Shown piece by piece: positions 1 through 43,870 of a DNA stretch of 43,870 bases. Within the stretch, counting starts at the first letter, position 1. Every line of letters begins with the position of its first letter. The translations under genes were made by a program, and so were the position numbers. Source of the DNA: Acidobacteriota bacterium (GTDB taxonomy: Bacteria > Acidobacteriota > Terriglobia > Acidiferrales > UBA7541); NCBI GenBank assembly GCA_003223255.1, contig QHYJ01000143.1, forward strand, positions 1 through 43,870, given 5' to 3'. Under the pieces are notes generated by a model. It saw only the letters and a list, made by a program, of their open reading frames with translations, made no database searches and had not been told where the DNA came from.

Positions 1-2
1 AT

Positions 3-287
3 TACGCGCGGCGCATCCTCGAACACGCTTCGGCACAGGGTGAGACGAGCCCCAATGCGAAAAGCCCCGACAAAGCGCAGCCCGCCGTGCCTTGCACGCC
101 CACTGTTCCCAGCGCGGCCAATACACCTGACGCGACCGCTTCTTCTAGCGCGGCTCCTTCTACTGTCTCGCCCAGTGCCGCACCTCCTGCGAATAATTGT
201 GTGATTCCCGCCGCGCCCAAGTTGTCTGCGGACTCCGCGCCGAATCCCGCGCCGCAGACCAAGCCCCCCTACCGCCGCGACGATTAG
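3..287 (+). CDS. C-terminal end of an Ala/Pro/Ser-rich protein, partial
   Basis: An open frame enters from the left edge of the window and stops at TAG 285-287, so only the last 94 residues are visible. It opens with a short, possibly helical stretch (YARRILEHA) and continues as a low-complexity tail rich in Ala, Pro and Ser, ending KPPYRRDD. The tail suggests a disordered C-terminus. I do not recognise the family and assign no function. The stop lies two bases before the RHS remnant, so the two may have been brought together by a deletion. The composition could also be a by-product of GC-rich DNA. Confidence 0.4.
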   Translation, partial: YARRILEHASAQGETSPNAKSPDKAQPAVPCTPTVPSAANTPDATASSSAAPSTVSPSAAPPANNCVIPAAPKLSADSAPNPAPQTKPPYRRDD

Positions 288-289
288 CG

Positions 290-670
290 TTCTCCCCCGT
301 CTATGACGCCGTGGGCAATCGCGCGCGGAAGACCTCGACCATTCCGGGGTTGCCGGGCGGCTTGACGAATTACAACATGAACGACCAACCCGCACCAGAC
401 ACCTACGACGCGAATGGCAACACCATGGCGTCGAACGGGCTCGGCTATGTCTACGACTTCGAGAACCGCGTGATGCGGGCGGGCGCGGGAATCACCATGG
501 CCTACGACGGCGACGGCAACCGCAACCGCGTGAGGAAGACCGTAGCCGGGGTCACGCAAAAACAGGTGGAGCGCAAGGAGGCGGGTGGCGTGCCGCCAAC
601 GGCTAACGGCTCACAAGGATCGAAGGTTCCCCTCCGCCGTAGTGAACAGATCATGGATCAGTGGTCGTGA
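290..670 (+). pseudogene. RHS/YD-repeat protein remnant
   Basis: The frame encodes several YD-repeat units typical of RHS proteins: YDAVGNR, YDANGNT, YVYDFENR and YDGDGNR. RHS proteins are normally above 1000 residues and fold into a large beta-cocoon shell. Here only about 95 repeat residues remain. There is no start codon with a ribosome-binding site; the repeats begin directly after the upstream stop at 287. After KTVAGVT the expected continuation of the core is lost and the frame runs as unrelated residues to a stop that overlaps the 3' end of the convergent copper-protein gene. It is therefore a fragment truncated at both ends. The YD motifs make the family call secure. Confidence 0.75.
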
Positions 671-1734
671 GTCATGCCGGCCATTTCGTGCATCGGCGGC
701 GTTTTGCGGCGCAGCGCGGCCATTTTGGAATCATCGTGCGGAACGAAGTAGCCAACGGCGATACCCATGGCGCCGTCGTGCAGTAATTTGCCGGTGGGAT
801 TGTCGTACGTGGCCGAAGTCTTGAGCACGTCGCCCGCGGAAAATTGGAAGCCGCCTTCTTGGAGAAACAATTTCACGGGCACGGCCTCGAGGCGGCCCTT
901 TTCGTCGACTTTGGCGTCCAGCGTGGCCACGGTTTCTTTGCGCGTAAGGTCCTGCAAGACGATTTCTCTTCCGTAATCATGGAGATGCCCGCCGACGCCG
1001 AGCAGCACGCCGCCGTATTTCACCGTCACCGTGCCGGACTTTTCGCTCTTGCCCGCAGGCACGTCGTAACTGGAATTTCCGCAAGACTTCACGTCCATCC
1101 ATGCGGGATAGACGTTCTTGCGTGGCGAAGCATTTTCGCTGGCGTCCTGATACGGAATGACAACTTCCAGATAGGCCTTGTCGTAGGAAGTGGACGTAGG
1201 GTTATAGACCATCGTTTCGATGCGAATTTTGTCGTCCTTTTGCACGCGATAGCCGTAGCCGGGAACTTCCGCCCAGTCGGTCATCTCGCTTCCGGCACCG
1301 AAAATGTGCTCTTCCTTGTTGGGGCAGAGAAAATCCGAGCGGTTCTCGTTCCAGAAAGCGGTGTGATGCAGGACGGTTCCAGGAACCGCATTGCCGGCGG
1401 CGTCCACGAGTTTGGGGTGATACGCCAGAAGCCAGCCGTCGAAGGGGATCTGCCAGATTTGGTCGGGAGGCTGCGGCATTTTCATGTGGCCGGTGTGCGC
1501 GGGAAGATTCATCGGGCCGACGCGCAGAGTAACGGTGTGCGCCGCAGCGTCTATTTTTGTGTCCAACGTGACGCCCTTGGCGATGGCGTGGTGCATGCCT
1601 TCCTGCATGAAGCCGCCATGATGCTGGTGTTGCATGCTCATTTGTGATTCGGCAGGTTTTTCCTGCGCACAGGCAAAGCCTGTCGGCAGCAAGCTCCATG
1701 CAAAGAACAGGGACAAGGATTTGAAACGCCTCAT
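658..1734 (-). CDS. Secreted copper type II monooxygenase-like (PHM/Nod19-like) protein
   Basis: A 358-residue protein with a signal peptide (about residues 1-23, ending FACA-QE). The N-terminus of the mature chain (31-49) and the C-terminal tail (MHEMAGMTHDH) are rich in His and Met, as in copper-binding proteins. By eye the core matches the peptidylglycine monooxygenase-like fold: HH at 123-124, HLH at 250-252 and Met323 near the end, the positions of the two copper sites in PHM. The third CuH histidine appears to be Met175, so catalysis is uncertain. The GGHLHDYG block resembles the Nod19 family. Start chosen at ATG 1734 because GGAG lies 8 bases upstream. It is divergent from the amidohydrolase. 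The substrate is unknown; a copper-storage or copper-handling role is an alternative. Confidence 0.6.
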   Translation of the reverse strand: MRRFKSLSLFFAWSLLPTGFACAQEKPAESQMSMQHQHHGGFMQEGMHHAIAKGVTLDTKIDAAAHTVTLRVGPMNLPAHTGHMKMPQPPDQIWQIPFDGWLLAYHPKLVDAAGNAVPGTVLHHTAFWNENRSDFLCPNKEEHIFGAGSEMTDWAEVPGYGYRVQKDDKIRIETMVYNPTSTSYDKAYLEVVIPYQDASENASPRKNVYPAWMDVKSCGNSSYDVPAGKSEKSGTVTVKYGGVLLGVGGHLHDYGREIVLQDLTRKETVATLDAKVDEKGRLEAVPVKLFLQEGGFQFSAGDVLKTSATYDNPTGKLLHDGAMGIAVGYFVPHDDSKMAALRRKTPPMHEMAGMTHDH

Positions 1735-1874
1735 GTTATTACTCCAGACCGCGCGTGATCCTGGCCAACCCATCTCCACCTCCATGATAGCTCCGAGGAT
1801 GGCTCGGTGTCTTGCGGGGCTTTCCCTTAGGCCTGGAGTGGAATTCCGCGGAGAAAACGCTACAATCTCGGCGC

Positions 1875-3305
1875 ATGAAAACCTCTCGGCCGCTCGCTTC
1901 CTCGCTTTTCGTTTTCGCAGTGGCGGTGATTTTGGCTCCGTTCTTGACGCCGGCAAGGAAACCTGCCACCGCGGATTTGCTGGTACTGAATAACGTGACT
2001 GTAGTGGAAGTTCGAACGGGCACGTTACAACCCGACCAAACGGTGATCCTGAAACGCGATCGCATTTATTCCATGGGGCCGAGCAACTCTGCAAAGTATC
2101 CGCGCAACGCGGAAAGCGAGAACTGTAGAGGACTGTACTTAATTCCCGGATTGTGGGACATGCACGTGCACCTGGTCTTTGGCGACTGGTTCCCCGACGC
2201 GCAGGACATTTCGCTGCCGCTGTTTATCGCCAATGGTGTGACCGGCGTACGCGACATGGGCAGCGAGTTGGCCGTGGTACAAGATTAGCGCAACGAAATT
2301 AAAACCGGACGGATGATCGGTCCCCGGATTTTTACTTCCGGCCCGATGCTCGATGGTCCGAAACCTCGTTTCCCGAGTTCAATCGCTATTGCCACTCCGG
2401 AAGGTGGGCGCCGCGCGGTGGACAACCTGAAGCAGCGCGGAGTGGATTTCATCAAGCTGCAGTCCCTTATCCCGCGGGACGCGGCGCTGGCCATTGCTGA
2501 AGAGGCTAAAAAGCAGGGGATTGCGTTCGAGGGCCATGTGCCGGATGCCGTGCGCGCAGGCGAAATGTCCGAAGCGGGAATGAAGAGCTTCGAACATCTG
2601 ATCGGAATTTTTGAGGGGAGCTCGCCAGCAGAAGAAGATTTTCTCAAGGGAAACAAGACCGAACGGAAGTTTCTGGCGACTTACGACGAAGCGCGCGCCG
2701 CTTCGCTGGCCGCATTGTTGGCGAAGAACCACACGTGGCAGTGTCCGACGCTGGTCTGGGAGCGGGGAGGAAACCTGCTCGATGTAAGCGATTTTAGCGG
2801 CGACACGCGAGTGAAATATGTGCCAGGACCGTGGAAGAACAAAACTTGGAAGCGGTTTACCGGCGAAATCACGCAAGGTTACGGCACGGATGACATTGCC
2901 ACGCGCAAAAAATTTATCGACAAGGAGCTGGCGGTCGTGCACCTGCTGCATAGAGCAGGCGTTCCGTTCCTCGCCGGTACGGACACTCCCGCTGGCGTTC
3001 ACATTTTCCCAGGTTTCAGTTTGCATGAAGAGCTCCGGCGATTTGTGGCCGCGGGTTTTACTCCGCCGGAGGCATTGCAAACCGCTACGCTGAATCCCGC
3101 GCGGTTCTTTGGCATGGAAGAGCAGCTTGGCACGATCGAAGACGGGAAGCTGGCGGATCTGGTGCTTCTCAGTGCGAATCCCTTGGAGGATATTGCCAAC
3201 ACGCAGAAGATTGCAGGAGTCGTGGTAAACGGAAGGTACTTCTCGCACATAGAAATCGAAAAGATGCTTGCAGGCGTAGAGGCTGCCGCCCGCCGATACC
3301 CATAG
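1875..3305 (+). pseudogene. Amidohydrolase (imidazolonepropionase-like) with in-frame TAG
   Basis: One reading frame of 477 codons encodes a secreted metal-dependent amidohydrolase, interrupted by TAG at 2286-2288 (codon 138). An N-terminal signal peptide (MKTSRPLASSLFVFAVAV) precedes the composite N-terminal strand domain. Metal-site motifs are present on both sides of the stop: DMHVH before it, FEGHVPD and the GTDTPAG aspartate after it, and the usual C-terminal GTIEDGKLADLVLL. The frame does not change at the stop, and the residues around it (VVQD-stop-RNEIKTGR) suggest a former Trp or Gln codon. A downstream ATG at 2313 opens a 330-residue frame, but that product would lack the HxH metal site. 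Inactive unless the stop is read through. It is divergent from the copper-protein gene. Confidence 0.8.
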
Positions 3306-3318
3306 ACCGAGCCTAGCC

Positions 3319-5054
3319 TCAGCGAACGGAGCCGACGAAAACACCGAACGGGGCGATGGCGAAATTCGCCAGAGGCATCGAAGTTTGCGCAGGCTCCGGG
3401 GCGCCAAGCAAAGCTTTCGCGGAGCTACCCTTGATGCCGAGCGAGGCGAGATCGAACTTCACGGTGCGCGGCTCGCCGCTCATGTTCAGCACGACTAAGA
3501 CGGAGTCGCCGTTGCCGGGATTTTTGCGCAGGAAAGCGAGAACGTTAGGATCGTCGCGGTCCAAAGACACGCATGTTTCGCAAGGCGGGCTCGCTTTGGC
3601 GCAATTCCAACAGGCGTTTGTAGAAGGACAAGATGGAGTGAGGGTCCTTCGACTCGACTGCGACGTCATATTCGGCGGCGCTGGGCGGAATCGGAAGCCA
3701 CGTATGGTCCGCGGTGCTGAACCCCGCATCTTTTGAAGTGTCCCATTGCATGGGGGTGCGCTCGCCGTCGCGGCCTTTTTCTTCCGGCCAGCCGATTTTC
3801 CCGATGGGATCCTGGACGTCTTCCTTGCGGGTGGGAGGCGTCGTGCGCATGCCAATTTCTTCGCCGTAGTACATGAGCGGCGTGGCGCGCGGCGTGAGAA
3901 GAAGAGCCGCCATCAGCTTGGCGATTTGGTCGTTGTGCACGCCGTCGCCGTAGCGATCCCATGTGCGCGGCTGGTCGTGGTTGCTGAAAAAGTAGTGAGG
4001 CTGGTCGTGGGCAGGATTGTTCTCGACTTCATCCAGCAGCTTACGGAAATCCGGCGCGGAGAGCTTGTTCACGTCGGCAATCTGAAAATCCATCGGCAAC
4101 TGCACTTCGTCGTTTTTGGCACCGTACATTTTCGTGAGCTCTTTGATGTTCGGTTCATCGGCCTCGCTGATCAGCACAGGGTTTCCAGGATAGGCGTCGA
4201 CGACGCGCCTCCGGCAAGTTATCCGTGTATTTGTGCGCGATGTTCGGATCGCCATAGGCATTATTCCCCGGCGAAATCGGGTCGTCGTGCAAATTGGGAT
4301 CTTCGAATAACCGCGACACGGCATCGAGACGGAAGCCAGCCGCGCCGCGATCGAGCCAGAAACGCATGGCGTCGTACATGGCCTTGCGCACTTCGGGATT
4401 GCGCCAATTCAAGTCCGGTTGTTCGACGTAGAAGTGGTGGTAGTAATACTGACCGGTCGCGGGATCGAATTGCCAGGCGGAGTGGCCAAACCACGATTGC
4501 CAATTGTTGGGAGGCTGGCCGGGGCCCTTGCCGTCGCGCCAGATGTACCAGTCGCGCTTCGGATTCGTGCGCGAGGAGCGCGACTCCTTGAACCACGGAT
4601 GCTGATCGGAAGTGTGATTGGGAACGAAATCCATAATCACGCGGATATTTCTTTTCTTCGCTTCGGCCATCAACTGATCGAAATCCCCCAGCGTGCCGTA
4701 AAGAGGATCGAGGGCGGTGTAGTCGGCGACGTCGTAGCCAAAATCCACAAGCGGCGAGGGGTACATCGGGGTGATCCAGATGGCGCCGATGCCCAGGTCG
4801 TGCAAGTACTCTAAGCGGGACGTGACGCCATTAATGTCGCCCACGCCGTCGCCGTTCGAGTCCTGAAAGCTGCGCGGGTAAATCTCATAGATCACGGCGT
4901 GCTTCCACCACGGATCTTGCGCCGTTTGAGCGGCTTGATGGACGTGCTTGTGTGTGGCTTTCGGAGCAGGGAGCTGCTGCGCTAAAGCTGGGATTGCAGC
5001 CAAGCAAAGGCCGAGTATTAGAGCGAGACGAGAAAACTTAGCGAGCTTCGACAC
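3319..5054 (-). pseudogene. GH13 alpha-glucosidase-like, copy A, frameshifted
   Basis: Starts with GTG at 5054, with AGGAGAG 7 bases upstream, and a signal peptide ending ALAQQ. The (beta/alpha)8 GH13 signatures are in order: DFVPNHTSDQHPWF, FRLDAV (nucleophile Asp), LISEADEPN (acid/base Glu) and SNHDQPR (third Asp). The gene cannot give one protein. Near 4205-4212 the frame shifts after NLPE and about eight expected codons before VVDAYPG are missing, so this is a deletion of a non-multiple of three. A second shift lies near 3560-3590 between EPALR and VSLDRDDPN. The C-terminal beta domain ends at 3319. It is the last gene of a minus-strand cluster, 38 bases after the TPR chimera, and is a diverged paralogue of the copy at 17983-19684. 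The secreted form would have hydrolysed malto- or isomalto-oligosaccharides. Confidence 0.85.
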
Positions 5055-5092
5055 GGCTTCTCTCCTGGAATGCTTTTGTTCGAGTGTTCCGG

Positions 5093-7984
5093 TTACGGCC
5101 TTGCTTCTCCCCGGTTCTGCAACTGTTCCGACAACTTGAGTTCGCGCTCGGCGTCCTCCGTCCGGCCCAATTCCCGATAAGCGAGCCCGAGCAAATGATG
5201 CGGAATGGAATTATTCGGATCCATGGCGATGGCGCGCTGCAAGGCGCGAGCTGCGAGCAGCGGCTCTCCTTTTTTTTCGAGCACCTTTCCCATCAGGATG
5301 TACGGTCCAGTCGAAGTGGCGTCGAGCCAGATCGAGCGCTGCAACAGTTTTTCTGCGTCCTCGTATTTCTGCGCGCGTGTGTAGGCATCGGCGAGTTTGT
5401 AGTAGATGGCGGCGTCACCGGGATTCAGCTCCAATTCTTTCTGAAACTGTTCGGTGGCTTCGGGAATGCGCGACTTATAAAGATAAATCTCTCCTAACAG
5501 CATGTGCGCCAGCGGAAGTGTGGGATCCAACTCGACGGCCTTCTTTGCGTACTCTTCAGCGAGGGGCGCAAAATCCTGACGCAGGAGCATTCGCGCCGTG
5601 AAGAGATAGCTGGCGGCAGAATCGGGAAGAACCGCAAACATTTTCGCGAAGGACTTGCGCGCGCTGGGATAATCCTTCGTCTGGATGTAGCAGATGCCGA
5701 GAATGTACGAAGCATCGACGTTTGCGCTGGGAAACCAGGTTTGCACTTTTTCGAGGGGCCCGATGGCGTCAGCGGGGTGTCCAGCGAGATAGCTCGAGAT
5801 TCCCATCAATTGCAAGGCTTCGTTGTCGGCCGGATCCGCGGCGAGAGCTTTCTTCAGATTCGCGGCCGCATTCAGATAATCGCCCTTCTTGTAATAGACG
5901 ATTCCTAATTCATGGGCGAGTCCCTTCGTATCGGGCTGCTTGGCGGCCAGCGATTCGAGTTGCCCAATCGCTTCGTCAAACTTCCCTTGCTGCGATAAAC
6001 GACGCGACTCAGCAAAGGCCGCATCGGGCGATACGATCTGCTTGGGTTTAGGTGCCTCGAGTTGTTTCGTCGGCGCGCTGCTCTGCGCTTGGGCCGAAAC
6101 TGCGCCGCAAAGAAACAGGAAACTCATCAGAAAAGCCGCACTGGAATACCGAATGCGGCCGGACGGAGCCCCGGCGTTCCCATCCGACATTCTTGCAACT
6201 TCGAGCACAGACAACCCCTGCCTTTCGCCCATTACGGTTGAGGATGATGCTTCCGCAAGATTGCCCGTTTCTGCCAGGGCGCCGCCCAAGTTGGCCTCCG
6301 CATTGGCATCCTCGGGCCGCAAACGGACCGCAGCACGATAATGTTCAATCGCCTCGGCGAACTTCTTCTGAGAAATAAGCGCGTTCGCGAGATTGTATTG
6401 TGCGTCGAAATTGTCGGGCTGCACTTTGAGCGCCGCAGACAGATAGGATATGGCCTCGTCGACCCGCCCCGCGGCCAAAAGGGAAGCGCCAAGCGCATTG
6501 TTCGCGGTGGCGTCCTGAGGGCGAAGCTGCATGGCCTGCTCAAACTGCCGAATCGCTTCGGCCTGCTCGCCGCGGGCCATGAGCATGGCCGCAAGGTTGT
6601 AGTGCGCTTCAAAATCAGCGGGATTCTTTTCCACGTTGTGCCGGGCCATGGCTTCCTGCAACAGCATGCGTGGATCGAAAGCCATATCCGGGGAGGTGTG
6701 CGGAAGAACCTGAAGCCACAGGTGGGCCATCTCGTCGCTCGAGTGATTCCCAGCCATAACGGGGCGCGGCGGGTCGTTTGGGTTGGTCACGTTATCGCTG
6801 GAGTTGTCGTAGACGTAGTGCATCGAAATCGTGGTTCCCTTCGGCAGGGTTACCGGCGCCGCATAGCGATAAACGGCCTGCCAATTCAAATTCCATTGGG
6901 GAATGTGAATCAAAGTCCTTGCCGAGCCGTCCGGCAAAGCCGCCAAGGCCTGCAAATCCTTGCCGAGATAATGCGCGTGGGGATAAATCGCCAGCAAATC
7001 CACATCCTCGGGAAGCATAAATTTGTCCGTCACGACGAAATGCTTTTCCCCAGGAGGGATGTCGAGCTGACGATCGTTTTCCAGCTGGAGCAGCACTGGA
7101 AAGAGCGTCGCGGGCTTATCGGTAAAGTACAGCCCAAGACTAGGCTGGATCGTCTCCGGCTTGCCAGACGGTTGCAGGTGGATGTTCAAAACCAAATCCG
7201 TGTCCTTGTCCAAACGCAATGCCATACCTTCCGGCTCGGGCCGGGGCACCGTCCCGGGCTTCCAAAAAAGAAAGTGGCTGTCTGGATCAAACGTCTCCGA
7301 TTCGATCTTAAGTTCCATTCCCGCGAACCCGGCGCCGGGTTCTGACTCCTGGCGGCGCGCGGCCTGGTTGCGATCCACAAGAATGTTGGCGTGGTGAACG
7401 ACGCGTTTGTCGCCGGGCCGGATTTCCACGGCTTTCAGCCAGCGTGTGCGATCCACGGGCGTTCGAAAGACGAAATTCCAATACATATCGGAGCCGCCGG
7501 CGGGAAGCGTGTAAGGCTTTTCTGCCCGGATGATTTTATCGGGTTGGCCGAGCTGCCAGCCCGCAACAAATCTCGGGGCCGGAGGCAGATCTTCAGGAGC
7601 GCCCTCCGCAGCGCCTTGCTCGACCCATCTTTGAAAGAGGGCAATCTGTTCGTCGGAGAGACGGAGTTCGTCGGCAAATTTCGCCGGCTGAGGCTCCGGC
7701 AACCACGGAGGCATGAACCGCGTCGCGGTCACTGCAGCGATCTGCCGGGCGTGTGCTTTTGCGTCCTTGTAAGTGAGTAGCGGGAAGGGACCCGCCTCGC
7801 CGGGCCGATGACACGGAGCGCAGTACTGAAACACGATTGGAGCAATGTCGCGATTAAATGTGACTTGTTGAGCCGTAGGCAGCGTGCGTCGCACAGGAGC
7901 GCCGTCATGCTTGGCAAAAGCTGCCGCTGTCGCGGAACTCAATCCAAGCAAGCACGCAACGAGGGTTCGGCGGGAAGAGGTCAT
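5093..7984 (-). CDS. Chimeric cytochrome c / copper monooxygenase-like / TPR protein with internal signal peptide
   Basis: A 963-residue frame. Residues 1-24 are a signal peptide. A c-type heme site CAPCH lies at 55-59 with Met91 as a candidate axial ligand. A PHM-like copper domain follows with HH 197-198, His269, HAH 336-338 and Met419, all positions expected for both copper sites. TPR units occupy about 445-580. At about residue 580 a TPR helix stops in the middle (GNLAEA) and is followed by possible starts at 585 and 599, then a second signal-peptide-like segment (about 610-632, ending VSAQAQ). A further set of about eight TPR units runs to the end. This reads as two secreted proteins joined in frame by a deletion. 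The start ATG overlaps the redoxin stop (ATGA), implying translational coupling. The N-terminal half is probably a periplasmic copper/heme redox protein of unknown substrate. Confidence 0.75.
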   Translation of the reverse strand: MTSSRRTLVACLLGLSSATAAAFAKHDGAPVRRTLPTAQQVTFNRDIAPIVFQYCAPCHRPGEAGPFPLLTYKDAKAHARQIAAVTATRFMPPWLPEPQPAKFADELRLSDEQIALFQRWVEQGAAEGAPEDLPPAPRFVAGWQLGQPDKIIRAEKPYTLPAGGSDMYWNFVFRTPVDRTRWLKAVEIRPGDKRVVHHANILVDRNQAARRQESEPGAGFAGMELKIESETFDPDSHFLFWKPGTVPRPEPEGMALRLDKDTDLVLNIHLQPSGKPETIQPSLGLYFTDKPATLFPVLLQLENDRQLDIPPGEKHFVVTDKFMLPEDVDLLAIYPHAHYLGKDLQALAALPDGSARTLIHIPQWNLNWQAVYRYAAPVTLPKGTTISMHYVYDNSSDNVTNPNDPPRPVMAGNHSSDEMAHLWLQVLPHTSPDMAFDPRMLLQEAMARHNVEKNPADFEAHYNLAAMLMARGEQAEAIRQFEQAMQLRPQDATANNALGASLLAAGRVDEAISYLSAALKVQPDNFDAQYNLANALISQKKFAEAIEHYRAAVRLRPEDANAEANLGGALAETGNLAEASSSTVMGERQGLSVLEVARMSDGNAGAPSGRIRYSSAAFLMSFLFLCGAVSAQAQSSAPTKQLEAPKPKQIVSPDAAFAESRRLSQQGKFDEAIGQLESLAAKQPDTKGLAHELGIVYYKKGDYLNAAANLKKALAADPADNEALQLMGISSYLAGHPADAIGPLEKVQTWFPSANVDASYILGICYIQTKDYPSARKSFAKMFAVLPDSAASYLFTARMLLRQDFAPLAEEYAKKAVELDPTLPLAHMLLGEIYLYKSRIPEATEQFQKELELNPGDAAIYYKLADAYTRAQKYEDAEKLLQRSIWLDATSTGPYILMGKVLEKKGEPLLAARALQRAIAMDPNNSIPHHLLGLAYRELGRTEDAERELKLSEQLQNRGEARP

Positions 7985-8574
7985 TCCGTGTCCGCAATGT
8001 AGCAACCTACGCCGGGTGCGCTGGATGGCGGAGCTTTCCCTGTGAGAGCCGCCTGGATGGCGTCGTCGAGTTCGTGCGTGGTGGCAGCAGGCCGGGCGTG
8101 GCCAAGATCTTCATACCAGTTATCGATGCGCCCGTGGTAGATGAGCCGATGATGCGCGTCGAAGACCGCCACTTCCGGCGTAACCTGAGCCTGCGCTTGC
8201 GCGACGAGCGCATGTTGCTGATCACGCAACGCGGGGAGCTGGTAGCCATACTCGGTCTCATGTCGGCGAATTTTTTCCGTCGTAGCCGTCTTGCCAAGGT
8301 AGACAAGCCAGAAGCGCGCCTTGCCCGCATACTGCGCGCTGATTCTCCGAATCAACGGCGCGTAACGGTTGGAGATGGGGCAATCCGTGCGCAAGAACAC
8401 GAGCACAACCGGTTTTCCCGCTGCTTCTTGAAAAGGATCAGCGGGAGTTCCATCCACGTGAAGCGCGGTCTTTTGCGCGGCCAGCGCAAAAGGAAAAGCT
8501 GAAAGAACAACCCCTGCGGTTAGCCGAGAGAAAGAGACATAAAGCCGGCGTGGGATGAATCTAGAGACTTGCAT
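7981..8574 (-). CDS. Secreted redoxin (AhpC/TSA-thioredoxin fold)
   Basis: A 197-residue protein if started at ATG 8574; an upstream ATG at 8646 gives a longer but less signal-like N-terminus. Residues 1-32 form a signal peptide with a basic n-region (RFIPRR) and cleavage after ALA. The thioredoxin-fold core has VVLVFLRTDCPISNRYAP, with the single peroxiredoxin-type Cys at position 65, and later VTPEVAVFD containing the cis-Pro region. A second Cys near the end (GVGCYI) matches the C-terminal GC motif that I recall from redoxins fused to cytochrome/copper monooxygenase proteins. It overlaps the downstream cytochrome/copper gene by four bases, so it probably acts on that protein or its copper and heme thiols. 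Exact substrate unknown. Confidence 0.75.
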   Translation of the reverse strand: MQVSRFIPRRLYVSFSRLTAGVVLSAFPFALAAQKTALHVDGTPADPFQEAAGKPVVLVFLRTDCPISNRYAPLIRRISAQYAGKARFWLVYLGKTATTEKIRRHETEYGYQLPALRDQQHALVAQAQAQVTPEVAVFDAHHRLIYHGRIDNWYEDLGHARPAATTHELDDAIQAALTGKAPPSSAPGVGCYIADTE

Positions 8575-8669
8575 CAGCGTACTCGGGCCTGTTGCTCCAA
8601 AAATTTTACTGCCCCGCGAAGAACCTTGTCTATTCTGCAGAGCCATTTCCTAGGCGTCCGCCCAACCCA

Positions 8670-8703
8670 GAACAAAAACGGGGAGCCCGTGAAGGCTCCC
8701 CGT
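8670..8703 (-). terminator. Rho-independent terminator of receptor 1
   Basis: A perfect 10-bp stem (8678-8687 with 8694-8703, 6-base loop) is followed on the minus strand by a run of five T. It lies 25 bases after the receptor 1 stop and separates that gene from the redoxin operon. Confidence 0.9.
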
Positions 8704-8728
8704 CGGCGTGGTGGGGTCCTCGTCCTTG

Positions 8729-11700
8729 TTAGAAAATGAACCTCAAACCAAACTGCAATTGCCGCATGCCATTGGGTGCATTCGGCGAAGCGTCAGCTTC
8801 GATCGCACTGATTACGCCAGCCCCGGCACAGTCAACGCAAGTATTGCCCTGGGTCGAACTAAAGCCCAAGACCGGGTGATTGAAGACGTTGTAGGCGTCA
8901 AAGCGGAACTGCGCCCTGTATTTTTCCGTAATCGAAAAGTTCTTCGAAAGCGAAAGGTCGGAGAAAAACGCATGGGGACCGCGCAGCGAGTTGCGTCCTG
9001 CGTTGCCGATGTGGCCGCAAGCCGGCAGAGCGAACGCTCCGGAAGTGGGCCGAGCAACCGTGCAGGTGTTCAAGCCGGTAAGATCTACAGGTGAGCTAGG
9101 GACGTCAGGTGATTGGTTAAGAGATGCCACCGGTGTGAACCAAGTGAGGTTTCCACCCGAGTCTCGGTGCAAACCTGTGCTGAAAGACCGTCCTGACAGC
9201 AAGTCGGGGCGGCAGGGACCCGCGTCGGAAATCTCGTTGCAATGGCCAAGCGTAGGAGTAAAGGGTAAGCCCCCGCTCCAGTTTGACGTATTAGAGACCT
9301 GCCACCCGCCGATCAGAAGATTCGCAGCCCGGCCAGCGTCACCCATATACTTCTTGCCTTTTCCAAAGGGTAACTCGTACACGGTGCTGACGACGAAGAC
9401 GTGGTTGCGGTTGAAATCGTCGGGCCCATACGCGAATCTCGGATCCACCGAGAAGTAGCTGCTATCGTAATTGAAAGCGTGGGAGTAGGTGTAGTGGCCA
9501 AGGAACTGCAAGCCTTGGCTAAAGCGCTTCTCAACCTTCACTTGCAGCGCGTCGTAGTGGGTGCTGGCATCATTGCCGAAGTAGTTGCCAATATCACTGG
9601 AGCAGCAAGTGATGCCCGGGAAGTTCGCATAGGTGAAGGTTGGAACACCGTTTAAGAAGAAACGACGACGGTCGTTTGCGGGGATGGACGCATTGAAGCC
9701 GGCTTTGCAATTAAATGTTCCATTGCCGTTCGGTGTGCAGGAATAAGTGTCCGTTCCAGACCCGATCGCAGCTTCGTTGGCGTTATATGCCGGTCCGTTA
9801 CCTGCAAAGGCGTGGCTACCCTTATTACCGATGTAGGCTACCTCAATGTTCATCGTCGGAGTGATCTGCCGCTGAAGCGTTGCGTTCCAAGCATCCAGGG
9901 TAGGCAGGCGCTGCCTCGTTGGGCGAACCCTCGGATCAACGGCGTTTTGCGGTCCACGTAGCGGAAGGATGCCATCAGCTGGAACAGTAATCGGCGGCAG
10001 TGCTGTAGGGCCCAGGTTCAGAGCCGCACAGTACGCAGCTGGTGTTGTGGGGCCGCACCCGAGAGTGAAGACTGCACTGCGATCGTTTGTGCCGCCATTG
10101 ACGCTAGAGTCTGAGAGGTCCTGGTTCGCGAGAACAGGCAGGTTCTGCGTTACCACGTGGCCGAAGTTGGAACCGAACACACCGATGTCAAAGCTGCGGC
10201 CATAACCGAGACGCACGACGGTTTTCGAATCATACTGGTAGGCAATGCCAATTCGAGGTGCGAAGGCCTTGTAGGTGTTCGCCGTATTGCCGTTGAGGCT
10301 GTTGTTGCCGAATCCAGCCACCCGAATAATACCTTGGTCAATGTTGGCGAAACCTCCGTTACCCTTGCCGTTGACGGTCTCGGGAAAGTAGATTTCCCAG
10401 CGAAGGCCGTAGTTAAAGGTGAATTTGGGTGTGACGCGATAGGTGTCTTGGCCATAAAAGAACCAGCGCTTCTGGCGCTCGGCAGCGCTCAGGCTGGTGC
10501 TGACGAAGCGATTGAAGCTGGTGACATCGCCAAGAAGGAAGGTAGCCAAGTCAAGACCATTGTTGCCTTGGAGCGACGTGTCTCCTGAATCGAAGTTTAG
10601 CTCACCAGTACGATTGGAGTCACTTGGTACGCGAAGATTCTTTGCATAGCGGATGTCCGCTCCGAACTTGATCTGGTGGTTGCCTTGGATACGCGTCCAG
10701 TTATTGACTACTTGGAATTGATCTTCTTTTTCGGTTAGCGGACAGTTGCAGCGCCCGACGTTCAAACCGTCACCGAAAGACCCCGAATCAGCGCCAGCTA
10801 TGTTGCCGCCGGTACCATTCCTCAGACCATTCCCGGTGAAGTGGAATCGGGACAAACCACCGGTATCGGGCGTACCGCGGTTCAAGCCCGGTATGCCGAA
10901 CAAAGTAGTCATCGGGGTTGTGTTCCCGTCTGAATACGCCGTTTGCGGGTTATAACGGAACCAGCCGAAACGCACGTCAGTGAGCAACTTCGTGCCAATG
11001 GCTTTGTCAAAACCGGTGGCGAGACTGTAGTTGTGCACCTTGGAGGTGCCGTTCAAGCCTCCCGGCCCGAAACCTGGGCCGCCAAGGACCCCAAGCGCCC
11101 CTTTGCCGGAGAGTGAAAAATAATCCAAGCTGAAACGCCCAAAGACAGTGAAGCCTCGAGGTGCGCTATAGTCTATGCGAGTGTCAAAGCTATTTTGGTT
11201 GTACGGCCCGGAGCCCGAACCCACGAAGTTATTAATTACGCTACTCGAAGTTGGCGCAGGGAACAAAGCGAGTATCTTTCCAGCTGCAGGGGAAATCCTC
11301 CCAATGGGGATCATGTTACCGGCGAAAGCAGTGCGGCCCGAACCGTCACTGGAGTTACCCGTTGCCGGGTCGAATGTCTGGCCGGTACCGTTTATTCCGG
11401 CGGCACCAAGGTACTCGCTCAGATCGCAGAAACCCGGGGTCTTGCTTGCCCCATTCGTTGCAGGGTTGCAAGTGCTGATCACTTCCGCGGTGGGAATCGT
11501 CAGTTGGTTGGTGACACCGCCGGTCTGCCGAGTCCCCTGGTAATCGCCGAAAGCAAACAATTTATTCTTGATGATAGGACCACCGACAGCCGCGCCAAAC
11601 CCCTTGAAGCTCGCATGAGGCAGCGGGACTCCCGGGTGATTCTTAAATGGGTCACGTGCCTGCTGCCCGTCACCGCGCCAGTCGTAGAACCCGCTGCCGT

Positions 11701-12466
11701 GCAAATCGTTCGTTCCGGATTTCGTCTGAACGGTTACGACACCAGCCACGGCCTTACCGAACTCGGCATCATAGTTCTGCAGTGCGATCTTTGATTCTTG
11801 GATGGCATCCAAATTTGGGTTAACAACAATAATGCCGAGGATAGGGTCTTGGTTATCAGTGCCGTCCAGTTCAAACGCTGTACCACTAAAGTGTTGGCCG
11901 TTGACGAAAATCTGCTGTCCTCCTTGGGGGTTTTCCGTGGCTGCGTGGCTCCAACCCACCAACTTTTGGGTACCCGGCGACAGCAATTCGAAATTTGTAA
12001 AGTTTCGGTTCAAGATGGGAAGGTCCTCGACGTATTTTTCATTGAAGGTAATCGCTACGTCGGCCCGGTCTGTCTTCAATTGCGGAACTTCGCCTGTCAC
12101 TTCGATACTCTGCGTCACGGCGCCAACTTGAAGCTGTGCGTCAACATGTACTGACGTGTCAGCAGAGATTTGTACGCTGGCCACGTCGTAGGCTTTAAAG
12201 CCTTGAGCCTCAATCTTAATTCGGTAGGCGTCGGGAATAAGGTGCGTAACAGTGTAGTTACCGCTCTCGTTTGTTGTCGTTTCTTCCGCAGTCCCCTTCG
12301 CCAGAGAACTCACGGTAACTTTTGCACCTACTACTGCGTTGCCCTGCGGGTCGGTTACCGTGCCGATGATGCTTCCATACACCGCTTGACCTGAAGCGGT
12401 GCTGGTGTAGAGCAAGAACGCCAAACAGCAAACCAAAATGCACCCCAAACTGACTTGCCTTCTCAT
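8729..12466 (-). CDS. Oar-like TonB-dependent receptor 1
   Basis: A 1245-residue outer-membrane protein. ATG 12466 is chosen over upstream Met codons because AGGAGG lies 6 bases before it and a signal peptide (MRRQVSLGCILVCC..., cleavage near TASGQ) follows. Next comes a carboxypeptidase-regulatory-like beta-sandwich (GTVTDPQGNAVVGAKV, about residues 30-115). Then a plug-like region contains VTGEVPQLKTDRADV and the FELDGTDNQDP block, followed by a long beta-barrel with many aromatic strands. It ends in Phe (LQFGLRFIF), the usual outer-membrane insertion signature. Such Oar-like receptors are abundant in acidobacteria and are thought to import large oligomeric substrates. Nearby glycosidases suggest a glucan-type ligand, but nothing in the sequence fixes it. 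No frame disruption is seen. Confidence 0.92.
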   Translation of the reverse strand: MRRQVSLGCILVCCLAFLLYTSTASGQAVYGSIIGTVTDPQGNAVVGAKVTVSSLAKGTAEETTTNESGNYTVTHLIPDAYRIKIEAQGFKAYDVASVQISADTSVHVDAQLQVGAVTQSIEVTGEVPQLKTDRADVAITFNEKYVEDLPILNRNFTNFELLSPGTQKLVGWSHAATENPQGGQQIFVNGQHFSGTAFELDGTDNQDPILGIIVVNPNLDAIQESKIALQNYDAEFGKAVAGVVTVQTKSGTNDLHGSGFYDWRGDGQQARDPFKNHPGVPLPHASFKGFGAAVGGPIIKNKLFAFGDYQGTRQTGGVTNQLTIPTAEVISTCNPATNGASKTPGFCDLSEYLGAAGINGTGQTFDPATGNSSDGSGRTAFAGNMIPIGRISPAAGKILALFPAPTSSSVINNFVGSGSGPYNQNSFDTRIDYSAPRGFTVFGRFSLDYFSLSGKGALGVLGGPGFGPGGLNGTSKVHNYSLATGFDKAIGTKLLTDVRFGWFRYNPQTAYSDGNTTPMTTLFGIPGLNRGTPDTGGLSRFHFTGNGLRNGTGGNIAGADSGSFGDGLNVGRCNCPLTEKEDQFQVVNNWTRIQGNHQIKFGADIRYAKNLRVPSDSNRTGELNFDSGDTSLQGNNGLDLATFLLGDVTSFNRFVSTSLSAAERQKRWFFYGQDTYRVTPKFTFNYGLRWEIYFPETVNGKGNGGFANIDQGIIRVAGFGNNSLNGNTANTYKAFAPRIGIAYQYDSKTVVRLGYGRSFDIGVFGSNFGHVVTQNLPVLANQDLSDSSVNGGTNDRSAVFTLGCGPTTPAAYCAALNLGPTALPPITVPADGILPLRGPQNAVDPRVRPTRQRLPTLDAWNATLQRQITPTMNIEVAYIGNKGSHAFAGNGPAYNANEAAIGSGTDTYSCTPNGNGTFNCKAGFNASIPANDRRRFFLNGVPTFTYANFPGITCCSSDIGNYFGNDASTHYDALQVKVEKRFSQGLQFLGHYTYSHAFNYDSSYFSVDPRFAYGPDDFNRNHVFVVSTVYELPFGKGKKYMGDAGRAANLLIGGWQVSNTSNWSGGLPFTPTLGHCNEISDAGPCRPDLLSGRSFSTGLHRDSGGNLTWFTPVASLNQSPDVPSSPVDLTGLNTCTVARPTSGAFALPACGHIGNAGRNSLRGPHAFFSDLSLSKNFSITEKYRAQFRFDAYNVFNHPVLGFSSTQGNTCVDCAGAGVISAIEADASPNAPNGMRQLQFGLRFIF

Positions 12467-12931
12467 TACACCCCTCCTGAACACTCGCATTCTTTGAAAA
12501 AGGTTTAAAGTTGAATGTAATTGCATGCTTCAGAGTTGCTGATTCACTGCATGGCCGGTTGCAAGACACGAAAAAAACATAACGAAGCTCAGCCCCCGCA
12601 AAGGGGACACCCCGAGCTTTTCAAAATGAAAGTTGCTTTAACGGCAACCCGTGGAACGTTCGCAGTGAATCGCCCCCAAACTCCTCGACCGTGCCAACAA
12701 ACATTCGCCGTGACCCACATTACGTCCAGGAGAGGCTTCCTCGCTGCATGAGAAAACACTTTCCCGTGCATCCAAGATTGGGGCCTACGAGCAATTGTGA
12801 TGGCTTCTATCAGTTTTTCGGGTAACGGGTATAGTCTCTAGGAGTCTGATACGGTTACATGGGCCAAGTCGCGGCCCCTCAATAAGGTACGAACGTTGTT
12901 ACTAGTGTAATGTTACAATGTCGGGGCCAGG
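12467..12931. other. Divergent intergenic region between receptor 1 and the one-TM regulator-like gene
   Basis: No plausible gene. It must hold the promoters of both flanking genes. On the plus strand 12911-12919 reads TGTTACAAT, an extended -10 element; the implied start of transcription is only about 6 bases before the GTG at 12932. Two direct TGTTAC hexamers (12898-12903 and 12911-12916) are 13 bases apart. I found no convincing -35 for either direction. Confidence 0.4.
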
Positions 12932-14185
12932 GTGGTGGCGGAAGTGGCAGACAAGGCTCATTACCGGGGACAGATCGACAAACTTCTTAGCAGCCATGCC
13001 CTGCACGGCTCGGAATCTTTGTGCAAGCTGCTGCGCTATTTGGCCGATCATGCGTTGGACCATCCGGGGGCCTCACCTAAGGAATATCAAATTGCGACGG
13101 AAGTTTTTGGGCGGGCAAGCGATTTCGATCCCCATGTAGACTCCACTGTTCGCGTTCAGGCGGGGCGCCTTCGCGGCAAGCTGGCGGAGTATTACGCCTC
13201 CGAGGGCGCGGACGACCAGATTGTCGTGGATTTTCCGCGAGGGACGTACGCGCTCACGTTTCACGAGCGTCCTGCCGGTGCCGGGCGAAACCACGGGGGC
13301 GCGCTCCATGAGTCGGCAACTGAGGGAGGACAAACTCCACGTATATGGCTGGTTGCGGTCATTCTGCTTGGCGCTTTGCTCTCTGCGGTGGTGGCTGTTG
13401 GAACGGACCGCTTCCTGAGCCGGCGCGCTGCGGAAGCCCGGCTCGGGACAGACGCCCCGGAAGTTCCGACCGTCCTGCGCGTTTTCTGGAAAGGGTTTCT
13501 CACTTCGCCGCAGGAGCCGTGGGTCATTTTCAGTAATGCGGCATTTGTCGGGCGCCCGGACAGCGGGATGCGCTACTACAAATCTTCGCGCGACGGGCAA
13601 GCGCACATTCTTGACCATTACACCGGCGTGGGAGAGGTTTTGGCGGTACACGCGCTGGATGGGGTTTTTGTAAAACTTCACCAACCCATTCGGGTCAAGC
13701 GCGGCAGCTTGTTTTCCTTGGACGACGCGAAGAACAATGATTTGATTTTCATCGGATCGCCTTCCGAGAATCTCACGCTGCTGGAAATTCCCAGTACGAA
13801 GGAATTTGTCTTTCGACAGATTGCTTCCGGTCCGCGGGCTGGCAACGTCGAGATCGTCAACGTTCATCCCCAAGCGGGGGAGCCAAAGTCCTTTCTAGCC
13901 ACTCCTTCGGATGAGACGCTTACGGACGACTATTCTGTTGTTGCGCTTGTGAAAGGGCTGAATCCTTCGCGCTCTGAGCTGATTCTGGCTGGCACAACGA
14001 CGATCGGGACGCAGGCCGCCGTCGAATATGTATGTCAGCCGGACGATCTCGAGCAGCTGCTTCTGCGCCTAGCCGTTTCCGACTCTGGTGAACTGAAACC
14101 GTTTGAAGCGGTGATTCACGTGAAAGTGACGCGCGGCGTGCCTGTAGGGTCGGAGTTGGTCGCGCTGCGGAAAGAGCCAGCTTAG
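12932..14185 (+). CDS. One-TM protein with DNA-binding-like N-terminal domain
   Basis: A 417-residue protein. The first about 110 residues carry the pattern LLRYLADHALDHP...KEYQIATEVFGR...FDPHVDSTVRVQAGRLRGKLAEYY...FPRGTYALTF. I recall this from the N-termini of acidobacterial regulator-like proteins, where it reads as a winged-helix-type module. A single membrane span lies near 138-160 (WLVAVILLGALLSAVVAVG), followed by an extracytoplasmic domain of about 250 residues of unknown fold. The start is GTG 12932 (or 12935); TAA at 12908-12910 closes the frame upstream and no strong ribosome-binding site is present. Being divergent from receptor 1, it may sense an envelope signal and control that gene; this is inference. 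No enzyme motif is visible. Confidence 0.6.
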   Translation: MVAEVADKAHYRGQIDKLLSSHALHGSESLCKLLRYLADHALDHPGASPKEYQIATEVFGRASDFDPHVDSTVRVQAGRLRGKLAEYYASEGADDQIVVDFPRGTYALTFHERPAGAGRNHGGALHESATEGGQTPRIWLVAVILLGALLSAVVAVGTDRFLSRRAAEARLGTDAPEVPTVLRVFWKGFLTSPQEPWVIFSNAAFVGRPDSGMRYYKSSRDGQAHILDHYTGVGEVLAVHALDGVFVKLHQPIRVKRGSLFSLDDAKNNDLIFIGSPSENLTLLEIPSTKEFVFRQIASGPRAGNVEIVNVHPQAGEPKSFLATPSDETLTDDYSVVALVKGLNPSRSELILAGTTTIGTQAAVEYVCQPDDLEQLLLRLAVSDSGELKPFEAVIHVKVTRGVPVGSELVALRKEPA

Positions 14186-14209
14186 AACACAGTCTGAATT
14201 TGGAATCCC

Positions 14210-16045
14210 TTAAGGCGCAGGCGGCTTCAGCCGCGGGTCGAGTTCGGACGCTGTTTTGAACTCCTGTGCCGCGCCCTGTTTGTCGCCTTTTCGCTGCAAA
14301 GCCAAACCGAGCTGGTAATGTGCCGGAGCGTACTCCGGCACCGATTCAATGGCGCTGCGAAATTGCGAAATCGCGCCGTCAATATCCCCGGCGTTGAACA
14401 GGCGCCTCCCCGAATTGGTGGCAAAAAGCGCGGCCTGCTCGCTGGTCTTCCGCTTTGCGATTTCCGCTCCCGCTCGGCTCTCCGCAGCGGCGCCTTCGTT
14501 GTCGCCGAGTTGACGCAACACCGTCGCCAGCGTCGTGTGTGCGCCGGCAAACTCCGGCTGCAGGCGAATCGCTTCGCGCAGAGCATTCGCTGACTCCGCC
14601 AAGTCACCTTTCTGCTTCAACACTGTGCCCAGTGTGTAGTACGCCTCCGCATAATCCGGCTTGGCATGAATCGCGGCAGTTAGCTCCTCAGCGGCTGCAG
14701 CAAAGTCGCCTTGCTGCCACAGAGTCACTCCGAGCGTGTAGTGCGCGTCGGCCTGCTGAGGATCCAGATCTGCAGCCTTGCGGAACTCTGCGATGGCCTC
14801 CGGCAGGTTGTCTTTTAGTTTAAGTGCCAATCCCAGGTCATAGTGCAGAGTGGCGTCCTGCGGTGATAGTTTCAGCGCTTGCTGAAAATTGGCCATGGCG
14901 GAATCGAAGTCCGCTACTTGCAGGTACGCCGCTCCAAGATTCCCGATATACCCGCTGTCTTGCGGCTGCAAGCGGATTGCTGCCTGGAATTCGGTGGCCG
15001 CGCCTTGCGCATCGCCGCTCTGCAAATACGCAAGCCCCAAATTGTTGTGAATGTCCGGATTATCCGGCTGCGATTTCGATGCTTGGCGAAAGGCTGCGAC
15101 GGCCTGCTCCACGTCCCCACGGTGCTGCAATAGCAAGCCCAGGCTGTTTTGGGCATCCGGATAATTCGGACTCAGTTTCACGCACGTTTGCAATTCGTCG
15201 ATCGCGGCAGATGCCTTGTCTTGGGACTTCAAAACCTGCGCGTAGTAGTAGTGGGCGGCCGGATCGGAGGGCTCCAGTTGCGCCGCTGCTTGCAGATGTT
15301 CGGCAGCTTGGGTTAGCGATCTTTCTTGATACTGCAAAACGCCCAGATGGAGATGGGCTTTTGCGAAATTGGGCTGCTGGCGGATCGCCTCGGAGAATTC
15401 TGCTTGCGCATTTTGCGTGTCCGATTTCTGAACCAACACGGTTCCAAAATCGTCGTGCAATTCCGCCCGCTGCGGCTCCAGTTCGATCGCCCGGCGGAAT
15501 TCGGCGATGGCGCCATCAAAATCCTTGGAAAAATCCAGCACGCGGCCCAAAGTCCGATGCGTCTCCGAATCGCCGGGAGCCAAGCGCGTGGCTTCCTGCG
15601 ACTCGCGGAGTGCGCGGGCCATGTCCCCTTTGCGAAGGAGCGCGTTCGCGAGGTTTACATGCGCCTGCACAAAATCCGGCTTCAGTTTCAGAGCGCTCTG
15701 AAACTGCTTGATTGCGGAATCCACCTCGCCCTCGGCGAGCAACACCCAGCCAAGCGAGTTGTGTCCTTCGGGGCTTTGTGGCGCCAGACGAACGACCTCC
15801 TCGAACGCGGCGCGCGCGGAATCCAAATCGCCCTTTTGAAGATCCGCCAACCCTAGCTTGTAGATCGCGGTTGCTTTTGATGCGGACGGAGAAGCTGTCG
15901 AGCCAGCCGACTGCCCTTTGCAAGAGCCCACGATGGCAAGGAAAAAGAAGAAAAAGGCTGCGCAGCATTCAAAAAAACATGTGCGGTGACAAGCTAGACT
16001 TGATTTCACGCGAGACCCTTGGCGCAACAGCAAAAATCTTAGCAT
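14210..16045 (-). CDS. TPR-repeat protein, probable lipoprotein
   Basis: A 611-residue protein made almost entirely of consecutive 34-residue TPR units, roughly fifteen, with the canonical A--LG-----G---AI--F--A pattern. The N-terminus has a very hydrophobic stretch (AAFFFFFLAIVGSC) with Cys42 in a lipobox-like VGSC, so it is probably anchored or exported. Started at ATG 16045 the n-region is long; GTG at 16009 would give a more normal signal length. It is head-to-head with CRTAC1 protein 1 at 16135, so the two probably share a control region. TPR superhelices bind peptides or partner proteins; a partner in the adjacent gene is plausible but not shown by the sequence. Confidence 0.85.
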   Translation of the reverse strand: MLRFLLLRQGSRVKSSLACHRTCFFECCAAFFFFFLAIVGSCKGQSAGSTASPSASKATAIYKLGLADLQKGDLDSARAAFEEVVRLAPQSPEGHNSLGWVLLAEGEVDSAIKQFQSALKLKPDFVQAHVNLANALLRKGDMARALRESQEATRLAPGDSETHRTLGRVLDFSKDFDGAIAEFRRAIELEPQRAELHDDFGTVLVQKSDTQNAQAEFSEAIRQQPNFAKAHLHLGVLQYQERSLTQAAEHLQAAAQLEPSDPAAHYYYAQVLKSQDKASAAIDELQTCVKLSPNYPDAQNSLGLLLQHRGDVEQAVAAFRQASKSQPDNPDIHNNLGLAYLQSGDAQGAATEFQAAIRLQPQDSGYIGNLGAAYLQVADFDSAMANFQQALKLSPQDATLHYDLGLALKLKDNLPEAIAEFRKAADLDPQQADAHYTLGVTLWQQGDFAAAAEELTAAIHAKPDYAEAYYTLGTVLKQKGDLAESANALREAIRLQPEFAGAHTTLATVLRQLGDNEGAAAESRAGAEIAKRKTSEQAALFATNSGRRLFNAGDIDGAISQFRSAIESVPEYAPAHYQLGLALQRKGDKQGAAQEFKTASELDPRLKPPAP

Positions 16046-16097
16046 GGTTGCAGAATACGATTCGGCCACGCGCGAAATAACTCATTCTGCTCCCAGG

Positions 16098-16125
16098 TTG
16101 ACCGCCCGCCTCACTTTAGTATCCT
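16098..16125 (+). promoter_or_regulatory. Candidate promoter of CRTAC1 protein 1
   Basis: TTGACC (16098-16103), 16 bases, TATCCT (16120-16125). The expected start of transcription, near 16132, is almost at the ATG 16135, which would make the transcript practically leaderless. The match is good but the position is unusual. Confidence 0.4.
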
Positions 16126-16134
16126 TGAGTGTTG

Positions 16135-17868
16135 ATGATTCTCCATTTCTCTTCACTCCGGTCACTCCTTTTGTTGGGGCTCTGTGTCTTCCTCTCCATG
16201 CACATCAGCAAATCCGCGAGTCAGAACGCCGGTGCTCAGAGCAAAGCGACCGCGCCCATCGCGCATTTTACGGACATTGCCGCAAAGGCCGGCCTCACTG
16301 CTCCCGTCATCTTTGGCGGAGAAAACACAAAGAAATACATCATCGAGACTACGGGAACTGGCGTGGCCATTTTCGATTATGATAACGACGGCTGGCCCGA
16401 TATTTTCATTGTAAACGGCACAAAGGTGGAAGGTTTTGCTCCAGGCAAGGCGCCGACGAGCCACCTTTATCACAACAATCACGACGGCACTTTCACGGAT
16501 GTTACGGAGAAAGCGGGTTTGAGGCATACAGGATGGGGCCAGGGCGTGTGCGTGGGCGACTACGACAACGATGGGTTCGAAGATCTTTACGTGACGTACT
16601 ATGGGAAAAATGTCCTGTACCACAACAACGGGAAGGGTTCTTTCACGGACGTTAGCGAGAAGGCCGGAGTTGCGGGAAACGGCAAGACCTGGGGAACGGG
16701 CTGCGCGTTCGTTGATTACGACCGCGACGGGAAGTTGGATCTGATGGTGGCGAATTACGTGGATTACGACGCGGCCATGGCGCTCGCTCCCGGAGAGCGC
16801 CCTTCCTGCATGTGGAAAGGGGTTCCCGTGATGTGCGGGCCGCGGGGATTGCCCTGGTCGAAAAACATTTTGTATCGCAACCTCGGCAACGGCACGTTTG
16901 AGGATGTGACAAAGAACGCCAAAATCGATCAGACCAACGGGCATTACGCCTTCAGCGTCTCCACGCTCGATTATGACGACGACGGCTGGCCGGATATTTA
17001 TGTTGCCTGCGACAGCACCGCGAGCATTCTCTATCACAACAATCATGACGGCACATTCACGGACGTGGCCGTCATTTCCGGAGCGGCTTTCAACGACGAC
17101 GGGCGCGAACAGGCGGGCATGGGCTCGGCGCTTGCGGACTATGACGGCGACGGTAGACTCGACATTTTCAAGACTAATTTTTCAGACGACACTTCCACGC
17201 TCTACCACAACAACGGCGACGGCACGTTTGACGACAAGACTTTTCCCGCCGGCTTTGGACTGAACACCCAGTATTTGGGCTGGGGCACGATGTTCCTCGA
17301 CATCGACAACGACGGCTGGCCGGATCTGTTGCTCGTGAACGGTCACGTCTATCCGGAAGTGGATAGCCAGCATCTCGGCAGCAATTTTCACGAGCCGAAG
17401 ATTCTCTATCACAACAATGGCAACGGCACGTTCACGGACATCTCCGCCAACGGCGGTCCGGGCATCACGGCAGTGAGTTCCTCGCGCGGGCTGGCGATCG
17501 GCGACCTATGGAACGATGGGCGCATGTCTGCGGTGATCAGCAACATGAACGCTCCGGCGATGTTGCTGGTGAATGACCTGCGCAACGGCAACCACTGGAT
17601 CGCCTTTCGCACTGTCGGCACCAAATCCAACCGCGATGGCATCGGGGCGAAGATCACCATGAGAGCTGGCGCTCGAACTTTTGTCGATGAAGTGCGCAGC
17701 GGGTCGAGTTATGACTCGAATAGCGACACGCGCGTTCACTTTGGGCTCGGCACAGCGGCCAAAATTGATTCGGTGCAAGTGCGTTGGCCCAGCGGGCTCG
17801 TCGAGAACTTCGATAATTTGGCGGTAGATTCGATTCACACCCTCCGAGAGGCCTCCGGCAGTTCCTAA
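16135..17868 (+). CDS. CRTAC1-type FG-GAP/VCBS repeat protein with ASPIC/UnbV domain, copy 1
   Basis: A 577-residue secreted protein. The signal peptide is within residues 1-30 (LRSLLLLGLCVFLSM). A seven-bladed-propeller-like array of FG-GAP/VCBS units follows, with calcium-loop motifs DYDNDGWPD, DYDNDGFED, DYDRDGKLD, DYDDDGWPD, DYDGDGRLD and DIDNDGWPD. Between them are repeated LYHNN-(N/H)DGTFTDV turns. The C-terminal ASPIC/UnbV domain (NRDGIGAKI...VDEVRSGSSYDSNSDTRVHFGLG...VRWPSG) is complete. ATG 16135 is preferred to GTG 16129. These proteins bind calcium and act outside the cytoplasm; their biochemical role is not established. It is divergent from the TPR protein and 115 bases before GH13 copy B. 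Confidence 0.9.
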   Translation: MILHFSSLRSLLLLGLCVFLSMHISKSASQNAGAQSKATAPIAHFTDIAAKAGLTAPVIFGGENTKKYIIETTGTGVAIFDYDNDGWPDIFIVNGTKVEGFAPGKAPTSHLYHNNHDGTFTDVTEKAGLRHTGWGQGVCVGDYDNDGFEDLYVTYYGKNVLYHNNGKGSFTDVSEKAGVAGNGKTWGTGCAFVDYDRDGKLDLMVANYVDYDAAMALAPGERPSCMWKGVPVMCGPRGLPWSKNILYRNLGNGTFEDVTKNAKIDQTNGHYAFSVSTLDYDDDGWPDIYVACDSTASILYHNNHDGTFTDVAVISGAAFNDDGREQAGMGSALADYDGDGRLDIFKTNFSDDTSTLYHNNGDGTFDDKTFPAGFGLNTQYLGWGTMFLDIDNDGWPDLLLVNGHVYPEVDSQHLGSNFHEPKILYHNNGNGTFTDISANGGPGITAVSSSRGLAIGDLWNDGRMSAVISNMNAPAMLLVNDLRNGNHWIAFRTVGTKSNRDGIGAKITMRAGARTFVDEVRSGSSYDSNSDTRVHFGLGTAAKIDSVQVRWPSGLVENFDNLAVDSIHTLREASGSS

Positions 17869-17982
17869 ATTCGGCTCTACAGAAGCCGTAACACACTGGC
17901 TTTTCCTGTGAGAACTGGAGAAACCTTAAGCCGCGGCCAGAGGTATTATGTTTTTCCACAAGTCTATGATGGGGAGAGTCCA

Positions 17983-19684
17983 ATGCTAAGAAAATGGATG
18001 GGCGCGACAGCCCTGGCGTTGTGCCTTTGCGTCGCTTAGTCTGCGTTTTCACAGCAGAAGTCCGTTGACGCCGAAGGTCACCAATGGTGGCAGCACGCGG
18101 TGTTTTATGAGGTTTATCCGCGAAGTTTTGCCGACAGCAACAACGACGGCATCGGCGACGTGGATGGCATCGCCTCGAAACTTGACTATCTGGAGGAACT
18201 TGGCGTGAACGCCATCTGGATCACTCCGTGCTTTCCTTCTCCGCAGATCGATTTCGGCTACGACGTCTCCGACCACGAAGCGATCGATCCGATGTACGGC
18301 GATGAAAGACTTTGATCACCTGATGGGCGAAGCAAAGAAGCGCAACATCCGCGTCATTCTCGATTTCGTGGTCAATCACACTTCGGACCAGCACAAATGG
18401 TTCGTGGATTCCAAATCGTCCAAAACGTCGGAGCACCGCGATTGGTACATCTGGCGCGACGGCAAAGGCCCCGGGCAGCCGCCCAACAACTGGCTATCCA
18501 CTTTCGGCCTGTCGGCGTGGAAATTCGATCCGAAAACGAATCAGCATTACTACCACTATTTTTATCCCGAGCAGCCGGATTTGAATTGGCGCAATCCCGC
18601 TGTCGAAAAAGCCATGCTGGATGTGACACGCTTCTGGTACAAACGCGGCGTCGCGGGTTTTCGCCTCGACGCCGTGGATACGCTCTTTGAAGATCCCAAC
18701 CTGACCGACAATCCCGTGCTGCCGGGCACGGACAAATTCGGCCGCCCGAATATGGAGGAGAAGTACAACAAAAAGTTGCCCGAAGTACACGACGTGATGC
18801 GCAAGCTGCGCAGCGTCGCCAATGAATACGGCTCGGTGCTGATTGGCGAGACCTGGACCTCGAATGTTTCGGAACTCAAAGATTATTACGGGGCGCACAA
18901 CGACGAGCTGCAACTCCCCATGGACCTGATGATGACGGATTTCAAAGGTCTTTCTGCGGACCAATACCGCAAGCACATTGCCGCGATGGATGCCGCGGGC
19001 GGCTGGCCCACCTACGTCATCACCAATCACGACATCGTGCGCTCCTACACGCGCTACGCCGACGGCTCGCACAATGACGACATCGCCAAGACGATGGCCG
19101 CGCTTTACCTGACGCTGAGCGGCACTGCCATCCTGTACTACGGCGAGGAAATCGGCACGGAAAACAACGACCCGAAGAGCAAGGACGAAGTGCAAGATCC
19201 CATCGGAAAGCTGGGCTGGCCGCTCGAAAGAGGCCGAGACGGCGAGCGCACACCGATGCAATGGAACGATGGCTTGAACGCTGGATTCAGCAAGACCAAG
19301 CCGTGGCTGCCCGTTCCTGCGAGCGCCAAGACTCACAATGTGGCCAGCGAAATGAAAGATCCGAATTCCGTGCTGAGCTTCTACCGGCAATTGGTCGAGT
19401 TGCGGCACAAGGAACCAGCATTGCTGGAAGGGAGCTACACTGCTGTGGACGAAGATGATCCGAATGTGTTTTCGTATGTCAGGCGCTACAAGGACGAAGC
19501 CATTCTTGTGGTGCTGAACATGTCGGCGTCGGAACAAAAAGTGCGATTCGATCTGTCGCCACTGGGACTCACCGCTCCCAGGCTTAGCGTCCTGCTCACA
19601 AGCTTTCACAAACCACTAAGTGGAATGACCGACGCTCTGCCGATGGAGCCGTACTCCGCATTCATTGCCAAGATTACGAAGTGA
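17983..19684 (+). pseudogene. GH13 alpha-glucosidase-like, copy B, interrupted
   Basis: Reading from ATG 17983 (GGGGAGAG upstream), a signal peptide begins but TAG at 18037-18039 replaces the expected Gln after LCLCVA. The same frame then continues with SAFSQQKS and the GH13 N-terminus. A second lesion lies near 18298-18302: after DPMYG the frame is shifted, consistent with loss of two bases from GGCACGATG. From 18302 the frame is open to TGA 19684 with all catalytic motifs: VVNHTSDQHKW, FRLDAVD (nucleophile), LIGETWTS (acid/base) and TNHDIVRS. Similarity to copy A at 3319-5054 is strong over the whole length but diverged, so this is an old duplication. Two independent lesions make it a pseudogene, although the 460-residue 3' frame lacks only the barrel's first strands. 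Confidence 0.85.
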
Positions 19685-20446
19685 TTCTGCTCCCTGTTTG
19701 GCAGTGCTTGTTCAGAAACCGAAACACATCGTCGGCCCAAACAGAGCCTCCGAAATAGCCAAACGTGTGGCCATCTTGCACGGACTTCCCAAACGGCGGA
19801 TAGATCTTGAGCTCGAATTCCTTGCCAGCGCCCTTCATGGCATCCGAAAGAACCCGGCTCGGAGACAGGTCGTAATCGTTCTCAGCCTGAAAGAAAAAGA
19901 TTGGCCGCGGGAATTGCGCACGCTGCGCGTCATCAACGATTGAAGTTCGGGCGCTTGGGCCCAGCTTTGAGCACCACCTGCAGAATCGATCGCCGCGCAA
20001 TAGGAAGCGCGTTCGGCACCTAAGATAGCCTCGATGCCGCCGAAAGAATTCCCAGCAACAGCGATCCGATCGGGCTTAACAAACCTTTGTGTTCGCAACC
20101 ATGCTAACGCGGCGAGTTGGTCGTTTAGGTGGTCCGTCTCAAGCAAGCGAACCATCGTCCCCGCCCCGCTGGCGATACCTCCCGTTGTTGTCGCTGCGGC
20201 GATCTCATCTCCAATGTACTTACGCGCCGAAGCACTTAGGCCTTGGCCTCTCCGGTACGGTCCGAAGAACACCCAGCCGTTCTGCGCAAAGACAGGCCCC
20301 AACACATCGAAAGCTTCTTTGCTGAGCATGCCGGGAGCGCTCCCATGGTTGTAAACAACTGCCGGGAACGGACTAACTCCGTCTGGCCTGTACAACGCGC
20401 CATGAAGTGTAAGCTCCCCGCTCGGAAACGTGACTACCTCGCCCCC
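19674..20446 (-). pseudogene. Dienelactone-hydrolase-like alpha/beta hydrolase remnant
   Basis: Coding similarity starts at EVVTFPSGELTLHG (20440), directly after an in-frame TAG at 20447-20449. The start codon and any signal peptide are missing. The alpha/beta-hydrolase elements are visible: YNHGSAPG (oxyanion region), GNSFGG (nucleophile Ser, near 20040), ENDYDLSPS (acid) and DGHTFGYFG (His, near 19760). Between 19900 and 19940 the frame shifts: VRNSR in one frame is followed by PIFFFQAEN in another. The 3' end overlaps the end of GH13 copy B by 11 bases, tail to tail. It is a 5'-truncated and frameshifted remnant, adjoining the altered 3' end of the GH130-like gene. Confidence 0.8.
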
Positions 20447-21482
20447 CTAACGGATGAGATGGTGACGGTGGCGCTGACGAAAGACCAGAGTCTTGGAGTT
20501 CCTGAGCTTCTGCCACTCCGACGTACTTATCTGCGCCACCGTAATAAAAGAGCCAGAGATTGTTCTGCGGGACCATGCCTTCGACAAACACCACGTTAGG
20601 CACCTGGCCAACCTCTTCCCAGTGCTTTTCTGGCGAAAAAATCGGGCTATCGGAACGATAGAGAACTTTTCGGGGATCATGGGAATCGAAGATGGCTACA
20701 CCGGTGCGATACACAAGGTTGTCGTCGGCGCCGTTGTAAATCAGCACGATGCCTTCCTTCGTGAGAATCGGCGGCGCGCCTGGCTCGACCACACGCGAGT
20801 CGAACTTGCCCGGGCGCTTCGGCAGCGCCGGAGTTTGGGTCGCCTCGGTCCAGTGGAGCAAGTCCGTGGACCACGAAAGGCCCATCTGGTCGGTCTTATC
20901 TGCGGCGGTCCCTAGCCAATACATCCAATACTTGCCATCAATCTTTTCCGGAACGATGGCGCCGGACTTCGTCCAGCCTTTGTTCCAGTTTCCTTTATAG
21001 GCGGGCAGGATCACGCCTTTACGCTCCCAGTGAATCAAGTCGCGCGAGGTGGCGAGGCAAAGCTGCGCGTCTTTTTTATTGTAGCCGGTGTAGGTGAGGT
21101 AGTATGTGTCGCCAAATTTCTGCAGGCGTGGATCTTCCACGCCGCCATCTTTTTCGTAGTCCGTCTCGGGAGCAAAAACCGGCTCCGGCCGTCGCGCGAA
21201 GTGAATCCCATCGGTGCTCTGGGCATAGCCCAAACGAGAAGTTCCCGCGGCGTCCTGCGCGCGATACAGCATGATGAATTTGCCATTGTGAAAGACGACC
21301 GCAGGGTTGAACGTGCCCGCCGATTCCCAACTCGAACCCTCGGGAGAGAGGATGGGCTCGTTCGACGCGCGGGACCAGGCGCCGAAAGGGAGTTTGGGAG
21401 TTTGCGCGGCCAGGGTCAGTGCGGCAGCAAGAGCCAACGCTGTAACAATCAATCGGACAATCGGATTTTTTGGTTTTAGCAC
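20373..21482 (-). CDS. GH130-like glycosidase/phosphorylase with altered C-terminus
   Basis: A 369-residue secreted five-bladed propeller. GTG 21482 starts a signal peptide ending LAAQTPK. Family motifs include NPAVVFHNGKFIMLYRA, EDPRLQKFGDTYYLTYTGY, GWTKSGAI, EPGAPP and YYGGADKYVGVAEA; the EDPR block is typical of GH130 mannoside phosphorylases/hydrolases. The propeller is complete by about 20500. The last 40 or so residues, from QELQDSG on, are translated from the intergenic region and, out of frame, from the beginning of the hydrolase remnant. The original stop was therefore probably removed by a deletion. The enzyme may still fold. It lies 60 bases after the decayed permease, in the same direction. 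Confidence 0.75.
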   Translation of the reverse strand: MLKPKNPIVRLIVTALALAAALTLAAQTPKLPFGAWSRASNEPILSPEGSSWESAGTFNPAVVFHNGKFIMLYRAQDAAGTSRLGYAQSTDGIHFARRPEPVFAPETDYEKDGGVEDPRLQKFGDTYYLTYTGYNKKDAQLCLATSRDLIHWERKGVILPAYKGNWNKGWTKSGAIVPEKIDGKYWMYWLGTAADKTDQMGLSWSTDLLHWTEATQTPALPKRPGKFDSRVVEPGAPPILTKEGIVLIYNGADDNLVYRTGVAIFDSHDPRKVLYRSDSPIFSPEKHWEEVGQVPNVVFVEGMVPQNNLWLFYYGGADKYVGVAEAQELQDSGLSSAPPSPSHPLGGRGSHVSERGAYTSWRVVQARRS

Positions 21483-21542
21483 CCGGAAAGTCTAACACCA
21501 ATCGATTTTCCGTCGGCGTCCGAGCGGTGAAATCGCGACATC

Positions 21543-23862
21543 CTACTCGTGCCGCAAGGCCACGATCGGATCGACGCGCGACGCTCGCCGCGCGGGCAGG
21601 AATCCAGCTAGCAGCGCCACGCCAGCCATCAATTCCATTGGCGGCCCAAGCGGGCGAGAGCGAGCGCAGCAGGAATGCCTACCGCAAGCCCGGCTGTGAC
21701 GAGCAGCGAAACTTGCCGCATGACCATCCATTGCACGCTGCGCGTTTCCGCGCCAAGCGCGATGCGAATGCCGATTTCCCGCGTGCTCCGCGCGACGGCG
21801 TAGGCCATCACGCCGTAAAGCTCGATGGTCGCGAGCAGCGCGGCAAGCAATCTAAAAACCGATGACAGGCTGGCGATCATACGCTCGGCGGAAAGCGAAC
21901 CGGTAATTTGCTCCTCCATGGTCCGCATGGCGGTAATCGGCAGGCGCGCATCCATCTGGCGAACTTTTTCGCGTGCGGCTCGCATCACAGGAGCCGGGTC
22001 GCCCACCGTGCGCAGGTACGCGGTCATTCGGCTCTGGCCGGTAAAGCCTGCGGCCAGATAGGGAAGAAACGCCTCTTCCGGAATGTCGTCCCGCAAGCCG
22101 GTATACTTCGTGTCTTTCGCCACGCCAACAATTTCCATGTTGGTTTTGGTTCCGGGATCGGTGCCGAAGCCCAGGTGCAACCCGATGGGATTCCTTCCCG
22201 CAAAGTAACGTCGCGCAAGAGTTTCATTGATGACGACAGCGGTGGCAGATTCTTCTTCGTCTTTGTCAGGACTTTTCTTCAGGGGGATGCCGTCTTGCGG
22301 CGTGAAATCGCGTCCGCCGCGCACCACGGAGCTTGATTCATCCTTCAAGCAGCTATTGAGATCCGTTTTCGTGGACTGCAGCGCCGGCGCAAAACCGAAG
22401 GCAATTCCCGTAACAAGCGTAACACTCAAGGTAAAAAGCAGAATCCGTGCGTCCGGCGCCGCGGAAATGTTTAAGGCGGTTGTATCCGCACCCAAATAGG
22501 CCGCCATCAGCGCCTGGTCCGCCCAGAACGCCAGCGCCAAACCCGCGAGTCCACCGAGAGCAGACAGGACCAGGCTTTCGATCAGGAGTTGATGGAGTAT
22601 GCGGCCGCGGCTGGCGCCAATGGCCAGGCGCACGCCGATCTCTTTTTGCGGTCCCGCCGCCCGCGAGAGCAGAAGGTTTGCCAAGTTGCCGCACGCAATG
22701 AGCAGCACCAATCCTGTGGTGGCCATCAGACCCACAGAGGCGTGGTCAAGTCATTGCGGGTGTACGAGAAGCCTTTCGATCCGGGTAAAACGTTCATCCA
22801 GGATTTGAGGAACTCCTCGCGATCATAAGCCGAGGCGTGGTTAAATGCCGGTTGCTTCACTTCCATTTCCAGCATGGCATGCGTCAACGGCTGCAGCGCA
22901 GCCTTAGCCTGCTCTATGGTTGCGCCGGGTTTCAGGCGCCCAAACGCCTGCATCCAGCGCGTGCGGCGGTCGGTCAGCAAGGGCGTTTTGCGTTCACCCA
23001 TGAACGCTTCCTGCATCATGATGGGCACGAACAGATTCGCCGCCCGATCGGCCTCCACGCCATCGAATCCCGCCTGGGCTACGCCGACCACGGTCGAGTT
23101 ACGGTTGTTGACCAGCAGCGTTTTTCCGACGATGCCAAGATCCCCGCCCCATCGCTCCTTCCAGAATGCGTAGTTCAGCACCACCAGCGGTTCACCATTA
23201 GGCACTTGGTCGGCCTCCGGCGTGAGCGCGCGCCCTAAAGCGGGGCGGACTCCAAGCACGCTGAAATACGTGCCGGAAACCAACTCGACGCGCACGCGTT
23301 CCGCTTGTACGCCAAACGACAAGCTGGTGGTGGTGGAGCGGTGACCAAACATGCCGGAAAACACTTCGTTGTGCTCTTGAAGGTCGCGGTACATCGGGTA
23401 GGACAACACGCTGTCGCCGGAGCTATTCCCGTATGGGTGGCCGACCAGATCCAGCAACACGAGTTGTTGCGGATCTTGCACGGGCAGCGAGCGCAAAAGA
23501 ATCTGGTCGAGCAAAGTAAAGATGGCGGTGTTGGCGCCGATGCCCAGCGCGAGCGTCAAGATCGCGACAGCGGCGAAGCCAGGAGATTTGCGCAGCATGC
23601 GAAAGCTGAAACGTAAGTCTTGCAAGAACACTTCCAAAATACGCGTGCTCAGTGCTTCGCGGCATTCTTCTTTGAAACTTTCGTGGCCGCCGAATTCGAT
23701 GCGCGCCCGGCGCTCCGCTTCCGTGCGCGTCATGCCCAATCGCTCCAGGTCATCCGCGCGATGTTGCACGTGCGCCCGCAATTCTTCCTCTGTCTCTCCT
23801 TCCACGCGTGTGCGCTGCAACAGGGCCGAAACGACGGAACGAGCCCACGAAAAAAGTTTCAT
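21543..23862 (-). pseudogene. ADOP-type MacB/FtsX permease, decayed
   Basis: The N-terminal half is normal: an ADOP cap (EELRAHVQHRADDLERLG...EFGGHESFKEECRE), the first membrane span (AAVAILTLALGIGANTAIF) and the MacB periplasmic domain. Three lesions follow. At about 22735 one base is missing between LWV and LMATTGLVLL. Near 22310-22325 an in-frame deletion joins ESSSVVR to GGRDFTPQDG and removes a membrane span and part of the second periplasmic domain. Near 21620-21650 the last spans are deleted with a frameshift before [19 protein letters not shown]. The locus is 386 bases shorter than the intact paralogue upstream at 23890-26595, from which it is separated by 27 bases. ADOP proteins lack a paired ATPase; their transport role is not established. 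Confidence 0.88.
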
Positions 23863-23889
23863 GTTTCCCCCCTTGAACGGGCAGGGTTT

Positions 23890-26595
23890 CTACTCGTAAC
23901 GCAAGGCCACCATGGGATCCACGCGCATCGCCTTCCTCGCCGGCATATACCCGGCGAGGATCCCCACGCTTAGCAGAGCTCCCGCGACAAACAACAACGT
24001 TGTGGGGTCATACGGCGAAAGTCCAAACAGTAGGTGAGCGATGAGCCGCGTCGCGACAAGCGCGCAGGGCAGTCCAATCAGCACTCCGCCAAGAACAAGG
24101 GCAAGCGTTTCGCGCAGAATCATTTTCACCACGCTCCCGCGCGAAGCTCCCAGAGCTACGCGGATTCCCATCTCACGCGTCCTTCGCGTCACAGCGTGAG
24201 CCATTAGGCCGTAAAGTCCAATGGCCGCCAGCAAAAGCGTGAGCGCTCCGAAAAATGCTGAGAGCATGGCCGTGATACGTTCCTGCAAGAGTGTCCGGTC
24301 GATATTTTGCCGGACCGTCTTGATGGACATAGCGCACTCATGTCCCAGTGATTCCACAGTGCGTCGCAGCGGGTCCGCCATCGATGTTGGCGGAACGTTC
24401 GTCCGCACCAGCAACTGCGACCATCCCATGTAGTCTCCATATTGCATGGAAGGAACGTAGACGGTCGGCGGGCGATCTTTGTGCACGTCGTACAGGATGG
24501 TGTCGCTTACAACGCCAATTATCTCTAGGTTTTGCCACTTCGGTCGGGTCAAAACATCGAGGTGTTGCCCGACAGCTTCGCCGTTGGGGAACACCATCTC
24601 GGCGAACTTTTTACTGACCATGGCTACACGCGGCACATGCTCGTCATCTTGCCAGGTAAAGCTTCGGCCGCGCAGCAACGCAACATTCAGCGTCTCGAAA
24701 GCTCCTGGCATGAGCATGACGAAATCAGACGTGTAGCCCTCCCCGCTTGTCCCGGTGATACACATTCTTTCCGTCCACTCGTAGAGATCGCCCGGGTGCA
24801 TGTGCGTGATTCCCGCTGATTCCACTCCTGGCAGACGCGCAATGCGATCCGTCAATTCGCGGTAGTAGCTCACGCGAGCAAGATTCTTGTAGCCCTGCGG
24901 CTTGGGAAAGAGACTCACATCCAGCACAGAAGTCGCACGAAAGCCCGGCTCTACGGCATGCAGTTTCTCAAGCGTGCGGATGAAGAGTCCTGCGTCCACG
25001 AGCAGCACGAGCGAAAGCGCTACTTGCGTAACCACCAATCCTTTGCCCAGGCCACCACCGCCTCCCAGCGTACGCGAGCTTTGCTGGAGCGCCGCATGCG
25101 GATCTTCCTTGCCGGCGCGCCAGGCGGGCGCCAGACCAAAAAGCACGCCCGTACAAATCGCGACGCTCGCCGTGAATCCAAGTACCCTCCAATCCGGCGA
25201 CAAGTTCAAACCGGCGGGAACGGTGTAGATTTGTCCGACAATGAAGTCCGAAAGCGCCAGGCTGCCCCAATCCGCGAGTGCGAATGCCGCGACCGTGCCT
25301 CCAAGAGAAAGCATCACGCTCTCGGTAAGCATCTGCCGCGCAAGCCTGCCGCGGCTCGCGCCCAGCGCCACGCGCACGCTCAGTTCGTGACTGCGCGATG
25401 CCGCCCGCGCCAGGAGCAAGCTCGCCAGATTCACGCACGCCACCAACAGCACGAGCCCGGAAATGGCCAGCACGACATAGAGTGGCTTCACAAAACGATG
25501 TCGAAGGAAGGATGCCCCCTTCGCTCCAGACTCCACCTTGAGCTCCAACGCAACGAAACGGTTGTGCTCCGCCACTGTCTGATCGGCTGGCATGATGGCC
25601 TGCTGGATGCCGGGCCATAACGCCCTGAGCTGTGCGCGCGCTTGTTGCATCGTGACGCCGGGCTTGAGACGGCCCGCCGCCTCCAACCACAACGAGTCGG
25701 GCCGCGCCAAAGACTTTTTCACATCCGAAGACCCATAAATCAGGGGCTCTGCCGTCAGAGGGATAGTGATTTCCGGCGGGGCATCGGCGCTGACTCCCCT
25801 ATACTGTTCGCGCGTCACTCCAATGATGGTAAATGGCAAGTTTTCGATCTTCAGCGTCTTGCCGATCACATCCCGGCTGCCGCCATAATGTCGTTGCCAA
25901 AAACCGTACGCCAGTACGACTACTTGGGAAGGCGCTGCGGTGTCCAGCTTCACATCCTCAGGTGAGATGAGGCGGCCCATCTCCGGGACGGCTCCCAGGT
26001 CCGAGTGAAAATTGCCGGTCACCGCGAATTCGTCGACACGCGAAAGTACTCCATCAATTTCTACATTGACGACGCCGTCGCCCGACCAGGCAAACGCAGA
26101 GGCGAACACTTTCTGGGTGCGGGAGAATTCCTGGAACATGGGGAGCGAGAGTCCAGTGTAGTCGTCACCCGGGCTGCGAACGCCGAAGCGCACCAATTGT
26201 TCTGGGTGCGGCACGGGGAGATTGCGCAATGCTAAGGCATTCAACAGCGAAAAAATCGCTGTGTTCGCCCCGATCCCCAGCGCCAGCGTCAAAATGGCCA
26301 CAGCCGTAAAACCGGGAGTCTTCCTCAGCATGCGCGCGCCGAAGCGCAAGTCAGTCCACACCGTGTCAAGCCAGAAGCCGCCGCGTTCTTCGCGGCATTC
26401 TTCTTTGAATTTCTCGTGCCCGCCAAATTCGATGCGCGCCCGCCGCTCGGCTTCGGCGGGCGTCAGTCCGCATCGCTCCAGGTCATCGGCGCGATTTTGC
26501 ACGTGCGCGCGGAGTTCTTCGTCCATTTCGTTTTCGTGGTGACTGCGAAGAAACAGCGCCGAAACGACCGAGCGAAGCGAAGATGCCAGGCTCAT
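23890..26595 (-). CDS. ADOP-type MacB/FtsX permease, intact
   Basis: A 901-residue inner-membrane protein. Residues 24-70 are the ADOP N-terminal cap (DEELRAHVQNRADDLERCG...EFGGHEKFKEECREE). A membrane span with the AILTLALGIGANTAIF signature follows near 95-120, then a MacB-like periplasmic domain. Next come the first FtsX block (NLASLLLARAASRSHELSVRVALGASRGRL), a second periplasmic domain and the C-terminal FtsX block (TRRTREMGIRVALGASRGSV). It ends with YMPARKAMRVDPMVALRYE. All parts expected for a duplicated permease are present. Its ATG overlaps the PadR stop (ATGA), so it is translationally coupled to the regulator and driven by the promoter at 26956-26985. No ATPase gene is nearby, as is usual for this orphan family. 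Confidence 0.93.
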   Translation of the reverse strand: MSLASSLRSVVSALFLRSHHENEMDEELRAHVQNRADDLERCGLTPAEAERRARIEFGGHEKFKEECREERGGFWLDTVWTDLRFGARMLRKTPGFTAVAILTLALGIGANTAIFSLLNALALRNLPVPHPEQLVRFGVRSPGDDYTGLSLPMFQEFSRTQKVFASAFAWSGDGVVNVEIDGVLSRVDEFAVTGNFHSDLGAVPEMGRLISPEDVKLDTAAPSQVVVLAYGFWQRHYGGSRDVIGKTLKIENLPFTIIGVTREQYRGVSADAPPEITIPLTAEPLIYGSSDVKKSLARPDSLWLEAAGRLKPGVTMQQARAQLRALWPGIQQAIMPADQTVAEHNRFVALELKVESGAKGASFLRHRFVKPLYVVLAISGLVLLVACVNLASLLLARAASRSHELSVRVALGASRGRLARQMLTESVMLSLGGTVAAFALADWGSLALSDFIVGQIYTVPAGLNLSPDWRVLGFTASVAICTGVLFGLAPAWRAGKEDPHAALQQSSRTLGGGGGLGKGLVVTQVALSLVLLVDAGLFIRTLEKLHAVEPGFRATSVLDVSLFPKPQGYKNLARVSYYRELTDRIARLPGVESAGITHMHPGDLYEWTERMCITGTSGEGYTSDFVMLMPGAFETLNVALLRGRSFTWQDDEHVPRVAMVSKKFAEMVFPNGEAVGQHLDVLTRPKWQNLEIIGVVSDTILYDVHKDRPPTVYVPSMQYGDYMGWSQLLVRTNVPPTSMADPLRRTVESLGHECAMSIKTVRQNIDRTLLQERITAMLSAFFGALTLLLAAIGLYGLMAHAVTRRTREMGIRVALGASRGSVVKMILRETLALVLGGVLIGLPCALVATRLIAHLLFGLSPYDPTTLLFVAGALLSVGILAGYMPARKAMRVDPMVALRYE

Positions 26596-26933
26596 ACTTC
26601 CTCCGCTTGCGTGTTCAGCGCGGATGCGATCGCGGTGGCCAGGCGGTTCCAGCCGTCGGCTTCCTCACGCAGGCGCTTGCGTCCCGCCGCAGTGAGTTCA
26701 TAAAACTTCGCGCGGCGATTGTTGTCCGAAGTGCCCCAGCTTGCCTTGAGCAGGCCCTGGCGAACGAGCCGAAACAACGCCGGGTAAAGCGCACCTTGTT
26801 CCACCAATAGCGCCCCGCCGGAGATTTGCTCGATGCGCAGCAGCACGCCATAACCGTGCAGCGGCCCAAGGGAAACGGCCTTGAGAATCAGAAGATCGAG
26901 TGTTCCGGGAAGGATCTGCGCTTGCGAAGGCAT
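26592..26933 (-). CDS. PadR-family transcriptional regulator
   Basis: A 113-residue winged-helix protein. The PadR pattern is clear: LPGTLDLLILKAVSLGPLHGYGVLLRIEQIS, then EQGALYPALFRLVRQGLL and RRAKFYELTAAGRKRLREEADGW. It starts at ATG 26933 with AGGAGG upstream; that ribosome-binding site is inside an inverted repeat. It overlaps the permease gene by four bases. PadR proteins are ligand-responsive repressors that usually control their own operon and adjacent transport genes. Here the likely targets are this gene and the two permeases. PadR plus ADOP permease is a recurring acidobacterial arrangement. Confidence 0.95.
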   Translation of the reverse strand: MPSQAQILPGTLDLLILKAVSLGPLHGYGVLLRIEQISGGALLVEQGALYPALFRLVRQGLLKASWGTSDNNRRAKFYELTAAGRKRLREEADGWNRLATAIASALNTQAEEV

Positions 26934-26937
26934 TCCG

Positions 26938-26991
26938 CCTCCTAAGTGGATTAGGAGGATACGCCGCGCTCTCCTAAGTTGTCAAGGAGAG
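26938..26991 (-). promoter_or_regulatory. PadR-ADOP operon promoter with two inverted repeats
   Basis: On the minus strand TTGACA (26985-26980), 18 bases, TATCCT (26961-26956). One inverted repeat with perfect 7-base arms (CTCTCCT/AGGAGAG, 26969-26991) covers the -35 box. A second with perfect 8-base arms (CCTCCTAA/TTAGGAGG, 26938-26958) covers part of the -10 box and the ribosome-binding site. The shared core TTAGGAG suggests one protein binds both, most simply PadR itself; the right-hand arm could also form an RNA hairpin masking the ribosome-binding site. Confidence 0.7.
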
Positions 26992-27079
26992 AGTTATTTG
27001 CCGTCCAAAACGAAGACTTTAGGGGCGCAGCATTGCTGCGGCCTCTTGCGTGACCACGGTTTTGAGGTCGCGGAAAGAT

Positions 27080-28930
27080 TTATGCTTTCTTGGCGTTTGG
27101 CAGGTCAAAGGCCATCGTGCGGATAATGCCCTCGCCCTCCTTCACAAAGACCGCCTGGTTCGCCTTGACATCCTTCAGCGTGTCGACGGTCCCGCTCGGC
27201 CAGCGGATCTCGAGCAGTTCGACCTTCCCGGCTTTGCCAATCCCAAAATGCACTCGCAAATCATTTTGTGAAAAATATCCGCCGCCGCTGCGCACTTCAT
27301 CGATTTGGGCATGCGCATTTTTTTCTCCCGGCGGATGTGTAACGCACCTAATGCGCGCCCCGATGCCGCTGCGGTTCGATTTCATCCCAATGGTTTTGAC
27401 CTTGATCCAGTTGTTGCCCGTCGTCGAATCGCAGCGTAGCAATTGCGGAAAATCGTTCACCGTATTCACGACCACGTCGAGGTCGCCATCATTGTCAAAA
27501 TCCCCAAACGCGCAGCCTCTCGCCGCAACAGGCACAGAAATCCCCGGCCCGGCGTCGTAAGAGACATCATCGAACCGGCCGTTCCGCAAATTCTTGTAAA
27601 GCAGCTTCCGTTGTGGATACCCGGCTTCGGTCTTGAGTTGCTCCACTTCCGGGTACACGTGCCCGTTGCAAATGAGAATGTCCGCCCAGCCGTCGTTCTC
27701 CATATCGAAAAAGCCGCAGCCCCAACCGAGATATTGTGTGTGCTTGCCCAGCCGTCCCTGAAACGTGGCGTCTTCAAAATTCGCGCCGCCGAGATTGTGA
27801 TACAGCGAAGGCGTGTCCCCCGCGAAATTGGTTTTCACCAGATCAAGATTGCCATCCAAATCATAATCTGCGGCCGAAATTCCCATGCCCGCCTGCGGCT
27901 TGCCGTCGGCGCTCAGCGCGCAGCCGGCTTCCAGTGCAATATCCGTGAACGTCCCGTTTTTTTTGTTTTGATACAGCGCGCTCGCCGTCGAGTCATTGGC
28001 CACGTAAATATCCAGCCAGCCATCGTTGTCGAGATCCGCCGTCAGCACGCCGAGGCCATAAGTTCCATTCGCCCTGAGAATCCCGGACTTTTCGCTCACA
28101 TCCGTGAACGTGCCATTCCCGTTGTTGTGATACAAAATATTTTTCCCGCCGATCAACCCCGGCGGCCCGCATGCCACCATCACACCTTTGTAAAGACACG
28201 GCCCGGACTCCGGCACCGGTGCCGTTTTCAAGTCCAGGTCAATGTAATTCGCGACAAAAAGGTCGAGTTGCCCGTCGCGGTCGTAATCCACAAACGCGCA
28301 CCCCGTGTTCCAGCGTTTGCCCGTGCCCGCGACTCCCGCCTTTTCGCTGACGTCCGTGAACTTCCCGTTGCCATTGTTGTGGTACAGGACGTTTTTGCCA
28401 AAGTAGGTCACGAACAAATCATCGAAGCCGTCATTGTCGTAGTCTCCGATGCACACTCCTTGGCCCCACCCCGAATGCACAAGACCCGCTTTCTCGGTCA
28501 CGTCGGTAAACGTTCCGTCGCGATTGTTTTTGAAAAGATGATTGGTCGGCTCCTGTCCCGCAGGAAAACCTTCCAGCCGCGTACCATTCACCAGGAAAAT
28601 GTCGAGCCAGCCATCGTTGTCGTAATCATAGAAGGCGACGCCGCAGCCGGTCGTTTCCAATAAATATTTGTTTTTGTGCTCGCCGCCGAAAACCGTTTTC
28701 GCATTGAGTCCGGATTCGCGTGCCACATTCAGAAACGCGACACCAAGGTCCTGTTTCGGTTTCGCGGCAGCAGCTTCAGTTGCTGGAACCTGCTGCGATG
28801 CGAGAACAGAACTCCATACGGAGGATCGCCGCCCTCGCACGGGCAGCGCCAGACCTAGGACCCTTTCGAATGGAAGCACCAATGCCGAGCGGCAGAGCGA
28901 ACAGAGAAATTTACGGCGCGTGGAAGCCAA
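27080..28930 (-). CDS. CRTAC1-type FG-GAP/VCBS repeat protein with ASPIC/UnbV domain, copy 2
   Basis: A 616-residue exported protein. The apparent start is TTG 28930 with AGGAAAGG about 11 bases upstream. The N-terminus has a twin-arginine-like motif (STRRKFLCSL), suggesting Tat export, unlike copy 1. FG-GAP/VCBS units carry calcium loops DYDNDGWLD, DYDNDGFDD, DYDRDGQLD, DLDNDGWLD, DYDLDGNLD, DMENDGWAD and DFDNDGDLD. The C-terminal ASPIC/UnbV domain (NRSGIGARI...IDEVRSGGGYFSQNDLRVHFGIG...IRWPSG) is complete. It is a clear paralogue of 16135-17868, with a longer N-terminal linker. Function of the family is unknown beyond calcium binding and secretion. It is divergent from the debranching-type enzyme. 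Confidence 0.9.
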   Translation of the reverse strand: MASTRRKFLCSLCRSALVLPFERVLGLALPVRGRRSSVWSSVLASQQVPATEAAAAKPKQDLGVAFLNVARESGLNAKTVFGGEHKNKYLLETTGCGVAFYDYDNDGWLDIFLVNGTRLEGFPAGQEPTNHLFKNNRDGTFTDVTEKAGLVHSGWGQGVCIGDYDNDGFDDLFVTYFGKNVLYHNNGNGKFTDVSEKAGVAGTGKRWNTGCAFVDYDRDGQLDLFVANYIDLDLKTAPVPESGPCLYKGVMVACGPPGLIGGKNILYHNNGNGTFTDVSEKSGILRANGTYGLGVLTADLDNDGWLDIYVANDSTASALYQNKKNGTFTDIALEAGCALSADGKPQAGMGISAADYDLDGNLDLVKTNFAGDTPSLYHNLGGANFEDATFQGRLGKHTQYLGWGCGFFDMENDGWADILICNGHVYPEVEQLKTEAGYPQRKLLYKNLRNGRFDDVSYDAGPGISVPVAARGCAFGDFDNDGDLDVVVNTVNDFPQLLRCDSTTGNNWIKVKTIGMKSNRSGIGARIRCVTHPPGEKNAHAQIDEVRSGGGYFSQNDLRVHFGIGKAGKVELLEIRWPSGTVDTLKDVKANQAVFVKEGEGIIRTMAFDLPNAKKA

Positions 28931-29004
28931 AAGGAGCGATACCTTTCCTGGAGAGGCCGGTGCAAAAATTCGGCCGCTTTCTTCCCTCGAATGCGGGGCT
29001 TTCT

Positions 29005-29033
29005 TTTATAGTAAGACCTGCCTCGCAATGCAA
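29005..29033 (-). promoter_or_regulatory. Promoter of CRTAC1 protein 2
   Basis: Minus strand TTGCAT (29033-29028), 17 bases, TATAAA (29010-29005). Good sigma-70-like match about 75 bases before the proposed TTG start. Confidence 0.6.
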
Positions 29034-29068
29034 GTTACGACCCCGCGAGTCCAGGAGAAATAAAATCC

Positions 29069-31699
29069 TTGTCGCACTTTTCGGATTTCATAGCCGAGCC
29101 GTTTCGCGGATGCTTCCTCCTTCGAACCGTTGCGTGGTTTGCGGCTTTGATCGGTCTTGCACTCTCCGCTCCTTTCGCTCTGTCCCAACACAAAAACGAA
29201 GCGCCTCCGCCTCTTGAACTTTCGCGCACCGTGCGTCCATGGGAATTTCTCCCCATCACCGGTCCGCGTGCTGCGTTATTCGGCAACGAGAGCGGCAACA
29301 TGGAAGCGTGGGTCTATCCACTGAAACTTTTCCGCGAATTTCATTTGAACTTTCTCACCGAAGGCCGTGTTCTCCCAGCCGAAACGCTCGCCCGCACCCT
29401 GACCGTGCGGCCGGAATCCGCCACGATTCTCTATGCCGGTGACACCTTCACGGTGCGCGAAACTTTCTTCGTGCCCGTGGACGCGCAAGGCGCCGTCATT
29501 CTTCTGAACGTCGAAACCGAACAGCCTCTCGAAATCGAAGCGGTCTTCCATCGCGACTTCCAACTCGAATGGCCCGCTGGCCTCGGTGCTACGTATCTCG
29601 ACTGGAGCACGCGCAACCACGCCTTTTATTTTGGCGAAGAGCAGAAGAAATTCGCTGCGTTCGCTGGCTCGCCTACCGCTGCCGAACCTCGCGCCGAATA
29701 CCAGAACAACTACTCCGAATCGCAGACCAGTTTCTTCCGTCTCGGCGCCACTAGGAAAGGCAAAGACACGAAACTCATCGTCATCGCCGGCTCGATGGAA
29801 GGCCACGACGCCGCGCAAAAAACGTATCAGCATCTTACTGCCGATTACGCCGCGCTTTTGGATGAAGCCGCAAAGTATTACCAGGACTATCTCGCGCGGA
29901 CCGTCAACTTAGAGCTTCCTGACATGCAACTCCAGCAAGCCTACGACTGGGCGCGCGTGAGCGAATTCCAAGGACTCGTGACCAATCCGTTTCTCGGCAC
30001 CGGGCTCGTCGCCGGATACCGCACTTCCGGCGAGAGCCAGCGCCCCGGCTTCGCCTGGTTTTTCGGGCGCGATTCGTTTTGGACTTCTCTGGCTCTGAAC
30101 GCCGCAGGCGATTTTCCCACCGCGCGCACCGCGCTCGCGTTCATCGCTCAGTTCCAGCGCGAAGACGGCAAGATTCCGCATGAGATTTCGCAGGGCGCGA
30201 ATTTTGTCGACTGGTTCAAGGGCTATCCGTATCCCTACGCCTCCGCTGACGCCACGCCGCTGTACCTCATCGCCATGAACGACTACGTAGTCCAAAGCGG
30301 CGACACCGCCTTCGCCAACGACAAGTGGGACAGCCTCTGGAAAGCCTACGAGTTTCTGCGCTCCACTTATGACGAGCATGGCTTCGCGAAAAATCTCAAC
30401 GTAGGCCACGGCTGGGTCGAGGGAGGCCCGCTGCTGCCGGTAAAGACTGAACTATATCAAGCCGGCCTCGGCATCGGAGCGCTGCGCGCGCTCTCGAATC
30501 TCGCCCGCCTTACCGGCAAAGAAGAGGCAAGCAAAGAGCTCGAGAAAACTTTCGTGCAGCAGAAGCCGCTGATGAACGATACCTTCTGGCTCGCCGACAA
30601 AAAACGCTTTGCTTTCGCGTTGGACAAAAGCGATCACACCGTGGACGAGCCCAGCGTGCTCGCTACCGTGCCGATGTGGTTCGGCCTCCTCGACGAACCC
30701 AAAGCGGACGCCATGATTTCGCAACTCGCTGATCTGGATCAGCAGACCGACTGGGGCATGCGCATCATCTCCGACCATTCACCGAAATTCAGCGGAGGCG
30801 GCTACCATTTCGGCTCGGTGTGGCCGCTGTTCACGGGCTGGGCCGCCGTCGGCGAGTATCGTTATCACCGCGCGCTGCCCGCGTACGAAAATTTGCGCGC
30901 CAACGCGCTGCTCGCGTTCGACGGTTCGCTCGGCCACGTCACCGAAGTGCTCTCCGGCGATTTCTACCAGTCGCTTTCCACCAGCTCTCCTCACCAGATC
31001 TGGTCCGCGGCCATGGTCGTGAGCCCCGTGCTGCGCGGCATGTTGGGCTTGCAAACCGACTCAGCCACGGGAACGCTCACCCTTGCTCCACACCTACCCG
31101 TCGATTGGACCTCGTTTGCCATCCGCAACGTACCCGTCGGTTCGTCGAAACTGGATCTGCGCTACACCAAGGACCTCGAAGGTATCACGCTGGAAATCAA
31201 GACTAGGGAAGCAGCCTCTAACAAAGTTTCCATCGACTTTCAGCCGGCCGTCAGCCTGCGCGCCAAGATTCTCGGCGTCACTCTCAATGGGCGTCCCGCA
31301 CAGTTTCACATGCAGGCGAATAACGTTGACCAGCACGTGCTCGTGCGCCTTCCGGTCTCCGCCGGAACAAACACGCTGCGTATCCGGCTCAAAGATGATT
31401 TTGGCCTGGCTTACACCTCCACCCTGCCGGCCCTCGGAGCCGCTTCCGAAGGCCTGCGCATTGTCTCCGAGACCTGGTCGCCCGCGTGCGATCGCGTGAC
31501 GCTTGCCGTTTCAGGCCGTGCCGGTAGCTCGTACCGCCTTTCTGTCTGGAACGCGGCACAAATTGCCTCTGCTTCGGGCGCCAAGCTTTCCAAGGCTCCC
31601 GACGGCCGCGCCGAACTGGTCGTCGGGTTCCCGGCCAACGCGGCTGAGCCCATTTCCCACGCCACCGTCTCGTTGCAATTCGGCGAAGTAAAGAAGTAA
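29069..31699 (+). CDS. Secreted amylo-alpha-1,6-glucosidase-like (six-hairpin) glycosidase
   Basis: An 876-residue protein. The start is probably TTG 29069 because AGGAGA lies 10 bases before it and the following residues form a signal peptide (TVAWFAALIGLALSAPFALS). Residues 45-260 form an N-terminal beta-sandwich (WEFLPITGPRAALFGNESG...YPLKLFREFHLNF). The (alpha/alpha)6 catalytic region holds FFGRDSFWTSLALNAAGDF (GRDS at 333-336) and QREDGKIPHEI, signatures of glycogen-debranching/amylo-alpha-1,6-glucosidase-like enzymes. Acidic residues in GHGWVEGGP and the VTEVLSGDFYQ region are candidates for catalysis. About 190 C-terminal residues form beta-rich domains. Likely role is trimming branched or debranched oligosaccharides outside the cytoplasm, together with the GH13 and GH130 loci. 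Exact specificity cannot be read from the sequence. Confidence 0.8.
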   Translation: MSHFSDFIAEPFRGCFLLRTVAWFAALIGLALSAPFALSQHKNEAPPPLELSRTVRPWEFLPITGPRAALFGNESGNMEAWVYPLKLFREFHLNFLTEGRVLPAETLARTLTVRPESATILYAGDTFTVRETFFVPVDAQGAVILLNVETEQPLEIEAVFHRDFQLEWPAGLGATYLDWSTRNHAFYFGEEQKKFAAFAGSPTAAEPRAEYQNNYSESQTSFFRLGATRKGKDTKLIVIAGSMEGHDAAQKTYQHLTADYAALLDEAAKYYQDYLARTVNLELPDMQLQQAYDWARVSEFQGLVTNPFLGTGLVAGYRTSGESQRPGFAWFFGRDSFWTSLALNAAGDFPTARTALAFIAQFQREDGKIPHEISQGANFVDWFKGYPYPYASADATPLYLIAMNDYVVQSGDTAFANDKWDSLWKAYEFLRSTYDEHGFAKNLNVGHGWVEGGPLLPVKTELYQAGLGIGALRALSNLARLTGKEEASKELEKTFVQQKPLMNDTFWLADKKRFAFALDKSDHTVDEPSVLATVPMWFGLLDEPKADAMISQLADLDQQTDWGMRIISDHSPKFSGGGYHFGSVWPLFTGWAAVGEYRYHRALPAYENLRANALLAFDGSLGHVTEVLSGDFYQSLSTSSPHQIWSAAMVVSPVLRGMLGLQTDSATGTLTLAPHLPVDWTSFAIRNVPVGSSKLDLRYTKDLEGITLEIKTREAASNKVSIDFQPAVSLRAKILGVTLNGRPAQFHMQANNVDQHVLVRLPVSAGTNTLRIRLKDDFGLAYTSTLPALGAASEGLRIVSETWSPACDRVTLAVSGRAGSSYRLSVWNAAQIASASGAKLSKAPDGRAELVVGFPANAAEPISHATVSLQFGEVKK

Positions 31700-31842
31700 C
31701 CAAGGAAGAAGGAGGCGGGCCCCCTCGCTTTGACCGGACGCTGCCAGAGTGGCCCCGGATTCTATTGAACTAGCGCCAATGCATCGTCGACTATGCGCTA
31801 GCGGCCCAGCGGCGCTAGAGAAGAGGAGTAGACTTTTGTGAA
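31700..31842 (+). promoter_or_regulatory. Upstream region of the nuclease-helicase with repeated GCGCTAG sites
   Basis: An inverted repeat CTAGCGC/GCGCTAG (31770-31776 and 31795-31801) is followed by a third GCGCTAG at 31812-31818. TTGAAC at 31765-31770 could be a -35 box whose partner would lie between the arms. The sites end about 25 bases before the ATG, a position suited to repression. No promoter pair is fully convincing. Confidence 0.4.
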
Positions 31843-34800
31843 ATGAGAATGAACCGGGGACAAATTCGGCTGGCGGCGACGGACCTGGGGAATCACCTGG
31901 CGTGCCGCCACTTGACGACGCTGGACCTGCAAGTGGCGCAAGGGAAGCGTGCGGAACTGGATTGGGCTGCGCCAGATCTCGCGGTGATCCGGGAGCGCGG
32001 CGAGCGGCACGAACGAGAGTACCTGGCGCATTTGCGCGCGCAAGGACTGACAGTCGAGAACCTAAGCCATATTCCGCACAAAGAAGAACAACGGCTGCTC
32101 AAAGAAACCCTGGCGCTGATGGACGGCGGCGCGGAGGTGATTGCGCAGGGGGCGCTGAGCGACGGCGAATGGTTTGGACGGCCAGACGTGTTGCGGCGCG
32201 TGGCCGCGCCGAGCAAGCGCTGGGGGTGGTCGTACGAAGTGGCGGACACCAAGCTGGCCAAGGAAACAAAGGCGACCACGATTCTGCAACTCTCACTGTA
32301 TTCCGAACTGATCGAAAAAATTCAGGGAACGCCACCGGAGTTCTTGTGGGTGGTGCCGCCAGGCGAAGGTTTCACTGGCGAAAAATATCGCGTCACCGAA
32401 TACGCGGCCTATTACCGGTATGTGAAAGGAAGATTGATCGAGGCGGTCGCATCGGGTTGTAGCAAGGAGAGTAACGAAGCGCCTGGGGGCGCGGGCACCA
32501 GCGGTTCCCCTGAGCAGGCGACCCCTACCAGGCCGGAGCAGTATGCGCTCCTGTTTGGGCGGGAAATGAAAACGGTCGAGCCAACCTATCCGGAGCCGGT
32601 GGAGCATTGCAACATTTGCAAATGGTTTCGCGAGTGCGATGCGCGAAGGCGCGCGGACGATCATCTGTCTTTGGTGGCGGACATACGTCGCCAGCAGCGC
32701 GACCAATTCCGAGCGTGGGGTGCGGAAAGCATGGCGAAACTGGCTGCGCTGTCGATTCCGCTGCAGGAGAGGCCACGGCACGGATCGAAAGAAGCATACG
32801 TGCGCATGCGCGAGCAAGCGCGGGTGCAGGTGGAGGGGCGCACGAAACAGCGGCTAGTACATGAGTTGCTTCAGCCAGTAGCAGAAGGAATGGGCTTTTG
32901 CCGATTGCCGGGGCCGTCGGCGGGCGATGTGTTTATGGACTTCGAAGGCGATCCCTTCGTGGGCGAGCAAGGACTGCAATATTTATTCGGTTTTGCCGCA
33001 CGGAGCGCGGGCGGCGAACTGGCTTACGAGAAACGCTGGGCGCTGAACCGCGACGAGGAAAAGAAGGGCTTCGAGTGGCTCGTAGACGAAATCATGCACA
33101 GGCATAGAGCCGATCCGAAGATGCATGTGTATCACTTCGGCGCGTATGAGCCGGGAACGATGAAGCGCTTGATGGGCATGCATGCAACGCGCGAAGACGA
33201 GATCGACCGCATGCTGCGCGCGGGCGTGCTGGTGGATTTGCATCAGGCGTTTAAGCAGGGCGTGCGCGCCAGCGTGGAGGAGTATTCGCTCAAGAAGATT
33301 GAGGCTTTTTACGGATTCGAGCGCAAGACGCCACTGGAAAAGTCGCGAAGTGCGATGCGCTACGTCGAGCATCGCTTGGAGTTGGGCTGGGGCGACGAGG
33401 CATTGCCAGAAGAAGTTCGCGAAGTCATGGAGGGCTACAACCGCGAGGATTGCATCTCGACCGCAAAGCTGCGCGACTGGCTGGAAGCGGAGCGGCAGAA
33501 GCTGGCGAAGCGCGGGACGGAAGTGCCGCGATTTGTGGACCGCGAAGAAGAGCCGTCGGAAGAGCTGGGCGAAAAGCAGAAACGCGTTGCGGCGCTCGTA
33601 GAAATGCTAACGGACGGAATACCGGCGGACGCGGAGGCGCGCACCAACGAGCAGCAGGCACAGTGGCTGCTGGCGCAGCTCCAGGACTGGCACCGGCGCG
33701 AGGACAAGGCGACCTATTGGGAAGGCTACCGGCTCGCTGATCTCGACGATGCCGATCTTCTCGAAGACCGAGCGGGATTAGCGGGACTGAAGTTCTTGAA
33801 GCGCCTGCAGCCGGAGCGAAACATTCCTGTAGATCGCTACGCCTTTGAGAAACAGGAAACGGAAGCGCGCGCCGAGAAAGACTTGTACTGCAAGGGTGAA
33901 AAGTTCGGGAGGGTGCTCGAAATGGATCTGGTCCGGCGCACAGTCGATGTCAAAAAAACGAAAAAGACCGTGGAGTTCCATCCGACCGCGGTGTACGTGT
34001 GGGACCGGCCGCTTAGCGTGAAGGGGCACGCGGAGGCGCTTTTCCGGATCGGCGCGTGGGTGGCGGCCAACAGCATCGACGCCAAAGGTAGACATCGCGC
34101 GGGGCGCGATTTGTTGCTGCGCAAGAGGCCAAGGCTCGCTAAAGGAGAAACCCTGGAACCGCGCGCGGGGGAGAGTCCCGGGGCCACAGCGTGCCGGATT
34201 GTTTCGGCTCTGAAAGATTCGGTGTTTGCCATACAAGGGCCTCCCGGCGCGGGGAAAACGTTCACCGGCGCGCGGATGATTTGCGATCTGGTAAAACAGG
34301 GAAAAAAGATTGGGATTACGGCGCTCAGTCACAAAGTAATCCGGAAATTGCTCGAACAAGTTGTGGACGCGGCACATGAAACCGATCAAGAGGATGTGCA
34401 GTGCATGCAGCGGTCCGACGAAGAGGCAGGGACCGAGGAAATCGCGGTCGCCAGGAAAAGCGAGGAGGCGTGGGAGGCGCTGGAGACCGGAAGAGCAAAC
34501 GTTGTGGGCGGAACCTCGTGGCTGTGGACGCCGGAGGCGGCGTTTGAGGCGGTGGACGTACTGTTCATCGACGAGGCGGGGCAGATGGGATTGGCAGACG
34601 TGCTGGCCGTGTCGCAAGCCGCGAAGAGCCTGGTGCTGATCGGCGATCCCCAGCAGTTGGAACGGCCTTTGAAAGGCAGCCACCCCGAAGGAGCGGAGAA
34701 ATCGGCGCTCGAGCACTTGCTGGGGGAGCACAAAACGATTCCGGCGGACATGGGGTTTCTGCTGCCGAGAACTTGGAGGCTACATCCGAAAATCTGCGAT

Positions 34801-35388
34801 TTCACCTCCGAGCTTTTTTATGAAAAAAGGTTGCAGTCCGAGGTACTGACGCACAGTCGTGTAATGGAAGGCCACCGGTGGCTGAAGGGGGCGGGATTGT
34901 GGTTTGTTCCCGTAGAGCATGAAGGGAATCGGAACGCGTGCGCGGAGGAAGTAGAAATCGTTGCGCGAATTGTGAAGGGATTGCTACGACCGGAAGTGAA
35001 GTGGTTTTACAGTGCCGGCAATCAACGGCGGCTCAATGAAGAAGACATCTTGATTGTTGCGCCATACAACGCGCAGGTCGCGGATTTGTCGGCGCGCCTG
35101 CCAGACTTGAAGATTGGAACGGTCGACAAATTTCAGGGCCAGGAAGCGCCCATAGTGATTTATTCCATGACGACGTCCACGCCGGAGGATGCGCCGCGCG
35201 GAATGGAGTTTTTGTACAGCCTGAACCGGCTGAATGTGGCCACGTCGCGAGCGAAGACGGCAGTGATTGTGGTGGGGAATCCGCGGCTGTTTGAGCCAGA
35301 GTGCCGGAGCCCCAGACAGATGCAGCTCGCAAATGCATTGTGCCGCTACCGGGAAATGGCCGTGGTGATCGATGCGGCGGCAATTTAG
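31843..35388 (+). CDS. RecB-like nuclease / RNase H-like exonuclease / SF1 helicase fusion (TM0106 type)
   Basis: A 1181-residue cytoplasmic protein with three modules. A RecB-type PD-(D/E)XK nuclease at about 1-270 has GRPD115, D135-T-K137 and Q149..Y153. It also has four cysteines placed as in Fe-S nucleases of the AddB/Dna2 type: Cys21, then Cys256, Cys259 and Cys265. An RNase H-like exonuclease spans about 360-545, with D366-F-E368 and YNREDC at 532-537. A superfamily 1 helicase spans about 780-1150, with GPPGAGKT at 799-806, FIDEAG at 908-913, GDPQQL at 934-939, DKFQGQE at 1095-1101 and NVATSRAK at 1131-1138. The architecture matches TM0106-family proteins of unknown physiological role; DNA repair or defence is likely. 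The ribosome-binding site (GAGGAG) is rather far from the ATG. No partner genes of a known defence system flank it. Confidence 0.9.
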   Translation: MRMNRGQIRLAATDLGNHLACRHLTTLDLQVAQGKRAELDWAAPDLAVIRERGERHEREYLAHLRAQGLTVENLSHIPHKEEQRLLKETLALMDGGAEVIAQGALSDGEWFGRPDVLRRVAAPSKRWGWSYEVADTKLAKETKATTILQLSLYSELIEKIQGTPPEFLWVVPPGEGFTGEKYRVTEYAAYYRYVKGRLIEAVASGCSKESNEAPGGAGTSGSPEQATPTRPEQYALLFGREMKTVEPTYPEPVEHCNICKWFRECDARRRADDHLSLVADIRRQQRDQFRAWGAESMAKLAALSIPLQERPRHGSKEAYVRMREQARVQVEGRTKQRLVHELLQPVAEGMGFCRLPGPSAGDVFMDFEGDPFVGEQGLQYLFGFAARSAGGELAYEKRWALNRDEEKKGFEWLVDEIMHRHRADPKMHVYHFGAYEPGTMKRLMGMHATREDEIDRMLRAGVLVDLHQAFKQGVRASVEEYSLKKIEAFYGFERKTPLEKSRSAMRYVEHRLELGWGDEALPEEVREVMEGYNREDCISTAKLRDWLEAERQKLAKRGTEVPRFVDREEEPSEELGEKQKRVAALVEMLTDGIPADAEARTNEQQAQWLLAQLQDWHRREDKATYWEGYRLADLDDADLLEDRAGLAGLKFLKRLQPERNIPVDRYAFEKQETEARAEKDLYCKGEKFGRVLEMDLVRRTVDVKKTKKTVEFHPTAVYVWDRPLSVKGHAEALFRIGAWVAANSIDAKGRHRAGRDLLLRKRPRLAKGETLEPRAGESPGATACRIVSALKDSVFAIQGPPGAGKTFTGARMICDLVKQGKKIGITALSHKVIRKLLEQVVDAAHETDQEDVQCMQRSDEEAGTEEIAVARKSEEAWEALETGRANVVGGTSWLWTPEAAFEAVDVLFIDEAGQMGLADVLAVSQAAKSLVLIGDPQQLERPLKGSHPEGAEKSALEHLLGEHKTIPADMGFLLPRTWRLHPKICDFTSELFYEKRLQSEVLTHSRVMEGHRWLKGAGLWFVPVEHEGNRNACAEEVEIVARIVKGLLRPEVKWFYSAGNQRRLNEEDILIVAPYNAQVADLSARLPDLKIGTVDKFQGQEAPIVIYSMTTSTPEDAPRGMEFLYSLNRLNVATSRAKTAVIVVGNPRLFEPECRSPRQMQLANALCRYREMAVVIDAAAI

Positions 35389-35410
35389 GTTGCCCGGGGC
35401 GCGGCCTCGT

Positions 35411-35429
35411 CTGGGGCCGGGTGCCCCAG
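35411..35429. repeat. Hairpin between convergent genes
   Basis: Perfect 7-bp stem CTGGGGC/GCCCCAG with a 5-base loop just after the helicase stop. No T-run follows, so it is not a classical terminator, but its place between convergent genes fits transcript-end structure. Confidence 0.4.
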
Positions 35430-35499
35430 CGCAAGCCCGATTTAACCGGGGTTTGCCGTTTCGACAGCCGCCCTCGGCTTCATTGAGCGTCGCGCGGAA

Positions 35500-35928
35500 T
35501 CAAGGGTTAGCTGCTTCTCTGTAAAGCCAAGCGCCGCAAACGGAAGCGAGGACCGTGCCGACGAGCAGAATGAGATGGACGGTAAGAGTGAGGCGTCCAG
35601 GCTCCAGGTTAGCCGCGATGCCATTGGCAGCCGGAATGGCGTACGCGAAGAGCCAGAAGGCAAGCCCGGTGAGGGCGGCCGTCGTGGGACCGGGCCCGAG
35701 ACGAGGCCGCGCCGCGGCGTACAGCCAAACCACGCCAATCCCTGTCACGAAGGTGGAAACGATAAAAAAGGGAATGGCGCCGGGACGCATTTGACGGCCA
35801 AGCATCTTTTCGAACGCGTCCCACTGGGAAGCAAATACCACACCGTTTAAGACATATTCGAAAATATTGAGGATCAGGCCAGCCAGCAAACCACCGAGAA
35901 TCACACGCCCTACATTGGTTTTTCCCAT
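35500..35928 (-). CDS. Four-TM integral membrane protein of unknown function
   Basis: A 142-residue protein with four predicted membrane spans: about 8-28 (VILGGLLAGLILNIFEYVL), 51-71 (IPFFIVSTFVTGIGVVWLY), 82-103 and 114-134 (LTVHLILLVGTVLASVCGAWL). The first span is followed by NGVVFASQWD. GGAGG lies 7 bases before ATG 35928, so the start is secure. I do not recognise a named family with confidence. It is convergent with the helicase and has no obvious operon partner; the GNAT gene upstream is in the same direction but about 190 bases away. Confidence 0.75.
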   Translation of the reverse strand: MGKTNVGRVILGGLLAGLILNIFEYVLNGVVFASQWDAFEKMLGRQMRPGAIPFFIVSTFVTGIGVVWLYAAARPRLGPGPTTAALTGLAFWLFAYAIPAANGIAANLEPGRLTLTVHLILLVGTVLASVCGAWLYREAANP

Positions 35929-36028
35929 CGGAATCCTCCGCGAGTAACTGTGTCAGATTTGTTGCAACTCGAAAGGGGCCGAAGGACCATTGCAGGCAGC
36001 CTACGAGCGCCTAGGGTGCGAGTCAAGT

Positions 36029-36060
36029 GGAAAGGACGGCGGGAGGAAAGGACGGCGGGC
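36029..36060. repeat. 16-bp tandem duplication
   Basis: The unit GGAAAGGACGGCGGGA (36029-36044) is repeated at 36045-36060 with only the last base changed, in the non-coding gap between the GNAT and membrane protein genes. It looks like a recent slippage duplication. The rest of the gap shows nothing recognisable. Confidence 0.8.
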
Positions 36061-36121
36061 ATCCAGGCCGGCGAATCAACCAGGGCCGCGACTCCGAACC
36101 TGTGGAGCCGGTGAGGAACCC

Positions 36122-36718
36122 CTATTGGCTTTTTGCGGCTTGTCGCACGGTTCTGCGCATCAAGACGTGGGAGCTGTAGCGCGTGCCGCCAAACGGGGCG
36201 ACCCGTTTGAATCCGGCTTTTACGAACATGGATTCGGTGCCGTGCGTAGACTCGTTGCCAAAAGCGCGGGAAAGCCAGCGGGTGATAGGATAGGCTTCCA
36301 CGAGGCCTCCGCCCTGGCGGCGAATGGCTTTAAGTGCCGCTTGCAACGCGGCGGACGCAACTCCGCGTTGGCGATAAGGCTTCAGCACGGTAAAACAAGT
36401 AATGCGCCAGAGTCTTTCCGAGCCTTTGGGGGCAAGGCCGCGGTAGATGCGCTGGTTGTCGATGCGCGGAAGCTCTTCGCAGGGACCGTATTGGCACCAG
36501 CCGACGGGCGCGCCGTTGGCGTAAACCAAAATGCCATGCGCGCGGTCTTGCTCGACGAGCGCGCGCTTCTGGCGGCGATTGCGTGCGCCGCGCTCGGCAC
36601 GCGTGCGCAGCCATTCCTGCTTGGGTAAGCTGCGCGGCCGGTGGAAATGCATGCACTGGCAAAAGTCCCACCCGCTGCCTCGGGAGAAAAGGCGGACAAA
36701 ATCCAGCCAGGTCTTCAT
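36122..36718 (-). CDS. GNAT-family N-acetyltransferase
   Basis: A 198-residue protein. ATG 36718 is chosen because AGGAG precedes it by 7 bases. The acetyl-CoA-binding motif A of GNAT enzymes is seen as CFTVLKPYRQRGVASAALQAAL (Q-R-G-V-A loop). A preceding strand reads GILVYANGAPVGWCQYGP, and a C-terminal strand SMFVKAGFKRVAPFGGTRYSSHVLMRR matches the usual GF-x-R ending. The N-terminus (CQCMHFHRP) resembles a subgroup of GNAT proteins beginning with a Cys/Trp-rich segment. The substrate cannot be inferred. It stands alone between a membrane protein and a lipoprotein gene. Confidence 0.85.
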   Translation of the reverse strand: MKTWLDFVRLFSRGSGWDFCQCMHFHRPRSLPKQEWLRTRAERGARNRRQKRALVEQDRAHGILVYANGAPVGWCQYGPCEELPRIDNQRIYRGLAPKGSERLWRITCFTVLKPYRQRGVASAALQAALKAIRRQGGGLVEAYPITRWLSRAFGNESTHGTESMFVKAGFKRVAPFGGTRYSSHVLMRRTVRQAAKSQ

Positions 36719-36825
36719 GGAAAGCTCCTTTGTCGTGTAGGTGATAGGTGGCGATGGCATGGCAGCGTGAATCCACTGCTATCCTACCGCAACAGAGCGG
36801 GCTGAAATGCTGTTCCACGCGTGGG

Positions 36826-36868
36826 CCAAAAAGTGCGGCCCCGGTCGGGCTGAGCCAACCGGAGCCGC
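36826..36868 (-). terminator. Rho-independent terminator of the lipoprotein gene
   Basis: On the minus strand a GC-rich stem of about 14 bp with minor mismatches (GCGGCTCCGGTTGG pairing with the stretch ending at 36835) is followed by ACTTTTTGG. It begins about 28 bases after the lipoprotein stop. Confidence 0.8.
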
Positions 36869-36895
36869 TGTGAGAAGTTATGTTGTTTGTTGTGC

Positions 36896-37534
36896 TCAGC
36901 CTTTCATCGGGACGGAGACCGGCTCGGAGAGCTTGAAAGTCAGCTTCGACTTGGCCGAGAGAGTGGAATTGTCGTTCTTTTGCTTGGCCTTTTCTTTGCT
37001 CTGGTCGCTCGATTTGGCCGAAGCGCTCTTGGCCTTGTCGGCCGGACGGAGCGAGTTGGTCTTCAGATCGTAGGATTTTCCGTGCACCACGACCGAGGCC
37101 AACGCGACCTTCAGTTCATGCTTCTTCACGGCCACGACCTTGCCGGTAACTTTCGCGCCCTTGGGCAGCACGGTCTTGCCGTCAACCTTCACCGGTGCAG
37201 CGAGGCTCGCAGCAAAGGTGTCACCCTGATGACTCTTATCGCTGTGAAGAGTCTGGTCCACGACCGCGGTGATCGGCGTGCCCTTGGGCACCGTGATCGT
37301 GTGCCCCGTCGGCTGGCTTACCTTGGCGGAGACCGGCGTGACCTTAGGTGCCTCGGCCTTCGAAGCCGCTGCCTTGGACGCTGCCTTGGACGCTGCCTTG
37401 GAGGACGCTTTCGCAGGCTTTGACGCCTGGTTCGAGGCGGTAGTTTCGGGCTGGTTGGAACAACCTGCCACGGCCAGGAGACCTGCGGCTGCCGCAGCAA
37501 GGAAAAGCTTGTGAGAGAGCTGCGAATGGAACAT
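36896..37534 (-). CDS. Lys/Ala/Ser-rich lipoprotein of unknown function
   Basis: A 212-residue protein started at ATG 37534 with AGGAGGTG 6 bases upstream. The signal peptide ends in a lipobox LAVAGC (Cys25). Residues about 38-62 are a low-complexity linker made of SKAA units, encoded by three copies of a 12-base repeat near 37370-37405. The folded part (about 75-165) contains ITVPKGTPITAVVDQTLHSDKSHQGDTFAASL and LPKGAKVTGKVVAVKK, resembling the barrel of TrbI/VirB10-type or similar envelope proteins. A charged SAKSSDQSKEKAKQK stretch precedes the final KLTFKLSEPVSVP strand. No partner secretion genes are present. Probably an abundant envelope protein; function unknown. It has its own terminator. 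Confidence 0.75.
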   Translation of the reverse strand: MFHSQLSHKLFLAAAAAGLLAVAGCSNQPETTASNQASKPAKASSKAASKAASKAAASKAEAPKVTPVSAKVSQPTGHTITVPKGTPITAVVDQTLHSDKSHQGDTFAASLAAPVKVDGKTVLPKGAKVTGKVVAVKKHELKVALASVVVHGKSYDLKTNSLRPADKAKSASAKSSDQSKEKAKQKNDNSTLSAKSKLTFKLSEPVSVPMKG

Positions 37535-37849
37535 TTTTACACCTCCTGAAGATAGCCCAATGGACTGGGAGGAGGTTGCCGGGTGAACCCCTTCGCCGGA
37601 TCAAACTGCGAGTTACGCTCGGAACGGTGGGTATCCCTTGAGCTTGAGAAAATTGTACTAAATTGAGCAGGCGGATTGGCAGGTGGCGATGCCGCGTGTC
37701 GTTCCCTACACCGGCCCATGGGTCAGTTGGCCCAATGACTAGGGAGCACGGAGCGGCGAGGGCCCAACAGCAGTCACGGTCCTAATTTCCACCATGAAGT
37801 TCTACCCTTGGTGCTTCCATCAGTCGGCCTTGCCCAGCCATGGCCTCTT

Positions 37850-37905
37850 AAAGTTGCGAAAAGTTGTGAACTTTACTTGACAGTTTTTCCATAAATGAGT
37901 ATAGG
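37850..37905 (+). promoter_or_regulatory. Receptor 2 promoter with operator-like repeats
   Basis: TTGACA (37877-37882), 17 bases, TATAGG (37900-37905): a strong sigma-70-type promoter, about 170 bases before the receptor 2 ATG. Immediately upstream are two tandem 10-base units AAAGTTGCGA and AAAGTTGTGA (37850-37869), and the second is also half of a perfect palindrome AAAGTT-GTG-AACTTT (37860-37874). This suggests binding of an activator or repressor at the -35 edge. The rest of the 546-base gap 37535-38080 shows no gene. Confidence 0.75.
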
Positions 37906-38080
37906 CTGGGACCAACAGCGGGGTGTCTTTGGGAAGCGGCTGGTCATTTTGCTCTCTAGGTGGTTACCCGCGAGGCGCGTGTGTCTGCTGGGCAGTGAAT
38001 TCCGCTGAGCAGTGAACTCCACAGGTGTTTCGGGCTTCTGGCCGCGAAAAAAAAGAGCCCCCTCGTTTCAGGAGGGAAAT

Positions 38081-41000
38081 ATGCGCGTGCGAACGCTCCT
38101 TCGCTCGATCCTGTTAGGTACAAGCGCGTTGGCGTTGTCGGCAGCCATGCTCCGGGTTACGCCCACCGAAGCGCAGACGGCGGCGACCGGTGCCGTATTG
38201 GGGACAGTTACCGACCCGGGAGGCGCTGTTACGCCCGGTGTCCACGTGGAAGTCATCAATAGCGCCACGAACGAAAGTAGATCCACGGAAACGAATGCTT
38301 CCGGGCAGTACGTTTTTCCGAATGTTAATCCTGGCACCTACAATCTAAAATTCACGAAATCAGGTTTCGCCGCCGGAACGATCTCGAACATCAGGGTCGA
38401 CGTAAACAAAACTCTCACCTACGACTTGAAATTAGAGATCAGCGGCGGGAAGGAAATCGTAGAAGTATCGGCAACCGCTCAGGCCGAGCTCCAAACAACG
38501 GACGCTCAGGTCGGCAACGAAGTTTCCAGCGCCGACATGATGAACCTGCCCACCTTGCGCCGGAATGCGGCAGCTCTCCTGACGCTGCAGCCGGGAGTGT
38601 CGCCTGGCACCAATTCATTTCCCCGAGTGGGTATGCGTGTTGCTGGCGCAATTGATGACCAAAACACCTTCACTTTGGACGGGATCGATGTCTCGGACAA
38701 CGTGATCGGCGGAATTGACGCGAGCACGATCGCTTCTATTCCTCTCGGGGTAGAGTCCATCGAAGAATATCGCGTCGGTGTCAACAACCCCAACGCGACG
38801 TTCGGACGCGCCTCTGGTGGCCAAATCGCGGCGGTTTCTAAGAGCGGCACAAATCAATTACACGGTTCGGGTTATTGGTTTCACCAGAATTCGTACTTCA
38901 ATGCCAACGAGTGGGAGCTCAACCGGATCAAAAAGCCCACACCAAAATTCCACGATAACCGCTTTGGCGGCAAGGTGGGCGGACCCCTTTGGCGCGACAA
39001 GACCTTTTTCTTCTTTGATTACGAGGCCCGGCGCTTCCCCTCGCAGTCGCTGTTTACTCGGCTCATGCCGACCGCTTCTTTGCGGGCAGGAATACTGAAG
39101 TTCAAAGACGCATCCGGGAACACGGTTTCCTACGATCTGTCATCGGCGGCACCGCTTTGCGGCACCGGCGTAGCTTGTGATCCCAGGGGAATCGGCATTA
39201 GCCCATCTGTGCAGGCCCTTTGGGCTCTCGATCCCCAGGGTACCGACCCGAGCGTAGCGGGGGCTGATGGCCTGAATACGCTCGGCTTCCGCGGGTCGGC
39301 CCTCACGCCACTTTCCACGAACTTTTACGATGGGCGTTTCGACCACGAAATCAACAAGAAGTGGCACCTGAATGTCGGCTACCTCTATTACCAGACAAAA
39401 GTGGTGTCGAGTGGACAGGGGGCCCAATACGACCTTCGGGGCGCCACGCCCGTAGCCACTTCCAAGGCACCCACAGACCGCGATGCGGTCATCGCCGGGT
39501 TAACAGGCCAAATCACGCCCCATCTAATAAACACATTCCGGTTCGGCTGGGTGCGCGATCGTGAATCATTTAATCGTCTGGCGCCTTCGGCGACCGCGGC
39601 GCTTGAAAATATCGCCGGTACATCATCCTCGGCCGGCCCGATTGCGCTGGCGCCGGGGCTCGCGGCTGCCACAACCAACCCGCTAGTGGACGCGCCGATC
39701 GAAGTGGATACGCAACGCGCACGATTCCAAAACATTACAGGCCGGAACATTCAATATTTGGATGACGTAAGTTGGATTAAGTCCGCCCACACCCTCCAAT
39801 TCGGAGCCAATATTCGTCACATTCCAACTATCCACATTCGCAACGACAAAGTGGTGGGCTCGCTGGCTTCACTTGAAGCCTTGGCGGACGCCGACGTCAG
39901 CACGTTCCTAACATCGATTCCCTCGTCCGAGCGCCCGCTGACTTGCAGCGCCACGGTCACCACAAATTGCCTGCAAAGTGCGGACGTTCAGCGCTGGGAC
40001 CGTCTTTATGCATCCACGTTAGGACTGGTGGATAACATTGGCATTCTCACCACCCGCGATGGCAGTTTGAAGCCCTTGCCCTTCGGAACGCCGCTGATCA
40101 ATGACACCACACTGAATGCGTTCGAGTATTACGCTCAGGACGTCTGGCGCATTAAGCCCAATCTGACGCTTAGCTACGGTCTTTCCTACGGTTGGCAGAC
40201 TGCCCCGAAGGAAAAGCTGAACCGTCAAACACTCGTTGTGGACGCCAACACTCTAAAGCCTCTCACCGGTCCCGGATACATCGCCGCCAAAGAGGACGCC
40301 GCACTGCAAGGACAGACTTTCAACCCGACCCTGGGCTTCGAACCTGTGCAGGCGGCACACCGTAATGTATTTAATGTCGACTATGGCGACTGGGCGCCGC
40401 GGGTGTCCCTGGCATGGACGCCAGGTTTTGATTCAGGAGCGCTTCACCGTCTGACAGGGAATCATAAAACGGTGATCCGCGGCGGTTATTCGATTGTTTA
40501 TGACCGAACGAACACCGTGCAGAGTGTGATTATCCCCATGCTCGGTGTGGGTTTCGCGCAGACCATCACCGTTGGAGCACCGTTGTGCAACGCCAACGGC
40601 ACAAGTGTGCAAGGTTGTAATGCGGCGGCAGGCGCCACCAATCCCGGTGCGGCATCGTTCCGGGTGGGGGTCGATGGGAACCTTCCTGTGCCAACTGTCC
40701 CCCCTGTTTCCCAACCCATCGTCCCGGGAACACCTTTTGGCGAATTGTTCAGCTTCCAAGATGACCCCGATACGAAAATCGGACGCAGCCATGCCTTTGA
40801 TTTGACCATCCAGCGTGAATTCCCCGGCAATATGATTATGGAGGTCGGCTGGGTGGGCCGGTGGTCAGACCGGCTGCCGCAAGGCGTAAATTTCAACTCG
40901 GCTCCCTACTTCTTTGTAGACCCGGCGTCCAAGCAGTCATTTGCACAAGCCTATGATGCAGTTGCGGCGGCACTAGCGGCCGGAGGGACGCCTGCAGCAC

Positions 41001-41980
41001 AACCATTCTTCGAGAACCAACTCGCGGGTTTGATTGGTTCGGCCTGTGCGGGTTCCTCGACAGCGACTTCAGCGACGCAATTCCTGGTGAACGCGGCGCA
41101 GGCGACGTTTACGAGCGGATTAGTGAGCTCGCTGTTTTCCGTGATGGATGGTCGACGCGCCTGTTTAGGTATGCCAACATTCCAGAATCGGCAGCTCTTC
41201 GATCTGCACATGCGCACGTACATCGGCCAGTCCAACTATAACGGGCTTGTCGCGACACTTCGCAAGCGCATGTCTCGCGGGCTGACCTTCAACGTCAGCT
41301 ATACTTTCTCCCAAACACTGGACCAGAACATTTCCAACCAGAATCAGGCGGGCATCTATTCGAACAGCTACTTCCCCAATGTGGATTATGGCCCATCCCT
41401 GTTCGACCGCAAGCATATCTTCAATGCGTCATACTTGTACGAGTTGCCCATTGGCAAAGGACACCGTTTCGGCGGAGGGGATTATGGCAGCCGCCTACTC
41501 GGCGGATGGTTCAGCTCGGGAATCTTTTCCGCGTTCAGCGGCTTGCCACTGTTCGTCACCGAAAGCAGCCAGGTTTGGGGAGGCGGCAGCATTTTCGGAT
41601 TTGCCGTGGGCCAGATTCCTCTTGTGAATCCGAGCGCATTCGGCGACGGAGTTCATCATGGGGTAAACGGCGTGTTTGGCGACTTCAGAAACGTTCAGAT
41701 CAGCAAAGATGGACGCACGGGCCGCTCCAACCCGCTTCGCGGGCTACCATTCTGGAATCTTGACATGTCCCTTGGCAAGAAGACGGCTATCACGGAGAGA
41801 GTTTCGATGAGCATTTCTGCTGATTTCTTCAACATCTTTAACCACCCGAACTTTGTTGATCCGACGCTCAATATCAGTCAAAAAGCGAGCTTCGGTGTGA
41901 TCTCCACACAACTGGTTCCCACAAGCCGAGACACAGATGGCGCACGCTGGATTCAGCTCGGCCTTCGGTTTGACTTTTAG
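38081..41980 (+). CDS. Oar-like TonB-dependent receptor 2
   Basis: A 1299-residue outer-membrane protein. ATG 38081 is preferred to the upstream in-frame ATG 38012 because AGGAGG lies 5 bases before it and a signal peptide (LLRSILLGTSALALSAAM, cleavage near TEAQT) follows. A carboxypeptidase-regulatory-like domain occupies about 30-125 (GTVTDPGGAVTPGVHVEV...SGQYVFPNVNPGTYNLKF). Then the plug region with LPTLRRNAAALLTLQPGV and FTLDGIDVSDNVIGGID follows, and a long beta-barrel ending IQLGLRFDF. It is a distant paralogue of receptor 1 and is intact. Its long leader and operator-bearing promoter suggest it is regulated. The neighbouring genes give no firm hint of the ligand. Confidence 0.92.
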   Translation: MRVRTLLRSILLGTSALALSAAMLRVTPTEAQTAATGAVLGTVTDPGGAVTPGVHVEVINSATNESRSTETNASGQYVFPNVNPGTYNLKFTKSGFAAGTISNIRVDVNKTLTYDLKLEISGGKEIVEVSATAQAELQTTDAQVGNEVSSADMMNLPTLRRNAAALLTLQPGVSPGTNSFPRVGMRVAGAIDDQNTFTLDGIDVSDNVIGGIDASTIASIPLGVESIEEYRVGVNNPNATFGRASGGQIAAVSKSGTNQLHGSGYWFHQNSYFNANEWELNRIKKPTPKFHDNRFGGKVGGPLWRDKTFFFFDYEARRFPSQSLFTRLMPTASLRAGILKFKDASGNTVSYDLSSAAPLCGTGVACDPRGIGISPSVQALWALDPQGTDPSVAGADGLNTLGFRGSALTPLSTNFYDGRFDHEINKKWHLNVGYLYYQTKVVSSGQGAQYDLRGATPVATSKAPTDRDAVIAGLTGQITPHLINTFRFGWVRDRESFNRLAPSATAALENIAGTSSSAGPIALAPGLAAATTNPLVDAPIEVDTQRARFQNITGRNIQYLDDVSWIKSAHTLQFGANIRHIPTIHIRNDKVVGSLASLEALADADVSTFLTSIPSSERPLTCSATVTTNCLQSADVQRWDRLYASTLGLVDNIGILTTRDGSLKPLPFGTPLINDTTLNAFEYYAQDVWRIKPNLTLSYGLSYGWQTAPKEKLNRQTLVVDANTLKPLTGPGYIAAKEDAALQGQTFNPTLGFEPVQAAHRNVFNVDYGDWAPRVSLAWTPGFDSGALHRLTGNHKTVIRGGYSIVYDRTNTVQSVIIPMLGVGFAQTITVGAPLCNANGTSVQGCNAAAGATNPGAASFRVGVDGNLPVPTVPPVSQPIVPGTPFGELFSFQDDPDTKIGRSHAFDLTIQREFPGNMIMEVGWVGRWSDRLPQGVNFNSAPYFFVDPASKQSFAQAYDAVAAALAAGGTPAAQPFFENQLAGLIGSACAGSSTATSATQFLVNAAQATFTSGLVSSLFSVMDGRRACLGMPTFQNRQLFDLHMRTYIGQSNYNGLVATLRKRMSRGLTFNVSYTFSQTLDQNISNQNQAGIYSNSYFPNVDYGPSLFDRKHIFNASYLYELPIGKGHRFGGGDYGSRLLGGWFSSGIFSAFSGLPLFVTESSQVWGGGSIFGFAVGQIPLVNPSAFGDGVHHGVNGVFGDFRNVQISKDGRTGRSNPLRGLPFWNLDMSLGKKTAITERVSMSISADFFNIFNHPNFVDPTLNISQKASFGVISTQLVPTSRDTDGARWIQLGLRFDF

Positions 41981-42000
41981 AAAGCCTATTGGTCGTCCAA

Positions 42001-42048
42001 CGCCGGGGAGAGAGCTGAGTTTGTCTAGGCTCTCTCTGGGCGTTTCTT
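42001..42048 (+). terminator. Terminator after receptor 2
   Basis: Stem GAGAGAGC/GCTCTCTC (42008-42015 with 42029-42036), extended by CGCC/GGCG, followed by TTTCTT. It starts 20 bases after the receptor 2 stop. Confidence 0.7.
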
Positions 42049-42161
42049 GATTGTCGCGTGGTTCATCAAGTTTATCAATAAGCCCCGCCTGTAAAGGCAG
42101 GGTAGATTTGTCCTGGCATTTAAGACCATAAGACTTAAACAATTGTAGTATGTACTGGACT

Positions 42162-42392
42162 TTTCTGTTCCCCTCCTGTATGCTCACGGCGGAATGCATC
42201 CTGAGTAAGATGATACTGTTCAGGGGCATCACGGTCGGATCGAAGAAATCTTCGGAGCCCGAGAAGAAACGAAGGCGAGAAGTAGATCCTATAGTGGGGT
42301 TCTTTACGAGTACAGGGTAGAAAGAAGTCGAGCAACGCGTGGAACCACTCCCGTGTGGGTGGTTACGCCCGGCGCTCGACGCCGGGTTTTTT
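42162..42392 (+). ncRNA. Candidate structured RNA or leader ending in an intrinsic terminator
   Basis: No protein-coding frame is plausible. A promoter-like pair TGGACT, 17 bases, TATGCT (-10 at 42178-42183) would start a transcript near 42190. Several stems follow: ATGC..CCTGA with TCAGG..GCAT (about 42194-42228), CGAAG/CTTCG (about 42241-42254) and AACCAC/GTGGTT near 42343-42364. The end is an intrinsic terminator, stem CCCGGCG/CGCCGGG with TTTTTT (42368-42392). GTCGAGC at 42328-42334 can pair perfectly with GCTCGAC inside the terminator hairpin, giving a possible antiterminator. It does not show tRNA, 4.5S, tmRNA or RNase P hallmarks that I can see. It could be a small RNA or an attenuated leader. 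Confidence 0.35.
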
Positions 42393-43014
42393 ATTTCTAG
42401 TGACTCGATGTAGCAAGCTGGAGGCTAGAAAAGCCAAAGGCAGGAACATCGATCTTCTGGAAGCAGAGCTGGAAGGCAAGATCGCGCCGGGTTTCAAGGT
42501 TTGTACTTACAAACCCTGAACTAAGAAGGGCGATCAGGTAAGTCCCGCCAGACACGCCCTGAGGCATTCAGGGCATTCCGATCGACTCGGAAAAAAGGTT
42601 CTTTGACAACAGAAAGGCTGGCAAGCCCACGCCGAAAAACCTAGTGCGGATTACGGTCCGCGCGAGGGAGTGAAGGTGTGGGTGATTACAAGTTTGCTCG
42701 AGTATTGAGCATAACTGTGGAGCAAGGCGGCTTATTCAATTCAGAAGCTAAAGGTTGGACGCGGGAGGTCAAAAAAAGAACCTTCCTGCTGAAAACGTTA
42801 GCTGCTGAATCCGAAGACCGTGGAGTCGAAAGCCTGCGTCAGTTTCTTAGCCCTCCGCAAGGAGCGGCCGGACAAATCCGCGAGCCCATGCCCGGGTGAG
42901 CGCAGAGCTGATGCGAGGATGTAGGGAGCTGCGGGAATCGGAACGTCACATCGTTGGAGTGACCGGTCTTTTAGACCGGTTTCCAGCAACCAAGACGGAT
43001 TGAGTAAGTTTTAT
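42393..43014 (+). promoter_or_regulatory. 23S rRNA leader region with boxA-like element
   Basis: About 620 bases with no gene. GGTTCTTTGACAAC at 42597-42610 strongly resembles the boxA antitermination signal of rRNA leaders. A GCCCTGA/TCAGGGC hairpin lies about 40 bases before it (42556-42574) and an 8-bp hairpin ACCGGTCT/AGACCGGT at 42962-42980 precedes the 23S 5' end. No 16S 3' end (anti-Shine-Dalgarno) and no tRNA is found here, so this appears to be the leader of a separately transcribed 23S gene. I could not fix the promoter. Confidence 0.6.
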
Positions 43015-43870
43015 GATTAAGCTACTAAGGGCGTACGGTGGATGCCTTGGCGCCAGAAGGCGAGGAAGGACGTGGCAAGCTGCGATAAGCCCCGGGGAGC
43101 CGCAAGCAGGCTTTGATCCGAGGATCTCCGAATGGGGAAACCCGGCGGGATGAACTCCCGTTACAGCCCGCTGAATTCATAGGCGGGTATGAGCCAACCC
43201 AGGGAAGTGAACCATCTCAGTACCTGGTGGAAAATAAATCACAGAGATTCCGAAAGTAGCGGCGAGCGAAATCGGAACAGCCCAAACCCATGTGTTTACA
43301 CATGGGTGTTGTAGGACCGCGTGAGTAGAGTTACCAATCCGACGGCTAGGTGAACCCGCTGGAAAGCGGGGCCATAGAAGGTGAGAGCCCTGTAACTGAA
43401 AGCTGATCGGACTCGAAGCGGAATCCTGAGTACCACCGGACACGTGTAATCCGGTGGGAAGCTGGGGAGACCACTCTCCAAGGCTAAATACTCTCTGGCG
43501 ACCGATAGTGAACCAGTACCGCGAGGGAAAGGCGAAAAGCACCCCTGCGAGGGGAGTGAAATAGAACCTGAAACCGTATGCTTACAAGCAGTCGGAGGGC
43601 CATGGGCGGGCTTCGGTCCGTTCAAGCCTGACGGCGTGCCTCTTGCTTAATGAGCCGGCTAGTTATTCTTACGTGCGAGGTTAAGCGCAAGCGAGCCGTA
43701 GCGAAAGCGAGTCCGAACAGGGCGAAGTAGTACGTAGGAATAGACGCGAAGCGGGATGATCTACCCTTGGCCAGGTTGAAGGCCGCTTAACCGCGGCTGG
43801 AGGACCGAACCGGTGTGAGTTGAAAATCGCTCGGATGAGCTGAGGGTAGGGGTGAAAGGCTAATCAAATT
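43015..43870 (+). rRNA. rrl: 23S ribosomal RNA, 5' part
   Basis: From about 43015 the sequence follows the conserved 5' end of bacterial 23S rRNA: GATTAAGCTACTAAGGGCG, then GGTGGATGCCTTGG, CGAAAGTAGCGGCGAGCGAAA near 43250 and the domain I helices. It runs off the window after about 856 bases, roughly the first 30 percent of the molecule. No intron or insertion is apparent in this part. Confidence 0.97.

What the first reader, a model, noticed from the sequence alone, without database searches (positions are those of the whole stretch)
5093..7984. Two secreted proteins fused in frame, with a signal peptide in the middle
A TPR helix is cut at about residue 580 and followed by start-like Met codons and a typical signal peptide before a second TPR array. 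A single deletion that removed the 3' end of the cytochrome/copper/TPR gene and the 5' leader of the next TPR gene explains it. If translated as one chain, the internal hydrophobic segment would act as a membrane anchor or be cut, a new topology.
Basis: partly seen in the sequence, partly recalled or inferred. Interest (0 to 1): 0.6.

Follow-up and report, generated by a model that had tools for sequence, protein, structure and literature searches.

The report
Spurious gene fusion, likely assembly error
Two neighbouring genes for secreted proteins appear as one long gene only because 86 bases are missing near the end of the first; every relative keeps them apart, and the same draft genome has similar damage elsewhere, even in an apparently essential gene, so this is most likely an assembly error.

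Summary
The open frame is really in the sequence: 963 codons on the minus strand, 7984 to 5093, with a signal-peptide-like stretch at residues 615-633. All 22 other loci found with both genes neighbouring on one contig keep a stop codon between them; many genomes carry gene 2 alone. Against the closest relative (G012, 90% identical) the window lacks 86 bp at 6247/6248. That gap lies wholly inside the 3' end of gene 1. It removes most of the last TPR, but neither the stop codon nor the leader of gene 2: gene 1's TAA is still at 6232-6234, out of frame, and the linker is mostly translated intergenic DNA. I judge it most likely a local assembly error: this genome shows 11 other frame breaks in 69 kb of aligned coding sequence, against 1-2 in 54-67 kb for two relatives, and one lies in the accA-linked dnaE (19-bp gap plus nonsense codon). 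A real, very recent frame-shifting deletion is the main rival; an old functional fusion is effectively excluded. No reads were available, so artefact versus recent mutation is inferred, not shown.

The parts
6248..7984 (-). Gene 1 remnant: secreted protein with N-terminal signal peptide, CxxCH haem motif, weak Cu2_monoox_C match and TPRs; residues 1-579; lacks the conserved C-terminal part of the last TPR
   Evidence: ORF; Pfam (Cu2_monoox_C and Cytochrome_CBB3 below Pfam cut-offs); orthologues end ...HFQRALQIDPHHKLARENLEQI...
6247..6248 (-). Junction of the 86-bp gap (length mod 3 = 2) relative to G012; about 1 bp of microhomology
   Evidence: Alignments
6232..6234 (-). Original stop codon (TAA) of gene 1, still present but out of frame; overlaps ATG 6230-6232 (TAATG), as in G012
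6143..6247 (-). Linker SSSTVMGERQGLSVLEVARMSDGNAGAPSGRIRYS (residues 580-614), mostly translated intergenic/leader DNA
6086..6142 (-). Signal-peptide-like segment of gene 2 (SAAFLMSFLFLCGAVSAQA), residues 615-633
   Evidence: Hydropathy; orthologues have a signal peptide at the same place; no dedicated predictor run
6135..6136 (-). Site of a second, 36-bp in-frame gap in the signal-peptide region of gene 2 relative to G012
5093..6085 (-). Gene 2: mature TPR protein, intact
   Evidence: 60-89% identical standalone orthologues
7981..8646 (-). Upstream redoxin/thioredoxin-like gene, overlapping gene 1 by ATGA; conserved neighbour
   Evidence: Pfam Redoxin; synteny
3322..5063 (-). Downstream alpha-amylase gene, broken by 14-bp and 26-bp frame-shifting gaps at about 3571 and 4204; intact (589-608 aa) in four relatives

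Best explanation
Two adjacent genes (a cytochrome/copper-like/TPR protein, then a separate secreted TPR protein) lie downstream of a redoxin gene. In this draft assembly an 86-bp stretch inside the 3' end of gene 1 is missing. The shift of frame bypasses gene 1's stop and continues through an intergenic stretch that happens to be open into gene 2. The missing stretch is most likely a local assembly error, one of many in this genome, so the living cell most likely makes two separate exported proteins. Shown: the gap, its position, the two-gene state in relatives, and the excess of frame breaks in this assembly. Inferred: that the gap is an assembly error rather than a mutation.
For: All 22 loci with both genes neighbouring on one contig have a stop between them (ten relatives read in detail). 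Gap placement and the retained out-of-frame TAA. Four gaps of 14, 26, 36 and 86 bp within 2.7 kb, three of them frame-shifting. 11 other frame breaks in 69 kb of aligned coding sequence in this genome, against 1 in 67 kb (G032) and 2 in 54 kb (G018), neither of the latter clearly its own. dnaE next to accA has a 19-bp frame-shifting gap plus a TAA, while relatives have intact 1170-1194-aa frames. Both halves show purifying selection (dN/dS about 0.12 against G012), so no long decay. Local assembly errors that corrupt gene sequences are described for metagenome assemblies and suspected to be most prominent in IDBA-UD (PMC7111523).
Against: No reads were available. The gap is clean, with almost no repeat at its ends. 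rpoB, rpoC, fusA, tuf and ileS are intact, so the assembly is not uniformly bad. Two further DnaE-family genes exist in the genome, so the dnaE argument is strong but not absolute. Small 1-2-bp indels occur among the breaks too. Which assembler made this genome is unknown.
Confidence: 0.68

Rival explanations
1. A real, recent 86-bp frame-shifting deletion in the 3' end of gene 1 in this strain. Translation would give one long precursor with an internal export signal, cut by signal peptidase I after AQA or kept as a membrane anchor, and/or internal initiation at Met 585, 599 or 620 would still yield gene 2 alone. Gene 1 would lose its last TPR.
For: The junction is clean and in frame; both halves are otherwise intact and conserved; the hydrophobic segment and cleavage motif are retained.
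Against: Unique to one draft genome. The lost C-terminus is conserved down to about 60% identical orthologues. Comparable frame breaks crowd this assembly.
Confidence: 0.25
2. An old, selected fusion protein with an internal signal peptide and a new topology.
For: Open frame through both halves.
Against: No relative has it: 22 neighbouring loci are split by a stop and many genomes have gene 2 alone. The linker is intergenic DNA that is not conserved as protein in relatives.
Confidence: 0.02
3. The whole genome is genuinely decaying, and the fusion is one of many real pseudogene events.
For: Many frame breaks, spread over several contigs.
Against: The accA-linked dnaE is among the broken genes; dN/dS stays low in the two halves; the genome is large (6.66 Mb) and 97% complete.
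Confidence: 0.05

Closest known systems
Local assembly errors in metagenome-assembled genomes (PMC7111523)
   Same: Unsupported consensus that yields incorrect protein-coding sequences; [quoted passage not shown]
   Different: Read support could not be checked here, and the assembler used for this genome is unknown
Two-gene arrangement of related soil Acidobacteria (records titled 'gp2 AA...', Candidatus Sulfotelmatobacter and others)
   Same: Same gene order redoxin, cytochrome/copper/TPR, TPR in the near relatives; 60-90% identical proteins
   Different: A stop codon separates the two genes in all of them
fbcH of Bradyrhizobium japonicum, one precursor cut into cytochrome b and cytochrome c1 (own knowledge; no paper found)
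   Same: A precedent for an internal export signal in one long precursor
   Different: fbcH is conserved and experimentally studied; this fusion is unique and probably not real

Membership tests
Internal-signal-peptide precursor (fbcH-like polyprotein) | One open frame holding two exported proteins with an export signal between them | tested here: met
   (sequence level only)
Internal-signal-peptide precursor (fbcH-like polyprotein) | Fused arrangement conserved in relatives | tested here: not met
   Stop codon between the genes in all 22 other neighbouring loci
Internal-signal-peptide precursor (fbcH-like polyprotein) | Processing shown by experiment | not testable with these tools
   No proteomic data for this genome
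Local assembly error | Sequence departs from all close relatives at a single site, without regard to reading frame | tested here: met
Local assembly error | Similar defects elsewhere in the assembly, including genes that must work | tested here: met
   11 other breaks in 69 kb; accA-linked dnaE; other DnaE-family genes exist, so essentiality is inferred
Local assembly error | Consensus lacks read support | not testable with these tools
   No reads available

The most novel reading that the evidence does not exclude
A real, recent fusion in one soil acidobacterium makes a single exported precursor that signal peptidase cuts, or that stays anchored, at an internal signal peptide.
Probability: 0.08. 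Interest if true: 0.35.

Novelty: not a real feature. Interest (0 to 1): 0.08.

Why it matters
It warns that fused or split proteins read off single draft metagenome genomes should be checked against relatives and against essential genes of the same assembly before a new architecture is claimed. If it were real, it would be a natural young example of two exported proteins becoming one precursor.

Tried and rejected
An old functional fusion: rejected on 22 neighbouring, stop-separated loci. My own first reading, that the long open frames listed for G008, G032, G028 and G006 (999-1049 codons) were fusions: wrong; translation shows a stop after gene 1 in each. A repeat-mediated deletion: only about 1 bp of microhomology. 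Possible break in C62 at L100:8596: tblastn shows a frame change but no window-specific gap was found in the DNA alignment, so it is counted in the 11 with caution. Paper searches for fbcH found nothing usable.

Full report
Observation. The frame runs on the minus strand from ATG 7984 to the stop ending at 5093 and encodes 963 residues. The ATG overlaps the stop of an upstream redoxin-like gene (ATGA). Pfam sees TPRs on both sides of the junction. The N-terminal domains give only sub-threshold matches to Cytochrome_CBB3 and Cu2_monoox_C, with a CxxCH motif visible in the sequence. Hydropathy shows two equal peaks: the N-terminal signal peptide and residues 615-631. The description is therefore correct.

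Relatives. A search of 61 genomes and of the species genome collection found both halves as separate proteins. In nine close relatives the first gene ends with a conserved ...RALxIDPxHKLAxENLEQI... tail and a stop, and the second gene follows with its own signal peptide. Of the loci, 22 carry both genes on one contig, in order (in one, L084, about 1.9 kb apart), and all have a stop between them; many others carry gene 2 alone. Some of these loci are the same genomes as. No fused form was found.

The junction. Against the nearest relative G012 the window lacks 86 bp at 6247/6248. The lost DNA is entirely gene 1 coding sequence. Gene 1's TAA is still at 6232-6234, and it overlaps an ATG as in G012 (TAATG). 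Because 86 mod 3 is 2, the frame shifts, misses the TAA and reads on through the intergenic stretch, which is open in this frame in both G012 and the window. Most of the 35-residue linker is therefore intergenic DNA. A second gap of 36 bp shortens the signal-peptide region of gene 2.

Quality of the assembly. The neighbouring amylase gene is broken twice (14 and 26 bp gaps), while four relatives have it intact. Further breaks occur at 18300 (2 bp), 19904 and 22729 (1 bp each), 20442 (1 bp inserted) and 21633 (about 61 bp), with a 405-bp in-frame gap at 22319. Other contigs show a 17-bp gap (C262) and a 70-bp gap (C178). With one script applied to all three genomes, this genome has 11 frame breaks (the fusion not counted) in 69,171 aligned coding bases, G032 has 1 in 66,655 and G018 has 2 in 54,040. 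The two in G018 do not look like breaks of its own: one is the gene 1/gene 2 boundary seen against the fused frame, the other is called against G032's own broken frame. An earlier version of the script undercounted because of a chaining fault and is superseded.

The best-scoring DnaE of this genome, next to accA, has a 19-bp frame-shifting gap and a TAA about 115 bp downstream, where relatives read GAA. Relatives keep 1170-1194-aa frames in the same place. A broken replicative polymerase is hard to reconcile with a living cell, although two other DnaE-family genes are present, so its essentiality here is inferred. In contrast rpoB, rpoC, fusA, tuf and ileS are open, so the defects are local.

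Selection. Between the window and G012 dN/dS is 0.123 for the gene 1 part and 0.116 for the gene 2 part. Neither half has been decaying for long. This fits an artefact or a very recent event and says nothing for an established fusion.

Literature. [quoted passage not shown] Several relatives bear titles of a 'gp2 AA' soil series; a grassland soil study that used IDBA-UD is PMC6784897, but I did not establish that these records, or the window, come from that study.

How it most likely works. Inferred from the relatives: two separate exported proteins, each with its own signal peptide, made from neighbouring genes. If the junction were real, the internal segment could be cut after AQA (residue 633) or serve as an anchor, and internal starts could still give gene 2 alone; none of this was tested.

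Verdict. Two separate genes, joined on paper by a gap that is most likely an assembly error; a real recent frame-shifting deletion is the main alternative. What remains unshown is read support.

Noticed in passing
G000 contig C20, 12100-12330 (L175): The dnaE next to accA carries a 19-bp frame-shifting gap and a nonsense codon; two other DnaE-family genes are in the genome (C301, C142).
   Followed up: yes
window 18013-19681, 19701-21491, 21546-23874: An amylase paralogue, a 602-aa protein and an ABC permease are each broken by small or large indels relative to relatives.
   Followed up: partly
L088 (G012:C16), around 7112-7181: The closest relative has its own 146-bp gap in the amylase gene.
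   Followed up: no
L062, 4779-4789: Gene 1 changes frame within the locus of another draft genome with a title of the same 'gp2 AA' series.
   Followed up: no
window about 6187-6215 and relatives: Part of the intergenic stretch (CTTGAAGTTGCAA-like) looks similar in several relatives; possibly a leader or regulatory site of gene 2, or just short divergence.
   Followed up: no
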